In this document: in pieces, positions 1-64,000 of the stretch
Layout: every line of letters starts with the position of its first letter
How positions within the stretch are numbered: position 1 is the stretch's first letter
From: Bacteroidaceae bacterium
Lineage (GTDB): Bacteria; Bacteroidota; Bacteroidia; Bacteroidales; Bacteroidaceae
Reading direction: 5' to 3'
Assembly: GCA_017547385.1 (NCBI GenBank)
Contig: JAFYPU010000022.1
Location: 1-64,000 of the forward strand
DNA length: 64,000 nucleotides
The notes under the pieces: generated by a model
What the model saw: only the letters and a program-made list of their open reading frames with translations
Database searches by the model: none
What the model was told of the DNA's origin: nothing
Position numbers and translations under genes: made by a program

Positions 1-17
1 AAAACACTTGAATTGTT

Positions 18-46
18 TTGAGATTTAAAAATAATGCATACCTTTG
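18..46 (+). promoter_or_regulatory. Bacteroidales promoter of tRNA-Arg
   Basis: A TACCTTTG box at 39-46 matches the Bacteroidetes -7 consensus TAnnTTTG. A TTG at 18-20 lies about 18 bases upstream, the spacing expected of the -33 box. The predicted start is about 20 bases before the tRNA. Confidence 0.7.
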
Positions 47-66
47 CACTCGCAATTCAAAGGAAT

Positions 67-140
67 GGCTCCTTAGCTCAACTGAATAGAGCATCTGACT
101 ACGGATCAGAAGGTTGCAGGTTTGAATCCTGCAGGAGTCA
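67..140 (+). tRNA. tRNA-Arg (anticodon ACG)
   Basis: The 74-base cloverleaf has a seven-pair acceptor stem (GGCTCCT with AGGAGTC, one G-T pair), an anticodon stem TCTGA/TCAGA around the loop CTACGGA (anticodon ACG) and a T-arm with GTTTGAATCC. Anticodon ACG reads CGU/CGC/CGA arginine codons after A34 deamination. The discriminator base is A and the 3' CCA is not encoded, so it must be added afterwards. Confidence 0.95.
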
Positions 141-141
141 C

Positions 142-182
142 AAAGAAAGTGTAACAGAGAGTTCTGTTACACTTTCTTTTTT
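142..182 (+). terminator. Intrinsic terminator after tRNA-Arg
   Basis: A long perfect stem (arms about 143-157 and 164-178, AAGAAAGTGTAACAG and its complement) with a six-base loop is followed by a T-run, directly after the tRNA. It separates the tRNA unit from the yicC promoter. Confidence 0.85.
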
Positions 183-198
183 TATGCTTTTTTATTAT

Positions 199-206
199 TA
201 CCTTTG
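199..206 (+). promoter_or_regulatory. Promoter box for yicC-gmk-nadD
   Basis: TACCTTTG matches the Bacteroidetes -7 box and lies 17 bases before the yicC ATG, which would leave a very short leader. No clear -33 TTG is seen. Confidence 0.6.
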
Positions 207-222
207 CCAAAAATTCCACACT

Positions 223-1101
223 ATGATACTATCTATGACCGGCTACGGAAAAGCCGACAAACAATTCGCTACAAAGAAAATACACGCAGAGATCAAATCT
301 CTCAACTCCAAAAATTTGGATCTCTCCACTCGTATCGCTCCTATTTACCGAGAAAAAGAAATGGAAATCCGCAACCTGATTGCTACTAATTTGGAACGCG
401 GAAAGGTTGACTTCTGCATTTGGGTTGAAAAAGATACAACTACACTTACCACCCCCATCAATGCAGAGGTAGCCAGTGATTATTTGCGACAAATTCGCCA
501 AATCAGTGAGCAAAACGGGTTGCCCCTTGATGCCACAGCTGCATGGACGGCTCTGGTTCGCATGCCCGACATCACAACTCCGGTTTCCGTTGAAGAACTC
601 ACCGAAGAAGAATGGGTTGTTGCCCGAGAAACCATCGAAGCTGCCATTGCCCAACTTATGGATTTTCGCCAACAAGAAGGTAATGCCCTGGCTCAAAAAT
701 TCACTCAGAACATTGAGCGAATTGGCGAGCTCTTATCTCAAATCGAGCCTTACGAAACAGCTCGTGTAGAAAAAATTCGCACACGCCTGGAAGAACGTTT
801 GGCCGAGCTGAAGGGTGTGGATTATGACAAGAACCGCTTGGAGCAAGAACTCATTTACTATATTGAGAAATTGGACATCAGCGAAGAGAAACAACGCCTG
901 ACCAACCACCTTTCCTATTTTCGCGAAACCATGTTGAACGGACATGGCCAAGGAAAGAAATTAGGGTTTATCGCTCAAGAAATGGGACGTGAAATCAACA
1001 CCACTGGCTCAAAGAGCAACCAAGCCGAAATGCAGAATATCGTGGTACGGATGAAGGATGAACTGGAACAAATCAAAGAGCAAGTACTCAACGTTTTGTA
1101 G
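223..1101 (+). CDS. yicC: YicC-family endoribonuclease
   Basis: The 292-residue protein belongs to the YicC/YloC family, which in other bacteria acts as an endoribonuclease linked to small-RNA turnover. It opens with the family signature MILSMTGYG and ends with the conserved DUF1732 block around GKKLGFIAQEMGREINT, the most conserved part of the family. The frame stays open upstream through the tRNA, but the start at 223 is chosen because family members begin with this motif and the promoter box at 199-206 lies just before it. It heads the unit yicC-gmk-nadD, an order I recall as common in Bacteroidetes. The gmk ATG follows after 66 bases. Confidence 0.93.
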   Translation: MILSMTGYGKADKQFATKKIHAEIKSLNSKNLDLSTRIAPIYREKEMEIRNLIATNLERGKVDFCIWVEKDTTTLTTPINAEVASDYLRQIRQISEQNGLPLDATAAWTALVRMPDITTPVSVEELTEEEWVVARETIEAAIAQLMDFRQQEGNALAQKFTQNIERIGELLSQIEPYETARVEKIRTRLEERLAELKGVDYDKNRLEQELIYYIEKLDISEEKQRLTNHLSYFRETMLNGHGQGKKLGFIAQEMGREINTTGSKSNQAEMQNIVVRMKDELEQIKEQVLNVL

Positions 1102-1167
1102 CCCCACCCCACCCGAATAGCATTTCAAGAGACAAAGTTTCCAACACACCCCATAAAGGCAAACAAA

Positions 1168-1764
1168 ATGAACTCACAAACTGCATCCCCAGAAACCCAC
1201 CAGGCAAAATTACTGATATTCTCAGCGCCTTCAGGCTCCGGAAAAAGCACCATCATCAACTATTTAATGGAGCAAGGCCTCAACATTCACTTTTCCGTTT
1301 CAGCCACAAGTCGTCCCCCACGCGGAGCCGAGCAGCATGGTGTGGAATACTTCTTCCTAACACCTGAAGAGTTCAAAACACATATTGCAAACGGAGATTT
1401 CCTTGAATATGAAGAGGTCTATGAAAATCGCTTTTATGGCACGCTGAAAAGCGAAGTCGACAATCAATTGGCTCGCGGCGAAAATGTGGTGTGCGATGTA
1501 GATGTTCTCGGAGGGCAAAACATAAAGCGTGCTTACGGCCGACGCGCCTTGAGCATCTTCATCCAACCTCCCGGCATCGAAGCCCTGCGCCAACGTTTGG
1601 AAGGACGAGGAACTGACAGCCCCGAAGTTATTGAGAACCGCATTGCTCGTGCCGAGTTTGAGCTTTCACAAGCCTCACACTTTGACATAGTGATTGTCAA
1701 CGACGATTTGGCTACAGCACAAGCCGAAGCCTTGAAGATTGTAACCGAATTTCTACAATCGTGA
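1168..1764 (+). CDS. gmk: Guanylate kinase
   Basis: This 198-residue enzyme phosphorylates GMP to GDP with ATP in cytoplasmic purine nucleotide metabolism. The P-loop SAPSGSGKST lies at about residues 19-28. It is followed by the GMP-binding stretch SATSRPPRGAEQHGVEYFF, the guanylate-kinase signature. Length is normal for the family (about 190-205) with a short polar N-terminal extension. Its TGA stop overlaps the GTG start of nadD by four bases, so translation of the two is probably coupled. Confidence 0.96.
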   Translation: MNSQTASPETHQAKLLIFSAPSGSGKSTIINYLMEQGLNIHFSVSATSRPPRGAEQHGVEYFFLTPEEFKTHIANGDFLEYEEVYENRFYGTLKSEVDNQLARGENVVCDVDVLGGQNIKRAYGRRALSIFIQPPGIEALRQRLEGRGTDSPEVIENRIARAEFELSQASHFDIVIVNDDLATAQAEALKIVTEFLQS

Positions 1765-2339
1765 TACGCACGGGCATCTTCGGAGGGTCGTTCAACCCCA
1801 TTCACAAAGGGCACACCAATTTGGCCAAAGCCATTCTGCAGCAGGGGCTGACCGATGAGGTGTGGCTGATGGTTTCTCCCCAAAATCCGCTCAAGCAGCA
1901 ACACGAACTGCTGCCCGAGCAAGCACGTCTGCACCTGGCCCGCTTGGCTGTGAAGGACATCCCCAATATCACCGCTTGCGACTTCGAATTCCAACTGCCC
2001 CGCCCCTCTTACACTTGGCAAACGCTGCGTGCACTTCGCGCCACATACCCCAATCGCGACTTCAGCCTGATTATCGGTGCTGACAATTGGCACATTTTTC
2101 CCCAATGGGCTCATCACGAAGAACTGCTTTCCTATAATATAATAATGTATCCGCGTGAGGGCTATCCGGTGGACTGCCATTTGTTGCCCTCCAATGTTCG
2201 AATGGTGAGTGCCCCTTTGTTTCCTTACAGCTCCACTCAAATTCGCCGAGCCATACAACAAAATGAGGATGTCCGTGAGATGATATGCCCCGATGTGTTG
2301 CTGGAAATTCGTGCAAAAGGATATTTCGCCATTCGCTAA
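1761..2339 (+). CDS. nadD: Nicotinate-nucleotide adenylyltransferase
   Basis: NadD joins ATP and nicotinate mononucleotide to make deamido-NAD+, a late step of NAD synthesis. The 192-residue protein has the nucleotidyltransferase motif GIFGGSFNPIHKGH near the N-terminus and the late ATP-binding motif SSTQIRRA near the C-terminus. The start is a GTG overlapping the gmk stop, chosen because it puts the GIFGGSF strand at residue 5, as is usual for the family. It is the last gene of the yicC-gmk-nadD unit; 106 bases separate it from the next gene. Confidence 0.94.
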   Translation: MIRTGIFGGSFNPIHKGHTNLAKAILQQGLTDEVWLMVSPQNPLKQQHELLPEQARLHLARLAVKDIPNITACDFEFQLPRPSYTWQTLRALRATYPNRDFSLIIGADNWHIFPQWAHHEELLSYNIIMYPREGYPVDCHLLPSNVRMVSAPLFPYSSTQIRRAIQQNEDVREMICPDVLLEIRAKGYFAIR

Positions 2340-2445
2340 CTTGACAAATCTCTTTTGCAGGATAACAAATACAACTAAATTGCGGCATAAAGAACGGACG
2401 TACATTAAACAACTATAGAGGATAATCCTCAGAAATATAACCATC

Positions 2446-3768
2446 ATGAAGAAGTACATTCTAACATTGTGGGTATGCTTTGGCTGCTTCTCTCTGAGCT
2501 TTGCCCAAACCTCCGATGAGAAAATTGCAGAGGCAATAAATAATTCTGATTGGTTTGCATTGGATTCCTTATACCGGACTGAACCTAAGGATTCAATAAG
2601 CCAACTTCTTGAAATCTTTTCTCGTTGTCTTATCGGCAACAGACTAAACCGCCCCGACGTCTCCATCCCTGCATTTACAGAGCTATTCAACACTCAGTCA
2701 GAGAGTATTGATCTTGGCAATCTGCTTAATTCGTCTATGATGTTTGCCATGGACTTAAGCAAGGTTGGAGATAATAAAGCAGCTGCTAAGATGTTGTCTT
2801 CAACCCTTGAAGCGATACGCCCCCATCTTGACAGCACGACCATAGCAGGTGTCCGGCAATATATTAATCAATACGAAGCACTATCTGAATACAATCCTTA
2901 TAAGATTACATTTGAAAATTCGTTAGGCACTATTCCTTTTGAAATCGTTCCGGTTGGCCCACAAAAGGATAACTCTGTATTAATGCATCTCCGAAATACT
3001 TCGATTAATGGCATTGAAGCTGATGTCACTTTTGATACAGGCGCAGGAGTAAATATCATCTCAGAGTCTTTAGCTCTTAAGTATAATTTGGTGCCACTTG
3101 ATGCCTCAAGTACAGTTGCCGGAGTTGGTATCCAAAATGGGAGCTATGCTATAGCCAAGGAATTAAAAATCGGAGATGTGATTGTCTCCGATGTACCTTT
3201 TTATGTCATAAATATAACCACCAATAATGATGAGGCAGACAAATATACCGATAGTTTCAGTATTGTTGTCGGTAGCGAACTGATGCTACAACTCAAGAAC
3301 CTGACTATAGATTATGTTAATCATAAAATTACAGTTCCGTCGGTTGCCCCAAAACGAAGCCAAGTATCTCCAAATATGTGCTTTTCGGCTCACATGAATT
3401 TATTGGGGAAAGTGATTGTACAAGGACACCCTCTATCAATGATTATTGACACAGGAGATGCTTCTTATGGCTGGTTGGGCCATGAATTCTTTGAGAAGAA
3501 CAAAGAATATATTACCACTCATTGTAAATCAGATACTATCCGCACAGCAGGCATTGGTGGTGTACAAATATCGGAATGCTATCGTGTTCCCGATGTATCG
3601 ATTGGATTCGGGAAAGAACAGGTTGTTGTACCTGAAATCGCAGTTAAAACAGGAAAGGGAACCAATGCTATTGTTGAATACGAAGGTAATTTAGGATTAA
3701 AATCCTTGATGCTTTTTAGCAAAGTACATTTCAACTTGGTGGATTTCACACTAACGGCTTCTAAATAA
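2446..3768 (+). CDS. Secreted retropepsin-like aspartic protease, two DTG lobes
   Basis: The 440-residue product starts with a signal peptide (residues 1-20, cleavage after SLSFA). A helical N-terminal region to about residue 150 precedes two aspartyl-protease-like lobes, with catalytic-type motifs DTGAG at about 197-201 and DTGDA at about 335-339. Two DTG lobes in one chain resemble pepsin-type pseudo-dimers, but sequence style is that of bacterial retropepsin-like proteins found as secreted proteins in Bacteroidetes. Substrate is unknown. It may act in the periplasm or outside the cell; no lipobox is visible. It stands alone between nadD and a strong terminator. Confidence 0.75.
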   Translation: MKKYILTLWVCFGCFSLSFAQTSDEKIAEAINNSDWFALDSLYRTEPKDSISQLLEIFSRCLIGNRLNRPDVSIPAFTELFNTQSESIDLGNLLNSSMMFAMDLSKVGDNKAAAKMLSSTLEAIRPHLDSTTIAGVRQYINQYEALSEYNPYKITFENSLGTIPFEIVPVGPQKDNSVLMHLRNTSINGIEADVTFDTGAGVNIISESLALKYNLVPLDASSTVAGVGIQNGSYAIAKELKIGDVIVSDVPFYVINITTNNDEADKYTDSFSIVVGSELMLQLKNLTIDYVNHKITVPSVAPKRSQVSPNMCFSAHMNLLGKVIVQGHPLSMIIDTGDASYGWLGHEFFEKNKEYITTHCKSDTIRTAGIGGVQISECYRVPDVSIGFGKEQVVVPEIAVKTGKGTNAIVEYEGNLGLKSLMLFSKVHFNLVDFTLTASK

Positions 3769-3790
3769 GGTTTATAACAATTTCGGTTTA

Positions 3791-3825
3791 AGGAGTAGCA
3801 AATGGATGTTTGCTACTCCTTATTT
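3791..3825 (+). terminator. Intrinsic terminator
   Basis: A perfect 12-bp stem (AGGAGTAGCAAA at 3791-3802 and its complement at 3809-3820) is followed by TATTTTAT. It closes the preceding protease gene. Confidence 0.85.
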
Positions 3826-3860
3826 TATAAAATACTTACACAATTATATACATAGCATCG

Positions 3861-3928
3861 AAAAATCTGCAAGGCGTTCTGAAAATTCTGCAGTGCTTGT
3901 AGAATTTTCAGAACGCCTTGCAGATTTC
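3861..3928. repeat. Three-module 21-bp intergenic element, copy 1 (A-B-A')
   Basis: The element has three consecutive 21-bp modules at 3866-3886, 3887-3907 and 3908-3928. Modules 1 and 3 are inverted copies (type A, containing CAAGGCG), giving a perfect 27-bp stem (3863-3889 with 3901-3927) around the 11-base loop GCAGTGCTTGT, which is the core of module type B. Four relatives occur elsewhere in this window, all intergenic. Confidence 0.85.
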
Positions 3929-4042
3929 TCTCCTCACCGCTCTCCTCTCCCTTACCCCACTCCACATGCCATTTCTATAGGATTACATGGGCATGAAAGC
4001 AACATTTATCCCCACAAAGAGAGTGAAAAGAAAAAATATCCT

Positions 4043-4050
4043 TACCTTTG
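4043..4050 (+). promoter_or_regulatory. Promoter box for thrS
   Basis: TACCTTTG matches the Bacteroidetes -7 box and lies 22 bases before the thrS ATG. It follows the repeat element and can drive thrS and the genes after it. Confidence 0.65.
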
Positions 4051-4072
4051 CGCTCTATAAACAATTGACAAC

Positions 4073-6013
<1,941 letters not shown>

Positions 6014-6016
<3 letters not shown>

Positions 6017-6072
6017 CTTTGCAGCCGATTTTTCGACTAACACCATAAAAATAACGCGCACGCATATATTTG
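6014..6072 (+). promoter_or_regulatory. Two promoter-like boxes before infC
   Basis: TAACTTTG at 6014-6021 overlaps the thrS stop and TATATTTG at 6065-6072 ends one base before the first infC ATG. Both fit TAnnTTTG. The downstream box, if used, would start transcription at or after the 6074 ATG and would favour the second in-frame ATG at 6089. Confidence 0.45.
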
Positions 6073-6073
6073 C

Positions 6074-6733
6074 ATGAAGAACGACAAAATGAAACTTCAG
6101 TACCGCGTCAACGAACAAATACGCTCGCGTGAGGTACGTATCGTCGGGGACGACATCGAAGCCACAGTAATGCCGACACACAAAGCCTTGCAATTGGCAG
6201 AGCAAAAAGGCCTTGACTTGGTGGAAATATCGCCCAATGCTGTACCGCCGGTGTGTCGCTTGATTGACTACTCCAAGTTCCTCTATCAGCAAAAGAAGCG
6301 ACAGAAGGAACTGAAAGCCAAACAAGTTAAAATCGAAGTCAAGGAAATACGCTTCGGCCCGCAAACCGATGAGCACGACTACAACTTCAAACTCAAGCAT
6401 GCCAAAGAATTCCTTTCTGAAGGCGACAAGGTGAAAGCATACGTGTTCTTCCGCGGACGTTCCATCCTTTTCAAAGAACAAGGAGAAGTGCTTCTGTTGC
6501 GCTTCGCCAATGATTTGGAAGAATACGGCAAAGTGGAACAAATGCCCGTGCTTGAAGGAAAGCGCATGATTATCTTCATCGCTCCCAAAAAGACAGACGG
6601 AAACAAGAAAGCCGAAGCCACAACCTCCAAAGTCGAAGCCGAAAAACAGGCACCCAAACCTGCAAAGGCCGCTCCCAAGCAAAAAGCACCGAAAGAATAC
6701 ACCGGTCCTAAAATCGAGGGAGAAGACTTCTAA
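6074..6733 (+). CDS. infC: Translation initiation factor IF-3
   Basis: IF-3 keeps the 30S subunit free and checks start codon pairing. The 219-residue protein has the N-terminal domain ([18 protein letters not shown]), the KK-rich linker helix and the C-terminal domain with [11 protein letters not shown]. Beyond the usual end (about residue 180) it carries a Lys/Ala/Pro-rich tail of about 40 residues, a type of extension seen in Bacteroidetes IF-3. The start at 6074 gives [15 protein letters not shown]; the ATG at 6089 is a plausible alternative. rpmI and rplT follow, the classical IF-3/L35/L20 cluster, often autoregulated by L20 or IF-3. Confidence 0.96.
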
Positions 6734-6815
6734 CGAAACAGCGAAAAGAAAGTTGCGCGCTGTGTTTGCTATCTCACGCAGCCGCACTATATTAACTAAT
6801 TAAATACATAAAAAA

Positions 6816-7013
6816 ATGCCAAAAGTAAAGACTAATTCCGGTGCAAAAAAAAGGTTTACCCTTACCGGAACAGGTAAGATCAAGAGAAAGCACGCTTACC
6901 ACAGCCACATCTTGACGAAGAAGACCAAGAAGCAAAAGAGAAACCTCGTCCATGTGGGATTGGTTGACAGCACTAACGTAAAACAGGTAAAGGAACTCCT
7001 GAACCTCCGTTAA
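6816..7013 (+). CDS. rpmI: 50S ribosomal protein L35
   Basis: The 65-residue, strongly basic protein starts [14 protein letters not shown], the L35 signature, and keeps the KRKHAYHSH core. It is part of the large ribosomal subunit. It lies between infC and rplT as in most bacteria. Confidence 0.98.
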
Positions 7014-7054
7014 TCCAACCATCGTAACGCGTAAACAAACAAAAGTTTAACAGG

Positions 7055-7132
7055 ATGCCTAGCCCAAAGATCGTAACAGCAAAACGCGACGCTAACATCC
7101 AAAATGCATTAAAACTATGCCAAGATCAGTAA
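7055..7132 (+). CDS. Possible 25-residue upstream ORF overlapping rplT start
   Basis: In the rpmI-rplT gap an ATG at 7055 opens a 25-codon frame (begins [12 protein letters not shown]) that ends in TAA at 7130-7132, 16 bases inside rplT in another frame. It is not a known protein. The overlap with the rplT start would allow translational coupling or control of L20. It may be chance: the frame is short and no homology can be judged. Confidence 0.3.
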
Positions 7133-7461
7133 ACCACGTAGCATCAAGAGCTAAGAGAAAAAGAATTCTGAAACTTACACGCGGCTACTACGGAGCTCGC
7201 AAAAACGTTTGGACCGTTGCCAAAAACACATGGGAAAAAGGTCTGACCTATGCTTTCCGCGACCGTCGCAACAAGAAGCGCAACTTCCGCGCCTTGTGGA
7301 TTCAGCGTATCAACGCTGCCGCTCGCCTCGAAGGCCTTTCTTACTCTCAGCTCATGGGCAAACTTCACAAAGCCGGCATCGAAATCAACCGCAAGGTGCT
7401 TGCCGACCTCGCTGTGAACAATCCCCTGGCTTTCAAAGCCATCGTAGAAAAGGTAAAATAA
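7117..7461 (+). CDS. rplT: 50S ribosomal protein L20
   Basis: The 114-residue protein matches L20 throughout ([19 protein letters not shown], then [15 protein letters not shown]). It binds 23S rRNA early in 50S assembly and in several bacteria represses its own operon. It is the last gene of the operon; a strong terminator begins 24 bases after the stop. Confidence 0.98.
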
Positions 7462-7484
7462 ATCCTCCCTACCACATTAAGCAC

Positions 7485-7517
7485 AAAGCGCATCCCCACA
7501 AAGGATGCGCTTTTTTG
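7485..7517 (+). terminator. Terminator of thrS-infC-rpmI-rplT operon
   Basis: An 11-bp stem (AAAGCGCATCC at 7485-7495, complement at 7503-7513) with a seven-base loop is followed by a T-run. The right arm contains the ATG (7505) of the next open frame. Confidence 0.88.
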
Positions 7518-7825
7518 TCTCGGGGGTGGTCGGCGTTGTCATCGTTTACATCGTTTCTCTACTTCTCAGCGGCTTCAAGCAGAAAGCACTATTCTCACAT
7601 GAAGCATGCCGAAAGAAGTTTCTCATCAATAGCGTCGCTTGTTCTGTTTCGATACTGCTCTTTTGTCTACAGATTTATGCCATTGCCGAAAATCGAGGCG
7701 AAACCCTCTTCGATGGTGGCAGAACCATGGCTAAGATTTTTGTAATCGCAGCGGTACTGTTGGGACTTCTTTGGGGATTGTTCTACAAAGTCAACAAAGA
7801 ACTCCCCAAATACTTCCGCAGGTAA
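7505..7825 (+). CDS. Small predicted membrane protein
   Basis: I do not recognise this 106-residue protein. It has three hydrophobic segments (about residues 4-24, 38-60 and 75-95) and a basic C-terminus (KELPKYFRR), so it probably sits in the inner membrane. The frame is closed by a strong hairpin just after its stop. The only early ATG (7505) lies inside the right arm of the rplT terminator, so translation from there would need read-through; a GTG at 7526 or a promoter within the hairpin region are alternatives. The start is therefore uncertain. Confidence 0.55.
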   Translation: MRFFVSGVVGVVIVYIVSLLLSGFKQKALFSHEACRKKFLINSVACSVSILLFCLQIYAIAENRGETLFDGGRTMAKIFVIAAVLLGLLWGLFYKVNKELPKYFRR

Positions 7826-7833
7826 CCAAAACA

Positions 7834-7878
7834 AATATCCACGGCTTGCAATCTTGCTTCAAGCCGTGGATATTCTTT
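7834..7878. terminator. Bidirectional terminator
   Basis: A perfect 15-bp stem (AATATCCACGGCTTG at 7834-7848, complement at 7860-7874) lies between the rightward small membrane gene and the leftward acyltransferase gene and can serve both. Confidence 0.85.
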
Positions 7879-7898
7879 TGCAGTGCCTTCAAAAAGAT

Positions 7899-8456
7899 TT
7901 ATTGCACACCGATGGCAAAGTTCTCGGGATGCCGACCTTTGAAATCCTTGAAGTAAAGTTGTATTTCGCGTAGGTCGCCTTTTCTATCCTTGGAGGGCAT
8001 CACATATTTCTCCATTCTGATTTCTTTCTTGGCGTAGTCCATACCCATCAGCACGATAGGCAGCTTCGCCTGCGAAGCGATTACATAAAATCCCAAGTGC
8101 CATTTGGGGTTTGCCTTGCGCGTTCCCTCGGGTGTGAGTGCGAGGCGGAATGTTTCGCTATTGTTGGCCGTTTCCACCAACTCGGTAATGAGAGCTGTGC
8201 CATTGCCTCTATCCACAGGAATCCCCCCCATCCACTCACGGAAGATATAGTCCAATGGTCCTTTGAACCATTCCTTTTTCATCACGAAGCCGGCCTTGCG
8301 TCCCACGGCTGTAATGAAAAGTTTGCCGATGATAAGGTCGAGGTTACTGGTGTGAGGAGCCACACAAATGATGCACTTATCAAAATAGGGCACATCGACG
8401 TAGGCTTTCCAGCCCATGAGTTTGTGAAAAATAAACTTGCAAATAGATTGTATCAT
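7899..8456 (-). CDS. PlsC-type glycerophosphate acyltransferase family protein
   Basis: The 185-residue protein has the acyltransferase motifs of the PlsC family: the catalytic HX4D box HTSNLD at 35-40, GGIPVDR at about 77-83 and PEGTRK at about 109-114. Such enzymes transfer acyl chains to lysophosphatidate or related lipids at the inner membrane. It is shorter than typical PlsC (about 240) and lacks a clear N-terminal membrane helix, so the exact acceptor is uncertain. It is a single leftward gene with its own promoter box at 8498-8505. Confidence 0.85.
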   Translation of the reverse strand: MIQSICKFIFHKLMGWKAYVDVPYFDKCIICVAPHTSNLDLIIGKLFITAVGRKAGFVMKKEWFKGPLDYIFREWMGGIPVDRGNGTALITELVETANNSETFRLALTPEGTRKANPKWHLGFYVIASQAKLPIVLMGMDYAKKEIRMEKYVMPSKDRKGDLREIQLYFKDFKGRHPENFAIGVQ

Positions 8457-8497
8457 AGTGCGTTTGGGATTTTATGTGCTCTTGGCACGTGTTTCTG

Positions 8498-8505
8498 CAA
8501 AGTTA
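8498..8505 (-). promoter_or_regulatory. Promoter box for the acyltransferase gene
   Basis: CAAAGTTA on the plus strand reads TAACTTTG on the minus strand, 42 bases before the start codon. Confidence 0.5.
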
Positions 8506-8560
8506 GGAAATCTTTGCGAATTAGTGTCTAAAACTTCCGAATTAGTATTCCATCCTTTCA

Positions 8561-8601
8561 GAAAGAAAATCGGAACATGCCCTTTGCAGTTGGCATATTC
8601 C
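8561..8601 (-). terminator. Terminator after fumarase
   Basis: On the minus strand a 10-bp stem (arms 8592-8601 and 8572-8581, one G-T pair) is followed by a T-rich stretch (complement of 8561-8571). It lies just downstream of the fumarase stop. Confidence 0.6.
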
Positions 8602-8635
8602 GACTCTGATATAGTTCACTAATAAGTACTATCCA

Positions 8636-10282
8636 TTACTTGCAGCTACCTGCACAGCGCGGTTTGATTTGCTTGAAGAAGTCGTTACCCTTGTTGTCGA
8701 CGAGGATAAACGCCGGGAAGTCCTCCACTTCAATCTTCCAAATAGCCTCCATGCCAAGTTCGGGATATTCCACACACTCGATGCTCTTGATGTTGTTCTG
8801 AGCCAAAATGGCAGCCGGTCCACCAATAGAACCGAGATAGAAGCCTCCGTGCTTGTGACAGGCATCCGTAACTTCCTGCGAGCGGTTACCTTTGGCCAAC
8901 ATCACCATCGCGCCACCATGACTTTGGAACAAATCAACATACGAGTCCATTCGGCCGGCTGTGGTGGGACCCATCGAACCACATGCCATGCCTTCCGGAG
9001 TTTTGGCAGGACCTGCGTAATAAATGGGATGGTTTTTCAGATATTCGGGCATGGGCTGACCGGCATCCAGACGCTCTTTGATTTTTGCGTGTGCAATATC
9101 GCGACCCACGATGATGGTTCCGTTGAGTGAAAGACGTGTGCTCACAGGATGCTTGTCCAACTCCTTAAGGATTTCGCTCATAGGTTGGTTCAAGTCGATG
9201 CGAACCACATCGCCTTCGCCGGCTTGACGCAAATGTTCGGGAATGAGGTTGCCGGGGCAGTCGTCCATCTTCTCAATCCAGATACCATCCTTGTTGATTT
9301 TACACTTGATATTGCGGTCAGCCGAGCAGCTCACACCGAGACCCACGGGGCAGCTGGCACCATGGCGAGGGAGACGCACCACGCGGATGTCGTGTGCAAA
9401 ATATTTTCCACCGAACTGAGCACCCAATCCGATGCGGTGCGCTTCGTCAAGAAGTTGTTTTTCGAGTTCCACATCACGGAAGGCGCGTCCTGTTTCATCG
9501 CCGGTGGTGGGCAGTTCGTCATAGTAGTGAGTTGAAGCGAGTTTCACGGTGAGCAGGTTCTTCTCTGCCGAAGTTCCACCAATGACAAAGGCGATGTGAT
9601 AAGGCGGACAAGCAGCCGTACCGAGTGTTTTCATCTTGCTCACAAGGAAGGGCACCAATGTGGCAGGGTTCAAAATGGCTTTTGTCTCCTGATAAAGATA
9701 AGTTTTGTTGGCCGAACCGCCACCCTTGGTAACACAAAGGAATTTATACTCCATATCCTCGGTAGCCTCGATGTCGATTTGCGCCGGCAGGTTGCACTTG
9801 GTGTTCACCTCGTTATACATGTCGAGCGGTGCATTCTGCGAGTAGCGAAGATTTTCTTCTGTATAGGTTTTGTAAACTCCCTTGGCGATGGCCTCTTCAT
9901 CGCAATAGCCGGTCCAGACGTGCTGCCCCTTTTCTGCATGCACGATGGCAGTACCGGTGTCCTGACACAAGGGAAGTTGTCCCTTGGCTGCCACTTCTGC
10001 ATTGCGCAGGAAGGTAAGTGCTACATACTTGTCATTGTCGCTGGCTTCAGGGTCTGAAAGGATTTTTGCCACTTGCTCGTTGTGCGCACGGCGCAACAGG
10101 AACGACACATCGCGGAAAGCCTGATTGATCATCTTTGTGATACCCTCGGCCTCCACTTTCAAGATGGGTTTCCCCTCAAATTCACTCACGCTCACGTGAT
10201 CGTGCGTCAGCAGATAGTATTCCGTTTTGTCTTCACCGAGTTGAAACATCGGTGCATACTTGAATTCGGGTGCTTGTGCCAT
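8636..10282 (-). CDS. Fumarate hydratase, class I (iron-sulfur)
   Basis: The 548-residue enzyme interconverts fumarate and malate in the branched or reductive TCA route that ends in succinate. It is the single-chain class I type with the alpha-like N-terminal part ([23 protein letters not shown]) and beta-like C-terminal part ([28 protein letters not shown]). Conserved cysteines can ligate a [4Fe-4S] cluster. It reads as a single gene; TAACTTTG lies 33 bases upstream of its start. Confidence 0.95.
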
Positions 10283-10314
10283 GTCGTATGATTTTTAATG
10301 GGTTAATGATATTG

Positions 10315-10322
10315 CAAAGTTA
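10315..10322 (-). promoter_or_regulatory. Promoter box for fumarase
   Basis: CAAAGTTA on the plus strand (TAACTTTG on the minus) lies in the 51-base gap between hflX and the fumarase start. Confidence 0.55.
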
Positions 10323-10333
10323 AGATTTCCTTA

Positions 10334-11599
10334 TCAATCGGCCTCTCCCTCATCATTGTATTGTTGGAAAAGAAAATCGTTGTAAGGATATTTCTGCACG
10401 TGGAGTTCTTTCACACGCTTGTAAAGCAACTCCTTGAGTTCTTCGATGTGCATGCGTTCGCGCGCGGAGATGAAGATGCAATCTTCGCCGAGCCTTGCCA
10501 TCCATGTGGCCATGAGTTGGTCCAACGAGATATTCTCTTTGGTGCACGGGGTCAGGTCGTCGGTTTCCTTTTCCGTCCAGCTGTAAGCATCCATCTTGTT
10601 GAAAACAAGCAGTCGCGGCTTGTCCTGACATCCCAAGTCCATCAGCGTTTTGTTCACCACGTCATACTGTTCCTCAAAGTCGGGATGCGAGACATCCACC
10701 ACATGCACCAGCAAATCGGCCTCGCGCGTCTCGTCGAGCGTACTCTTGAAAGATTCCACCAAGTCGGTCGGCAGTTTTCGGATAAAGCCCACGGTATCGG
10801 CCAGCAGGAAAGGTAGATTTTCGATAATAACCTTGCGTACGGTGGTGTCGAGGGTGGCAAAAAGCTTGTTCTCGGCAAACACTTCGCTCTTGGCCAGCAG
10901 ATTAATCAGGGTGCTTTTACCCACGTTGGTATATCCCACCAAGGCTACGCGGATGAGTCGGCCGCGATTTTTGCGCTGTGTGGTTTTCTGCTTGTCGATT
11001 TCCGCCAGTCGTTGTTTGAGCAGAGACATTCGGTTCAGGATGATGCGGCGGTCCATCTCGAGCTGTGTTTCACCCGGACCGCGCAAGCCCACCGAACCTT
11101 TGCCACCGCCACCGCCGGAACCGCCACCCTGACGTTCCAAGTGGGTCCACAATCGTTGCAGACGCGGCAACATGTATCGATATTGCGCCAGCTCCACCTG
11201 CGTCTTGGCATTGGCGGTCTGAGCACGCATGGCAAAGATGTCGAGAATCAAGCTGGTGCGATCCAGAATCTTTACCTTGAGTTCTTTCTCGATGTTGCGA
11301 AGTTGCTTGGCCGACAATTCGTCGTCAAAAATCACCATACCCACTTCGCGTTCGGCTTCTTCTTCCGCCACAATGTAGCTGCGGATTTCCTCCAGCTTTC
11401 CTTTTCCTACATAGGTTACGCTGCTGGGGCCGTCGAGTCTTTGTGTGAAACGCTTCACCGTAACGGCACCGGCCGTCTCGGCAAGAAATTCCAGTTCGTC
11501 CAGGTATTCCTGCGTCTTGCGTTCGTCTTGCGTCTTTGTGATGAGTGCCACGAGCACAGCGGTCTCGGTTTTGGCTTCGCTCTTTATGAATTCTTTCAT
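10334..11599 (-). CDS. hflX: GTPase HflX
   Basis: HflX is a ribosome-associated GTPase that splits stalled or stressed ribosomes. The 421-residue protein has the N-terminal HflX domain, a Gly-rich linker (about 158-169) followed by the signature RGPGETQLEMDRR, the P-loop VGYTNVGKST at 221-230, DTVGF at 268-272 and NKMD in the GTPase domain. The frame extends 51 codons further upstream, but that part has no HflX similarity. Start 11599 (MKEFIKSEAK) is preferred, with a TATCTTTG box upstream at 11662-11669. Confidence 0.94.
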   Translation of the reverse strand: MKEFIKSEAKTETAVLVALITKTQDERKTQEYLDELEFLAETAGAVTVKRFTQRLDGPSSVTYVGKGKLEEIRSYIVAEEEAEREVGMVIFDDELSAKQLRNIEKELKVKILDRTSLILDIFAMRAQTANAKTQVELAQYRYMLPRLQRLWTHLERQGGGSGGGGGKGSVGLRGPGETQLEMDRRIILNRMSLLKQRLAEIDKQKTTQRKNRGRLIRVALVGYTNVGKSTLINLLAKSEVFAENKLFATLDTTVRKVIIENLPFLLADTVGFIRKLPTDLVESFKSTLDETREADLLVHVVDVSHPDFEEQYDVVNKTLMDLGCQDKPRLLVFNKMDAYSWTEKETDDLTPCTKENISLDQLMATWMARLGEDCIFISARERMHIEELKELLYKRVKELHVQKYPYNDFLFQQYNDEGEAD

Positions 11600-11661
11600 T
11601 GGCTGTTGTCTGTGAATTTTCGATGATGGCAGCCCATTCGTACATAGGCCGACCGTCTCTG

Positions 11662-11669
11662 CAAAGATA
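11662..11669 (-). promoter_or_regulatory. Promoter box for hflX
   Basis: CAAAGATA on the plus strand is TATCTTTG on the minus strand, 63 bases upstream of the chosen hflX start. It supports that start over the longer frame, whose first codon would lie upstream of this promoter. Confidence 0.6.
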
Positions 11670-11761
11670 CGTCTATCCGCGCGAAGCACCAAATTTGCCC
11701 GACCATTTGCGCACCTCATGTTTTTCTGACACTTTGCTCGAAACAGACGCATTTGTTGTGC

Positions 11762-11829
11762 AAAAATTTACACGGCGTTTAGAAAATTCTACAAGCACTG
11801 CAGAATTTTCTAAACGCCGTGCAGATTTT
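11762..11829. repeat. Three-module 21-bp intergenic element, copy 2 (A-B'-A')
   Basis: Modules lie at 11767-11787, 11788-11808 and 11809-11829. The outer two are inverted type A copies (CACGGCG variant) forming a 20-bp perfect inner stem. The central loop ACAAGCACTGC is the reverse complement of the loop of copy 1, so the middle module is inverted relative to copy 1. Confidence 0.85.
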
Positions 11830-11862
11830 CCTACAAAGCCTCCTCTGTTTTCCAAAGTCCCT

Positions 11863-11888
11863 GCGCGGGCATACGCGTACGCTCGCGC
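11863..11888. repeat. 26-bp near-palindrome centred on ACGCGT
   Basis: The two halves match as inverted copies except for two mismatched base pairs per half, symmetric about 11875/11876. The middle 14 bases (11869-11882) alternate purine and pyrimidine. It may be a protein-binding site or just a GC-rich island; function is not known. Confidence 0.45.
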
Positions 11889-12018
11889 ATCTATTTATAA
11901 AGTATACAGACGTTTTCAAAAACACGCTATACCAAGCCCAAAGGCTAACAAAAGAACTTTTTTCGCTGTCTGACGAAAAAAAATTGCCGATTTATTTTGT
12001 GGAGAAGCACAAGAGAAT

Positions 12019-12026
12019 TACTTTTG
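12019..12026 (+). promoter_or_regulatory. Promoter of the ABC/GntR/efflux operon
   Basis: TACTTTTG fits TAnnTTTG, with TTTG at 11996-11999 about 19 bases upstream as a -33 box. It lies 36 bases before the first gene of the nine-gene unit. Confidence 0.65.
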
Positions 12027-12061
12027 CGGTGTACTATTAAACTATTACACCAATTAAAAAG

Positions 12062-12925
12062 ATGATTGAAGCCAAAGAAATCATTTTCTCCTATGGGAGA
12101 CACTGCCCCAACGTGTTGCAAAATCTGTCGATGCAACTCGAACCCGGCAGAATATACGGCCTGTTGGGTAAGAATGGCACGGGCAAGAGCACACTGCTCT
12201 ATCTCATCGCCGGATTGCTCTTTCCGCAAAAAGGCACGCTGACTTTCGAGGGACGAAAAACACGCCTGCGCTCCATAGAGACCTTGCAGGATATTTTTCT
12301 TGTGCCCGAGGAATTCGAACTCCCCGACATCACGCTCAGCCAATACGTCAAACTGAACGCGCCGTTCTATCCTAAGTTCGACCATACCCTGCTCGCAGAA
12401 TGTCTTCGTGAGTTCAACCTGCCCGAAGCTCTGCACCTGGGTCGCCTCTCCATGGGACAACGCAAGAAAGCGTTTCTGAGTTTTGCCCTTGCCACCGGCA
12501 CACGCCTGTTGCTGATGGACGAACCCACCAACGGCTTAGACATTCCCTCGAAAAGCCAGTTTCGCAGCGTCGTGGCACGCAGCATGAGCGACGAACGAAG
12601 CATTGTCATCTCCACTCACCAAGTGCGCGATGTGGACATGCTCATCGACCACATCCTGATGCTTGACGGCAATGCTTTGCGCCTCGATGCCTCCACCGCT
12701 GACGTATGCCGAAATCTCAATTTCGAGATGCGCACACCGGGCGAAGCGGATGGCGTGATTTATGCCGAACCCACCCTTTCGGGTATGGCCTGCGTGTGCC
12801 GTAACACGCAAGGCAAAGACACGCAACTCAACTTGGAATTACTTTTCAATGCAATAATCAACCGACCGGATTTGGCAGAAATCATCTGCTCCGACGAGAA
12901 TAGAAATACTCCTCACCTTACTTAA
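12062..12925 (+). CDS. ABC transporter ATP-binding protein (YtrB-like)
   Basis: The 287-residue nucleotide-binding subunit has Walker A GKNGTGKST at 36-44, a signature LSMGQRKK at about 129-136 (Met replaces the usual first Gly of LSGGQ), Walker B LLLMDEPTNGLD at 149-160 and the switch histidine in STHQ. A C-terminal extension of about 70 residues follows. With the next gene (permease) and a YtrA-type GntR regulator it looks like the Ytr-type exporters that respond to cell-wall-active compounds. It heads the operon; the permease starts 12 bases after its stop. Confidence 0.88.
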   Translation: MIEAKEIIFSYGRHCPNVLQNLSMQLEPGRIYGLLGKNGTGKSTLLYLIAGLLFPQKGTLTFEGRKTRLRSIETLQDIFLVPEEFELPDITLSQYVKLNAPFYPKFDHTLLAECLREFNLPEALHLGRLSMGQRKKAFLSFALATGTRLLLMDEPTNGLDIPSKSQFRSVVARSMSDERSIVISTHQVRDVDMLIDHILMLDGNALRLDASTADVCRNLNFEMRTPGEADGVIYAEPTLSGMACVCRNTQGKDTQLNLELLFNAIINRPDLAEIICSDENRNTPHLT

Positions 12926-12937
12926 ATCGTATCACAA

Positions 12938-13816
12938 ATGAAGAATTTCAGCCTGCAACGATTCACACTCCTGTTGCGCCGCGACCTCTTTGAGAATTGG
13001 AAGAGTCATTTCAAATACATCGGTCTTTTCTACATCGCCATACTGATTTTGGAAATGTTCATCTTGTGGATTGACACTTCCGACTTCTTGGAATACTCCA
13101 ACCGAAGCCACTTCGTAGACGCACAATTGAGACAAACTTGCGATATCACATCCTGCCTCTTCTACCTATGGGCTATCGTGGGCACAAGCTACACTTTCTG
13201 TTGTCTAAACACCCAAGCCAAACGCACCGGACACCTCATGCTACCGGCCACCAAGTGCGAAAAGTTTGTTTCGAACGTGCTTATCTATTCCATCATTTGG
13301 TGGGTAGGAAGCATCATTGCCATCTTTGCAGCCGACCTCACCCGTTACATTCTTTTGCTCCCCACAGAGGAACACTATCCGTTGATTGGAAAGCACATGT
13401 CCGAACATCTCGGCCGTTGCTGCTCCAATATCTACCAACTGTTTGCGCAGACCACATGGAACATAAAGGACTTAAGCAAAATTTTATTCCTTGTGTTGTT
13501 ATTTCCATGGACGGGTTCCACTTTTCTTCTCGGCAGCAGCATTTTCCGCAAGCGACCACTCATTCTCACCGTGCTTTCGCTCTGCATTGCTTGGGGACTC
13601 TTCTTCTCACTCTCGGCCTTTATCGTGGATATTTGTGGCAACACCCTTTCCATTGAGTACAATTTGAACAAAGCAGAAGCACCGCTCTATATTTTTATTC
13701 TTATTTTCATATTCTTAATCTTGTGTTTTGTGAACATATTCTTGTCATATCGTATCTTTGGCCGCACACAGATCATCGGCCACCGCTGGTGGGAACTGCG
13801 CAAATCCAAGCGCTGA
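12938..13816 (+). CDS. ABC transporter permease subunit
   Basis: This 292-residue integral membrane protein has about six hydrophobic segments (near residues 24-44, 67-87, 110-130, 180-200, 215-235 and 245-270). It has no recognisable catalytic motif. Position directly after the ATPase gene suggests it is the membrane partner of that ABC exporter. The substrate cannot be told from sequence. Confidence 0.75.
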   Translation: MKNFSLQRFTLLLRRDLFENWKSHFKYIGLFYIAILILEMFILWIDTSDFLEYSNRSHFVDAQLRQTCDITSCLFYLWAIVGTSYTFCCLNTQAKRTGHLMLPATKCEKFVSNVLIYSIIWWVGSIIAIFAADLTRYILLLPTEEHYPLIGKHMSEHLGRCCSNIYQLFAQTTWNIKDLSKILFLVLLFPWTGSTFLLGSSIFRKRPLILTVLSLCIAWGLFFSLSAFIVDICGNTLSIEYNLNKAEAPLYIFILIFIFLILCFVNIFLSYRIFGRTQIIGHRWWELRKSKR

Positions 13817-13867
13817 ACACCTGACAAGCTCTACTTTCATACTGACACATCGCAAAAACATCCGTAA

Positions 13868-14932
13868 ATGAATTTTAAAGACGGACAACCTATATACATA
13901 CAGATTGCAGAACGTTTGGCGGACGAAATCTTGGCAGGGAAATATGGCACAGACGAGCGTATTCCCGGCGTGCGCGACTACTCGGGGCTGCTCGGCGTGA
14001 ACGTAAACACAACGGTGCGTGCCTACGACCTGCTCTCTGCGCAAGGTATTATATATACCAAGCGTGGCATGGGATACTTCGTGGGAGCTGACGGCATCTG
14101 CCTCATCAAAGAGGGACGACGCACCGACTTTTTCGAACAACACCTGCCCACCATCGCACAACGCATGAAACAACTCGACATCAGCGAAGACGAACTTCTG
14201 AACAAACTACAAAACATCATGAAACAACTTCCCATCCTCATCATCGGCCTCTGCCTGATGCTATGCACCACAACCTCATGCGTAGGCTTCTTCAGTAAAC
14301 AATTGGGACAGGTTTTGGACTACAACCAATGCATCGACACCACCGATTTCATCACCAAGGAACACACCCTATCGGCTTTTGAAAGTCTCGATCTGCGCGG
14401 CGTGGCGCACATCACCTTTCACATCGACAGCACAAGCACACCACACATTCGCCTGCGCAGTTTGTCCGACGTGCTGAACCGGCTGGAAATATCTGTGAAC
14501 GACAGCACGCTCCGCCTGCACGACCCCATTGAAGAAGCATTGGGCGAAACCGACTTTATGTTTGTCGACATTTACGCACCGAGCATCAGAAACATTGCGG
14601 CAGAGGGTAGCGTAACGCTTGAAATGGACAGCCTCACATTGGCCAACGACCTGCACATCGCCGCAGCCGGTGGCAGTTGCCTCAAGAGCCGTTCGCTCAA
14701 TTGCCCTTCCCTCTCCATCGCCGTGAGCGGTGCTGCCGACATCAACCTACACCAGATCACAACGCAGCAGTTCAATGTTGCAGTAGCCGGAGCAGCCAAT
14801 GTGTTGGCTGTGGGCCAATGCCAAGATACCGAAATCAAGGTCTCGGGAGCCGGAAACGTAGACATCAAATCCTTGAAGGTAACCGGCAAAAAGAGCATCG
14901 AAGTTTCCGGAGTGGGCAACGTGGATCAATAA
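13868..14932 (+). CDS. GntR/YtrA-type regulator fused in frame to a DUF2807 lipoprotein
   Basis: Residues 1-117 form a GntR-family winged helix of the short YtrA type (QPIYIQIAERLADEILAG, then VNVNTTVRAYDLLSAQG and the wing YTKRGMGYFV) with its short C-terminal helix. At residue 118 an internal ATG (14219) begins MKQLPILIIGLCLMLCTTTSC, a textbook lipoprotein signal with lipobox Cys 138. The rest (about 160-354) is a repeat-rich beta domain like DUF2807/putative auto-transporter adhesin head, with VSGAADINL, VAGAANVLAV and VSGAGNVDI. There is no stop between the parts. Either one membrane-tethered regulator is made, or two proteins through internal initiation, or a one-base indel removed a stop. 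Relatives of the two halves usually are separate genes. Confidence 0.8.
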   Translation: MNFKDGQPIYIQIAERLADEILAGKYGTDERIPGVRDYSGLLGVNVNTTVRAYDLLSAQGIIYTKRGMGYFVGADGICLIKEGRRTDFFEQHLPTIAQRMKQLDISEDELLNKLQNIMKQLPILIIGLCLMLCTTTSCVGFFSKQLGQVLDYNQCIDTTDFITKEHTLSAFESLDLRGVAHITFHIDSTSTPHIRLRSLSDVLNRLEISVNDSTLRLHDPIEEALGETDFMFVDIYAPSIRNIAAEGSVTLEMDSLTLANDLHIAAAGGSCLKSRSLNCPSLSIAVSGAADINLHQITTQQFNVAVAGAANVLAVGQCQDTEIKVSGAGNVDIKSLKVTGKKSIEVSGVGNVDQ

Positions 14933-14944
14933 TTCGGAAAAGCC

Positions 14945-15655
14945 ATGCTACACCTGCAAAATCTGCATAAAACCTATCAAGGAGCAGCACCGCTGCACGT
15001 GCTTCGAGGTATCACACTCGACATCGCTCCGGGCGAATTTGTGAGCATCATGGGAGCCAGTGGTTCGGGCAAGAGCACCTTGCTGAACATCCTCGGCATT
15101 CTTGATAATTACGACGAAGGAGAATACATCCTCGACGGGCAACCCATCAAGAACCTAAGCGAAAGTCGGGCAGCCGATTTGCGCAACCGCATGATTGGTT
15201 TTATTTTTCAGAACTTCAATCTCATTCCTTACAAAAACGCTTTGGAAAATGTGGCACTGCCGCTCTATTATCAGGGAGTGAGCCGCAAAAAACGCAATGC
15301 CCTTGCGCTGGAACATCTGGAGCGTTTGGGATTGCGCGAATGGGCACACCATCTTCCCAACGAGCTTTCGGGCGGACAGAAGCAGCGTGTAGCCATCGCC
15401 CGAGCACTTATCACAAAACCGCGCATCATCCTGGCCGACGAACCAACCGGCGCACTCGACAGCCACACATCAGCAGAAGTGATGCAACTCCTCACCGAAC
15501 TGAATGCTGAAGGCATGACGGTCATTATCGTAACACACGAAAGCGGTGTGGCCTACCGCACGAAGAAAATCGTACACCTCAAGGACGGAGTGATTGAGAG
15601 CATCGAGGAAAATTTACATCCCTCGGACAATCCTTTCGGCGACTTGATGAAATAG
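14945..15655 (+). CDS. MacB/LolD-type ABC ATPase
   Basis: The 236-residue ATPase has Walker [10 protein letters not shown] at about 37-45, signature [15 protein letters not shown] and Walker [12 protein letters not shown], as in the MacB/LolD group. These power mechanotransmission exporters that move antibiotics, peptides or lipoproteins out of the periplasm. It starts 12 bases after the GntR fusion gene and ends three bases before its permease gene, so the genes are co-transcribed. Confidence 0.92.
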
Positions 15656-15658
15656 CCT

Positions 15659-16903
15659 ATGTGGAGAGAGATTTTTGCAAGCCTCATGCGCAACAAACTG
15701 CGCACTGCGCTAACCGGACTTTCGGTGAGTGTAGGAATTTTCCTGCTCATCTTTCTGCTCGGTGCAGGCAACGGACTGATTCACGCCTTCGAGAAAAACT
15801 CCGGTCAGATGGCACTCAACGTGATGCAACTCTCACCCGGAATTACCTCCAAGCCTTTCGAGGGTTTGGAAGAGGGGCGCAGCATCCGCTTCGAGGCACG
15901 CGATATTCCCTTGTCGCGACAGGCAGGACGCAGCAGGGTCATGGCAGCCACCGGCTCGGCTTCGCAAACCATCACCATCAGCTACGGCGAAAACACAAGC
16001 ACCGGCTCGCTTGTCGGGCACTATCCTGAAAACTTCAGCATCCGCAAGATGAAACTCGTGGCCGGTCGTTACATCAACGCCATCGATATGCAGGAACGCC
16101 GCCGAGTGCTTGTGCTGGGCGAAAGAGTGGCCACCGATCTTTGCGGAAGCCCGGCGCAAGCCATCGGAAAGATTGTCAGCGCCGACGGAGCGGCCTACAG
16201 AATTGTGGGAGTCTATGCCGACAAAGGCGAAATGGGAGAAATGCAAGCCCATACACCGTTCACCACGCTCCAAACCATATACAACCAAGGCAACAACGTA
16301 CCGACCATTTTGCTTCAAACACACAACGCGGCGTCTGTCGAAGGCGACAGCATTCTGCGTTCGGACCTGCGACGTGCACTTGCCGCGCGCCACCGGTTTG
16401 ACCCCACTGACGAAAAGGCACTATGGATGTGGAACAGTGCACGCGGTGCAGAGGAAACGGCCAAAGCCATGTCCATTCTCCGCAACGCCCTTTGGTTCAT
16501 CGGCCTACTCACTTTGCTGAGCGGCGTGGTGGGAGTATCAAACATCATGCTCATCACCGTGAAAGAGCGGACACACGAATTCGGCATACGCAAAGCACTG
16601 GGCGCACGGCCATGGAGCATTCTGCGCAGCGTGATGGCTGAGAGCATCATCATCACCGCCTTTTTCGGATACATAGGCATGGTGGCCGGCATTGCTGCCA
16701 CCGAATGGCTGAACGTGGTGGCCGGCACGAAAGCCATGGAAGTAGCGGACATGAAAATGGAAGTATTCCTCAACCCCACGGTGGATCTCGGCATAGCTGT
16801 GCAAGCACTCCTTGTGCTTGTGGTGGCCGGATTGGTGGCCGGATTTGTGCCGGCACGAAAAGCCGTGCGCGTCAAACCCGTGGAGGCTCTCAACGCCAGA
16901 TAA
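15659..16903 (+). CDS. MacB-type ABC permease (FtsX family), first copy
   Basis: The 414-residue protein has the MacB topology: one N-terminal membrane helix (about 18-38, SVGIFLLIFLLGAGNGL), a large periplasmic domain and three C-terminal helices with the FtsX motif VKERTHEFGIRKALGARP. The ATPase is encoded separately upstream, unlike E. coli MacB where it is fused. It is probably one half of a heterodimeric permease with the next gene. Confidence 0.92.
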   Translation: MWREIFASLMRNKLRTALTGLSVSVGIFLLIFLLGAGNGLIHAFEKNSGQMALNVMQLSPGITSKPFEGLEEGRSIRFEARDIPLSRQAGRSRVMAATGSASQTITISYGENTSTGSLVGHYPENFSIRKMKLVAGRYINAIDMQERRRVLVLGERVATDLCGSPAQAIGKIVSADGAAYRIVGVYADKGEMGEMQAHTPFTTLQTIYNQGNNVPTILLQTHNAASVEGDSILRSDLRRALAARHRFDPTDEKALWMWNSARGAEETAKAMSILRNALWFIGLLTLLSGVVGVSNIMLITVKERTHEFGIRKALGARPWSILRSVMAESIIITAFFGYIGMVAGIAATEWLNVVAGTKAMEVADMKMEVFLNPTVDLGIAVQALLVLVVAGLVAGFVPARKAVRVKPVEALNAR

Positions 16904-16965
16904 CACCGACGGCCTATACATTTATATATATACTATTCACCATCACGCAAACCGCATTCTGAGAT

Positions 16966-18204
16966 ATGTTCGACCTTGATAAATGGCAGGAAATACTGCA
17001 AACCATCACCCGCAACAAGTCGCGAAGTCTGCTCACGGCCTTCGGCATCTTTTGGGGTGTGTTCATGCTGGTGTTCCTCATGGGGGGCGGCGACGGGCTT
17101 CGCAAGCTGATGGCTTCCAACTTCGAGGGATTGGCGCAGAACTCGGGTTTTGTGATGAAAGGAAAGGCAGCGAAAGCCTACGGAGGCTTCAAGAGCGGCC
17201 GCGAATGGAACTTGCAAATCAGCGACGTGGATTTGCTGAAACGCCGTGTGCCTGCCCTGGAAACCGTAACGCCCATCATGGGAGCCTGGGGGCAGACAGC
17301 CACTCGCAACCACCATTCCACCAACGCCACACTCAAAGGCGTTTTGCCGGAATACGCCAACATCGAGGATCCACACATCACGCAGGGCCGTTTTCTCAAC
17401 GACAGCGATGTACAGACCTATCGCAAAGTTTGCGTCATCGGCAAACGAATTTGGGAAACCCTTTTTCCCGACATCGATAACCCTTGCGGCCAATTTATCT
17501 GCGTCGGCGGCATCTATTATCAGGTGGTGGGTGTCAGCAAGATGTCGAGCAACATCGGCATCATGGGTTCGGCCGAAAGCACAGTGATTATACCCTATTC
17601 CACCTTTGCTCGGCTCTACAACAAAGGCACTACCATCGAGAGCATTGGCTTCACAGCTCGCCGAGGGCACACCATCACGGAGTTGACTCCCCTTGTGGAA
17701 GAGACGCTACGCAAAGCACACACCTTGGCTCCCGACGACAAGCGTGCCATACTGCTTATCAATATGGAAGCTATGTTTCAGATGATTGACAGTCTCTTTG
17801 CCGGCATCGACACATTGGTGTGGCTCATCGGTCTGGGCACATTGCTGAGCGGTGCCATCGGGGTGAGCAACATCATGATGGTAACGGTGCGCGAGCGAAC
17901 GGCAGAAATAGGTATCCGCCGTGCCATCGGGGCACATCCGAGACACATTCTCACACAAATCATGGCCGAGAGCATGGTGCTCACGGTGCTGGCCGGCATG
18001 TCGGGCATCGTCTTTGCGGTTTTGCTGCTGCAAGGTGTCGAAACGGTTCTGCTTGCCCAGGGCATGGAAGCCTCGTTCCAAATGTCGTTCGGCACAGCCA
18101 TCGGAGCCACGGCGGTTCTCTGCCTCTTGGGCAGTGCGGCCGGCATTGCGCCCTCGCTACGCGCTTTGGCCATCAAGCCGATTGAGGCCATCAGAGACGA
18201 ATAA
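16966..18204 (+). CDS. MacB-type ABC permease (FtsX family), second copy
   Basis: The 412-residue paralogue of the preceding permease has the same layout: N-terminal helix (FGIFWGVFMLVFLMGGGDGL), periplasmic MacB-like domain and three C-terminal helices with VRERTAEIGIRRAIGAHP. Two different permeases beside one ATPase suggest a heteromeric exporter. A 62-base gap separates the two genes. Confidence 0.92.
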   Translation: MFDLDKWQEILQTITRNKSRSLLTAFGIFWGVFMLVFLMGGGDGLRKLMASNFEGLAQNSGFVMKGKAAKAYGGFKSGREWNLQISDVDLLKRRVPALETVTPIMGAWGQTATRNHHSTNATLKGVLPEYANIEDPHITQGRFLNDSDVQTYRKVCVIGKRIWETLFPDIDNPCGQFICVGGIYYQVVGVSKMSSNIGIMGSAESTVIIPYSTFARLYNKGTTIESIGFTARRGHTITELTPLVEETLRKAHTLAPDDKRAILLINMEAMFQMIDSLFAGIDTLVWLIGLGTLLSGAIGVSNIMMVTVRERTAEIGIRRAIGAHPRHILTQIMAESMVLTVLAGMSGIVFAVLLLQGVETVLLAQGMEASFQMSFGTAIGATAVLCLLGSAAGIAPSLRALAIKPIEAIRDE

Positions 18205-18239
18205 CCATCATTCAGGAACAAACATAAAACATCACGGAT

Positions 18240-19442
18240 ATGAACACACATCCTTCAGAGAGCACACCGACTGCTCCCAAGCGTCAACGCAATTTCGGGA
18301 AGAGCCTTCGACGGTTTTTCAAAATCGTTTTGCTCATCCTTGGTGGCCTTGTGGTCATCGGTACCTTTGTTTTTCTTTACAAAAAATCGCAGCCCGAGGT
18401 GCAGACCTACGAACTGCTGAAAGCCGAACGGCGCAACCTGAGCCGCACCACCATCGTTACGGGCACCATCGAGCCGCGCGACGAGGTGCTCATCAAACCA
18501 CAGATTTCGGGCATCATTGCCGAACTTCACAAACAAGCCGGCGACGTGGTGCGCTCGGGCGATGTGATTGCCAAAATCAAGGTAATCCCCGACATGGGGC
18601 AACTCAGTTCGGCCGAAGCCCGTGTGCGATTGGCACAACTCAACTTGCAACAACAGGAAACCGACTTCGGACGTATGCAGCAGCTCTACGAAGAGAAGCT
18701 GGTGAGTGCCGAAGAGTTTGAAAAGGCACAATTGGCCTACCAACAGGCACACGAGGAAAAGGCATCGGCCATTGAGGCACTGCAGATTGTGCGCGACGGT
18801 GTAGCCGCCGCGGGTGCCAACTTCAGCACCACATTGGTACGTTCGACCATCGACGGCTTGGTGCTCGATGTGCCGGTGAAGGTGGGTAACTCGGTCATCA
18901 TGAGCAACACCTTCAACGACGGAACCACCGTTGCTTCGGTGGCAGATATGAGCCGGCTCATCTTCAAAGGCAGCATCGACGAAACAGAAGTGGCCCGCCT
19001 GCACGAAGGAATGAAGATGAAGGTGAGCATCGGTGCACTGACCGGCCACGAATTTGCCGCCACATTGGAGTATATCTCACCCAAGGTTTCGACCACGGCC
19101 GGACAAGCCAACCAATTCGAGATAAAGGGAGCACTCGCCCTGCCCTCGGGAGTGAATATCCGTGCAGGCTATAGTGCCAACGCCGAAATCGTTTTGGAAG
19201 AACGCCGAAACGTGCTTTCAGTGCCCGAAGGAGCCATCGAATTTGTGGGCGACAGTGCTTTCGTTCACGTGCTTACCTCTCCCACCCCACAGACCTTCAG
19301 CCGCCGCGCCGTAAAGACCGGTCTGTCCGACGGTATCCACATCGAGATTCTCTCAGGCTTGAAGGGAGGCGAACAGGTGCGCGGCAATCTCATCACGGTG
19401 CAATCTCCCAACAACAAGAAAGCAGTTTTCAAACATCCATAA
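18240..19442 (+). CDS. Periplasmic adaptor (membrane fusion) protein, MacA/HlyD type
   Basis: The 400-residue protein has a cytoplasmic N-terminus, one membrane helix (about 27-46) and the adaptor layout: a lipoyl-like half (IEPRDEVLIKPQISGIIAEL), a coiled-coil hairpin rich in Gln/Glu/Ala (about 120-185), the second lipoyl half and beta-barrel. It would bridge the MacB-type permeases to the outer-membrane channel encoded next. A 22-bp-periodic repeat array begins directly after its stop codon. Confidence 0.92.
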   Translation: MNTHPSESTPTAPKRQRNFGKSLRRFFKIVLLILGGLVVIGTFVFLYKKSQPEVQTYELLKAERRNLSRTTIVTGTIEPRDEVLIKPQISGIIAELHKQAGDVVRSGDVIAKIKVIPDMGQLSSAEARVRLAQLNLQQQETDFGRMQQLYEEKLVSAEEFEKAQLAYQQAHEEKASAIEALQIVRDGVAAAGANFSTTLVRSTIDGLVLDVPVKVGNSVIMSNTFNDGTTVASVADMSRLIFKGSIDETEVARLHEGMKMKVSIGALTGHEFAATLEYISPKVSTTAGQANQFEIKGALALPSGVNIRAGYSANAEIVLEERRNVLSVPEGAIEFVGDSAFVHVLTSPTPQTFSRRAVKTGLSDGIHIEILSGLKGGEQVRGNLITVQSPNNKKAVFKHP

Positions 19443-19590
19443 GGCTTCTAAGAAACATCGAAACGGCTTTCAAGAGACATCGAAACGGCTTCTCACCGAA
19501 TTATCATCCGCATGAAACAAACCTTTCATCTGCATGAAACGAAATTATCATCCGCATGAGAAGACATTATCATCCGCATGATAATTAAAC
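19443..19590. repeat. 22-bp-periodic tandem array between adaptor and TolC genes
   Basis: The array begins on the base after the adaptor stop. First come units starting GGCTT at 19443, 19465 and 19487, two of them containing ACATCGAAAC. Then four copies of the dyad core TCATCCGCATGA (second copy TCATCTGCATGA) start at 19504, 19526, 19548 and 19570, exactly 22 bases apart. Both sub-arrays share one 22-bp phase. The core has inverted arms TCAT/ATGA. No ORF is supported in it. It could be an operator array, an mRNA processing spacer or a variable-number repeat. Confidence 0.8.
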
Positions 19591-19728
19591 AAGAAGCACT
19601 GCGGATGCCTCACAAACGGCTTTCCGACAACACCCGGAAGCACTTCAAATCAACAACCAAGCACGCTAAAGAACTGCATTGTGCTTTACTGAAAAATACA
19701 ATCCATTCTCAGACACTCGCTTTTCACC

Positions 19729-21042
19729 ATGAATAAGACACTGACAAGCCTGCTCATTTTTATCACCGCCGCCGGTGGACTTCAAGCACAAACGTCGATG
19801 ACGCTGCGCCAATGCATCGAGCATGCCACGGCACGCAACGTGGACGTGAAATTGCAGGAAAACACAGTCCGCTCACAGGAGGTTTCACTCAACACATCCC
19901 GCAACGCATGGATGCCCAATGTGGATGCCGGTGTGAGCCAGAACTTCAACTTCGGACGCGCACTGTCGGCACAGAACGTGTATGTGGACCGCAACACCTA
20001 CACCACAAGTTTGAGTGTCGGCGCTTCGATGCCGCTCTTCACGGGTGGCCGCATCACGGCACAGCGCAAACAAGCTGCGCTGAACCTCCAGGCTGCCACG
20101 GCAGACCTGGCACGGCTACGCGAAAACCTTTCGTTGCAAGTGGCACAGGCTTACTTGGAGGTGTTGTGCCAACAGGATTTTTGCACCAAGGCCGAAGAGC
20201 AATTGGTCCTGAGCCGCCACCAACTGGAACGCCTTGAATCACTCGCCCGACTGGGCAAAGCTGCCGGCGTGGAGCTGTCGCAGGCTCGCAGCGTGGTGGC
20301 ACAAGATGAATTGGCACTGGTCGAAAATCGTAACGCGGCTCGCATGGCACAGCTCTCGCTGAGCCAACTCATCGAGATGCCATCGCCCGACAGCCTCAAC
20401 ATTATCAACACCACCCGACAAACCTCACACGACATTACGGGCACACCGCAAAGCATCTATGAGGAAGCCTTGTGTCTTCGCCCTGAGATTGAGGCCGACA
20501 GCCTGCGCATCCAGAGTGCCGAACAAGGCATCCGCGCAGCACGCAGCAGCTACTGGCCGAGCCTGAGTCTGAATGCCGGACTCGGAACGTCCTACTACAA
20601 AAGTCCGGGATTTGACAGCAATCCTTTCGGCCGACAGCTGAAAGACAACTTCAGCAAGTACGTGGGACTGAGCCTGAGCATCCCTCTCTTCGACCGCTTC
20701 AGCACTCGCAACAATGTGCGACAGGCACGCATCGAACGCGAGAGCCGTTTCTGGCAGTCGGAACAGACCAAGAAAAACTTGTTCAAGGAAATTCAGCAAG
20801 CGTGGTACAACGCACTCTCCGCTCGCGAGAAACTCACAGCATCCATCGCCGCCGAGCAAGCTGCCACCGATGCTCTGACACTCACCACTCGCAAGTTTGA
20901 AGCGGGCAAAGCCAACACCACCGAATTCGAGGAAGCACGCACCAAGAGCCTGGCGGCAGCTCACCAACGCATCACGGCGCATTATCAATACGTGTTCAGT
21001 CTGAAAGTGCTCGACTTCTATCGTGGCCGGCCCATTGAATAA
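19729..21042 (+). CDS. TolC-family outer-membrane efflux protein
   Basis: The 437-residue protein has a signal peptide (1-21, ending GGLQAQ) and the two repeated OEP halves of TolC channels, each mostly amphipathic helix (MTLRQCIEHATARNVDVKLQ at the start of the first). It would form the outer-membrane exit duct for the MacA/MacB-type exporter encoded upstream. It is the last gene of the operon; the 286-base gap before it is the largest in the unit, so it may also have its own control. Confidence 0.92.
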   Translation: MNKTLTSLLIFITAAGGLQAQTSMTLRQCIEHATARNVDVKLQENTVRSQEVSLNTSRNAWMPNVDAGVSQNFNFGRALSAQNVYVDRNTYTTSLSVGASMPLFTGGRITAQRKQAALNLQAATADLARLRENLSLQVAQAYLEVLCQQDFCTKAEEQLVLSRHQLERLESLARLGKAAGVELSQARSVVAQDELALVENRNAARMAQLSLSQLIEMPSPDSLNIINTTRQTSHDITGTPQSIYEEALCLRPEIEADSLRIQSAEQGIRAARSSYWPSLSLNAGLGTSYYKSPGFDSNPFGRQLKDNFSKYVGLSLSIPLFDRFSTRNNVRQARIERESRFWQSEQTKKNLFKEIQQAWYNALSAREKLTASIAAEQAATDALTLTTRKFEAGKANTTEFEEARTKSLAAAHQRITAHYQYVFSLKVLDFYRGRPIE

Positions 21043-21099
21043 GGCTGCCCCAGCGAGATGAGTTTCGCACAACGCGCTTCTTGATTTTCCGAAAAGCAC

Positions 21100-21146
21100 A
21101 AGAAAGGCGGACAAACGCACTCAGCATTTGTCCGCCTTTCTTATGT
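21100..21146. terminator. Bidirectional terminator between TolC gene and prfA
   Basis: A perfect 16-bp stem (AAGAAAGGCGGACAAA at 21100-21115, complement at 21127-21142) lies between convergent genes with T-rich sequence on the plus-strand side. Confidence 0.85.
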
Positions 21147-21165
21147 TTTGTTTTCGCTCCTTTCG

Positions 21166-22281
21166 CTACATCTCTGCCTCCTTCAGGCGTTCAGCGTTTT
21201 CGGCCACAATGAGATGATCAAGGCAATCCTGAATATCGCCATCCATGAACGCGCCGAGGTTATAGATGGTGTAATTGATGCGATGGTCTGTGATGCGCCC
21301 CTGAGGGTAGTTGTAGGTGCGTATCTTGGCCGAACGGTCGCCCGTAGATACCAAGGATTTGCGGCGAGAGGCTATGTCGTCGGTATACTTCTGATGCTCG
21401 CGGTCGTAGATAAAGGTGCGAAGACGCGCCAAGGCTCGCTCCTTGTTCTTCGGTTGGTCACGAGTTTCGGTACACTCAATCAGAATTTCTTCCTCCTCAC
21501 CCGTGTTCGGATTCTTCCAAGGATAACGCAAGCGCACGCCGCTCTCCACTTTGTTGACGTTTTGCCCACCAGCACCACTCGAGCGGAAAGTATCCCACTT
21601 GATGAGTCCTTCGTGTATCTCCACGTCGAAGGCTTCTGCCTCCGGCAACACGGCAACGGTGGCTGCCGAGGTGTGCACACGGCCTTGGGTTTCGGTGGCC
21701 GGAACACGCTGCACGCGGTGCACACCACTCTCATATTTCAACGTGCCATAGACGTCCGCTCCCGTAACCGAGCAGACGATTTCCTTGAATCCGCCGGCCG
21801 CACCTTCGTTGGCACTGCTCACTTCCAGCTTCCAACCCTTGGTTTCGCAATACTTGGTGTACATGCGGAACAAGTCGCCGGCAAAGATGGCAGCCTCATC
21901 GCCACCCGTTCCGCCACGGATTTCGAGAATGGCATTCTTGGCATCTTCGGGGTCTTTCGGCACAAGCATGAGTTTGATTTCCTCTTCCAATTCCGGGATG
22001 CGGCTTTCGCAGGCAGCTATCTCCTCTCTTGCCATTTCCTTCATGTCGGCATCGTCCTCGTTGTGGAGCACAAATTTTGCTTCGCCCAAGTTTGACAAAA
22101 GCGTTTCATACTCCTTGCGTGCCGCCATCAAGTCTTCCAAGTCCTTATACTCTTTGGTCAATCGCACATAACGCTGTTGGTCGGCAATGACATTGGGGTC
22201 GGTGATGAGCGTTCCCACTTCCTCAAAGCGCGACTGCAATCCCTCAAGTTTTGTCAGCAAGGTGTTGTTACCTTCTACCAT
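21166..22281 (-). CDS. prfA: Peptide chain release factor 1
   Basis: RF1 recognises UAA and UAG stop codons and triggers peptide release. The 371-residue protein has the stop-codon-reading PAT tripeptide (in VPATETQGRVHTS), which marks RF1 rather than RF2, and the catalytic GGQ loop in SGAGGQNVNKVESGVR. It lies 28 bases downstream of the beta-propeller gene and probably shares its transcript with purM. Confidence 0.97.
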   Translation of the reverse strand: MVEGNNTLLTKLEGLQSRFEEVGTLITDPNVIADQQRYVRLTKEYKDLEDLMAARKEYETLLSNLGEAKFVLHNEDDADMKEMAREEIAACESRIPELEEEIKLMLVPKDPEDAKNAILEIRGGTGGDEAAIFAGDLFRMYTKYCETKGWKLEVSSANEGAAGGFKEIVCSVTGADVYGTLKYESGVHRVQRVPATETQGRVHTSAATVAVLPEAEAFDVEIHEGLIKWDTFRSSGAGGQNVNKVESGVRLRYPWKNPNTGEEEEILIECTETRDQPKNKERALARLRTFIYDREHQKYTDDIASRRKSLVSTGDRSAKIRTYNYPQGRITDHRINYTIYNLGAFMDGDIQDCLDHLIVAENAERLKEAEM

Positions 22282-22309
22282 ATTCTGATTTTCTTTCTAC
22301 CTTTTATAA

Positions 22310-23812
22310 TTATTTAGATGCTTTTTTGCGCCACGCCCAAACACCGCCGGCCATCAGCAGACCGCCTCCGCCCAAGCCCAAAAGCCACGGAAGCGAATCT
22401 TCGCCGGAATAAGCCTTTCCCTCAAGTGCTCCAACAACGTTCAGGCTGTCAGTGGGAACGGCTGCACTGTCTGCCAAGACTACCGGACGCGCCGGAGCCA
22501 CTTCGGGCTCGGCATACTCCACTTCGTAAATGTTCACAGCATTTCCGCCACGGCCTTTGCGACCTTGTGAAGTAACGATGACATAACGGCCATCCTCAGA
22601 AACATCCAATCCGACGGGATAAGAATCCACGGGAATGGTGGCTATCGTCTTCATGGTGCGGGTATCGACCACATAGAGGGTGCTCACGTTGTTGCAAGCC
22701 GCAAAGATGTATCTACCGCTGGGAGATGCTTCAATGGTGCGTGCTCCCTGACCCACCTTGCAGTTTTCCCAACCATGGAGCGTCGCAGTTTTACCCGTCA
22801 TGTTGGTAGCTGCGTTGATGAAATCGGCGAGTTTTATACGCTGCACGTAGCCCCGGCTGTTCACACTCAAGTAGAGATAATCGCCCACGATGATGAGGTG
22901 TCGCACGCCGGACATCATGCCAAGCACGCGTCCGAGATAGGTTTTTGTCTGCATGTCGATGACAGCGATACCTCCACCGCCGCCCATGCAGCCCACCAGC
23001 AAGAAACGGTCATCGGGCGTGAAAACGGTGCCACGCAGAGCATAGCCGCTTCCGCTATCACGATCAACGGGCACAAACTTGCTATAGTTGAGCGGCAAGA
23101 CATAGTCGACCACCAAGAGGTCGGTGTGCTTCCACTCCATAGGGTCGGGCGATTCGATGTTTACAATGCCCACGGTGTTGTTGCCCCAGTGCGAAATTGC
23201 GATGTGCTTTCCGTCGTTTGATGTCGCAATCATCTTGGGCAGCGGACCCGTTTCCATCATTCGGACAATCTCGTCGGTTTCCGTATCAATGACGGCCAAC
23301 GCCGAGGGATCCTGTGCGTTGATGTCGTAACTGCGTCGGTAATACGGCACCCACAAGTAGCGACCGCCATGACTGAAAGTGCTCTCCACGGGCTTGCCCA
23401 TGAAAGTATTGCTCTTGGGGTAGTGTGTGTAGGGATAGAGTGAAGAAGATTCGCCCCACAAGTGATCAGTGGCTTGACTGAAGCGATGGTTGATCACCTT
23501 CAGGCGACGGTTGGTGCCCATCTCGAACACAACTGTCGTACCGCCTTCCAAAGAATTGACGTAATACTTCTTATTGTCGGGATGCACGTTGGCAGACTTC
23601 GGAGAGTTGATGGCATCATCGCGAGTATCTCGTGTGCCGCCAAAGTTCTGACGCTTACCCACGAGGGTGAGTTTCAGCGAACCATCGGTGGCTTCGGCCG
23701 TCTTGCCCAAAGGAGGATGCACCACGGGCTGTGCTTGCACTTGAATCTGCTCTGCACCTACCAATGCTGCCACAGCAATCGAGAGTGCGAGAAAGGTTTT
23801 CTTAGCTTTCAT
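22310..23812 (-). CDS. Secreted YVTN-type beta-propeller protein with C-terminal membrane anchor
   Basis: The 500-residue protein has a signal peptide (MKAKKTFLALSIAVAALVGA onwards) and beta-propeller blades of the YVTN/YncE style (DPSALAVIDTETDEIVRMME, TLYVVDTRTMKTIATIPVDS). The end is an acidic/Ala-Pro linker, a Gly-rich membrane helix (WLLGLGGGGLLMAGGVWAW) and a basic tail RKKASK, a tripartite layout like a C-terminal surface-sorting or anchoring signal. Start 23812 is preferred over an in-frame ATG 18 codons upstream because it begins a clean signal peptide. It lies between purM and prfA. Ligand or function is unknown. Confidence 0.8.
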   Translation of the reverse strand: MKAKKTFLALSIAVAALVGAEQIQVQAQPVVHPPLGKTAEATDGSLKLTLVGKRQNFGGTRDTRDDAINSPKSANVHPDNKKYYVNSLEGGTTVVFEMGTNRRLKVINHRFSQATDHLWGESSSLYPYTHYPKSNTFMGKPVESTFSHGGRYLWVPYYRRSYDINAQDPSALAVIDTETDEIVRMMETGPLPKMIATSNDGKHIAISHWGNNTVGIVNIESPDPMEWKHTDLLVVDYVLPLNYSKFVPVDRDSGSGYALRGTVFTPDDRFLLVGCMGGGGGIAVIDMQTKTYLGRVLGMMSGVRHLIIVGDYLYLSVNSRGYVQRIKLADFINAATNMTGKTATLHGWENCKVGQGARTIEASPSGRYIFAACNNVSTLYVVDTRTMKTIATIPVDSYPVGLDVSEDGRYVIVTSQGRKGRGGNAVNIYEVEYAEPEVAPARPVVLADSAAVPTDSLNVVGALEGKAYSGEDSLPWLLGLGGGGLLMAGGVWAWRKKASK

Positions 23813-23840
23813 CACTTGAGATAATATTATAAGCAAGGCT

Positions 23841-25010
23841 TTAATAATTAAATTCACCGAATTCACTCTTGATGGTCAGCGAACGCGGACCTTCCTCGAT
23901 GCGTCCCACAATCTGAGCATCGATGTTGAAGCTGCGGCTGATGTCGATAACGGTTTGTGCATGTTCGGGGGCAAGATATACCTCCAGGCGGTGGCCCATG
24001 TTGAACACCTTGTACATTTCAGCCCAGTCGGTACCGCTTTCCTGCGCAATGGCCTTGAAGAGCGGGGGAACGGGGAACATGTTGTCTTTGATGACCTTGC
24101 AGTTCTCGCCCACGAAGTGCAACACCTTGGTCTGCGCTCCACCGGTGCAGTGCACCATACCATGAATTTCGGGACGCAACTCGTCGAGCAGGCGTTTCAC
24201 CACCGGAGCATAAGTGCGCGTCGGCGAAAGCACCAGACGGCCGGCATCAATGGGCGAACCCTCAACAGCATCGGTCAGGCGGTAGCTGCCGCTATACACA
24301 AGCTCTTCGGGCACAGCTTTATCGTAGCTCTCGGGATATTTCTCCGCAAGATACTTGCTGAACACATCGTGGCGAGCAGAGGTCAGACCATTGCTGCCCA
24401 TACCGCCATTGTAGCCGGTTTCGTAGGTGGCCTGTCCTGAAGACGAAAGTCCCACAATGACATCGCCCGGACGGATGTTGGCATTATCAATCACATCGCT
24501 GCGCTTCATGCGACAGGTAACGGTGCTGTCAACAATGATGGTGCGCACCAAATCGCCCACATCGGCGGTTTCGCCACCGGTGGCATAAATGCCCACACCC
24601 ATGTCGCGCATTTGCTGCAGCAATTCGTCGGTGCCGTTGATGATGGCCGAAATCACTTCGCCGGGAATGAGCATTTTGTTACGCCCGATGGTGCTCGACA
24701 CAAGGATGTTATCGACAGCACCCACACACAGCAGGTCATCGGTGTTCATAATGAGAGCATCTTGCGCAATGCCTTTCCATACGGACAGGTCGCCCGTTTC
24801 TTTCCAATACATGTATGCCAGACTCGACTTCGTGCCGGCGCCATCGGCATGCATGATGTTGCAATATTCCGGATCGCCCCCGAGAATGTCGGGAATGATT
24901 TTACAAAAAGCTTGTGGGAATATACCTTTATCTATGTTCTTGATGGCATTGTGCACATCCTCTTTCATAGCGCTCACACCGCGCATCATGTATCTCTGCT
25001 TAGGGTCCAT
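23841..25010 (-). CDS. purM: Phosphoribosylformylglycinamidine cyclo-ligase (AIR synthetase)
   Basis: PurM closes FGAM to AIR in purine synthesis. The 389-residue protein resembles the longer Bacteroidetes form of PurM and shows DGAGTKSSLAYMY, MNTDDLLCVGAVDNILVS, ATGGETADVGD and GDVIVGLSSSGQATYE, all ATP/FGAM-binding loops of the family. The frame extends 50 codons upstream, but the start MDPKQRYMMRG at 25010 fits the family and leaves the TATCTTTG box (25158-25165) outside the gene. The beta-propeller gene follows 28 bases downstream. Confidence 0.93.
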   Translation of the reverse strand: MDPKQRYMMRGVSAMKEDVHNAIKNIDKGIFPQAFCKIIPDILGGDPEYCNIMHADGAGTKSSLAYMYWKETGDLSVWKGIAQDALIMNTDDLLCVGAVDNILVSSTIGRNKMLIPGEVISAIINGTDELLQQMRDMGVGIYATGGETADVGDLVRTIIVDSTVTCRMKRSDVIDNANIRPGDVIVGLSSSGQATYETGYNGGMGSNGLTSARHDVFSKYLAEKYPESYDKAVPEELVYSGSYRLTDAVEGSPIDAGRLVLSPTRTYAPVVKRLLDELRPEIHGMVHCTGGAQTKVLHFVGENCKVIKDNMFPVPPLFKAIAQESGTDWAEMYKVFNMGHRLEVYLAPEHAQTVIDISRSFNIDAQIVGRIEEGPRSLTIKSEFGEFNY

Positions 25011-25157
25011 AGTGATGTATGTTTGTTTGTAATTTTCTGATGGATTTAGAAGTTCGCCGGCACGCACAGACCGTTTGGTTGGTCGGAAAACGGAGTTTAA
25101 AACACGTTTTGCCTGTTGGCGCTTATGGTTTTCTCGCTCTGCCGACGGCCTTGTGTA

Positions 25158-25165
25158 CAAAGATA
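25158..25165 (-). promoter_or_regulatory. Promoter box for purM
   Basis: CAAAGATA on the plus strand is TATCTTTG on the minus strand, giving a leader of about 140 bases before purM. Confidence 0.55.
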
Positions 25166-25283
25166 CGACATTCGGCAGACTTTCAGAAGTGCACCGGATG
25201 TTTTTTGATCTGTAGTGAGATTATGATGGGTTAGGAACGTAAAAATGCTGACACTTTGTCGAAAAAAAGAGGTTGCAGAAGGC

Positions 25284-25352
25284 AAAAATTTACAGTGCTT
25301 GCAAAAAAAATCTGCAGTGCTTGTAGAAAATTTTACAAGCACTGCAGATTTA
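25284..25352. repeat. Three-module 21-bp intergenic element, copy 3 (B-B-B')
   Basis: Modules lie at 25289-25310 (22 bases), 25311-25331 and 25332-25352. All three are of type B (core CAGTGCTTG), the third inverted. The arms pair less perfectly than in copies 1 and 2. The central loop GCAGTGCTTGT is identical to copy 1. Confidence 0.8.
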
Positions 25353-25412
25353 TCGGGAATAGGCATATATTTTCGAACCTTGCCCGACAACTTTCCCGAA
25401 CGGCTTATGAGC

Positions 25413-26168
25413 TCACTCCTGCTGCCAGATGTCCCACGCTGCCAAGGCCTGCAAATGCAACATCTCAAGTCCGTTTTTCACCACCGCCCCTTGCTCGCGT
25501 CCCAAAGCGAGGAAGCGTGTTTCGAGCGGGTTGTAAACCAAATCGTAAAGCAAGTGGAGCGACGTGAGCAGGTGATAAGGAATGTCGGGGCACTTGTCCG
25601 TGTGAGGCGACATGCCCACAGGCGAGCAGTTGACGATGACCGTATTTTCGGCCATCACTTCAGGCGTGAGCTCGGCATAGGTCAGCATTCCTTCACCCGG
25701 TGTGCGACTCACATAAGTGGGATGAATGCCGAGACTGCGCAGGCCGTGAACAATGGCACGTGAGGCTCCGCCGGTGCCTAACACCAAAGCCCGGCAATGA
25801 TGTTCGCACAACAAAGGGCGAAGCGAGTCAACAAAACCCACCACATCGCTGTTGTGGCCTTCGAGCACGGCATCCCCGGCCTCATCACGACGGATGCGTA
25901 TCACATTCACGGCACCGATGGCACGTGCCTCGGCGCTCAACACATCGAGCAAAGGGATAACGGCTTGTTTGTGAGGGATAGTTACGTTCAGCCCACGCAA
26001 CTTCACATCTTCATCCACCAAACGACGGAGCCCGTCCACAGTGGGCATTTCATAGTTATCATAACGAGCATCGATGCTCTCGTTACGGAACTTTTCGGAA
26101 AAGAACGAAGCTGAAAAACTATGCCCCAAGGGATAACCCACAAGCCCGTAGTGATCGGCCTCGGGCAT
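25413..26168 (-). CDS. aroE: Shikimate dehydrogenase
   Basis: AroE reduces 3-dehydroshikimate to shikimate with NADPH in aromatic amino-acid synthesis. With the start MPEADHYGLVGYPLGHSFS the protein is 251 residues, close to the family norm. Motifs: substrate-binding YPLGHSFS, GLNVTIPHKQ with the catalytic Lys, and the NADP loop VLGTGGASRAI. ATGs 12 and 26 codons upstream are in frame but would add a hydrophobic stretch not expected in AroE. It is the last gene of the leftward lpxD-to-aroE chain, 110 bases after menG. Confidence 0.93.
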   Translation of the reverse strand: MPEADHYGLVGYPLGHSFSASFFSEKFRNESIDARYDNYEMPTVDGLRRLVDEDVKLRGLNVTIPHKQAVIPLLDVLSAEARAIGAVNVIRIRRDEAGDAVLEGHNSDVVGFVDSLRPLLCEHHCRALVLGTGGASRAIVHGLRSLGIHPTYVSRTPGEGMLTYAELTPEVMAENTVIVNCSPVGMSPHTDKCPDIPYHLLTSLHLLYDLVYNPLETRFLALGREQGAVVKNGLEMLHLQALAAWDIWQQE

Positions 26169-26278
26169 GTGTGAATTTGAAAATATGGTTGATTTTTTTT
26201 CCATAAAGAAGAAAACACTAAAAAAAACACAGACGAAAAGTGCCACAGCACTTCCCGTCCATATAAAAACACCGCAAA

Positions 26279-27031
26279 TTATGCGCCTCGCTTCGGTGCT
26301 GCAGCGGTATAGAGCGTACTCAATCCAAAAGTGAAACGACGAAATTCCACCTCGGCAAATCCCACACGTTGCAGCACTTCACGCATCACTTCTCCCTGCG
26401 GAAAGGCTTCCATCGTAGCCGGCAGATAACTGTAAGCTTTGCTATCGCAACTGATAAGGCGGCCCAACAAGGGCATCAACACATGGGAGTAGAGCCAAAA
26501 CAGCTGTTTCATCGGAAAATGCACGGGCGAAGTGAGTTCGATAATCACAAGACGGCCCTCCGGGCGCAACACCCGAAGCATTTCGCGCAAGCCGTTTTCC
26601 AAATTCTCGAAGTTGCGCACTCCGTAAGCCACGGTTACGGCATCGAAAGAGGCATTAGGCAAGTTCAACGCCATACAGTCGTCTTTACAAAACTCAATGA
26701 CAGCCTCCATTCCAGCCTCTTTCACTTTTTTTCGGCCCACAGCCAACATACCTTCAGAGATGTCGACCCCCAACAAATGCTCGGGCTGCAACTTGCGAGC
26801 CGAGAGCAAAGCAAAATCACCAGTTCCGGTGGCCACATCCAAGATGCGACGAGGTGCAAAAGGCTTCAGCGAACGAATGGCGGCATTGCGCCAATGCTTA
26901 TCAACCCCGAAAGAGAGCCAATGATTCAATCGGTCGTAGCTGTGTGCAATGTTGTCGAACATACGAGCCACTTGCACCCCCTTGGATTCGTTGCCATCGT
27001 AAGGTTTGATGCTTTCCTGTTTGTATGCCAT
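26279..27031 (-). CDS. menG: Demethylmenaquinone methyltransferase
   Basis: The 250-residue SAM-dependent enzyme (UbiE/MenG family) makes the last methylation in menaquinone synthesis. It has the family start VARMFDNIAHSYDRLNHWLS, SAM motif I LDVATGTGDFAL and VAYGVRNFENL. In Bacteroidales, which use menaquinone, MenG is the better name than UbiE. It lies 30 bases after the secreted endonuclease gene. Confidence 0.93.
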   Translation of the reverse strand: MAYKQESIKPYDGNESKGVQVARMFDNIAHSYDRLNHWLSFGVDKHWRNAAIRSLKPFAPRRILDVATGTGDFALLSARKLQPEHLLGVDISEGMLAVGRKKVKEAGMEAVIEFCKDDCMALNLPNASFDAVTVAYGVRNFENLENGLREMLRVLRPEGRLVIIELTSPVHFPMKQLFWLYSHVLMPLLGRLISCDSKAYSYLPATMEAFPQGEVMREVLQRVGFAEVEFRRFTFGLSTLYTAAAPKRGA

Positions 27032-27061
27032 GATGCTTCTTTTTTCTTGATAAGGGTTTCT

Positions 27062-28786
27062 TTATCGCACAATCACCTTGGTTCCTCCCACAATGTAAAG
27101 GCCGGAGGGTAAACCTACCAAAGCCGTGGCTGCCGGCACGCCGCAACGCACCACACGCCCATCAAGAGTGCAGACATTCACTTTGTCGGTTTTCACGAAA
27201 GGAAGTGCCACTCCGCCGGTGGCATCGCTGCGAACATAGAGGCTGACGGGACGCTGCGCACTCTTGTAGCAAGCAAAGCGCGGTGAGGAGGCATTATACT
27301 GAATGCTGCGATCGCTCCGTGTGCTGTGCTTGATAAAAGTGCTGCCTGAAGTGATTGAAACGCTCCATTGAGCATCTGCTTCTGTGGGGTCGGTGGAGGT
27401 GTGCAGCTTGTTGTCGGAGGAAGTCAGAGACAGATAATAACCACCGATGGCATCGTAGAAAGTGTAATGACTTCCTTGTCGGCCAATGGTAAGTGCATAG
27501 GGCAAACCTTTTCCTCCCGTCTCGGTGGTGATACGTTTGTCTGAAATGTCTACCGATGCGTACGAACGAATGTTGTTGCCTTGTTCGGCCATGGCCACAT
27601 TGTGGCTTTCGCAAACAATCAGGCATTTGGCACCTTCAACAAGCACATCAGATGTTTCGGCCAACACATACACGCCTTCACCGGTCTCAGTGTCGGGCAT
27701 CAGATAGGTGGCAGAAACTTCTGCACTCTTCAAACCGCTCCGCTGAGCATAAGCGGTGATTTGGGTGCGGCCTGCAACAGTGATTTCCACCGGAGGATAA
27801 TTCACTTGGTAGGCTTCATCGTTCACTTTGTAGTAGATGTATGCCCCCTCTGTGGGAGTGGTTATCGTTACCACCGTTCCGGGATTGACAACGCCGCCTG
27901 CAGGTGTGAACACAGGAGTTTCAGGAGCTTCGGCATCAATATCCGGATTACCCGAACCGCCTTCTTGATAATTGTCGGGGTCGAAAGCCACTGTCTTCTT
28001 ATCACCCCAAACATATTGCTCCAAGCCGGGATAATCGATATAAGGATTTCTGTTTTTCTGAATGCCATAGACGGCATTGTTACGGTCGATTTCCTTTTGG
28101 CTGACCGGATCTTCGGCAGCCCAACGCAGCAACATCGTGATGGCCCATGAGGCATAAGCCGGGTATCTGTTGCCGGAAAGCATGTCGCTATCCCACCCTG
28201 CAATTTTATCTTCGTAGGCCGTCGCCATGTAGAAGTAGGTACGAGCCAAATCACCCTTATACTCATCGTTCGGCTCGAACACCGTACCCGTGTAACCGGG
28301 AGTCGAGGACGGACCGAGTCGGCTCCAACCATTCTTCGAAGTCCACGTGGGATTGGAAGTCTCACCATAAGGATAATTGCTACGGCGACCGTTCACATAA
28401 CCATCGGTGGGATAAAGGTGAAACAAGTCTGTGTACATGGGTTTGGCATCGTCAAACCAACTCTTGGGGAAAGAATGTTCGCGGTTATAGACGTCGCCTT
28501 CGGTCTTATAGTTGCCGGCTTGGTCGGTGCCGAATGTGTAATTGGTTACAGCAGAATACATATCCCAAACCTTGCCGTCTGCACGCTTGTCGGTCTGCTT
28601 GAAATCATCCCACAAGTTATCATAACTGCGAGCCGTATGTTCGGCAATGATTCCATAAAGTGCAGTTTTCAACGCCGAACCTTTCTTGCCGGTAGCTGCA
28701 CTATAGTATCCGGCCGGTGCTTGTGCCGATACGATTGAAACCAGGCACAACAGCCCCCAAAGGAGCAAAAATTTTCTTATTGACAT
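27062..28786 (-). CDS. Secreted endonuclease I family nuclease
   Basis: The 574-residue protein has a signal peptide (1-22), an endonuclease I (EndA/NucM) domain at about 25-260 with the beta-beta-alpha-metal motif VYNREHSFPKSW (His 104) and LFHLYPTDGYVNGRRSN, then a chitobiase C-terminal-like beta domain (about 275-355, YIYYKVNDEAYQV) and a further beta region. The last 45 residues (LDGRVV through GLPSGLYIVGG and TKVIVR) look like a type IX secretion sorting tail. It probably degrades extracellular DNA. Start 28786 is chosen for the signal peptide; an earlier ATG at 28837 lies inside the preceding gene. Confidence 0.87.
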   Translation of the reverse strand: MSIRKFLLLWGLLCLVSIVSAQAPAGYYSAATGKKGSALKTALYGIIAEHTARSYDNLWDDFKQTDKRADGKVWDMYSAVTNYTFGTDQAGNYKTEGDVYNREHSFPKSWFDDAKPMYTDLFHLYPTDGYVNGRRSNYPYGETSNPTWTSKNGWSRLGPSSTPGYTGTVFEPNDEYKGDLARTYFYMATAYEDKIAGWDSDMLSGNRYPAYASWAITMLLRWAAEDPVSQKEIDRNNAVYGIQKNRNPYIDYPGLEQYVWGDKKTVAFDPDNYQEGGSGNPDIDAEAPETPVFTPAGGVVNPGTVVTITTPTEGAYIYYKVNDEAYQVNYPPVEITVAGRTQITAYAQRSGLKSAEVSATYLMPDTETGEGVYVLAETSDVLVEGAKCLIVCESHNVAMAEQGNNIRSYASVDISDKRITTETGGKGLPYALTIGRQGSHYTFYDAIGGYYLSLTSSDNKLHTSTDPTEADAQWSVSITSGSTFIKHSTRSDRSIQYNASSPRFACYKSAQRPVSLYVRSDATGGVALPFVKTDKVNVCTLDGRVVRCGVPAATALVGLPSGLYIVGGTKVIVR

Positions 28787-28812
28787 AGGAAATATTTTTA
28801 TCCACTTCCTCA

Positions 28813-29637
28813 TCACCGGGCTGTGATGTGAAAACATGGTTGTTTAACTTCGTAACGTATATAACAAGTGCCCAATTGGCGTTGGTCCTCCAAAACTTCT
28901 GCCAACACCGATTTGAGTGTTACCCCCCACTCTTCGGGTTGTGCAGGTCCGTCCGGATCGCACACTCGCTCATATTTATTATAATTTATATCGAAAGTGG
29001 TACCATATTGATGGCAACTGTTTTCGGAGGCATTCACATTCTGAGTTCGCAAACGCTCAATATCCTTGCGTGTTCGCAACACAGACGAAACAACAATGCG
29101 ATGAAAAGGCAAGCCTTTTGAAGCCAAAGAGTCAACAAAGGCACGCGAAATTTCTGTCAGCAATGTGGCAGCACGCGGAACGAGATAAGGAACTGAATGT
29201 GATAAATCCTCAACATAATAAAAAGGATTATCACCTATATACACCAACTCGTCTTTTCGCCGCGCAGCCTCTTCACGATCTTGAATTGAGGGGATGCCTA
29301 TGCGCTGAGCAGTGGCAAGTTGCACATCATTGAGGTCGGGGAAGCACTCACTGAAGCTGCGCACACTCGTAACGCGGTTTTTAATTGGTTTCCCGTTTGC
29401 ATCGATCAGCACAAGTGCTGGGCGAGGACGCAACAACAACGAATCGACATATAAGCTATGGCGCGTGATACTGTCCAAGGGCTTTGCAGTTTCTCTCTTC
29501 ACAAGGCTGTCAACTTGAGACACAAGACGCGGAAGTGCCACCTTGGGATTGCCGCATTTCACCACAAAGAGAGAAAACACCACCAGGGAGAAAAATATCA
29601 GAAAATGCTTACGCTTGAACAAAGAAGAGGAAGGCAT
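28813..29637 (-). CDS. DUF5715-like lipoprotein with LAS-type zinc peptidase motif
   Basis: The 274-residue protein has a lipoprotein-like signal (hydrophobic 11-26, Cys 28 after VVK, an imperfect lipobox). The C-terminal half carries SCHQYGTTFDI with His 209 and Asp 216, and FHIT with His 270. This HxxGxxxD...H pattern is the zinc site of LAS/VanY-type D-Ala-D-Ala carboxypeptidases, so a peptidoglycan peptidase is inferred. I recall the family as DUF5715 in Bacteroidetes, without a proven function. It lies between miaA and the nuclease gene. Confidence 0.72.
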   Translation of the reverse strand: MPSSSLFKRKHFLIFFSLVVFSLFVVKCGNPKVALPRLVSQVDSLVKRETAKPLDSITRHSLYVDSLLLRPRPALVLIDANGKPIKNRVTSVRSFSECFPDLNDVQLATAQRIGIPSIQDREEAARRKDELVYIGDNPFYYVEDLSHSVPYLVPRAATLLTEISRAFVDSLASKGLPFHRIVVSSVLRTRKDIERLRTQNVNASENSCHQYGTTFDINYNKYERVCDPDGPAQPEEWGVTLKSVLAEVLEDQRQLGTCYIRYEVKQPCFHITAR

Positions 29638-29659
29638 ATCTTCGGAAAGTATAAATATA

Positions 29660-30580
29660 TTATTGTATCAAATCTGGAGTTTTTAAGACGGCTTGCAGAT
29701 AATCGAGAATTCCGTTTTCGTCCTCCGGATGGAACCAACGGACTTCCTCATCGCGCCGAAACCATGTCATCTGTTTTCGTGAATAAACGCGAGTGTTACG
29801 ACGGATTTTTTCTAAGGCAAAATCAAGTTCCCACTCACCGTCCAAATACTTAAAAAGTTCTTTGTAGCCAACGGTGTTGAGCGAATTGCAATGACGAAAA
29901 GACAACACGCGTCGGGCTTCGTCCAACCAACCATCCTGCATCATGCTGTCAACGCGCCGATTGATGCGGTCGTAGAGTTCTTCACGCTCACGCTGAAGTC
30001 CGACTTTGATGATACGAAAAGGACGGTATGCTTTTCGACGCACACGGAAAGAGGTGTAAGTTCGGCCGGTCATATAACAGATTTCCAACGCATGGACCAC
30101 ACGTTTGGGATTGCGGATATCACACTCGGCATAATAGTCCGGATCAAGCAAACGTAACTCTTCGGCCAAAGGCTCCAAACCCTCACGTTCATAACGTTCG
30201 CGCATCATTTCACGCGTCTCGGCATCAATGGTGGGAATGTCGTCAATGCCTTTGCAAACGGCATCGACATACATCATCGAACCACCGGAAAGAATGGCCA
30301 TGTCTTTTTGAGGAAACACTTCATCATTCAATAATTGCAAAACATCGCTTTCATACTGCGCCGCACTGTAATAGTCGTCCAATGCAAGCATTCCCACAAA
30401 ATGATGAGGCACACGCTGTCTTTCGGCCTCGGTGGGAGCAGCTGTTCCAATGGGAATATCACGATAGACCTGCCGCGAATCTGCATTGAGGATACAGGTA
30501 TCGAAAAACTCAGCCAAACGCAGGCTGAGTTCTGTCTTACCGACACCTGTCGGACCTTGTAGCGTGATGAGTGTCTTCAC
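29660..30580 (-). CDS. miaA: tRNA dimethylallyltransferase
   Basis: MiaA adds an isopentenyl group to A37 of tRNAs reading UNN codons. The 306-residue protein has the P-loop [27 protein letters not shown] with the conserved Asp-Ser, and [12 protein letters not shown]. Length and motifs are complete. It follows the small acidic gene by 14 bases. Confidence 0.96.
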
Positions 30581-30594
30581 GATAAAGATTTCGG

Positions 30595-31158
30595 TTATTC
30601 GTCGTATAGATTTCCATCACTGATTTCAAAACCTTCGACATCAAATTCGTCGCTTTCGAAATCATCGTTTCCATAGAACGCACTCATCTCATCTTCATCC
30701 AAAGAGGAACCCGTTTTTTGCGGAGTTACGACAGGCGAAAGATCCATGTCTGTCAATTGCACAGGAGGCTCTCCTTGCGAACGCGACACCAATGGATCTG
30801 TCAGATTTTCCCCGGGGATAATTTCTTTCACGTTCAGATAGAACACACGCTCTGAGAACGGATCAAACACATACTCCAACTTTTGTCCCTCGTCCTCGAT
30901 GAAATCACGCAGATGGCATTCGTCCATCACGTAAATATCCTCATCAACATCGCCTACGCCCATGTCTTCACGCGTGATTTGTTCGCGGTGCTCCCACTCT
31001 TCATCACAAAGAAAGAAAGAAGTCATTTGGTCATCGGGATAGCCACACGACTTGAGTATCGCCTTATTCAGGTCGAGGAAAGTGGCATCTCCGTCAATTT
31101 TGATCTCACGGAGAAAACCTTCCACTTCGTCTGAGATAAATTTAATTCTGTATAACAT
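30595..31158 (-). CDS. PRiA4_ORF3-like acidic protein
   Basis: The 187-residue protein begins [19 protein letters not shown] and resembles the plasmid pRiA4b ORF-3-like family, small alpha/beta proteins of unknown function ([20 protein letters not shown], then [11 protein letters not shown]). The last 50 residues are strongly acidic. The ATG ten codons upstream is less likely than the one at 31158. It lies in the lpx-miaA chain, so it is co-transcribed with lipid A genes, but nothing in it shows a role in lipid A. Confidence 0.65.
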
Positions 31159-31226
31159 AATTATATCACAGGGTTGAGTCTTCCTCACCCTATTTGGATT
31201 TTCATGAAAGGGAATTTGATATTTCT

Positions 31227-32000
31227 TTATTTGATGATGCCACGCGTAGAAGCTTCAACAAATTTAAGTATATACTCGATTTCGGGACTCATCGGCACTT
31301 CACGACGAATATCTCCCAAACACTCAGCTCTCAACTTGCCGCGCTGATAAAGCAAGCGGTAGGTGTTGTGAATGTTCTCGATGAGTTCGGGTGCGAAACC
31401 GCGACGGCGAAGTCCCACAAGGTTCAGCCCACAATAGGCCACCGGTTCGCGAGCCGCCATCACAAAAGGAGGAATGTCCTGGCTGGTGCGTGTGCCACCA
31501 CCCACCATGACATAACTACCGATGTGGCAGAACTGGTGAACGAGAACGCCTCCACTGATAATGGCAAAGTCGTCCACTTCCACTTCGCCGGCCAGCTTCG
31601 TGGAATTACCAATGATGCAGCCGTTTCCAACCACCACGTCGTGCGCCACGTGCATACCTTCCATCAACAAGTTGTTGCTACCAACGACGGTACGTCCCTT
31701 GGCGGCGGTTCCACGATTGATGGTAACATTTTCACGAATGGTGTTGTTGTCGCCCACTTCAGCAGTTGTTTCTTCGCCCTTGAACTTCAAATCTTGGGGA
31801 ACGGCTCCAATCACGGCTCCGGGGAATATGGTATTTCCGCTTCCCATGCGAGTGCCTGAAAGCAGGGTTACACTGTTCATCAAACGGTTGTTGGCACCGA
31901 TGACTACATTGCTATCGATATAACAAAAAGGACCGATTTCACATCCTTCGCCGATAACAGCTTCGGGATGCACGTAGGCCATTGGACTTATGTTGCTCAT
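31227..32000 (-). CDS. lpxA: Acyl-ACP--UDP-N-acetylglucosamine O-acyltransferase
   Basis: LpxA performs the first step of lipid A synthesis. The 257-residue protein is mostly hexapeptide repeats of a left-handed beta-helix (IGPFCYIDSNVVIGANN, VTLLSGTRMGSGNTIFPGA) with the catalytic-region HVAHDVVVGNGC and a helical C-terminal domain. Length is the same as in other LpxA proteins. It lies 16 bases after lpxC/fabZ. Confidence 0.95.
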   Translation of the reverse strand: MSNISPMAYVHPEAVIGEGCEIGPFCYIDSNVVIGANNRLMNSVTLLSGTRMGSGNTIFPGAVIGAVPQDLKFKGEETTAEVGDNNTIRENVTINRGTAAKGRTVVGSNNLLMEGMHVAHDVVVGNGCIIGNSTKLAGEVEVDDFAIISGGVLVHQFCHIGSYVMVGGGTRTSQDIPPFVMAAREPVAYCGLNLVGLRRRGFAPELIENIHNTYRLLYQRGKLRAECLGDIRREVPMSPEIEYILKFVEASTRGIIK

Positions 32001-32016
32001 TTTTTTGAAATGTGTT

Positions 32017-33402
32017 TTACTTGTTTTTCTGTATTTGGGCCGTAAATGTAGCCTCGGTTACCACTGTTTCGCCCACAAAGGCAAATCCGCGCATCGTGGA
32101 GATGCCGTGTCGGATGGGGGCAATCAGTTCGACGCGGAAGACCAAGGTGTCTCCGGGTACCACTTTGCGTGAGAATTTCACATCGTCGATACGCAGGAAA
32201 TAGGTGCTCCAACGTTCCGGTTCCTCTATGGAATTCAGCACAAGCAGTCCGCCACTTTGTGCCATGGCTTCGATTTGCAACACTCCGGGCATCACGGGTT
32301 CGCCGGGGAAGTGTCCTTGGAAAAACTCTTCATTGGAAGTTACGTTCTTCACAGCCACAATATAGTCTGCGCCCATTTCAACCACCTTATCCACAAGTTG
32401 CATCGGATAACGGTGCGGCAGAAGTTCCCGAATGCGACGTACATCCATCAACGGTGTGTCGTTGGGATCGTAGTGAGGAGCCTGGATTTTGTGCGCCCGA
32501 ATTTCGCGACGCATCTGCCGAGCAAACTTATTGTTAATGGTGTGTCCGGGACGCGTTGCGATAATCCGGCCTTTGATAGGCTTACCTATAAGTGCCATAT
32601 CGCCGATTATGTCAAGCAACTTGTGGCGGGCAGGTTCGTTGCGCCACACCAAAGGACGGTCGTTGATATAACCAAGTTGCGTGGCATCCTTTCGCTCCAC
32701 ATGCATGGTATCTGCCAACTTGTCAAGACTCTCCTGTGGTATTTGGTTCTCATAGATAACGATGGCATTGTCAAGGTCGCCTCCCTTGATAAGACCTGCT
32801 TTGAGCAGAGGTTCGATTTCGCGAACGAAAACGAAAGTGCGAGCCGAAGCTATCTCTTCGGCAAAGTTGTCCATATTATCAAGTGTCGCGAACTGGCTGT
32901 TCAGGATTTGCGAATCGAAAGCAATCATCGCCGTGATGCTGAAATCATCATCGGGCAGGATGACAATGCTCGATCCGGTGGCTTCGTCCTTAAACTCTAC
33001 CTTTTTCTTAATAATGTAGTAGTCCTTCGGCGCACTTTGCTCAACAATTCCCACCTTTCGGATGTTCTCTACGTAAAGGATGGAGCTACCATCCAAAATG
33101 GGGAATTCGGGGCCGTTCACTGTGATGAGACAGTTATCGACTCCCATGGCATAGAGTGCAGCCATGCCGTGCTCAATGGTGCTGCAACGTGCCTCTCCCT
33201 TGGCCACCACTGTGCCACGCGATGTATCTATCACGTTTTCGGCAATGGCTTCGATGATGGGCTGCCCCTCAAGGTCGATACGCTGAATTTTATATCCGTG
33301 GTTTTCGGGTGCAGGCTGGAAAGTAACGGTGAGCGGAAGCCCCGTGTGCAATCCTTTGCCAAAGAGGGAGAAACTTCCCCCCAGGGTTTTCTGCTTAGAC
33401 AT
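32017..33402 (-). CDS. lpxC/fabZ: Bifunctional UDP-3-O-acyl-GlcNAc deacetylase / 3-hydroxyacyl-ACP dehydratase
   Basis: The 461-residue protein is the LpxC-FabZ fusion known from Bacteroidetes. Residues 1 to about 300 are LpxC, with GKGLHTGL and the zinc-ligand helix STIEHGMAALYAMG. From about 315 comes FabZ with LPHRYPMQLVDKV and FFQGHFPGEPVMPG. The first half deacetylates the lipid A precursor, the second dehydrates hydroxyacyl-ACP, linking lipid A and fatty-acid synthesis. It starts three bases after the lpxD stop. Confidence 0.96.
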   Translation of the reverse strand: MSKQKTLGGSFSLFGKGLHTGLPLTVTFQPAPENHGYKIQRIDLEGQPIIEAIAENVIDTSRGTVVAKGEARCSTIEHGMAALYAMGVDNCLITVNGPEFPILDGSSILYVENIRKVGIVEQSAPKDYYIIKKKVEFKDEATGSSIVILPDDDFSITAMIAFDSQILNSQFATLDNMDNFAEEIASARTFVFVREIEPLLKAGLIKGGDLDNAIVIYENQIPQESLDKLADTMHVERKDATQLGYINDRPLVWRNEPARHKLLDIIGDMALIGKPIKGRIIATRPGHTINNKFARQMRREIRAHKIQAPHYDPNDTPLMDVRRIRELLPHRYPMQLVDKVVEMGADYIVAVKNVTSNEEFFQGHFPGEPVMPGVLQIEAMAQSGGLLVLNSIEEPERWSTYFLRIDDVKFSRKVVPGDTLVFRVELIAPIRHGISTMRGFAFVGETVVTEATFTAQIQKNK

Positions 33403-33405
33403 GGT

Positions 33406-34446
33406 TTATTGTATTTTTTTCTTTAGTTCTTCAATTTCTTTCTTCATACGGTTGAACTCTGCATACATCTCCGGCAGATGCTTATAGACCACGCTGGAGC
33501 GTGCAAAGTTCTTATGTTCGATGGCAGGCGTTCCTTGCACAGAGATATTGCCTTTGGGCAGACTGCCGGCAATTCCGGCTTGTGCACCGCTGTAAGTGCG
33601 ATCGCCGATAACTGCATGTCCGGCAATGCCCACCTGGCCACCAAACATGCACCAACGTCCGATTTTAGTGCTACCCGCCACACCCACTTGCGCCGACATC
33701 ACGGTGTTCTCTCCCACCTCGCAATTGTGTGCAATTTGCACCAGGTTGTCGAGTTTCACGCCTCGACGCACAAAGGTGGAACCCATGGTCGAACGGTCAA
33801 CACAAGCGTTGGCACCGATTTCAACATCGTCTTCAATGGTAACGATGCCTATTTGAGGAATTTTCTCATAGCCTTCAGCCGCAGGTGCAAAGCCAAAGCC
33901 ATCGGCACCGATGACACAGCCGGAATGCAAGATGACACGGTTGCCGATGCGACAATCGTGATAGACAGATACTCCGGGATAGATGATACATCCCTCACCC
34001 ACCTGCACACGTTCTTCAATAACTGCATGAGCATAAATCTGGGTGCCGGCTCCCACCACGGCGTTTTCACCGATATAGGCAAAAGGACCTACGTAACAGC
34101 CCTCGCCCACCGTCGCCGTGGGTGCGATACATGCCAACGGATGCACACCTTCGCGTTTGCCCATGGCGTGTTCATAAAGTTTCAGCAAGCGAGCAATGCA
34201 CTCATAGGCATTGTCCACGCGCACCAATGTGGCAGAAACGGGACGCTGCAACTGCAGGTCGCGGTTGACCAGCACTATGCTGGATTTTGTCTCGTAAAGA
34301 TAGTGTTCGTATTTGGCATTGGCAAGAAACGATATGGCACCGGGCACACCCTCCTCAATTTTAGCAAAGGTTTTCACTGCGGCATCGTCATTGCCTTCCA
34401 CGGTTCCGCCAAGATAGGCAGCTATTTGTTTCGCTGTAAATTCCAT
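33406..34446 (-). CDS. lpxD: UDP-3-O-(3-hydroxyacyl)glucosamine N-acyltransferase
   Basis: LpxD adds the second acyl chain in lipid A synthesis. The 346-residue protein has an N-terminal uridine-binding domain ([18 protein letters not shown]), a hexapeptide-repeat beta-helix with [16 protein letters not shown] and [14 protein letters not shown] (catalytic His region), and a C-terminal coiled coil ([20 protein letters not shown]). An ATG two codons upstream (34452) is equally possible. It heads the leftward chain with a TATATTTG box at 34618-34625. Confidence 0.95.
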
Positions 34447-34617
34447 ATTCACATTTATTCTCTTCGGTTGAAAATTTCTCTTACCCTCATCAACGTTGAA
34501 ACGCCCATCTTCACATCATCAAGGATGCTTCGGCTGCGTTATTCAATCATTTCAGGCTGAAAGAGCTTTCGGAATGATATTCCGGCCTCGCATGACCTAA
34601 GACACACAAAGCCGAAG

Positions 34618-34625
34618 CAAATATA
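34618..34625 (-). promoter_or_regulatory. Promoter box for lpxD
   Basis: CAAATATA on the plus strand is TATATTTG on the minus strand, about 170 bases upstream of lpxD. No -33 box is clear. Confidence 0.4.
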
Positions 34626-34917
34626 GGAAATATATTTCTAAATGATAAAGCATATTTTACCATTTTTTCATAGAGATAACTTAAGACCGCTGCACAAAAC
34701 GCGGTGATTCGCACATCCGGCACTGCCGTTCGTCGCTTTTTTGTCTGAAAACTTCACTGCGCCGGAAGGAGCATCTATCCGGAACCACGAATGCTCAGAA
34801 ATCATTTTGCATCTGCGAACGCACATCAAATCAATGGGTTCTCGCTGTTCAGTGAAGTAGTTAAAGGATTGCAAGACCCGAAAAAGCACATCAAAAAAAC
34901 GGCTTCTGCGAGTGGAG

Positions 34918-34985
34918 AAATCTGCAAGGCGTCTAGAAATTTCTGCAGTGCTTGCAAAATTTTCTGCAAGGCGTTTAGATTTTTG
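34918..34985. repeat. Three-module 21-bp intergenic element, copy 4 (A-B-A, direct)
   Basis: Modules lie at 34921-34941, 34942-34962 and 34963-34983, all starting TCTGCA. Unlike the other copies, the third module is in direct orientation, so there is no long hairpin; the element reads as a tandem repeat A-B-A. This shows that the modules, not the hairpin, define the family. Confidence 0.8.
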
Positions 34986-35232
34986 CCGCTCGCACTTTCA
35001 TAGCAATTCCATAAGAAATGGATGATGAGCCGGCTGAATTTGATTCTTTTCTTCAGCCTTATGAGTTCCCAAATTCGATAGAGAAATGTAAAACCGGTGC
35101 GCAAAAAAAATAAATTCAGAAAAAACTTTCCACAACCTCTGACTCTCTGATTTCCGGAATGTTACGTGGAATTTTCAAACCGTTTTTTGCGCAACAAGCG
35201 TCAACAACGCATTCAAGAAAATTTGGAGTTCC

Positions 35233-35240
35233 TACTTTTG
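35233..35240 (+). promoter_or_regulatory. Promoter box for HU-like gene
   Basis: TACTTTTG fits TAnnTTTG and would give a leader of about 145 bases before the gene. Confidence 0.5.
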
Positions 35241-35393
35241 CATTGTGGTTAAGCCGATGGGACATCGTCCGGAAGATTTCCTTGAAGCTATGCGCGCAAA
35301 CAATTCACCACACAGAACTCCTTACTGACAACCACCGGCTCCAAAACACGCCGAGAGCCGGCAGTACTAACCTTTCAAACAAAACAAAAAACC

Positions 35394-35822
35394 ATGATTA
35401 AATTCAAAGCAATCGCTCGCAAGAGCCCCGTTGACAAGTCCGTGAGCTACTACCCCACCACCGAAACGCCCGAAGCACGTACGCTCAAGCTCATCACCGA
35501 TGAGATAAGCCAGAACTGCACACTGACCCGCGCAGATGTGGTGGCATGCCTGGCGGCTCTGCAGCAAGTGATTATCAATCACCTGAAAGACGGACGCAGT
35601 GTGCGTATGGGCGACCTCGGCTCGTTCCGACTCTCGATGCGAGGCAAAGGAGCGGCTACCGCCGAAGAGGTGAAAAGCGACAACATCAAGTCCATTCGTG
35701 TGCTGTTCACACCCAGCGGAACACTGCAAAACACGTTCAAAGTGGGAGCTACAGACATTTCGTTCCAACGTGTGGCATCTGTTTATGACACCCCTAAGGG
35801 TGAAGGGCAAAATGCCGCATGA
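35394..35822 (+). CDS. HU-family DNA-binding protein (HU-HIG type)
   Basis: The 142-residue protein has the Bacteroidetes HU-like layout: a short N-terminal strand (MIKFKAIARKSPVDKSVSYY), the helical dimer region (TRADVVACLAALQQVIINHL) and the beta-arm core (GRSVRMGDLGSFRLSMRGKG). It is longer than classical HU (90 residues). Such proteins bind DNA and help structure the nucleoid. It is a single gene between a long leader and a hairpin terminator. Confidence 0.9.
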   Translation: MIKFKAIARKSPVDKSVSYYPTTETPEARTLKLITDEISQNCTLTRADVVACLAALQQVIINHLKDGRSVRMGDLGSFRLSMRGKGAATAEEVKSDNIKSIRVLFTPSGTLQNTFKVGATDISFQRVASVYDTPKGEGQNAA

Positions 35823-35890
35823 GAAAATCCATAAGGTAATCACGCACTTTTCTTAACCCGAAAGGATTAAAAGTTGCGGCATCACCGGAC

Positions 35891-35932
35891 AGGGACTGCC
35901 GGCCGTAAAAGGGCTGACAGTCCCTGATTTTT
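35891..35932 (+). terminator. Terminator after HU-like gene
   Basis: An outer stem AGGGACTG (35891-35898) pairs with CAGTCCCT (35918-35925) around an interrupted inner stem and is followed by GATTTTTCTT. Confidence 0.7.
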
Positions 35933-35957
35933 CTTCACCTGCCACACATACAAACAC

Positions 35958-36284
35958 ATGAAGACTCCAAACACACAGCACACGGAACAGGCCTCGATGC
36001 AGCATTCACACACAACCGAGAGAAACGACCCTCTCACTCGTCTTCCGCTTCATGCAAAACCCGAAAAGCGACTGAAGCATTGGCAGACGGGCAGCGCCAT
36101 TGGCATGCTGACAAGCGGCACATTGTTGTCCGTTGCCGGCTTTTGTGTTCCACCCTTGGGAGAAATCAGCGAAAGCGTGCTTTGGTTTTTCGGCCAATGC
36201 CTGCTTTATGCCGGAAGCATTTTGGGCGTGGGTGCTTATGTCAACTGCAAAATTCGCGAGATGGGGCATCGTTTCAACGGTTGA
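35958..36284 (+). CDS. Small predicted membrane protein
   Basis: I do not recognise this 108-residue protein. The first 44 residues are polar and His/Thr-rich; two hydrophobic segments follow (about 46-66 and 74-95), then a short basic tail ending GHRFNG. It probably spans the inner membrane twice. It lies behind the HU terminator, so it needs its own promoter; none is obvious. Confidence 0.55.
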   Translation: MKTPNTQHTEQASMQHSHTTERNDPLTRLPLHAKPEKRLKHWQTGSAIGMLTSGTLLSVAGFCVPPLGEISESVLWFFGQCLLYAGSILGVGAYVNCKIREMGHRFNG

Positions 36285-36340
36285 CTTATTTACGCTGACC
36301 ATTCTGCAAAAACTTTAAGATGCTTATGCATTCATCAACT

Positions 36341-36380
36341 AAAAAAGTCCGCGCCAAGTGCTTCTCACTTGGCGCGGACT
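36341..36380 (-). terminator. Terminator of the SusCD/FAS1 operon
   Basis: A perfect 15-bp stem (AGTCCGCGCCAAGTG at 36346-36360, complement at 36366-36380) has an A-run on its left, so on the minus strand it is followed by a T-run. It lies 40 bases downstream of the last SusD gene. Confidence 0.85.
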
Positions 36381-36419
36381 GCGTTGTTTATGTTTCCTAT
36401 CTGAATTAGGACTCAAGAA

Positions 36420-38606
36420 TCAATAGATGGGAGACATGAGATACCAGTTGGTGGGATCGAGCAACAAGGTATAGATGCCATTATCCTTCACCTCAGGCTG
36501 TTCGTAAGGCTTCAGACCTAAGCCACGGCGAGAAATAATCCAAGCCAACCATTCGCTACCTGCATTGGCTGCAAGGCTGGTGTCATTGTTCTTGTGGCGA
36601 GCAATACGAGTGAGGTCATAGAAACGGAAACCTTCGAATGCCAATTCGTAAGCCATTTCCTCAGCAATGAGCGTTTCAACTGCATTGATTTCATCGATAT
36701 TGGCAGCTTCAGGATCGGCAGCCGGCAGAATGGTGTAATCGCTGCGGTCGATTTCTGTTCCTTCGCCTTCACCTTCTCCCTCACCTTCGCCTTCAGAACC
36801 TTCTTCGGCAGCTTCATTCAACAGACGGCAATAAATGGCTTCCACATTACCGGAACCCTGAACACGAGCCTTTTCTTCAGCCACACGCTTCAACACTACG
36901 TTTTCGTAAGTATAGAGGCTGTCGATCTTGTTAGAGCTACCAAATCCACGTTCGTGAACACCATTCACTTTGTGGTTTTCCCAGTCAGTAGAAGCAAAGT
37001 TAAGCCATTCGATACCTTCTGCACGACGCACTTCGTCAACAGAGAGCTGTGCGTAACCTTCAGCTAATTCCTCAAGATAGGGGAAAATCTGCATAGTGCT
37101 GTCGACATCGTTCACATTCACGAAAGAGTCGGTCATCACACGAGGCATTTCGGTATCACCCTTAAGACCATCGCACAAAATGCTGAAAGCATAGCGGGGG
37201 AAGCCGGCACGGTTGATGGCTTCTGCATAACGGAGCAACACTTGTGTGTAACGATAAACAGGAATCTGATAAGTGAAAGCAGGATTATAAGCTTCACCAT
37301 CGGTTGAAACAATACCGGGGATGCTGAACTTGCTGATGAAGCGCAATTTGCTATCCTCTGTTCTGTAATAAGGAGCAGCACCATGGAAACGGGCATCACC
37401 CACTTCGCCATAATGTACTTCAGTTGCAATGGCTGTACCTGTAGCATCTATGGCGCCACCAAACTCGTAGTGACGATAAGGATAAAGGAGACACATTGCC
37501 TCATAACCTGTTGAAGGTTGCAATTGGCGCAATTCTTCATCAGCAGTGAGAGAGATTGAACCTGAAGACTGTGTTGTACCCTCTTCACTTCCCTCAGAAG
37601 TACTAGTAGAAGAAGAAACCTTAAAGCCATAGATTTCGGGCAAACGAGTGAGTACCTTACCAAACGATGCATTAGCAGCGGAAGGCAAAATAGTACGCAC
37701 ATCCATAGTTTCGGTTGAGTGTGAAGCTTTGAATACATCTAACCACTTTGAGGGATTAGGCATATATGAGAAGTCATTGTCTCGCTCAAAGGTATTATAA
37801 GATGCCATAGCAGTAGTACCCATGTTTGTAGGATACTCTGAAAGATATTCATAATAATGCTGAGCTGCCTTTTCGTAATCACCGCTACGTCCACGCAACA
37901 AATAGAGGTCGCCCAAAACAAGGTCTGCAGGGAAGATGGTCTGACGATGTGAGAAGGTGGCAGCACCGGTATTGAACGAATAATAGTCGGGAAGACCATA
38001 AGTACGCTCGTAAGTGAGAGCCTGAAGCACACTGGCACCGAGCTTGTCGCTGTCAAGGATGTTGTCTGCATCAATCCAACCTTCAGCAGGATTGGTTTCC
38101 CAACCGGTGTTGGCATTATCAACAGGAACAGAGATGAAAGGTACACGACCATAGTTCTGCACCAACTGCATGTAAGTCCAAGCACGGATGAGTTCCACCT
38201 GAGCACATTCCTTACGCATGTAATAAATGTTGCGCTTCATGGCCATGGTGTCTACACGATCCAAATAGAAATTACATTGGTTGATTACCTTGTAGTAAGC
38301 CGCACGATTCAAGAGGGCATTCTCACCATCTTCCACTTTCTTAAAGTTGAAGAGATCAGAAATGGAGTCGCTGGTGTATTGGGTGGTGGCAACCAAGTCG
38401 CCACGCACCTCACCCAACAATACGTTTTGTTCGATCACTCCCTGCAAGTTACGGAGAATACCGAAGTAGAAGTTCACGGTATCACGGCCGGTGAAATTCT
38501 CGGCATAACGGTCCATATCGGGAGTCAGCATATCTTCACAAGAAGTGGTAGAAACACCAAATCCCATGAGGATGACAAAAAGACTGATGATTGATTTTCT
38601 TTTCAT
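36420..38606 (-). CDS. SusD/RagB-like outer-membrane lipoprotein (728 aa)
   Basis: The product is a SusD-type substrate-binding lid for the SusC-like transporter encoded just upstream (14-base gap). A lipoprotein signal ends at GVSTTSCEDM (Cys 23), with acidic residues right after it as in surface-exposed Bacteroidetes lipoproteins. TPR-like helices follow (ECAQVELIRAWTYMQLVQNYGRVPF) and the conserved C-terminal GFRFYDLTRIARH. At 728 residues it is longer than typical SusD (about 500-600), partly through Ser/Thr-rich and Glu-Gly repeat insertions. It is the last gene of the operon. Confidence 0.93.
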   Translation of the reverse strand: MKRKSIISLFVILMGFGVSTTSCEDMLTPDMDRYAENFTGRDTVNFYFGILRNLQGVIEQNVLLGEVRGDLVATTQYTSDSISDLFNFKKVEDGENALLNRAAYYKVINQCNFYLDRVDTMAMKRNIYYMRKECAQVELIRAWTYMQLVQNYGRVPFISVPVDNANTGWETNPAEGWIDADNILDSDKLGASVLQALTYERTYGLPDYYSFNTGAATFSHRQTIFPADLVLGDLYLLRGRSGDYEKAAQHYYEYLSEYPTNMGTTAMASYNTFERDNDFSYMPNPSKWLDVFKASHSTETMDVRTILPSAANASFGKVLTRLPEIYGFKVSSSTSTSEGSEEGTTQSSGSISLTADEELRQLQPSTGYEAMCLLYPYRHYEFGGAIDATGTAIATEVHYGEVGDARFHGAAPYYRTEDSKLRFISKFSIPGIVSTDGEAYNPAFTYQIPVYRYTQVLLRYAEAINRAGFPRYAFSILCDGLKGDTEMPRVMTDSFVNVNDVDSTMQIFPYLEELAEGYAQLSVDEVRRAEGIEWLNFASTDWENHKVNGVHERGFGSSNKIDSLYTYENVVLKRVAEEKARVQGSGNVEAIYCRLLNEAAEEGSEGEGEGEGEGEGTEIDRSDYTILPAADPEAANIDEINAVETLIAEEMAYELAFEGFRFYDLTRIARHKNNDTSLAANAGSEWLAWIISRRGLGLKPYEQPEVKDNGIYTLLLDPTNWYLMSPIY
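36762..36791. repeat. Hexanucleotide repeat coding Glu-Gly in SusD
   Basis: Five imperfect 6-bp units (TTCGCC, TTCACC, TTCTCC, CTCACC, TTCGCC on the plus strand) encode an alternating Glu-Gly run in the 728-residue SusD. Such in-frame hexamers could expand or contract without frameshift. Confidence 0.85.
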
Positions 38607-38619
38607 TGCTATTAACTTT

Positions 38620-41600
38620 TTACAGGTTAATGGTTACACCGAGGTTAAAGTTGCGGCTCTGCGGGAGGAAGCCGGCATCAATACCTTGATAGAGTACGCC
38701 GTTACCACAAGACACTTCGGGATCTGCGCCCAAATACTTGCTAACGGTGAAGAGGTTGTTGGCTTCACCCCATACAGTGAGGCCTTGCAGCCAACTGAGG
38801 CTCATCGGGATGCGATAAGTGAGGCGAACTTTCTTCAATTTGAGGTAAGAACCATCTTCAATCCAACGGTCAGAGAAGCGTTCGTTGTTTACCCAATAGT
38901 CGCTGGTAGCAGCCATTGAACGAGGCATGTCGGTATTCTGACCTTCGTAACGCCAACGATTAACAACAGCAGTGGTTTGGTTCCAAATGTTGTTAGCAGA
39001 TTCAAGTTGTGAACGCTGATAGTTGAACACATCGTTACCCAAAGAGTACTTAAAGTTCACATCAAGTGTGAGTCTCTTCCAAGAAACAGAAGTGTAGATG
39101 TTACCATAGATAGTGGGATTGGGGTTACCAATCTCTACCATGTCGGCTTCTGAAATCCAACCGTCACCGTTCTGGTCAACAAAGTGAACATCACCGGCCT
39201 GGAAGTTGCGATAAGGCTGTTCAGTCAAACCTGTGGGGTAACGGAGATATCCATACTTACCGGCAGAAGCGGCTTCGGCATCAGTGGAGAACACTCCGGC
39301 TGTTTGATAACCATAGAATACACCGGCAGAGCTACCTACAGCAGTGAGAATGTTGTTGGTTCCGTAAACAGAAGTGGTATAACCCTGAATGGTCTTTTCG
39401 CTGGCCAAATCTCTCTGACCGTTTTCGAGAAGAGCATAAGTGGTAAGTTCGTTCAAGTTTGTCTCAGCCAAGTCGGTGATTTCGTTCTTGTAGTGCCCCA
39501 TGCTGAAACCTGCTTGCCATTTCCAGTCGGCAGTATTGATAAGCACACCGTGAAGGTTCACTTCCACACCTGTGTTCTTGAGAGCACCATCGTTGGTCCA
39601 CATGAAAGGAAGACCGGTGATGTCGCTCACAGTCTTGCGAGTGAGAAGGTCAGATGTCTTTGACCAGAAGTAGTCGATACCAAGTGCTAAACGGTTGTTG
39701 AAGAGTGCTGTCTGCAAACCGAGGTTGAAGCGGCGAGTGGTTTCCCATTGGATAGTGGGATTGGCGATATTGGCCAATTCGAGAGCTGTGGCCTTGTCCA
39801 TGAACTTAACGTTCTCGAAGTATGTACGAGCAGCATAGTAGTCAACATTGTCGTTACCACTTTCGTCGTAACCGGCAGTCAGTTTCAAATAGTTGATGGC
39901 AGGAACATTGAACCATTCTTCAGAAGACATCAACCAACCGGCTTGCAATGAGGGGAAGAGTCCCCAACGTACACCGAAGAGACCGATACCTGAAGAGGCT
40001 TCCTTACCGAAGCGTGAAGAAGCATCCATGGAAACAGTGGCCTTCAAGAAGTAGAGGTTGCGATAATCGTAGTTGGCATCTACATAGTAAGAGATGTTTG
40101 TCCAACGGTCGTTGGTACCACCATAGCTCTTGTACTGGAGGTCAGAACGCATGTTAGGCATCTTATCGTTACTGTTATTGTAGCCCTTCATGTGGCTATC
40201 GCTGTAAGAATAAGAAGAAATGCGGAAACCACCGGTGAGGTCAATAGAATGTGCATTGTATTTGCGATCCCAGTTTACACGGAAGTCATTATAGATAGTG
40301 GTTCCCTTGCTGAACTGTGTGCTGATCACACTCTGAACGCCACCCAAACCTTCAACGCTCAACATAGGAGTACCGCTATAGGGCAAGTAGTACTTTTCGT
40401 TGGCACGAGTAAGGATGTAGCTGAAACGGTTAGAAACAGTGAGATACTTGTTGATTTCGTAACGCGGCTCAACATTGATAGTGAACTGAGTCTGTTCCTG
40501 GAAGTTCTTGTTGTCGCCTTGGCCATTTTGAAGTACCCAATAGGGGTTCACCAAACCGGCATAACCGAATTGTGTAGCAAAAGCCAAGGGGTTATTGGCG
40601 TCATCATAGTTCTTACCTGCATAGATGCCTTGGTTCATGGCATGTACGAGATCCAAACCTTGCTTAGCTTCGTCGTAGATAACATAATAGGCATAAGGAC
40701 TGAGGAAAGGAGCCTGAATTTGTCCCAACACATTGGGTGAAGAGATGTTGCGAGTGCTGTAGTCCTCGCCCCAACCATTATCGCGCAAATTGTAGGCATT
40801 GCGAGAATAAGAAAGGTCGATGGCTGCAGTGAGACGATCGAACATCTTAACATCTGTGTTGAAACGGATGTTCAAGCGATTGAAGTCATTGGTCTTAGCA
40901 GTAGCGTCTGACTTGGTGTAACCCAAAGAGAGGTTATACATTGCCACTTCATCACCACCCTCTACGCTGACCTTGTAGTTCTGAGTGAAGGCTGCATTCT
41001 TGTAGAGATCTTCCTGCCAATCTGTGTTGTTGTGATACATATTGTAGAAAAGATAACTCTTGTCTTCATTCATGAAAGGCACAGAGGCTGCACCACTGAT
41101 GTACTCGGCATTGGGAGTGGTTCCGAGGAACTCGGTAACATAACTGCGATACTGGTCGGCATTCATCATTTGGTTGAGCTCGGGACGTGTCTCGAATCCA
41201 CCATAAATGCGAGCTGTAATGCGAGTTGCCATGCTTTGTCCGCGCTTGGTTTTGATAACAAGCACACCGTTGGCACCACGCGCACCGTAAAGAGCAGTTC
41301 CGTTGCGAATAAGTTCAACGCTGGCCACATCGTTGGGGTCAAGGATGTTGAAGACATTATTCACAAAGCCATCGTGCAAAGTGCCACGATCGTATTGCAT
41401 GTCCCACATTACACCGTCAACAATCACAAGCGGCTGAGAGTTAGCATTGAGCGAATTGATACCATTGATGAACATGGCAGCACCCTGTGCAGGAAGACCA
41501 CCACGATTCATGGTATGAACACTTCCACCCATATAGGTCTCGATGTCTTCTTCAATGGTTACAGCACTTGAATTGTCAACCTGCATGTTGCGGCTTACCA

Positions 41601-42021
41601 AGAGCTGTGTGCCATCAGTATAGAGCCCCTTCAGTTGTGCACTGTAAAGAGAGGCATCCTGACCGGTAGCACCCTTAATGGGCAACTGCACACCATTGTA
41701 ATCGTCGGTTGAGAAATAGAGGCTGGTTACGTATTCAGGTACTTTAATGGTATAAGCACCCTTTTCATCTGTCATGGCCATATAGCGACCATTATTCAAA
41801 GCTTTCACACGCACACCTGCAAGCGGCTGCTTGGTAGCTGCATCGTAAGCGTGGCCGGAAATTTCCTTCATCACAACCTTGGATGCACCGGCAGAAGTTG
41901 TAACGGCCGCATTGTCGCTCTGAGCCTGCATGGACAGAGTGCAAGTGCCGGACAACATGAACAAGCACAAACCGGCGCGCAAAGCTCCTTGCTTGAATTT
42001 TATATTTTTAGTATTCATCAT
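38620..42021 (-). CDS. SusC/RagA-like TonB-dependent transporter (1133 aa)
   Basis: This outer-membrane transporter has a signal peptide (ending SMQAQ), a carboxypeptidase-D regulatory-like domain (about 50-130, ISGHAYDAATKQPLAGVRVK), the plug (NSQPLVIVDGVMW, DPNDVASVELIRNGTALYGA, RGANGVLVIKT) and a beta-barrel ending FNLGVTINL. No STN signalling domain is seen, so there is no sign of direct anti-sigma control. With the SusD gene 14 bases downstream it forms the second SusCD pair of the operon. The substrate is unknown. Confidence 0.95.
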   Translation of the reverse strand: MMNTKNIKFKQGALRAGLCLFMLSGTCTLSMQAQSDNAAVTTSAGASKVVMKEISGHAYDAATKQPLAGVRVKALNNGRYMAMTDEKGAYTIKVPEYVTSLYFSTDDYNGVQLPIKGATGQDASLYSAQLKGLYTDGTQLLVSRNMQVDNSSAVTIEEDIETYMGGSVHTMNRGGLPAQGAAMFINGINSLNANSQPLVIVDGVMWDMQYDRGTLHDGFVNNVFNILDPNDVASVELIRNGTALYGARGANGVLVIKTKRGQSMATRITARIYGGFETRPELNQMMNADQYRSYVTEFLGTTPNAEYISGAASVPFMNEDKSYLFYNMYHNNTDWQEDLYKNAAFTQNYKVSVEGGDEVAMYNLSLGYTKSDATAKTNDFNRLNIRFNTDVKMFDRLTAAIDLSYSRNAYNLRDNGWGEDYSTRNISSPNVLGQIQAPFLSPYAYYVIYDEAKQGLDLVHAMNQGIYAGKNYDDANNPLAFATQFGYAGLVNPYWVLQNGQGDNKNFQEQTQFTINVEPRYEINKYLTVSNRFSYILTRANEKYYLPYSGTPMLSVEGLGGVQSVISTQFSKGTTIYNDFRVNWDRKYNAHSIDLTGGFRISSYSYSDSHMKGYNNSNDKMPNMRSDLQYKSYGGTNDRWTNISYYVDANYDYRNLYFLKATVSMDASSRFGKEASSGIGLFGVRWGLFPSLQAGWLMSSEEWFNVPAINYLKLTAGYDESGNDNVDYYAARTYFENVKFMDKATALELANIANPTIQWETTRRFNLGLQTALFNNRLALGIDYFWSKTSDLLTRKTVSDITGLPFMWTNDGALKNTGVEVNLHGVLINTADWKWQAGFSMGHYKNEITDLAETNLNELTTYALLENGQRDLASEKTIQGYTTSVYGTNNILTAVGSSAGVFYGYQTAGVFSTDAEAASAGKYGYLRYPTGLTEQPYRNFQAGDVHFVDQNGDGWISEADMVEIGNPNPTIYGNIYTSVSWKRLTLDVNFKYSLGNDVFNYQRSQLESANNIWNQTTAVVNRWRYEGQNTDMPRSMAATSDYWVNNERFSDRWIEDGSYLKLKKVRLTYRIPMSLSWLQGLTVWGEANNLFTVSKYLGADPEVSCGNGVLYQGIDAGFLPQSRNFNLGVTINL

Positions 42022-42055
42022 TTTCGAATATTAAAGGTTATCCAATTGGCTACTC

Positions 42056-43837
42056 TTACTTTTCGCGACAAGGTTCAAGAACAATCTTAACAATGTTAAG
42101 AGTCTTGCAGTTACCCTTCTTCATTTGATAGAGGAAAGGAAGATTGAAGCGCAAACGTGGGAATGAAGTGTAACCTGAAGGCAAGCCGGCATAGCACTTG
42201 TCGAAAGTGAACTCTTCGAAGAGAGTGTAGCGAGCCACCTCGTCTTGAGAGATTTCGATGTCTTCTGATTTCTTAAGCACTTTACCATTGTCATCCAATA
42301 CTTCCGCATAGAACACACATTGCTCAGCCACACCGGCAAAAGCCAAGTCTGTGCGGCTGGGAGCCATGATAGCAGAAATCTTGTAGGTTCCACTATAAAC
42401 ACCATTAAGTGCCATATCAACAGTCATGTTGGAGTTACCGGACACTTCATAACGATAGTAATAGTCGAGGTCTTCGCTGCCGAGCACTGTGTCGTTACGA
42501 ATTTCTTCAGTAAGATATACCATTTCACCGGTGGTGGCAGTAGATCCCTTCACGTAACATGCCGAAGCCGAGTTGATAATCTTTGACAAGAAGAAGTCAG
42601 CAGGATCAGCATTCAAAACATCCAACTCGAACACATAACCATTAGAGGCCTTGGTCGGAGTGATTCCTGCAAAGAGGGGGTTCACCTGACCGGGATTAGG
42701 ATTGTACCATGTGGTAAAGTTGGTGCTGTTCAAAGAGTCGGCCTTGGTGGCATACTCTACGATTTGCGTGCTATCCTTACTGTCGGCAATGGTGAAATTG
42801 GTGGTTGTGAAATAAACATCGGTCATCAGGCGAGACTTCACATTGAGATCGGCCAATGAGTCGGTGTTGAACTTCAAACCGGAAGCTCCCTTGAAGTTGA
42901 AGTCGCCACGAGTGGAAGACCAGTCGTAGTTGTAGCTGCTTCCATAATTGTAATACTTCTTCAACTTACTCACTGCATCCTCCCAAGCGGAATTCTTGAA
43001 GAAGATGGCCACATACATACTGTCTTCATTGGCAACTGAAGCAAAGAAGCGACTGCGCAATGTGTTAGTGGTAAGGAAAGCTGAATCAACATATTCAATT
43101 TCACCGGTAGCAGGGTTCATGGCACCGGGAGTACTTGCTCCAGGGTAAAACTCTGTGCTTTCGAACACTGAATCGGAAAGGAATGCATACGACATAGAAT
43201 AATCTTCATTATACTTCAAGAAGTCGTAAAGATTGTATGCATAAGGAGAAATGCCTTCCAACAGGTGCATAGAGCCATTCGAAGCATTGATATTGCCGGT
43301 GGCATTGTCCACTTGCACTGAATTGAATTCACCAAGGCCGGCATTGTATTCAAACTTCTTACCATTGAGCATGTTGATGGTTTGCTCGCCTTTGTTCGAC
43401 TCATAATTGAAACGAGCCACGTGATTCAATACAAACTGATTACCTACACGGTATTCCAAATCGAGAGCGGCATCAAGATCTTCAGGATTGCCTGTGGCCT
43501 TGAGAGCTTCAGCCTCGTCGAGCATGGAAAGATAAGTTTGTACATCGTATGTTCCATCCTTCGGTGCCCATACGGTGTAAGACTGGGGCAAGTTCAAGAA
43601 CTCAGCGTATGTTTGCACAGACTTGTTGTCGTAGTCATTCTTCATGACACGTGTGCGCTTCAATACGGCTGCGAAATCCTGCAATTGCTCATTTTCTGCG
43701 ATGTTCTGCCAAATGGTACGGCTACCGGCCAAGTCGGTTTTCACATCGAAGTGGTCATCGGAGCAAGCAGCAAGACCTCCAATTACCATGAGGCCGAGGG
43801 CACTGCCCTTCAAACATTTCTTTATTATATTTTTCAT
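42056..43837 (-). CDS. FAS1 (fasciclin)-domain lipoprotein, 593 aa
   Basis: The signal ends in GGLAACSDDHFD (Cys 25 followed by SDD, an acidic surface-export type signal). Residues about 40-235 form a fasciclin domain, with YTVWAPKDGTYDV, NHVARFNYES, INMLNGKKFEYN and NASNGSMHLLEGISPYA, the FAS1 H1/H2-like landmarks. The remaining 350 residues are beta-rich, unassigned, and end FPRLRFNLPF then a basic tail. It lies between the 699-residue FAS1 gene and the second SusC, suggesting a surface subunit of that system. Start 43837 is preferred over an ATG ten codons upstream. Confidence 0.83.
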   Translation of the reverse strand: MKNIIKKCLKGSALGLMVIGGLAACSDDHFDVKTDLAGSRTIWQNIAENEQLQDFAAVLKRTRVMKNDYDNKSVQTYAEFLNLPQSYTVWAPKDGTYDVQTYLSMLDEAEALKATGNPEDLDAALDLEYRVGNQFVLNHVARFNYESNKGEQTINMLNGKKFEYNAGLGEFNSVQVDNATGNINASNGSMHLLEGISPYAYNLYDFLKYNEDYSMSYAFLSDSVFESTEFYPGASTPGAMNPATGEIEYVDSAFLTTNTLRSRFFASVANEDSMYVAIFFKNSAWEDAVSKLKKYYNYGSSYNYDWSSTRGDFNFKGASGLKFNTDSLADLNVKSRLMTDVYFTTTNFTIADSKDSTQIVEYATKADSLNSTNFTTWYNPNPGQVNPLFAGITPTKASNGYVFELDVLNADPADFFLSKIINSASACYVKGSTATTGEMVYLTEEIRNDTVLGSEDLDYYYRYEVSGNSNMTVDMALNGVYSGTYKISAIMAPSRTDLAFAGVAEQCVFYAEVLDDNGKVLKKSEDIEISQDEVARYTLFEEFTFDKCYAGLPSGYTSFPRLRFNLPFLYQMKKGNCKTLNIVKIVLEPCREK

Positions 43838-43860
43838 TTTTGCTAAGATAACAAGTGTTA

Positions 43861-45960
43861 TTACCAAATGTCTTCAGGATCGGTTCCGTTGTAAACCTGT
43901 GAAGGCACGATTTCAAAGTAATCCACGAAGAACTGAGCATTACGGTCCTCCAAAGCTGATTTGAAGCGGAGGTAGTAAGTTTTGCCCGGCTCCATTCGCT
44001 GTGTGGCAATAATGTGACGAACCGTAGGCCAAGAAGGAGCATTTACCCAATACTCACGGCAAGGATTCTGACCTTTAGTTCCACAAGTAGTGAAGTAATA
44101 AGGAGCTTTCATAAGACCTTGGTTGCGAAGGTTCTTATCATTTTCCATGTTCACAGCTTCGTCCTCAACGTCACGAATCAAGGGGATAGCCGGATTGTTG
44201 TTGGCACCTTGACGCATGTCAATGGGAAGACCTGCGGGAAGAAGGTTCTGAGGATTGTCACCGAAGTAAACCTGAGCCATTCCACGCCATTGGTTGTGAG
44301 CCACACCCATACGTACTTCATAAGTCTGGTCAACCGGAACAGGAGGCAACTTCAAAGTGAAGTCGTACATACCAGCAAACAAGAACTCATCACCTTGGTA
44401 GTCGTTCCAGTTGAAAGCTGAGTTACCCCATCCGCACTGCAGATAGAAGATACGTGTATCTACAGACTCGTTGAAAATGTTATCGAAGTAACCAGTGGGA
44501 AGATAACGATATTCGTTGGCACGAATGTTATTTGACAGCATTTCAGGAAGCATGGTAGTAACGTCGATACGCATACGCTCTGAACCGAGTTTTTCGCGAG
44601 CTGTATTTCCATAGAGGAGCACAGCATTGATGGGATAGTAGAAACCATTCTTGGCATCGTTGGTGTTCTCGCCATTGGTGGGAGAAATCAAGATGTTCAA
44701 ACCTTCACCGGTAGCGTGAGAGATTTCTGCATAGTTCTCAGTGTCATGCTTAGAAACACGGTTGATGTAGATTCCGTTCTCTCCATCAGCAGTTTGAGTA
44801 ATCTTGAGCAATCCACGTTGTTGACCCATGGTTGTGTAGTAGTCCCAAACGTTTACTGAAAGATTGCTGGTCTGAGGTTCTTTATAATCGGAACCCGGAT
44901 CGTAGTTAAACTCATTCAAGTGGTGTACGAAACGGTTGTAAGCAATTTTGGCAGGAAGCACGTGATATGCCACAAAGCGATGAAGTGCATTCTTGGCATT
45001 TGTGTAATCGCCGGCCACTTCTGAACCATAGGTAGCGGTTGCCTTATCATACACAGCTTTCACGATTTCTGCTTCATTGGTAACTACCACTTCTTCATTG
45101 ACAGTTTCAACAACCGGTGCAGGAATACCCCACTGCTGGAACACATCATCGGTTTCAACAAACACGGTATAACCATAGTAGCGGCTCTGTTGTACGGGGA
45201 AGTTGTCCCACACACCGGAGAAAGCTTCTTTCTCGTTGCGTTCCACTTCGTCATAAACCAAGTCGCGGTCTAAAGTCATGGAGTCGGCCCAATGAGTGGC
45301 CTTCAACAAAGCTGCCATGATGCGAGTGTTGTCGCCACGCAAAATCAAGTCGGCTACAGTTTCCTGGGAGGGAGCAATCACTGCATTCACTTGGTGAATC
45401 ATACCATTGGTAGCTTCAATGTCTGCTTTCACCACGATGGCATTACCATTGATGATATATTCATCAGTTTCTTCGTCCCAGTCACAAGTGAGCAAGCGGT
45501 CGCTCAAGTTGGCGAGACCGAATGTACCTGCTTTGGGGAACTCGGGACTTTCGTAAGCTGCGTCATTAACATTATCGATAACGCAACTATAAGCAACGTG
45601 TTGCAAATCTTCAGCACTCAGCGTGTTGAAGTCTTCGCTACCTGTCAAGCTCATAACATAGGCACGTACAGCCTCATTGTTAGGAACGAAGACGGTATAA
45701 TTACCACGTGCAGAAAGCACACTTGAGATGGAAGAGGCAAACTCCTTGTTACCCAACTTCACTTTATCAAAAATCGCTTTAATGTCTGAGAACTCAGGAT
45801 TCTGCTCCAGATAGTCTGTAATGGTCAACTCTGTCTTAATGGCAAAGTTAGAATCGTCGATGTCCTCAGTACAGCTATTAAAGCCGATGAGTGCACCCAT
45901 CATCAAGCAGAACGCAAAGACACTCGACAAGCGTCCATTGAAAAACTTATTCTTTTTCAT
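43861..45960 (-). CDS. FAS1 (fasciclin)-domain lipoprotein, 699 aa
   Basis: The signal ends FNSCTEDIDD (Cys 30, acidic +2 to +6). Two fasciclin-like units follow: the first at about 45-205 (GNYTVFVPNNEAVRAYV, HVAYSCVIDN, ATNGMIHQVNAVIAPS) and a second, more divergent one from about 205 (ADLILRGDNTRIMAALL, YGYTVFVETDDVFQQWG). A C-terminal beta domain (PVPVDQTYEVRMGVAHNQW to FFVDYFEIVPSQV) is present. It follows the first SusD by 12 bases. FAS1 domains mediate adhesion or sugar/protein binding; the ligand is unknown. Confidence 0.85.
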   Translation of the reverse strand: MKKNKFFNGRLSSVFAFCLMMGALIGFNSCTEDIDDSNFAIKTELTITDYLEQNPEFSDIKAIFDKVKLGNKEFASSISSVLSARGNYTVFVPNNEAVRAYVMSLTGSEDFNTLSAEDLQHVAYSCVIDNVNDAAYESPEFPKAGTFGLANLSDRLLTCDWDEETDEYIINGNAIVVKADIEATNGMIHQVNAVIAPSQETVADLILRGDNTRIMAALLKATHWADSMTLDRDLVYDEVERNEKEAFSGVWDNFPVQQSRYYGYTVFVETDDVFQQWGIPAPVVETVNEEVVVTNEAEIVKAVYDKATATYGSEVAGDYTNAKNALHRFVAYHVLPAKIAYNRFVHHLNEFNYDPGSDYKEPQTSNLSVNVWDYYTTMGQQRGLLKITQTADGENGIYINRVSKHDTENYAEISHATGEGLNILISPTNGENTNDAKNGFYYPINAVLLYGNTAREKLGSERMRIDVTTMLPEMLSNNIRANEYRYLPTGYFDNIFNESVDTRIFYLQCGWGNSAFNWNDYQGDEFLFAGMYDFTLKLPPVPVDQTYEVRMGVAHNQWRGMAQVYFGDNPQNLLPAGLPIDMRQGANNNPAIPLIRDVEDEAVNMENDKNLRNQGLMKAPYYFTTCGTKGQNPCREYWVNAPSWPTVRHIIATQRMEPGKTYYLRFKSALEDRNAQFFVDYFEIVPSQVYNGTDPEDIW

Positions 45961-45972
45961 AATGTCTCTGTT

Positions 45973-47799
45973 TTAATTTTTAGTGTATCTATCCCAAGTT
46001 TCGTTCTGCTTGAGATAACCTCCGTTTTCAACTCCATTTACCTTCATTTCTTCACTGTAAATGGGGCAATACATACCGCTAAGATTGCGCAGGCGAGTCT
46101 GAACTGCTTTCTTGGCACCCATCATGTCTGCCAACACAGCTTCTGTAGAGTTGGAAGCCTCGGCCTGACGAGTCAAGTCAAACCAACGTTTACCTTCTGC
46201 AAAGAATTCGCGCTGACGTTCTTGATAAACCAAGGAAAGAAGCGCAGAATAATTCTTGTCCTTATAATAAGTGGAATCCAAACGGGTGCAGATGTATTCG
46301 GGCTCAACCTCAGAAGTTCCGGTCTTAGCCAAAGCAGGATTCTGACGAGCAAACAATTCGTTCACAAGCATAAAACCTTCCTTCATATCAGCACTGTTGG
46401 TTGCAGGTTTCAGACGAGCAATGGCTTCAGCCTTAATCAACATCACATCTGCCAAACGATAAACAGGCCAGTTGGCATTCTTGGAAGTACGAGTTTCTGT
46501 TCTACCACCAAAAGTAACATCTGAGAAATCACTTACAGTGGAAGTTCTAATCATGTTCTTAAGAACAGGCCAAGATGTCTGCGACAACTTCTCGAACTTG
46601 ATAGAGTTAAGGAAACGCAAATCTGTCTTACCAAATCCCTTGGTAGGATTAATGGTGGTGGCTGTAGTGAACAAAGCTGTGTTACCACCCATAAACTTCA
46701 CTGTATTATCTCCACCGTAATCCATGAAATAGGTAGCCAAAGCCGTGTTGTTCAGAGAAGCACCGTCATACTGCAAGTCAAAAATGCTCTCAATAGAATT
46801 CTTAGAACCCCAAATGTCGTTGTAAACTTCATCGCTACCACCGGTGAAACGACCGGTCATACGAATCAAAGGATAAGGTTGTTCCTTCAGTTCCTTGTCT
46901 ACATAGTAAGAATCTTCCTGGTTCTTACGATAAATGCTATCCATGTAGTTGATAACGTATGAAGAGTGTTCTACAGCCTTTTGGAAGCAACGCACAGCTT
47001 CTTGGTCAGAACCTGCACCACCCAACACTGTATCTACGGAATAACCGGCTGCTTTCTTGGCATTGTAATAACCGAGCATGCAACCACGCCACAAATACAT
47101 ATCAGCCAAAAGGGCACGTACACCCAACTTTGTCATACGACCTTTGTTCTCGGAAGTAGAACCAAAATTGGTGGCAGCTTTATCTTTCACTTCCTCCAAA
47201 CCGGTAATCAAAGAGTCAAGAATAACAACACCGGGAGTGGCTGAATGACGAGCTGTGCGTGCTTCTGTGTCAGTATTCACACATTTTTCTACATAAGGCA
47301 CATCGCGGAATGCACGTACCAAGTAGAAGTAGTTGAGAGCACGCATGGCCAAAACTTCAGCCTTGATGGGTTGCCATTCACCGGCAGTGAAACTGGGGTC
47401 AACCTTAGACTGCACCATGCGTTCACCGTTCTCAAGGATTTTGTTGCAATAGTTGATACCTTTATAGAAAGAAGACCAATCAAAGCTTCCATTCGTAGGC
47501 ATCAAAATTGCATCTTGCAAATACAGATAGTCGGTCTTAGACATATCTGTCAACAACATGTTGTCTGAACGGAACTCACCCCAAGTGAGGATGCGCTCTG
47601 TTACACCGGCTGATGCCATTTGATAGTAAACAGCCGCACGCATGTTGTCTACGTCATTCTTATCCTTCCAGAAATCGGCTTCAACGATCTTGTCGGTCGG
47701 ATAAATTGTCAAGTAGTCCTCACAAGAGGTGAAAGCACCCGCCATCACCAAAAGGCCACCTGCCAAACACAATTTCTTATATAATTTATTTGTTTTCAT
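45973..47799 (-). CDS. SusD/RagB-like outer-membrane lipoprotein (608 aa)
   Basis: A lipoprotein signal ends at GAFTSCEDYLT (Cys 26). The SusD fold is shown by LAMRALNYFYLVRAFRDVPYVEK-type helices (residues about 150-170) and, near the C-terminus, YQERQREFFAEGKRWFDLTR. It should bind substrate at the cell surface and close over the SusC-like barrel encoded 13 bases upstream. Paired FAS1 genes on both sides of the SusCD pair make it an unusual locus without enzymes. Confidence 0.94.
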   Translation of the reverse strand: MKTNKLYKKLCLAGGLLVMAGAFTSCEDYLTIYPTDKIVEADFWKDKNDVDNMRAAVYYQMASAGVTERILTWGEFRSDNMLLTDMSKTDYLYLQDAILMPTNGSFDWSSFYKGINYCNKILENGERMVQSKVDPSFTAGEWQPIKAEVLAMRALNYFYLVRAFRDVPYVEKCVNTDTEARTARHSATPGVVILDSLITGLEEVKDKAATNFGSTSENKGRMTKLGVRALLADMYLWRGCMLGYYNAKKAAGYSVDTVLGGAGSDQEAVRCFQKAVEHSSYVINYMDSIYRKNQEDSYYVDKELKEQPYPLIRMTGRFTGGSDEVYNDIWGSKNSIESIFDLQYDGASLNNTALATYFMDYGGDNTVKFMGGNTALFTTATTINPTKGFGKTDLRFLNSIKFEKLSQTSWPVLKNMIRTSTVSDFSDVTFGGRTETRTSKNANWPVYRLADVMLIKAEAIARLKPATNSADMKEGFMLVNELFARQNPALAKTGTSEVEPEYICTRLDSTYYKDKNYSALLSLVYQERQREFFAEGKRWFDLTRQAEASNSTEAVLADMMGAKKAVQTRLRNLSGMYCPIYSEEMKVNGVENGGYLKQNETWDRYTKN

Positions 47800-47812
47800 T
47801 GTTCATTCGGTA

Positions 47813-50800
47813 TTAGAAACCAAAGTTCAAGCTAAACGTAAAGGAACGAGAACGCGGTGTCTGAGAAGAGTCAACACAAGGATTGTAACCAGATGCAGAC
47901 TTTTCGGGATCTACACCTGTGTACTTAGACCAGAACACCAAGTTGTTTCCTGAAGCAGAGATACGGAGAGAAGAAAGACCATACTTCTTCAACTTCTCGG
48001 GATTCACGCTATAAGAGAGCTGCATGTATTGGAAACGCAAGAAGTTGCCATCTTCCACGTAGCGGTCGCTAACCAAGGCATTGTAAGAGGCACCGGCTGA
48101 AGCGTTCATGGCACGAGGAATTTCTGTAATCTGTCCATTCTTTCTCCAACGGTGGTTCACTGCTGCACTCTGGTTTTGGTTGGTACGCATATCTTCGGCC
48201 CACATACGTGCCATGTTGATGATTTTGTTTCCGATACGGAAGTTGAAGTTGGTTTTCAACTGCCAACGACCATAAGTGAAGTCGATACCGAAACCACCAT
48301 TCACCTTTGGATTGGAGCTACCGAGATAAACAATATCAAGCTCGTCGATATTACCATCATGGTTGATGTCCTCATAAATAACATCACCACCTTGGAATTG
48401 ATAGTTAATGTTACCATAGTTATACATCATGGGGAGAGGGTTACCATTCTTGTCGTAGATTACATTGCCACTGGCATCCATGGCTATAGGAGCTGTTTTG
48501 CCTGTAGCCTTAGCCGTATTAGGATTACCTTGGGCATCGGTGTACTGGTTCTTCTTATCATCAAGGAAATAACCATTGTGGTCATAATCGTAAGCATAAA
48601 CACCTTTCCAACGGAAACCATAGATACCACCCAAAGCGTTACCGATTTGTACGCGTTTCATGATTGATTCATTGGCATAATCGAAGTCAGAGTTCATACT
48701 GTTAAGCACGTTGGCATCCATTTCTGTAACAGTGTTGATATTCTGTGCGATGTTGAAACGGAAGTTCATGTGGAACTTGCCCACCTTAAATACAGGCTTG
48801 GTGTTCACATAGAGTTCCCAACCTTCGTTCTCCATAGCGCCTACGTTGGCCCAAGAAAGAGAGCTGAAACCGGTAGAAGAAGGAATACGCACACCGGACA
48901 TCAAAAGATCTGAAGTCTTACGATTATAAATGTTCAAATCGAACTGGAGAAGGTCTTCAAACAAGTTCAAGTTGAAACCGAGGTTCCAAGACTTGGTCTT
49001 TTCCCACTTGAGATCGTCCAATCTCAAATTCTGAGGATAAATTACCTGAGCACCATTGTAAGCACCACCGGCATTCACATAAGAATTATACATCAAGTAT
49101 TCATCCCAAGGCTGGTTACCTGTGATACCCCAACCCGGACGGAAAGCCAACATGCTGACAACCTTGCGGAGAGGTTCAAAAAACTTTTCATCACTGATAT
49201 TCCAACGACCGGAGATACCGGGGAAGAAACCCCACTTGCTTCCGGAACCAAACTTGGTGCTACCATCGGCACGCAGTGTGAAGTCAACAGAATACTTAGA
49301 ACCATAAGAATAGTGGAACGAAGCAGTTCCGTTCATCCAATGTCCCTGACCTGTACCGGAAGAAGCCTGTCCGTCTCTCAAATAACCGGGCACTGTGGGG
49401 TCAGTAATACCACCACCGATACCGCTCGAACCGATAAACTGATTGGTGGTGCTGTTTGAACCTACTTCAAAGCGTGCCAAAACCTGCAAAGAGTGTTGGT
49501 CATTGAGGAAGTAAGGCTTATACACCAATTGATGACGAGTGGTGAAGTTCAAGCTCTTGAACTCCATGTTTGAAGTGGTGTTCACTTCGTTAATCCAACC
49601 GGTAGAAGAGAGGGAAGAAGGATAGTAGCTATTCTTGGTTTCAGTGTAAGCATTCATGTAAACTTCACCGGTATAGTCGAGGTGAGTTTCATCGTCTGAT
49701 TTACCAAGAAGCTTGTATTCCAAAGAGAATTGCGGAGTGATGGTATAAGTTGACCACTTACGCCAAGCCTCATTGGCAATGGCTACAGGGTTACCATTAT
49801 CAACCATGTCGCGGAGATGATAAGAAGTCAATCCGCTGTTGTTGCTCAACAGGCCCGCACCACTTGCTGCAGGAGGCATCAAATAGTATTCGTCTGTCTG
49901 ATAGTATCTGCCTGTTACTTGGTCGTATTCATTACGATATACAGCCATGTTAGGCATAGCCTTATAAGCACGACCCATCAATCCATCATCAGAGTTTTTG
50001 TCCTGGCTGGTGTAAGTCAAAGCAAAGTTAGAAGAGAACTTGATGCGATCGGATACATAGTAGTCCAAAGCCAAACGAGAGGTAAAACGATCAAGAGTTT
50101 GCTTAATCACAGTACCTGTTTCATGGTCATAGCTGGCTGATACGCGGAAAGTAGCTTTGTCACCACCTCCTGAAACTGCCACACCATAGTTGTGTGTTTG
50201 ACCAAACTGAGTAACTTCATCCAACCAATCGGTGTTCTTGTTGTAGTTACCATAGTAAGCAGGGTGGCTCTGAAGATACATCAACTCAACAATGCCTGAA
50301 GCCACATCACTCTGACTGGGATTGAAGTAAGCTTCTTTCAACATCATGGTATAACCATCACCATCCAGCATTTTCATGCCTTCGGGCTGCCAATAACCGG
50401 AGAAACGATAGCTGAAGTTCACCTTGGTCTTACCACGGCTACCGCGACGGGTCTTGATTTCAATTACACCATTTGAACCGCGAGAACCCCAAATGGCTGT
50501 TGCTGCAGCATCCTTCAGCACGTTGATGCTTTGGATGTCTTCGGGGTTTACCTGAAGCAAGGTAGCGAACTGCTCTTCGTTCTCCATGTTGTTCAGGTCG
50601 AGTTCATCGGTATTATAGTCTTCGAGGATGTATCCATCCACAACAATCAGAGGTTCTTGGTTACCATTGATTGAAGACACACCACGTAAACGCATGCTGG
50701 TTCCGGAACCAAGGTTACCTGAGTTGGCCACAATGTCAAGACCTGCAATTTGTCCTTGCAAGGCTTCACCTGCAGTTTCGAAAGAGAGACCCTGCATCTG

Positions 50801-51208
50801 GTCCATGTTCAAAGTCTGTTGTGCAGTAGAGATTTCTCTCTCAGGAATAGTCAGACCGTTTGATTTCACTTTACGAGTGGCACGAATCACTACTTCACCG
50901 GTTGTGGTCTTATCTTCCAACTTCACACGGAATGAAGAAGTTCCTCCAATGGCCAAACGCTGTGTTTTGTAACCGATGTATGAAATCTGCAACTTGTTGG
51001 CAGGATTCTTTACGGTCATGGAGAAGTTACCATTAACGTCAGTCTGAGTATTCATGATGACACGTCCAGTGTTGTCGATCTCACACACGTTTGCCATAAT
51101 CACCGGACCATCTTTACTCCATACGTGTCCGGAGATTCTCTTTTGTGCAAATGCTATCGTGCAGCAAAAGCACAAGGCAAGAGTCAATAGATACTTTATG
51201 TTACTCAT
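47813..51208 (-). CDS. SusC/RagA-like TonB-dependent transporter (1131 aa)
   Basis: The protein has a signal peptide (1-21, TIAFAQ), a carboxypeptidase-D regulatory-like domain (about 23-105, ISGHVWSKDGPVIMANV), plug motifs (QEPLIVVDGYILEDYNTDEL, INVLKDAAATAIWGSRG, SNGVIEIKTRRG) and a C-terminal barrel ending RSFTFSLNFGF. No STN domain is seen. It forms the first SusCD pair. The 1032-residue FAS1 gene ends ten bases upstream, so all are one transcript. Confidence 0.95.
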   Translation of the reverse strand: MSNIKYLLTLALCFCCTIAFAQKRISGHVWSKDGPVIMANVCEIDNTGRVIMNTQTDVNGNFSMTVKNPANKLQISYIGYKTQRLAIGGTSSFRVKLEDKTTTGEVVIRATRKVKSNGLTIPEREISTAQQTLNMDQMQGLSFETAGEALQGQIAGLDIVANSGNLGSGTSMRLRGVSSINGNQEPLIVVDGYILEDYNTDELDLNNMENEEQFATLLQVNPEDIQSINVLKDAAATAIWGSRGSNGVIEIKTRRGSRGKTKVNFSYRFSGYWQPEGMKMLDGDGYTMMLKEAYFNPSQSDVASGIVELMYLQSHPAYYGNYNKNTDWLDEVTQFGQTHNYGVAVSGGGDKATFRVSASYDHETGTVIKQTLDRFTSRLALDYYVSDRIKFSSNFALTYTSQDKNSDDGLMGRAYKAMPNMAVYRNEYDQVTGRYYQTDEYYLMPPAASGAGLLSNNSGLTSYHLRDMVDNGNPVAIANEAWRKWSTYTITPQFSLEYKLLGKSDDETHLDYTGEVYMNAYTETKNSYYPSSLSSTGWINEVNTTSNMEFKSLNFTTRHQLVYKPYFLNDQHSLQVLARFEVGSNSTTNQFIGSSGIGGGITDPTVPGYLRDGQASSGTGQGHWMNGTASFHYSYGSKYSVDFTLRADGSTKFGSGSKWGFFPGISGRWNISDEKFFEPLRKVVSMLAFRPGWGITGNQPWDEYLMYNSYVNAGGAYNGAQVIYPQNLRLDDLKWEKTKSWNLGFNLNLFEDLLQFDLNIYNRKTSDLLMSGVRIPSSTGFSSLSWANVGAMENEGWELYVNTKPVFKVGKFHMNFRFNIAQNINTVTEMDANVLNSMNSDFDYANESIMKRVQIGNALGGIYGFRWKGVYAYDYDHNGYFLDDKKNQYTDAQGNPNTAKATGKTAPIAMDASGNVIYDKNGNPLPMMYNYGNINYQFQGGDVIYEDINHDGNIDELDIVYLGSSNPKVNGGFGIDFTYGRWQLKTNFNFRIGNKIINMARMWAEDMRTNQNQSAAVNHRWRKNGQITEIPRAMNASAGASYNALVSDRYVEDGNFLRFQYMQLSYSVNPEKLKKYGLSSLRISASGNNLVFWSKYTGVDPEKSASGYNPCVDSSQTPRSRSFTFSLNFGF

Positions 51209-51218
51209 AATATTTTAA

Positions 51219-54200
51219 TTATTTTCTAATTCTATACTTTGCCGCAAAAGCTTTTGCCTTTCCTGCAGTGGCCCATTCCTTGTCATAACGACCATCAGCA
51301 CTGAGCTGAGTAAAGTTGAGCACATCAGGAATTTGGTGAATAGCAACGAAAGAGGAACTGGTAACGTGCTTACAGCTGGCATCACGTCCCTTGGCATTGA
51401 AGACCATATCGCGTGCCAAAACGTTGTAAGGTGCTACTACGTTTACTGATTTGCCTGTAACGTCTTTCACTACAAGAGCATCAGGTGATTGTTGCACATT
51501 CAAAGAAATGTACATGTTGGTTTCGTTGTTGATACAAGAAGTTTGATAGAGTTCCTCGGGTGAGTTCACATTGTCAACATAGAGAGACTGGTCTTGGAAG
51601 TGATACTTCAAGAAGTTGACAAGCATCGTGATCATGGCCTGAGCCTTATACTTGTTAGTGGGAGTGAGCACTCCATCTTCCTGATTGGCAGGATCATTAA
51701 CAAATTTGTCAATATCCTCCCAAGTGGGAAGACCATTGGCATAAGCACGTTGCATAGCCTCATTGGTAGGAACATACAAGGTGTAACGATAGTTATTGAG
51801 GAAACGAACCAACATTTCACCGTTCTGTGCATTCATCATGTCTGTAAACACACGATACTTGTTGCACTCATTCTGCCATTGAGTGGCTGTGATGTCGTCC
51901 AACTCAAGGAAAGGCTTATGTTGGTCAACGTTTTCAATGTTCTTGTTCTGCTCTTCAATCTGTCTGTTAAGCATTTCAAGAAGAGATTCACGGAAACCGG
52001 CAGTTTCAAGAAGGTCTGCGCTATAGTATTCGCACTGCTTGAAGAACTCTGAATAGTTCTCAGCATTCTTCAATATATAATATACTGAACGCATAGTGGG
52101 CTGCATGGGACGGTCGAGCAAGTAAGTCATACCGTTACCATAACCATTCTTTTCAGGAGATTGGTCGTAGCTTTCCACCACCTGACAATTGTGGTCGTTC
52201 TCAGGATAAGCATCTGCCTTAAGCATGTCTTGGAAACCACCGTTCACCAACATACCAACACTATTTGTTTGTGAAGATTTGGCAACACGGATAATAGGAG
52301 CACCGCCACGTGAGATATAATAATTGCGAGTACCATTCATACCTTCGGTATCGTCGTTGTCATGCACCAAGATGTGTTGGTTGATCATTTCAATCAGCAT
52401 GGTCTTCTTGGCAAAGGCATAACCGGAAGTGTTGTCCAATGCTTCATTTGAACGAGAGAGGTAAGTGGTGTTCACCTTGTCATTAGGATTGGTTCCTTGC
52501 TCTTCGCGGTAGTTGCAACCTACGGCATTGATGGCAATCTGACGACTGGTAGAACTTGTCGGAGTGAAGTTGTCATCCTTGGTGAAGCGCCAATAACGCT
52601 TGTAGTTGCCACCACGTGCCCAACCTGCGGGGTCAACATAACCCCAATCTTTCAGACCTGCATCTGTGGGAACGAAGAAGGAGAAGCGAGACTGCATGGC
52701 TTTCAACAACGTATTGAAATACTGTTGCAAAGGAGCATTCGCGAAGTTTGAACCCTGAATATAGTCGTCATCGGCACAAATCACTGTCTGCACCACCTTG
52801 GTATCTTCAGAGAAGAGCACCGGACCGGCTACTGAAGCATAGTCAGCAGGCGAAATCACAGTGTTCATCACATACACCAAACCATTGTTGGCCAACATAC
52901 AAGTATCGATGGCAGCATAGAAGTCGCTTTCATTGGGGAAGTCAGCACCGCTGAACATACGGTCGCGGGCATCGTTCATGATAGTGCGATACTTACTGGG
53001 AACCGACTCATTGAAAGAAGCCTTCATCAAGTTGTTCACCAAAGCCTTAATGATACGAAGAGGAATTTGGTCCATGCGATATTCAAGGCTCTGGGTTGCA
53101 TCCGGAGCATAACGTTCCAGCAACGCACGTCCACCACCATTGACAAAATACTCTTCCATAGCCTCGTCTGTGGGAACAAACATCACGGCCATGTCGGTTT
53201 CTTTGGGTGAAGTAGAGCTCAATGCGTATTCGTTCCAACCCGGGTCAAAAGTCAAGTATGAAGTTGACGCAGGAAGTTGCTTACGGAATTCAGGCCAGTA
53301 GTTCAACTGAGCACCGCCTTGCGAACGCATTGAGAAATAACGCTTCTCATAAACGCTGTCAACCGAATTGTCGTACAAAGCCTGGAACGACTGAGTGAGG
53401 TCGGCATTGTAATAAGGAGCGCTGAAGCGATCGAGCATGTGAGAGAACAGTTTTGTTTTGGGGTTCTTACGAATTTCCTCAGCCATATTTGAAGGAGCGA
53501 GAAGCACTTCGTCCAAAACGTGATAATAACCGTTCATACATGTGATGTCAGCTTCAACAATCTGACGATCGTAGATGTAGCTACGGTTTTCGCCACCATT
53601 CTCGGTTTCTGCCCAACTGTTGGGGTCGCCGGTCAAGATGAAGGCCACGTCAGAGTGTTTGATGTTCTTTTCACGCATCTGCCCATCAAGGAAGTGCGTA
53701 ATCATAGGTGTGGTAGCATCAAGGGCCATGTAGATACCCTCTTTGCCCTGCAAGCTTTCCCAAGGCTTGATATCCATAGTTTCACCTTCGCCACCCATGT
53801 TATAGTTCACAGGCAGGTCTTGGTATTTCCAGAAAGGCACAGTGTCTGCCGCCGAAGCCGAAGAGCCTTGGCGCAAGCAAAGATTCTTACCGCCACCGGT
53901 GGTGTTAGACATCATCTCAAGCACATAAGCATTGTTCAGCATGCTGTTGTTCAGCAAATAACGCTTTTGTGCAATTGACAATTGGTCGTAAGAGCGAATA
54001 GGTGCACCGCTACCGTCCACCCAATCTGTTGATTGGAAAAAACGGGCATACGCCTCATCATCCGCTACGAACATGGTCTTACTACCTGTCTTGGAGAGCA
54101 CATCTGCATAATCCAAGTCATCGATAAGACGAACCACTGTCGTGAATTTCCCAGTTGCTTTCAACTCGTCGTAAATACTCCCTTTCAGAAAACTCGGCAT

Positions 54201-54317
54201 GGTTTCATCCAAGTCGTAGTCGTCTGAACAAGAATACGTAACGCCGCAAGTCGAGAGCAAACACACTGCTCCAAGCAATGTGGTTCCCATTCTACTAAAA
54301 CGGTTTTTCATACGCAT
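51219..54317 (-). CDS. Multi-FAS1 surface lipoprotein (1032 aa)
   Basis: The first gene of the operon encodes a large lipoprotein: signal to VTYSCSDDYD (Cys 30 followed by SDDYDLDE, an acidic surface-export signal). At least four fasciclin-like units can be told by their VPTxEA-type strands: KTMFVADDEAYARFF (about 80-94), MFVPTDEAMEEYF (about 380), FSFFVPTDAGLKDWG (about 560) and YTLYVPTNEAMQRAY (about 890). It probably reaches out from the cell and binds host or dietary polymers, or holds the SusCD complex. Start at 54317 or the next ATG at 54311. Confidence 0.83.
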   Translation of the reverse strand: MRMKNRFSRMGTTLLGAVCLLSTCGVTYSCSDDYDLDETMPSFLKGSIYDELKATGKFTTVVRLIDDLDYADVLSKTGSKTMFVADDEAYARFFQSTDWVDGSGAPIRSYDQLSIAQKRYLLNNSMLNNAYVLEMMSNTTGGGKNLCLRQGSSASAADTVPFWKYQDLPVNYNMGGEGETMDIKPWESLQGKEGIYMALDATTPMITHFLDGQMREKNIKHSDVAFILTGDPNSWAETENGGENRSYIYDRQIVEADITCMNGYYHVLDEVLLAPSNMAEEIRKNPKTKLFSHMLDRFSAPYYNADLTQSFQALYDNSVDSVYEKRYFSMRSQGGAQLNYWPEFRKQLPASTSYLTFDPGWNEYALSSTSPKETDMAVMFVPTDEAMEEYFVNGGGRALLERYAPDATQSLEYRMDQIPLRIIKALVNNLMKASFNESVPSKYRTIMNDARDRMFSGADFPNESDFYAAIDTCMLANNGLVYVMNTVISPADYASVAGPVLFSEDTKVVQTVICADDDYIQGSNFANAPLQQYFNTLLKAMQSRFSFFVPTDAGLKDWGYVDPAGWARGGNYKRYWRFTKDDNFTPTSSTSRQIAINAVGCNYREEQGTNPNDKVNTTYLSRSNEALDNTSGYAFAKKTMLIEMINQHILVHDNDDTEGMNGTRNYYISRGGAPIIRVAKSSQTNSVGMLVNGGFQDMLKADAYPENDHNCQVVESYDQSPEKNGYGNGMTYLLDRPMQPTMRSVYYILKNAENYSEFFKQCEYYSADLLETAGFRESLLEMLNRQIEEQNKNIENVDQHKPFLELDDITATQWQNECNKYRVFTDMMNAQNGEMLVRFLNNYRYTLYVPTNEAMQRAYANGLPTWEDIDKFVNDPANQEDGVLTPTNKYKAQAMITMLVNFLKYHFQDQSLYVDNVNSPEELYQTSCINNETNMYISLNVQQSPDALVVKDVTGKSVNVVAPYNVLARDMVFNAKGRDASCKHVTSSSFVAIHQIPDVLNFTQLSADGRYDKEWATAGKAKAFAAKYRIRK

Positions 54318-54381
54318 AGAATCAATTAATTATGTTTGTTTTTTGTATGTTTTCAAGTGATTACACTCCACTGGAATGAGG

Positions 54382-54389
54382 CAAATTTA
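54382..54389 (-). promoter_or_regulatory. Candidate promoter box of the SusCD/FAS1 operon
   Basis: CAAATTTA on the plus strand is TAAATTTG on the minus strand, 65 bases upstream of the first FAS1 gene. A -33 TTG is not clear, so this is tentative. Confidence 0.4.
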
Positions 54390-54772
54390 ATAGATTTTTA
54401 TTATTCGCTTCTCTACTATTTATCGTAATCTGTATTGTATTAAGATTTTTTAAATATTGGGACTAAGGAAATGTTAAATGCGCCCCAAAATGTCAAAACG
54501 CACATCTTTTACAAAAAGAAAGCAAGCAAAAGTGCAAAAAGTGCTTATTTTTATCCACACAAGGGATGTACTGACAAATGCTCACCTTAGCGACATTTTC
54601 GAAAGCAGAATGCCACATCAGGCATCATTTTCATCACTTTCCAATAGCAACCACAACATCTTTAACAAGACACATACATTCCCCTGAAACGTTCTACAAA
54701 AAAAGCAACTCCAATCACACATGGACTACACCCCCACCAACCATCACAGTCAACCTTCGCACGAGACAATAA

Positions 54773-54799
54773 ATATATACGCGTACACGCGTGCGCGCG
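54773..54799. repeat. 27-base alternating purine/pyrimidine tract
   Basis: All 27 bases alternate purine and pyrimidine, starting ATATATACGCGTAC and ending GTGCGCGCG. Such tracts can adopt Z-DNA under negative supercoiling. It lies upstream of the long operon, about 450 bases before its first gene. Confidence 0.75.
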
Positions 54800-54993
54800 G
54801 CATGGTTTTTCAAAGTGTTTTTATGTTTTCCGGCATATCAAGGACCCATTTTTCTAAAAAAGGAGGAACAACTCTTGACAGCTGCCTTCTTTTCACTGCC
54901 ATTCTTCTGCCATTGCCACCATATTCTTGCCATTCTCTGCAACACTTCTCCTTAGCTGCTATCACTGAAGATAAACACATCACAACCAAACAA

Positions 54994-55034
54994 CAAAAAA
55001 AGGGCGTGTCAAAAGTTTTTTTGACACGCCCTTG
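54994..55034 (-). terminator. Terminator of the Rid-like gene
   Basis: A 15-bp stem (AAGGGCGTGTCAAAA at 55000-55014, complement at 55019-55033) has an A-run to its left, which is a T-run on the minus strand. Confidence 0.85.
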
Positions 55035-55059
55035 GCTTTCTTTTTTCTATAGACTATTC

Positions 55060-56142
55060 TTAGCGTTTACGCACGGCAACTGCTTCTACCTCTATCAGCC
55101 ATTCCGGACGACACACACGCGCCTCCACAATAAGACAAGGCAGATCGGGATAATGCTGTTTCAGATATCGATCAATCACGTCGTAATCGGCCACATCGCG
55201 CAAATACACAATGGCATACTTCATATCGCCCAATTGCATCCCTCCATCGGCCAACAGTTTTTCGATATTGAGAAACAAACGGTCGGTTTGTGCCACCACA
55301 TCACCACGATAAAGACATTCACCATGTTTATCGATGCTGGCCGTTCCAGAAACGAAAACCATATCTTCATTGGGCAAGCTCAAGCGCGTGGCACGTTCAA
55401 AAGCCACACCATATTCATGCGTCGGATTGAGATATTCCAAGGCTTGCAAATACGACACGCATTCTTGCGAAAGGCCTTGCACCGAAAGAAAATCAACAGC
55501 CACGATGGCATCTCGGTTATCCGTAAATCCACCGATACCCGTAGAAGCAATGAAATGCGTGTCAGGAGTAAGCCCCTCACGATCAAACACATCATTGCGG
55601 CCTTTCACCACACCGGCATAATGCACATCGACATCACGAACAAAGAGCCATGTGCGATGACAATGGTCTCGCAAATTCAGCCCCTTGGATGTGAGCCACG
55701 CAATGTGTCTTTCAAATGCCTCTTGGGTTTGCTGCTCAGCAGAAAGGCCTCGCACTTCTTCGGACGAGAAACGCACGGAATGAAAAAGCCATTTTACCTC
55801 GCCCACCTGCACCTCTTGACGTTGGGAATTTCCCTCCCGTTGCACGCATTCAGCCGTGGTTGCCCACAATTGCAATGCCACTTTCCTGCCATTGAGCAAA
55901 GGTTGTTCCACATACGACAAAGCACAATGCTGCAGCACTTCTGTCAGCAACGGATGCCGACTGACTTCTTCCCACTGGTTGGCAGCATCAGTCAAATAGA
56001 TGCGGGCAAAAAGCAGCCCCTGACCACCGCTTGACAATGCCGAACAGTACGTTTGCACACGCTGTTGCAATTCCTCCAGCTGCAAGTTCAAAGAGCCTTG
56101 CACCTCAGGCACCAAAACACGATATATATATTCTGTTTGCAT
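55060..56142 (-). CDS. Rid/YjgF-superfamily protein, chorismatase-like
   Basis: The 360-residue protein (start MQTEYIYRVL at 56142) has a Rid/YjgF-like C-terminal half (MVFVSGTASIDKHGE, VYLRDVADYDVIDRYLK, CLIVEARVCRPEWLIEVEA, with the typical Rid Arg in EARVCRP). The middle part (RTWLFVRDVDVHYAGVV, GRNDVFDREGL, ASTGIGGF) resembles chorismatases of the FkbO/Hyg5/XanB2 type, which are two Rid-like folds in one chain. Chorismate cleavage is therefore possible but not shown. It lies 20 bases behind the radical SAM gene and is the last gene of that unit. Confidence 0.68.
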   Translation of the reverse strand: MQTEYIYRVLVPEVQGSLNLQLEELQQRVQTYCSALSSGGQGLLFARIYLTDAANQWEEVSRHPLLTEVLQHCALSYVEQPLLNGRKVALQLWATTAECVQREGNSQRQEVQVGEVKWLFHSVRFSSEEVRGLSAEQQTQEAFERHIAWLTSKGLNLRDHCHRTWLFVRDVDVHYAGVVKGRNDVFDREGLTPDTHFIASTGIGGFTDNRDAIVAVDFLSVQGLSQECVSYLQALEYLNPTHEYGVAFERATRLSLPNEDMVFVSGTASIDKHGECLYRGDVVAQTDRLFLNIEKLLADGGMQLGDMKYAIVYLRDVADYDVIDRYLKQHYPDLPCLIVEARVCRPEWLIEVEAVAVRKR

Positions 56143-56162
56143 AACTTTGGTTTTCTTGTTCT

Positions 56163-57095
56163 TCAACGACTTACGTAAAGTCGCCCTTGATAGGTATTGC
56201 GTTGACGAAGACTTCGCTTCACCCATTCTGTAAACTCATGATTTTTCAGCCCCCAGGCCGGAGCAATGAGAAGGTCAGCCGGCGATTGCGAAGCAAAACG
56301 CTCCACCACAATGTCCGAACGCAAACGTTCCAGATAATCAACCACCAACTCGGCATATTCGCCGGCTTCATACAGATGGAAATCCGATGGCGACTCGGCG
56401 TACTCACGCGCCATGCGCGTACCTCTTATGAGTTGCAACTGATGAAGCTTGAGCGTATTGATTGGTAACTGAGACATCACATCAGCCTGTGCCACAATCT
56501 CTTCCCGACTTTCACCCGGCAATCCTAAAATCATGTGTGCCCCCACCGGAATGCCTGCATCTGCGGTTCGGCGAATGGCTTCTTCCGAGCAAGCAAACGT
56601 GTGGCCGCGACAAATGCGCTGTAAGGTTCGGTCGAGTGCGCTCTCAACGCCATACTCCACCAAAACAAAACTGCGACGATGCAATTCTGCCAAATAGTGC
56701 AACAACTCATCCGGCATGCAGTCCGGACGCGTCCCAATGACCAATCCCACCACATCAGGCACAGAGAGAGCCTCCTCATAAAGGTCGCGCAAGCGTTGCA
56801 ACTCGGCATAAGTATTGGTGTATGCCTGAAAATAAGCCAAATACTTCATTTCCGGATATTTCCGAGCAAAGAAGATTTTTCCCTCCTCCAACTGACGCGT
56901 AACCGAAGGCATCTCACGACAGTAGCCGGGATTAAAGGTGCGATTGTTGCAATAAGTACAGCCCCCCACCCCCAACGTTCCATCACGATTGGGACAGGTA
57001 AAACCGGCATCCACCGAAATTTTCTGCACCTTAAACGCGAAATAACGGTTCAAAAAGGTGGAAAAAGGCGTATATCGCAAGTTGTCGGACATCAT
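56163..57095 (-). CDS. Radical SAM protein, YhcC/TIGR01212-like
   Basis: The 310-residue protein has the cluster motif CPNRDGTLGVGGCTYCNN, the widely spaced form of CxxxCxxC seen in the YhcC (TIGR01212) family, and further YFQAYTNTYAEL, VGLVIGTRPDCMPDE and EYGVESALDRTL. Its reaction is unknown to me. The frame is open 102 codons upstream, but the part before MMSDNLRYTPFSTFLNRYF has no family similarity and contains the promoter-like boxes, so the start at 57095 (or 57092) is chosen. Confidence 0.88.
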   Translation of the reverse strand: MMSDNLRYTPFSTFLNRYFAFKVQKISVDAGFTCPNRDGTLGVGGCTYCNNRTFNPGYCREMPSVTRQLEEGKIFFARKYPEMKYLAYFQAYTNTYAELQRLRDLYEEALSVPDVVGLVIGTRPDCMPDELLHYLAELHRRSFVLVEYGVESALDRTLQRICRGHTFACSEEAIRRTADAGIPVGAHMILGLPGESREEIVAQADVMSQLPINTLKLHQLQLIRGTRMAREYAESPSDFHLYEAGEYAELVVDYLERLRSDIVVERFASQSPADLLIAPAWGLKNHEFTEWVKRSLRQRNTYQGRLYVSR

Positions 57096-57135
57096 CTTCG
57101 TTTTCCGCAACAGCCAAACACACTGCTGCAGTTTG

Positions 57136-57295
57136 CAAAGATAGTGCAAGGCGAGAGCAGGACAAAGGAAAAGCTTGCTTTTTCTTTTCATGCAGAGCCG
57201 CAGCCTATCTTGGGCTACAGCCAAAGATAGTGAAAGGTGAGCGGAAAGTTTGAAAGAGAGCTTGCGAATTTTCAAAAACTTTCCCGAATGGTGAT
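57136..57295. repeat. Duplicated promoter-bearing repeat
   Basis: Bases 57136-57155 and 57222-57241 are 18/20 identical (both start CAAAGATAGTG). Each is followed 36-37 bases later by AGCTTGC. Between them GCCTATCTTGG forms an inverted match to CAAAGATAG, so the unit can fold. Both copies carry TATCTTTG on the minus strand, so both could drive the radical SAM gene. I recall similar CAAAGATAGTGCAA-type repeats in other Bacteroidales intergenic regions. Confidence 0.6.
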
Positions 57296-57407
57296 CAGAC
57301 AAACAAGAAAAAGAAAGCAAAGTGGCACAAAAAAGAGATAACGGGCCACCACAAGAACACTGAAATTCCTCACAAACGAACAAAAACGCAAAAAATTGCA
57401 TCTCGAC

Positions 57408-57438
57408 TTGGGATTTTCAGTTCGAATACATACCTTTG
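57408..57438 (+). promoter_or_regulatory. Promoter of the ECF sigma factor gene
   Basis: TACCTTTG at 57431-57438 has TTG at 57408-57410, about 20 bases upstream, matching the -7/-33 layout. It is a housekeeping-type promoter, so the sigma gene need not be autoregulated. Confidence 0.65.
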
Positions 57439-57511
57439 CCACGTCTAACCCCTTAAAACGTTTACGCCTATCGACACAACATTACGCTTTCATCATTCAT
57501 AAAAGACAGTA

Positions 57512-58105
57512 ATGGACAATTTGAAAATGTGCACCGACGAGCAGTTGGTGGCACTTTACGTTCAAGGACAGGATGAAGCATTTGACATCCTTCTGCAACG
57601 ACACAAAGATAGGCTCTACTCCTATATCCTTTTCATCGTCCGCAATGCGGACATGGCCGACGACCTTTTCCAAGAAACGTTCGTCAAGTGCATCGTAACC
57701 TTGCGCAATGGTCGCTACACCGAGAACGGCAAATTCTCGGCTTGGCTCACTCGCATCGCTCACAACCTCATCATCGACCAATTTCGCACAGAGAAAAGCG
57801 AAAACACCATCTCCAATGAGGAGGTGGAATGCGACCTTTTCAACAACGCTTCACTCTGCGACAGCAGCCTGGAAATCAAGATGGTGAACGAACAAACGCT
57901 GAAAGATGTGCGCCGGCTCATGAACAATCTGCCCGACAACCAGCGCGAGGTGGTGTATATGCGCTATTATCAAGACCTGAGTTTCAAAGAAATCTCTGAC
58001 ATCACAGGCGTGAGCATCAACACAGCCCTGGGACGCATGCGCTATGCCATCCTCAACATGCGCAGAATGGCGGCAGAGCACGACATCAACCTTTCACTCA
58101 ACTGA
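57512..58105 (+). CDS. ECF-type RNA polymerase sigma factor
   Basis: The 197-residue protein has sigma region 2 (DEAFDILLQRHKDRLYSYIL, NADMADDLFQETFVK, FSAWLTRIAHNLIIDQFR) and region 4 (LPDNQREVVYMRYYQDLSF, ISDITGVSINTALGRMRYA). It directs RNA polymerase to a special set of promoters. No anti-sigma factor gene is adjacent; a 53-residue ORF follows downstream. Which signal it answers cannot be told. Confidence 0.93.
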   Translation: MDNLKMCTDEQLVALYVQGQDEAFDILLQRHKDRLYSYILFIVRNADMADDLFQETFVKCIVTLRNGRYTENGKFSAWLTRIAHNLIIDQFRTEKSENTISNEEVECDLFNNASLCDSSLEIKMVNEQTLKDVRRLMNNLPDNQREVVYMRYYQDLSFKEISDITGVSINTALGRMRYAILNMRRMAAEHDINLSLN

Positions 58106-58202
58106 TTGGCATACACAACCCTACACGCCAATCACACCACACCAAACATCGCACAAGAGAAACTGCCCTGTGCAAGAGGAAAAACCTCGGCGCAGGCATC
58201 AT

Positions 58203-58268
58203 AAATCTGCAGTGCTTGTAGAAATTTCTGCAAGCACTGCAGATTTTTCTACAAGGCGTGCAGAAAAA
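58203..58268. repeat. Three-module 21-bp intergenic element, copy 5 (B-B'-A)
   Basis: Modules lie at 58206-58226, 58227-58247 and 58248-58268, all exactly 21 bases and all starting TCT. The first two are inverted type B copies that form a hairpin; the third is an A-like module (CAAGGCG). It lies about 100 bases after the sigma factor gene. Confidence 0.8.
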
Positions 58269-58387
58269 GCAGCCTCGCACACCATTCCTCCCGGCTTCGA
58301 CTCAAAAAGATAAGAATATCGGGCACGTTATATAATAAACTGCCTGCTCATGCGTTCTATAAATGTCCAACTTCTTATCAACCGGTC

Positions 58388-58549
58388 ATGCCTATGAATG
58401 ATTCTACCCCCATTTCCACCTCGCCTCGCGAGGAAACTTTGCTTTTTTTGCGTAACTTTGCCCGTGCCTATCGTCCACAAGAGGACAAGCAGCAAGCCGA
58501 TGCGCTGGCCATGGCTTTCTTCTCACGACACAAACAGGCATCTTGCTGA
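58388..58549 (+). CDS. Small 53-residue protein
   Basis: A 54-codon frame starts at ATG 58388 (a second in-frame ATG lies at 58394) and ends in TGA at 58547-58549. It contains ETLLFLRNFARAYRP, resembling short Bacteroidetes proteins with an LDFIRxFAR-type helix that I recall as widespread and uncharacterised. It lies between the sigma factor gene and purT on the same strand. It may be a real small gene; function unknown. Confidence 0.6.
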   Translation: MPMNDSTPISTSPREETLLFLRNFARAYRPQEDKQQADALAMAFFSRHKQASC

Positions 58550-58678
58550 ATCCTAACGGACCGCAACAGCGAGATTTTATCAACAAAAAAAGCACACTCA
58601 CAGCAGCTTCTCTCATTGCAGAAACCATTCCGGCAAAGAAAAGATGCTGCATTAACCCTTTGAAAAACAATCTTTCAC

Positions 58679-59842
58679 ATGAAGAAAATCCTTCTCCTTG
58701 GCTCCGGCGAACTGGGCAAAGAATTTGTTATCGCCGCACAGCGTTTGGGACAACACGTCATTGCCTGCGATTCGTATGCCGGTGCTCCGGCCATGCAGGT
58801 AGCCGATGAGTGCGAAGTGTTCTCTATGCTCGACGGTGAAGCCCTTGAACGCGCCGTTCGCAAACACCGCCCGGACATCATCGTGCCCGAAATTGAAGCC
58901 ATCCGCACCGAAAAACTTTATGACTTCGAAGCCGAGGGTATTCAGATAACCCCCTCGGCACGCGCCGTGAACTTCACCATGAACCGCAAAGCCATCCGCG
59001 ATTTGGCTGCGCAAGAACTGGGACTGAAAACGGCAAAGTATTTCTATGCCAAAACCTACGAAGAGCTGGAAGCGGCAGCAGCACAAATCGGTTTCCCCTG
59101 CGTGGTGAAACCGCTCATGTCGTCGTCGGGCAAAGGTCAGTCGTTGGTGAAGACCGCTGATGAATTGCCACACGCATGGGAATACGGCATCAGCGGCAGT
59201 CGTGGTGATATTCAAGAACTTATCATTGAAGAGTTCATTCATTTCGACAGCGAAATCACACTGCTCACCGTAACACAGAAAAACGGCCCCACCCTCTTCT
59301 GTCCTCCCATCGGACACGTGCAAAAGGGTGGCGACTACCGCGAAAGTTTCCAACCGGCACACATCTCCGAAGAGCACTTGGCCGAAGCACAACGCATGGC
59401 TGCCAAGGTTACGGAAGCCCTCACCGGTGCCGGCATTTGGGGTGTGGAATTCTTCCTCAGCCACGAAGGCGGTGTCTACTTCTCCGAACTTTCTCCCCGT
59501 CCCCATGACACAGGCATGGTTACATTGGCAGGAACACAGAATTTCAATGAGTTCGAACTCCACCTGCGTGCAGCACTCGGCCTGCCTATCCCCTGCATCA
59601 AGCAAATGCGCATCGGAGCCAGTGCCGTCATCTTATCGACCATTGCAAGCGAAGCTACTCCACAATACAAGGGACTGGAACTCACTTGTGAGGAAGATGC
59701 CGATTTGCGCATCTTTGGCAAGCCCACCACACGCGTCAACCGCCGCATGGGAGTGGTGGTTTGCAATGCTCCCAACGATGGAAATTTGAACGAAGTGCGC
59801 GACAAAGCCAAGCGATTGGCTTCGTATGTCGAAGTGTTCTAA
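58679..59842 (+). CDS. purT: Formate-dependent GAR transformylase
   Basis: PurT makes formyl-GAR from GAR, formate and ATP in purine synthesis, independent of folate. The 387-residue ATP-grasp protein has [68 protein letters not shown] and [16 protein letters not shown], all as in PurT. Length matches the family. A TAACTTTG box at 58453-58460 inside the small upstream ORF could serve as promoter. Confidence 0.96.
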
Positions 59843-59866
59843 GCACAGAAAACATAATACACATCA

Positions 59867-59901
59867 CAGAAGAGCCACTCGGTTGCCGAGTGGCTCTTCT
59901 G
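59867..59901 (+). terminator. Hairpin after purT
   Basis: A 16-bp perfect stem (CAGAAGAGCCACTCGG at 59867-59882, complement to 59901) with a three-base loop lies 25 bases after purT. The T-run is weak, so termination may be partial. Confidence 0.6.
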
Positions 59902-60059
59902 CTGTAAAAAGCAATACACAAGCCCTGCTAAAAACTATTTATCACATTTGCATTTGTCAAGATTTTATCAAAAACACACAACACACCACGAAAACAAATC
60001 GCTACAGCACAAAGTTTTAAGAAAACAAGCAAAAGGATATTTCGCCACACAGACCACTA

Positions 60060-60067
60060 CAAAGATA
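60060..60067 (-). promoter_or_regulatory. Orphan promoter-like box
   Basis: CAAAGATA on the plus strand is TATCTTTG on the minus strand. No gene lies downstream of it before purT, which is on the other strand. A small RNA or chance match are both possible. Confidence 0.3.
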
Positions 60068-60120
60068 CTCCAAAAATAAAAAGCCGAGCACTTGTTCGAA
60101 AATAATACAACCACAAAAGG

Positions 60121-60170
60121 TAAAAAACAGCATCCGCTGCCGGTTGTTAAGAAAACCGACAGCGGATGCA
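60121..60170 (-). terminator. Terminator of the AGE-family gene
   Basis: A 16-bp stem with one mismatch (arms 60130-60145 and 60154-60169) has an A-run to its left, a T-run on the minus strand. Confidence 0.75.
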
Positions 60171-60188
60171 TATCTCCGACGAAAAACT

Positions 60189-61367
60189 TTATGCCTCACG
60201 AGAAGCCAAGTCTTCCAGTATCTGCCAACATTGGAAAAGGCCACGCGGAACGTGGAAACAGCCTTTCCACTTTCCACCCTTCAAGGGCAGCAACACTTCG
60301 CCGCGACGATTGAGGTAACCATACCACTCGGGATAATCCGGATCGGTGAAGTGCGACCAAGTGTACTCATGCACACGTTCGAACCAAGCAAGACAATCCT
60401 TGTTTCCCGTAAGCTGATAACCTTTCAACATCGTGATGAGAGTTTCGATATGCACCCACCAAAGTTTTTGATCCCACTCCAATTGTTGCACGGGATGTCC
60501 CAAACGGTCCATGAAGTAGAAAATTCCTCCGTGTTCCTTGTCCCAACCATATTCAGCCTCAGCCAGTGCGATTTGAACAGCCTTTTCAATCAAGTCCTGT
60601 CTGCCTAAGCGTTTGCCCAAGTCCATGATGAACCACATGGCCTCGATGGCGTGTCCCGGATTCAGCACGCGACCATCAAAGCAGTCCACCAACTGATTGT
60701 CTGTGCCCAAGTGTTCAACAATCAATCCCAACTCCGGACGATAGAAAACGTCCATCACTTCGTGCACACAGGTATCAATGGTTTTCTGCAAGAACTCCGG
60801 TTCGAGCAAACACTCGATTTCGAGTGCCACGTTGCAAAGAATCATTGGCAAAGCAAAGCTCTTGAGCGAACGCGCACCGGGAGAAGCCTTACTCCAACGG
60901 CCTTTGGGATTGTCCACCTTTGACAACACAATGTCAAAAGTGCGCTTGGCAATGTCGGCATACTCCTCATTGCCGGTGGCAATAGCCAATTGACCAAAAG
61001 CAATCACCGCGAAGGTATATGAGAAGATATTGTAAGGCTCTACCAACGGATGCCCCTCTTTGTCAAGAGCGAAGTACCAATTCAATGCCCCGTCATGACC
61101 ATATTTTTTCAAGAACTCTGCACCTTGCACAGCACAATCGAGCCATTCCTGCTTGCGCTCCACCTTGTTGTAGAGTGTAGCGAACATCCACACCTCGCGA
61201 CCTTGCAACCATATAAACTTGTCGGTGTCGAACACAGACCCGTCGCGGTTGAGACAGGTGAAGTAGCCACCGTTTTCCAAGTCCTGCGACTTTTCAAGCC
61301 AGAAAGGAATTACCTTTTCCAAAAGTTCCGCCTTATACTGTGCGGCCAGTGCTTTGAAATCTGCCAT
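60189..61367 (-). CDS. AGE-family epimerase (N-acylglucosamine 2-epimerase-like)
   Basis: The 392-residue protein belongs to the N-acyl-D-glucosamine 2-epimerase (AGE, renin-binding protein) family with an (alpha/alpha)6 barrel, shown by DKFIWLQGREVWMFATLYNK, NPGHAIEAMWFIMD and QKLWWVHIETLITMLKGY, which carry the catalytic-type His residues. AGE itself interconverts GlcNAc and ManNAc for sialic-acid catabolism, but related members act on cellobiose or mannose, so the substrate is not certain. No sialidase or nan genes are in the window. Confidence 0.85.
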   Translation of the reverse strand: MADFKALAAQYKAELLEKVIPFWLEKSQDLENGGYFTCLNRDGSVFDTDKFIWLQGREVWMFATLYNKVERKQEWLDCAVQGAEFLKKYGHDGALNWYFALDKEGHPLVEPYNIFSYTFAVIAFGQLAIATGNEEYADIAKRTFDIVLSKVDNPKGRWSKASPGARSLKSFALPMILCNVALEIECLLEPEFLQKTIDTCVHEVMDVFYRPELGLIVEHLGTDNQLVDCFDGRVLNPGHAIEAMWFIMDLGKRLGRQDLIEKAVQIALAEAEYGWDKEHGGIFYFMDRLGHPVQQLEWDQKLWWVHIETLITMLKGYQLTGNKDCLAWFERVHEYTWSHFTDPDYPEWYGYLNRRGEVLLPLKGGKWKGCFHVPRGLFQCWQILEDLASREA

Positions 61368-61452
61368 AAGTATTTATGATTTAAGTTATTTGATATACAT
61401 TTTTGTTTTCACACTCGCCATACTTTTCTTCGCATTTTTGCTTTTTCGTTTC

Positions 61453-63312
61453 TCAAAGATGCTTTTTCAGGAATGCTTCCATGGCACGATAGAAGTCGAA
61501 ACGATTTTCCTGATTGTGAAATCCGTGTCCTTCATCGTCCTTTACCATATATTCCACTTCAACGCCCCGACTTCGCAGAGCCTCCACCATTTGGTCGCTC
61601 TCAGCCTTGTTCACACGCGGATCGTTTGCACCTTGCGCCACAAACAAGGGAACTCTGATGCAATCGGCATGCAACGCAGGAGAGCAGGCCGCCAACATTT
61701 CTTTGTCGTGTTCGGGATGCCCCACCTGCTCATACATCATTTCGAGCATGGGACGCCAATAAGGCGGAATGGTGTTCATGAATGTAAAAAGGTTGGAAAC
61801 ACCGACGTAATCAATGGCGCAGCAATACAATTCGGGCGTGAAGCAAACACCGGCCAGCGTGGCATAACCTCCGTAACTGCCTCCGTAAATGGCCACACGC
61901 GACGGGTCAGCAATGCCCTGTGCTATCAGCCACTTCACACCATCGGTGATGTCATTCTGCATGGCCCGTCCCCATTGCTTGTAGCTCGCTTCCAAAAACT
62001 TACGTCCGTAGCCGGTGGAACCGCGGAAGTTCATCTGAAAAACGGCATAGCCTCGCGAACACAAGAACTGCACTTCCGACGAATAGCCCCAAGCATCGCG
62101 CGCCCAGGGTCCGCCATGCGGATTGACCACCACGGGCAATTGTCGGGCCGTTTCGAGTGTATAACCTTTCGGCAGGGAAAGATAAGCCTCGATGTCCCAT
62201 CCATCGCGTGTGGTATAGTTCACCGGATGCATTTCCACCATTTCAGCTTCATCGAGCCAGGGTGCCAATTCCGCCACTTTGCGTGGAGCATCCTCGTTCA
62301 CGTCATAATAATAATATGCACCGCGAGTGCGATCGCTGCCAACGTAGAGCAACATTCGCTGTTCGGCTTTGTCGCAATCGGCCATGCCCACGCGTTTACC
62401 GGGGAAGTGTGCACGAATGCGTTCACGCAACTCGCGTTCTTCTTCATCGAAGTAATGACGCACCGGTTCCTTATGTCCGCGACAATAAACAGCCAACAGT
62501 TTTTTCTGCAAGCGAGAAAAAGAGATGCTATCCACATCATATTTTTCGTGCTCATACAGCACCTCGATTTCTTCGCACGTTGAGGGGTCCATCAACACCA
62601 ATGCCACCTTGTCGCGACCGATGTTGGTACCGGCGTAGACGTATCTATCGTCGGCTGTAAACTCCATGAAACTCACCGTCTCCTTGAAATTAGTGGTCAG
62701 CACGGGACGAAAATCTTCTTCCTCCGTGTCGCGATATAAGATTTGCGTATTCACCCCATCGACAATGGCCACCACCGAACGCAAGCGTCCCTTGTGGTCG
62801 GTCATCCATCCCTGCCAGTTGCCCGGATTCTCGGCGAGCATGGTCAGTTCTCCCGTTCGCAAATTCAGGCGATAAGGGTCGAACACTTCAGGATTGCGAC
62901 GATTCATACCAATCATCACTTCGTCGGGCACCTCCTCCAAGTCATCGATAATGGAAGTGCGCACACCGGGAAAATCGGTATAAGCCCGTAGATCCGAACC
63001 GTCGATGCCGACACCGTAAAGGCGATAATTCTCATCGCCGCCCGTATCCTTCATGAAAAGAATGCGGTGCGCATCCGCCCACATGTAGCCGGCCACACTG
63101 CGTTCAGTTTCCGAGGTGAGACGCAAAGCCTCTCCTCCGTCCACCGACTGCACAAAGATGTTCATGCGGTCATGATAAGGAGCCATGAACGAGATGTGTT
63201 TTCCGTCGGGCGATATTTGGTAGCCTGTACGCTCGGAGTTGCGAAAGAAGTCCTCCATGGGAAGTTGCGAAGCTCCGAAATGCAAAGCTTCACACTGATG
63301 TCTTGATTTCAT
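61453..63312 (-). CDS. S9 family prolyl oligopeptidase-like peptidase
   Basis: The 619-residue protein has an N-terminal beta-propeller (PDGKHISFMAPYHDRMNIFV and repeats) and a C-terminal alpha/beta-hydrolase domain with the Ser motif IYGGSYGGYA, Asp in VAQGANDPRVNKAES and His in KDDEGHGF, the catalytic triad of S9 (acylaminoacyl peptidase/DPP type). No signal peptide is seen with start 63312, so it may be cytoplasmic. An ATG 47 codons upstream (63453) lies next to rpe promoter sequence and is less likely. It lies 85 bases upstream of the AGE gene on the same strand. Confidence 0.92.
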   Translation of the reverse strand: MKSRHQCEALHFGASQLPMEDFFRNSERTGYQISPDGKHISFMAPYHDRMNIFVQSVDGGEALRLTSETERSVAGYMWADAHRILFMKDTGGDENYRLYGVGIDGSDLRAYTDFPGVRTSIIDDLEEVPDEVMIGMNRRNPEVFDPYRLNLRTGELTMLAENPGNWQGWMTDHKGRLRSVVAIVDGVNTQILYRDTEEEDFRPVLTTNFKETVSFMEFTADDRYVYAGTNIGRDKVALVLMDPSTCEEIEVLYEHEKYDVDSISFSRLQKKLLAVYCRGHKEPVRHYFDEEERELRERIRAHFPGKRVGMADCDKAEQRMLLYVGSDRTRGAYYYYDVNEDAPRKVAELAPWLDEAEMVEMHPVNYTTRDGWDIEAYLSLPKGYTLETARQLPVVVNPHGGPWARDAWGYSSEVQFLCSRGYAVFQMNFRGSTGYGRKFLEASYKQWGRAMQNDITDGVKWLIAQGIADPSRVAIYGGSYGGYATLAGVCFTPELYCCAIDYVGVSNLFTFMNTIPPYWRPMLEMMYEQVGHPEHDKEMLAACSPALHADCIRVPLFVAQGANDPRVNKAESDQMVEALRSRGVEVEYMVKDDEGHGFHNQENRFDFYRAMEAFLKKHL

Positions 63313-63426
63313 ATAAACAATGCTTTCTTTTCTGAAAGGGCAAAATAACTTGAAAAAAGCGAAATTGACAAGTCCCCACCGCCTTTTTATCCGCCCCAAC
63401 TGCATCGGCGACTGCAAAAAAGGCTT

Positions 63427-63434
63427 TATCTTTG
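63427..63434 (+). promoter_or_regulatory. Promoter box for rpe
   Basis: TATCTTTG fits the Bacteroidetes -7 box and lies 95 bases before the rpe ATG. Confidence 0.5.
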
Positions 63435-63529
63435 CACACAACAAGACAAGCAACGTTGCGAAAGTGCACTCTGTGCGCCTGCAACAACTCTCTTTTCACT
63501 GACAACAACCCTCAAAAGCTGCGATACCT

Positions 63530-64000
63530 ATGGCTATGGTTTCTCCCTCACTGCTCTCTGCCGACTTCGGCAACTTGGAGCGCGACATCGCGATGCTCAA
63601 CCAGAGCGAGTGCGATTGGTTTCACCTCGATGTGATGGACGGTGTGTTCGTCCCCAACATTTCATTCGGTTTCCCGGTGATGGAAGCCATGAAGCAACAT
63701 GCAAAAAAACCGCTCGACGTTCACCTGATGATTGTGGAACCTCAGAAGTTTGTGAAACAAGTGGCTGCCCTCGGGGCTAAGGTGATGAATGTTCACTATG
63801 AAGCTTGCAACCATCTGCATCGCGTGTTGCAACAAATCAAGGCCGAGGGCATGATGGCCGGTGTTACGCTCAACCCTCACACTCCCGTGAACGTGCTCGA
63901 AGATATTATCTGCGAAGCCGACCTCGTGATGCTGATGGGTGTGAATCCCGGTTTCGGCGGACAGAAGTTCATCGAACACACGGTGGACAAGACACGCCGC
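63530..64000 (+). CDS. rpe: Ribulose-phosphate 3-epimerase (5' part, cut by window end)
   Basis: Rpe interconverts ribulose-5-P and xylulose-5-P in the pentose phosphate pathway. The 157 visible residues have the family start VSPSLLSADFGNLERDI, the metal/catalytic strand FHLDVMDGVFVPNISFG, VHLMIVEPQKF, and VNPGFGGQKFIEHT. The gene continues past the window; about 60 residues are missing. Start 63530 gives MAMVSPSLL; the ATG at 63536 is an alternative. Confidence 0.96.
   Translation, partial: MAMVSPSLLSADFGNLERDIAMLNQSECDWFHLDVMDGVFVPNISFGFPVMEAMKQHAKKPLDVHLMIVEPQKFVKQVAALGAKVMNVHYEACNHLHRVLQQIKAEGMMAGVTLNPHTPVNVLEDIICEADLVMLMGVNPGFGGQKFIEHTVDKTRR

What the first reader, a model, noticed from the sequence alone, without database searches (positions are those of the whole stretch)
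3861..3928. Family of intergenic elements built of exactly three 21-bp modules
Five elements (3861-3928, 11762-11829, 25284-25352, 34918-34985, 58203-58268) each consist of three adjoining modules of 21 bases (one module is 22). Two module types occur: A (core CAAGGCG) and B (core CAGTGCTTG), each in either orientation. The orders are A-B-A', A-B'-A', B-B-B', A-B-A and B-B'-A, so the middle position is always B. Some fold into near-perfect hairpins, one cannot. All are intergenic. A fixed module number with reshuffled types suggests a mobile or recombining element, or a combinatorial binding site, and not a simple terminator.
Basis: seen in the sequence. Interest (0 to 1): 0.75.

Follow-up and report, generated by a model that had tools for sequence, protein, structure and literature searches.

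The report
Three-module 21-bp phased DNA arrays
Between the genes of this uncultured gut bacterium lie many copies of a short DNA element made of three near-palindromic 21-bp pieces; related species have arrays with nearly the same two-helical-turn spacing but different letters, which suggests landing sites for an unknown DNA-binding protein or a new type of mobile repeat.

Summary
The genome (2.35 Mb, Bacteroidaceae) has 161 matches per strand to a three-module shell (up to 3 mismatches; reversed-pattern control 0). Modules closer than 30 bp are exactly 21 bp apart in 120 of 121 cases. The middle module is B in 67 of 69 triples. All 69 are intergenic, only 3 in convergent gaps; they lie upstream of promoter-like motifs. 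One sister species (G162) shares the modules; in syntenic DNA 19 of its 20 elements share a gap with one of ours. Module type is kept at 49 of 57 positions, 14 of these inverted.

Beyond the finding: a letter-blind test finds arrays at 21-22 bp in noncoding DNA of 16 of 19 other species sampled in the genus, with different module letters, and a peak at 22 bp in other genera. No target duplication, clean empty site or consistent Y1 transposase was found.

Best reading: helically phased sites for a multimeric DNA-binding protein, in a repeat copied within the genome. A mobile repeat with phased recombinase sites is nearly as likely.

The parts
3866..3924 (.). three-module element A-B-A'; perfect hairpin of 29 bp with a 5-nt loop when 2 bases are added on each side
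   Evidence: RNA fold -47.4 kcal/mol
11767..11825 (.). three-module element A-B'-A'
11725..11745 (+). D motif (GCTKACACTTTGNNNGAAAAA type), 42 bp before module 1
   Evidence: (2 mismatches)
25289..25348 (.). three-module element B-B-B', steps 22 and 21 bp
25247..25267 (+). D motif, 42 bp before module 1
   Evidence: (1 mismatch)
34921..34979 (.). three-module element A-B-A (no complementary module pair)
58206..58264 (.). three-module element B-B'-A

Best explanation
Each element is a platform of three near-palindromic sites (arms TCTGCA/TGYAGA or TTTAGA around a 5-bp core AGGCG or GTGCT, then 4 mostly A/T bases) set exactly two helical turns apart, so that all three lie on one face of the DNA. 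It sits upstream of promoters and most likely binds a multimeric or cooperatively binding DNA-binding protein, as an operator or nucleoid-type site. Copies share letters because one trans-acting factor reads them and because they arose by copying within the genome; cores invert in place, probably through hairpins or template switching, which a dimer reading the palindromic arms would tolerate. Shown: geometry, copy number, location, co-location in a sister species, inversions, and arrays of similar geometry with other letters in other species. Inferred: the protein, cooperativity, any effect on transcription, and how copies are made.
For: Step of 21 bp in 120 of 121 module pairs closer than 30 bp. 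Letter-blind triple test over 1.96 Mb of genus DNA: 71 arrays at 21 bp, 37 at 22, at most 9 at any other step from 14 to 30; without the two element-bearing species 40 and 29 against at most 10, giving 63 merged arrays in 16 of 19 species. Modules are palindromic above a column-permuted null on average, own and G162 0.67 against 0.51 (n=49), other species 0.60 against 0.50 (n=48). Module letters differ by species. Location: 69 of 69 intergenic, 27 divergent, 39 tandem, 3 convergent (16% convergent expected by gap length, p 0.005). TAnnTTTG between element and downstream gene: 29 sense to 2 antisense in tandem gaps, 40 to 2 in divergent gaps; between upstream gene and element 4 sense, 2 antisense. 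Co-location: 19 of 28 elements here and 19 of 20 in G162, 5.5 expected, p 8e-13; element identity 78% ungapped, flanks 60% gapped against 49% for shuffled flanks.
Against: No candidate protein; none was sought beyond Y1_Tnp. Some genomes hold two or more array families, which needs several factors or none. In other species convergent gaps are not avoided (15 of 63 arrays; 23% of gap length) and divergent ones are not favoured (9 of 63; 22%), so that rule may be special to this pair. Distance to the -7-like motif is broad: 52 of 69 motif hits lie 60-220 bp from the element, the rest 21-866 bp, unlike a classical activator site. Only 35% of the 48 other-species arrays exceed the 95th percentile of the palindrome null. 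Complementary outer modules are in excess (42 of 69 against 35% expected, p 1e-5), which hints at hairpins. Two near-invariant cores are more than a dimer reading the arms needs.
Confidence: 0.42

Rival explanations
1. A non-autonomous mobile repeat (MITE- or REP-like) whose phased modules are binding subsites for a transposase or recombinase acting in trans; it is found upstream of promoters only because insertions are tolerated there.
For: Many dispersed intergenic copies; 27 of 68 elements spaced 21+21 carry a further conserved end, the D motif 42 bp before module 1, a motif with 44 matches in G000 and 28 in G162, control 0; 9 of 28 elements have no clear counterpart in the sister species; families differ by species, as selfish repeats do.
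Against: No target-duplication signal (best z 3.8 of 7000 boundary tests on 27 D-type elements, 3.4 of 1792 on 41 others); 7 aligned unmatched gaps show no clean empty site, though these gaps are too diverged to rule one out; convergent gaps avoided although insertion there should be harmless; does not by itself explain why families with unrelated letters share 21-22 bp steps.
Confidence: 0.35
2. A structural DNA element: a cruciform-forming hairpin or a bend made of A/T tracts at 21-bp steps, which buffers supercoiling upstream of promoters without a specific protein.
For: Outer modules complementary in 42 of 69, folding at -36.6 kcal/mol on average; matched variants in A...A' arms (0 of 5000 permutations as good; B arms p 0.08); A/T spacers every 21 bp.
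Against: 18 of 69 have no complementary module pair and fold at only -19.0 kcal/mol; several other species' arrays have G/C-bearing spacers, e.g. G043 and G015; a purely structural role does not need shared letters across the genome; arm matching could come from templated repair.
Confidence: 0.13
3. Intrinsic terminators or transcribed RNA hairpins.
For: Long hairpins followed by T runs in many copies.
Against: 3 of 69 in convergent gaps; promoter-like motifs lie between element and gene, not before the element; no Rfam match in the window except a tRNA at gathering thresholds. At 3866 a separate terminator-like hairpin already ends the upstream gene (by eye).
Confidence: 0.04

Closest known systems
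REP/BIME palindromes, GTAG- and CGTC-tagged families (PMC3733652; passages and section 15 seen)
   Same: Many short palindromic intergenic copies, species-bound families, singles, dimers and groups.
   Different: REPs there lie mainly in unidirectional and convergent gaps, close to 3' ends; these avoid convergent gaps and lie upstream of promoter-like motifs. No fixed triple at 21 bp appears in the parts I saw. No consistent Y1 transposase here.
BrickBuilt of Porphyromonas gingivalis (PMC4596501; abstract and section 5 seen)
   Same: Bacteroidota, intergenic, built of short repeated units.
   Different: BrickBuilt: direct 23-nt repeats, 1 to 22.8 copies, leader and tail of up to about 300 nt, 19 loci. 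Here 21 bp, three copies, either orientation, some 160 or more loci.
ArgR operators, two 18-bp ARG boxes 3 bp apart, bound by a hexamer on one DNA face (PMC6640053; passages seen)
   Same: Semi-palindromic boxes with a 21-bp step.
   Different: Two boxes at few genes, conserved letters; here three modules at many loci, two core types, letters that differ by species, no known protein.
Small hairpin-loop inversions of chloroplast genomes (PMC12928735; passages seen)
   Same: Short segments between inverted repeats flip in place.
   Different: Here flips occur inside a repeat family, several times between two species.

Membership tests
REP with RAYT (Y1) transposase | Y1 transposase in genomes that carry the repeats | tested here: not met
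   PF01797 in 28 of 58 genus genomes, one match each in G000 and G162, none in five species that have arrays. For the A/B family itself a link is not excluded: the neighbourhoods of the two copies were not read.
REP with RAYT (Y1) transposase | Unpaired GTAG or CGTC tag at one end of the palindrome | tested here: not met
   Aligned consensus ends are ...CAAAAATYTRCA and TGCAGATTTT... in the 27 D-type elements; other elements by eye
REP with RAYT (Y1) transposase | Mostly unidirectional and convergent gaps | tested here: not met
   39 tandem, 27 divergent, 3 convergent of 69
MITE | Target site duplication | tested here: not met
   No signal in boundary scans; no clean empty site in 7 gaps
MITE | Terminal inverted repeats shared with an autonomous element | tested here: inconclusive
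   Outer modules mostly inverted (42 of 69) but D motif on one side only; no autonomous element was searched for
BrickBuilt | 23-nt direct tandem repeat of variable number with leader and tail | tested here: not met
   21 bp, either orientation, three modules
Operator array of a multimeric regulator (ArgR-like geometry) | Palindromic sites on one helix face near promoters | tested here: met
   21-bp steps, palindromic arms, TAnnTTTG on the gene side
Operator array of a multimeric regulator (ArgR-like geometry) | A protein that binds it | not testable with these tools
   Needs a binding assay
Intrinsic terminator | Downstream of genes, between convergent genes | tested here: not met
   3 of 69 convergent
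Known RNA families | Match to an Rfam model | tested here: not met
   Gathering threshold on the window: only a tRNA at 67-140

The most novel reading that the evidence does not exclude
A lineage-wide class of 'phased palindrome arrays': in Bacteroidaceae, intergenic arrays of three to six palindromic sites, two helical turns apart, whose geometry is kept while the letters are replaced species by species, because a fast-evolving DNA-binding factor and its genome-wide sites co-evolve. It would be a bacterial analogue of co-evolving site systems such as centromere repeats or PRDM9 motifs (comparison recalled, not tested).
Probability: 0.25. Interest if true: 0.88.

Novelty: new variant of a known kind. 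Interest (0 to 1): 0.7.

Why it matters
If the arrays are protein sites, gut Bacteroidaceae have a genome-wide promoter-upstream system that is easy to overlook because its letters change from species to species; a letter-blind spacing test exposes it. If they are mobile repeats, unrelated families have converged on one helical geometry, which points to a shared recombination machinery. Either way a clear experiment follows, and similar arrays in culturable relatives could be tested.

Tried and rejected
Treponema as host: my first guess from sequence flavour; rejected when SusD-like and LpxD proteins turned up. The paper search was aimed at that wrong guess. BrickBuilt membership: rejected on unit length, orientation and copy number. 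RAYT as driver of the class: not supported. Target duplication: scanned, no signal. Clean empty site: 7 of 9 unmatched gaps aligned, none clean; C9:64619 and C9:25860 were not aligned. Viral contigs: no match to the strict shell.

I first thought module content at ortholog sites was largely replaced (34 of 57 positions alike in type and orientation, 47 in type). Part of that was an 84-bp repeat inserted into three G162 elements; I re-read those three orders by eye, typed them in and recounted: type kept 49 of 57 (permuted mean 38.2, p 0.0009), type and orientation 35 of 57 (25.6, p 0.005), 6 of 19 pairs identical.

Against my reading: gap-class preference does not hold in the other species; the arm-matching effect is weak for B arms (p 0.08); arrays at other steps exist too, e.g. 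10 at 16 bp; 3 of 19 other species sampled (G082, G099, G182) gave no array; the stricter ORF mask leaves 13 of 19. Hits of the letter-blind test were not curated one by one; one in G020 is A/T-rich low complexity. The E. coli control is small (150 kb, 19.6 kb noncoding: 1 array at 21 bp, 0 at 22, 1 each at 18 and 25). Other genera were sampled with at most 20 kb each, 19 of 20 usable, 351 kb in all. Genes were called by my own ORF scorers, not taken from annotation. TAnnTTTG is also common in upstream gaps in general (1.86 per kb against 2.6-2.7 on the gene side of elements), so it dates the position of elements, not an effect.

Rows dropped: three weak triples (69 of 72 kept); the ortholog pair C9:25860, because the G162 side is weak (mismatch sum 12); C9:61294 for the same reason. 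The pair C9:171371 was assigned by hand because its alignment was split. One search used 27 and 21 for the co-location test; corrected 28 and 20 are. The G153 and G023 samples held no usable letters.

Full report
What was checked. The five reported elements were read and are as described. A module is 17 bp plus a 4-bp spacer of mostly A/T: TCTGCA-AGGCG-TTTAGA (A) or TCTGCA-GTGCT-TGYAGA (B), in either orientation. The arms are near-palindromic; the 5-bp core gives orientation. Exact 12-mers of A and B occur 113 and 238 times in the 2.35-Mb genome, reversed-pattern control 0. A three-module shell with free cores matches 161 times on each strand at up to 3 mismatches, control 0; the listed places match on both strands. 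The host is Bacteroidota by SusD-like and LpxD matches; a MAG of the same genus is labelled Bacteroidaceae.

Fixed anatomy. In 861 kb (C9 and part of C4 of this genome, the window, and 400 kb of G162) the scan found 72 triples, 71 at 21+21 and one at 22+21; it allowed steps of 20-22 only. Separately, distances between neighbouring modules (at most 3 mismatches, at most 120 bp apart) were 21 in 120 cases, 26 in 1, 42 in 3 and 105 in 3. The three 105-bp cases, all in G162, are elements split by an 84-bp repeat; 84 is four times 21, so the register is kept, and as I read them each still has three A/B modules besides the A-like end of the insert. For the 69 triples kept: middle module B in 67; outer ends point inward in 112 of 138; outer modules complementary in 42. 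The D motif lies 42 bp before module 1, within 3 mismatches, in 27 of the 68 elements spaced 21+21.

Where they sit. With my own ORF scorer all 69 are intergenic: 39 tandem, 27 divergent, 3 convergent, against 223, 74 and 70 for all gaps of 80 bp or more. The motif TAnnTTTG (the Bacteroides -7 box, recalled; only lists 15 papers holding the term, none read) lies on the gene side of the element in sense orientation: 29 sense to 2 antisense in tandem gaps (26 of 39 segments), 40 to 2 in divergent gaps (36 of 54 segments); between upstream gene and element 4 sense and 2 antisense (3 of 39 segments). So the elements lie upstream of promoters.

Sister species. One of its contigs has the length of G162 C9, 564007, so I take them as one. 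Of 58 genus genomes only G000 and G162 match the shell; 0 of 60 further genomes across the phylum do; 0 viral contigs match the strict shell; the exact B module is in 0 of 150 other family genomes, among which G162 was not drawn. Most of C9 is syntenic with G162 at about 82% identity. Nineteen of 28 elements have a counterpart in the same gap, 19 of 20 the other way; 5.5 expected, p 8e-13. Flanks average 60% against 49% for shuffled flanks, and 35 of 38 flanks need gaps, while the elements keep their 59-bp length apart from the three insertions (detection bias noted). Module type is kept at 49 of 57 positions and 14 of these are inverted; at C9:106746 only the middle core is flipped, with the spacers unchanged.

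A class, not one family. The ortholog of one gap (C9:113551) was fetched from other genus species; in G154 it holds a three-module, 21-bp array with another core, GTCGGCGAC, while the others look different or shorter and one, G169, has an 18-bp repeat. A pattern search for that core found 7 matches in G154 and 14 in G176, some overlapping, one each at 3 mismatches in G184, G185 and G189 that may be chance, and a control match in G161. A letter-blind test (three 17-mers, equal steps, mutually at least 11 of 17 identical, direct or inverted, noncoding) over 1.96 Mb of the genus gives 71 arrays at 21 and 37 at 22 bp, at most 9 at any other step between 14 and 30. Without the two element-bearing species, with gene calls instead of an ORF mask: 40 and 29, at most 10 elsewhere; 63 merged arrays in 16 of 19 species, none in G082, G099, G182. 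Other genera of the family (351 kb, 19 usable): 8 at 22 bp in 6 genera, 1 at 21, at most 2 elsewhere. E. coli (150 kb): 1 at 21, 0 at 22. Module letters differ by species, and modules are on average more palindromic than a column-permuted null. In other species and genera 27 of 57 arrays are scored as three modules, the rest four to six; in this pair 43 of 49. In the other species the gene-side bias of TAnnTTTG is weaker (38 sense to 15 antisense) and convergent gaps are not avoided. This genome has a second family, TTATCATGCGCATGATAA type, at 22 bp with four modules, one array of it in the window.

Interpretation. Palindromic sites on one helix face, upstream of promoters, with shared letters within a genome and other letters in other species, point to a trans-acting, multimeric DNA-binding protein. 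ArgR boxes (18 bp, 3 bp apart, bound on one face; PMC6640053, passages) show that a 21-bp step is used this way. But no protein is in hand, several families per genome complicate it, and mobile repeats with phased recombinase sites explain much as well. Core flips resemble small hairpin inversions known from chloroplasts (PMC12928735, passages).

Novelty. Searches of the open paper library listed nothing that, by title and start of abstract, describes such arrays in Bacteroidaceae; I saw only the passages and sections named above, of PMC10969869 only the abstract, and most subscription papers and preprints are not held. I therefore call it a new variant of intergenic repeat, with a possible new class behind it.

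Noticed in passing
window 19500-19586 (and weaker repeats from 19429): Second phased array in the window: four palindromic modules (TTATCATCCGCATGATAA type) about 22 bp apart; relatives of it on C4, C9 and in G162.
   Followed up: partly
G162 C9 171795-171940, 178042-178210, 218855-219020 (loci L097, L099); own C4 35600-35860: An 84-bp repeat with an A-like end sits inside three elements of G162 and, in two tandem copies, next to one of ours; at 171795 about 9-13 bp of element sequence stands on both sides, as in a target duplication.
   Followed up: partly
own C4 139730, G162 C9 145654: A third array type at 22-bp steps (TATCAAGTGCTTGACACTGCAG type).
   Followed up: no
intergenic gaps of own C9, e.g. 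122117-122388 and 146043-146435: Other recurring intergenic strings seen by eye, such as CTCGCCTTGCACTAACTTTGC and AAGATAGGCTGCGGCTCGG.
   Followed up: no
L148 (G169), ortholog of C9:113551: Tandem CTAGAAACACTAG repeats with an 18-bp period at the same gap.
   Followed up: no
window 67-140: A tRNA gene, the only Rfam match in the window at gathering thresholds.
   Followed up: no
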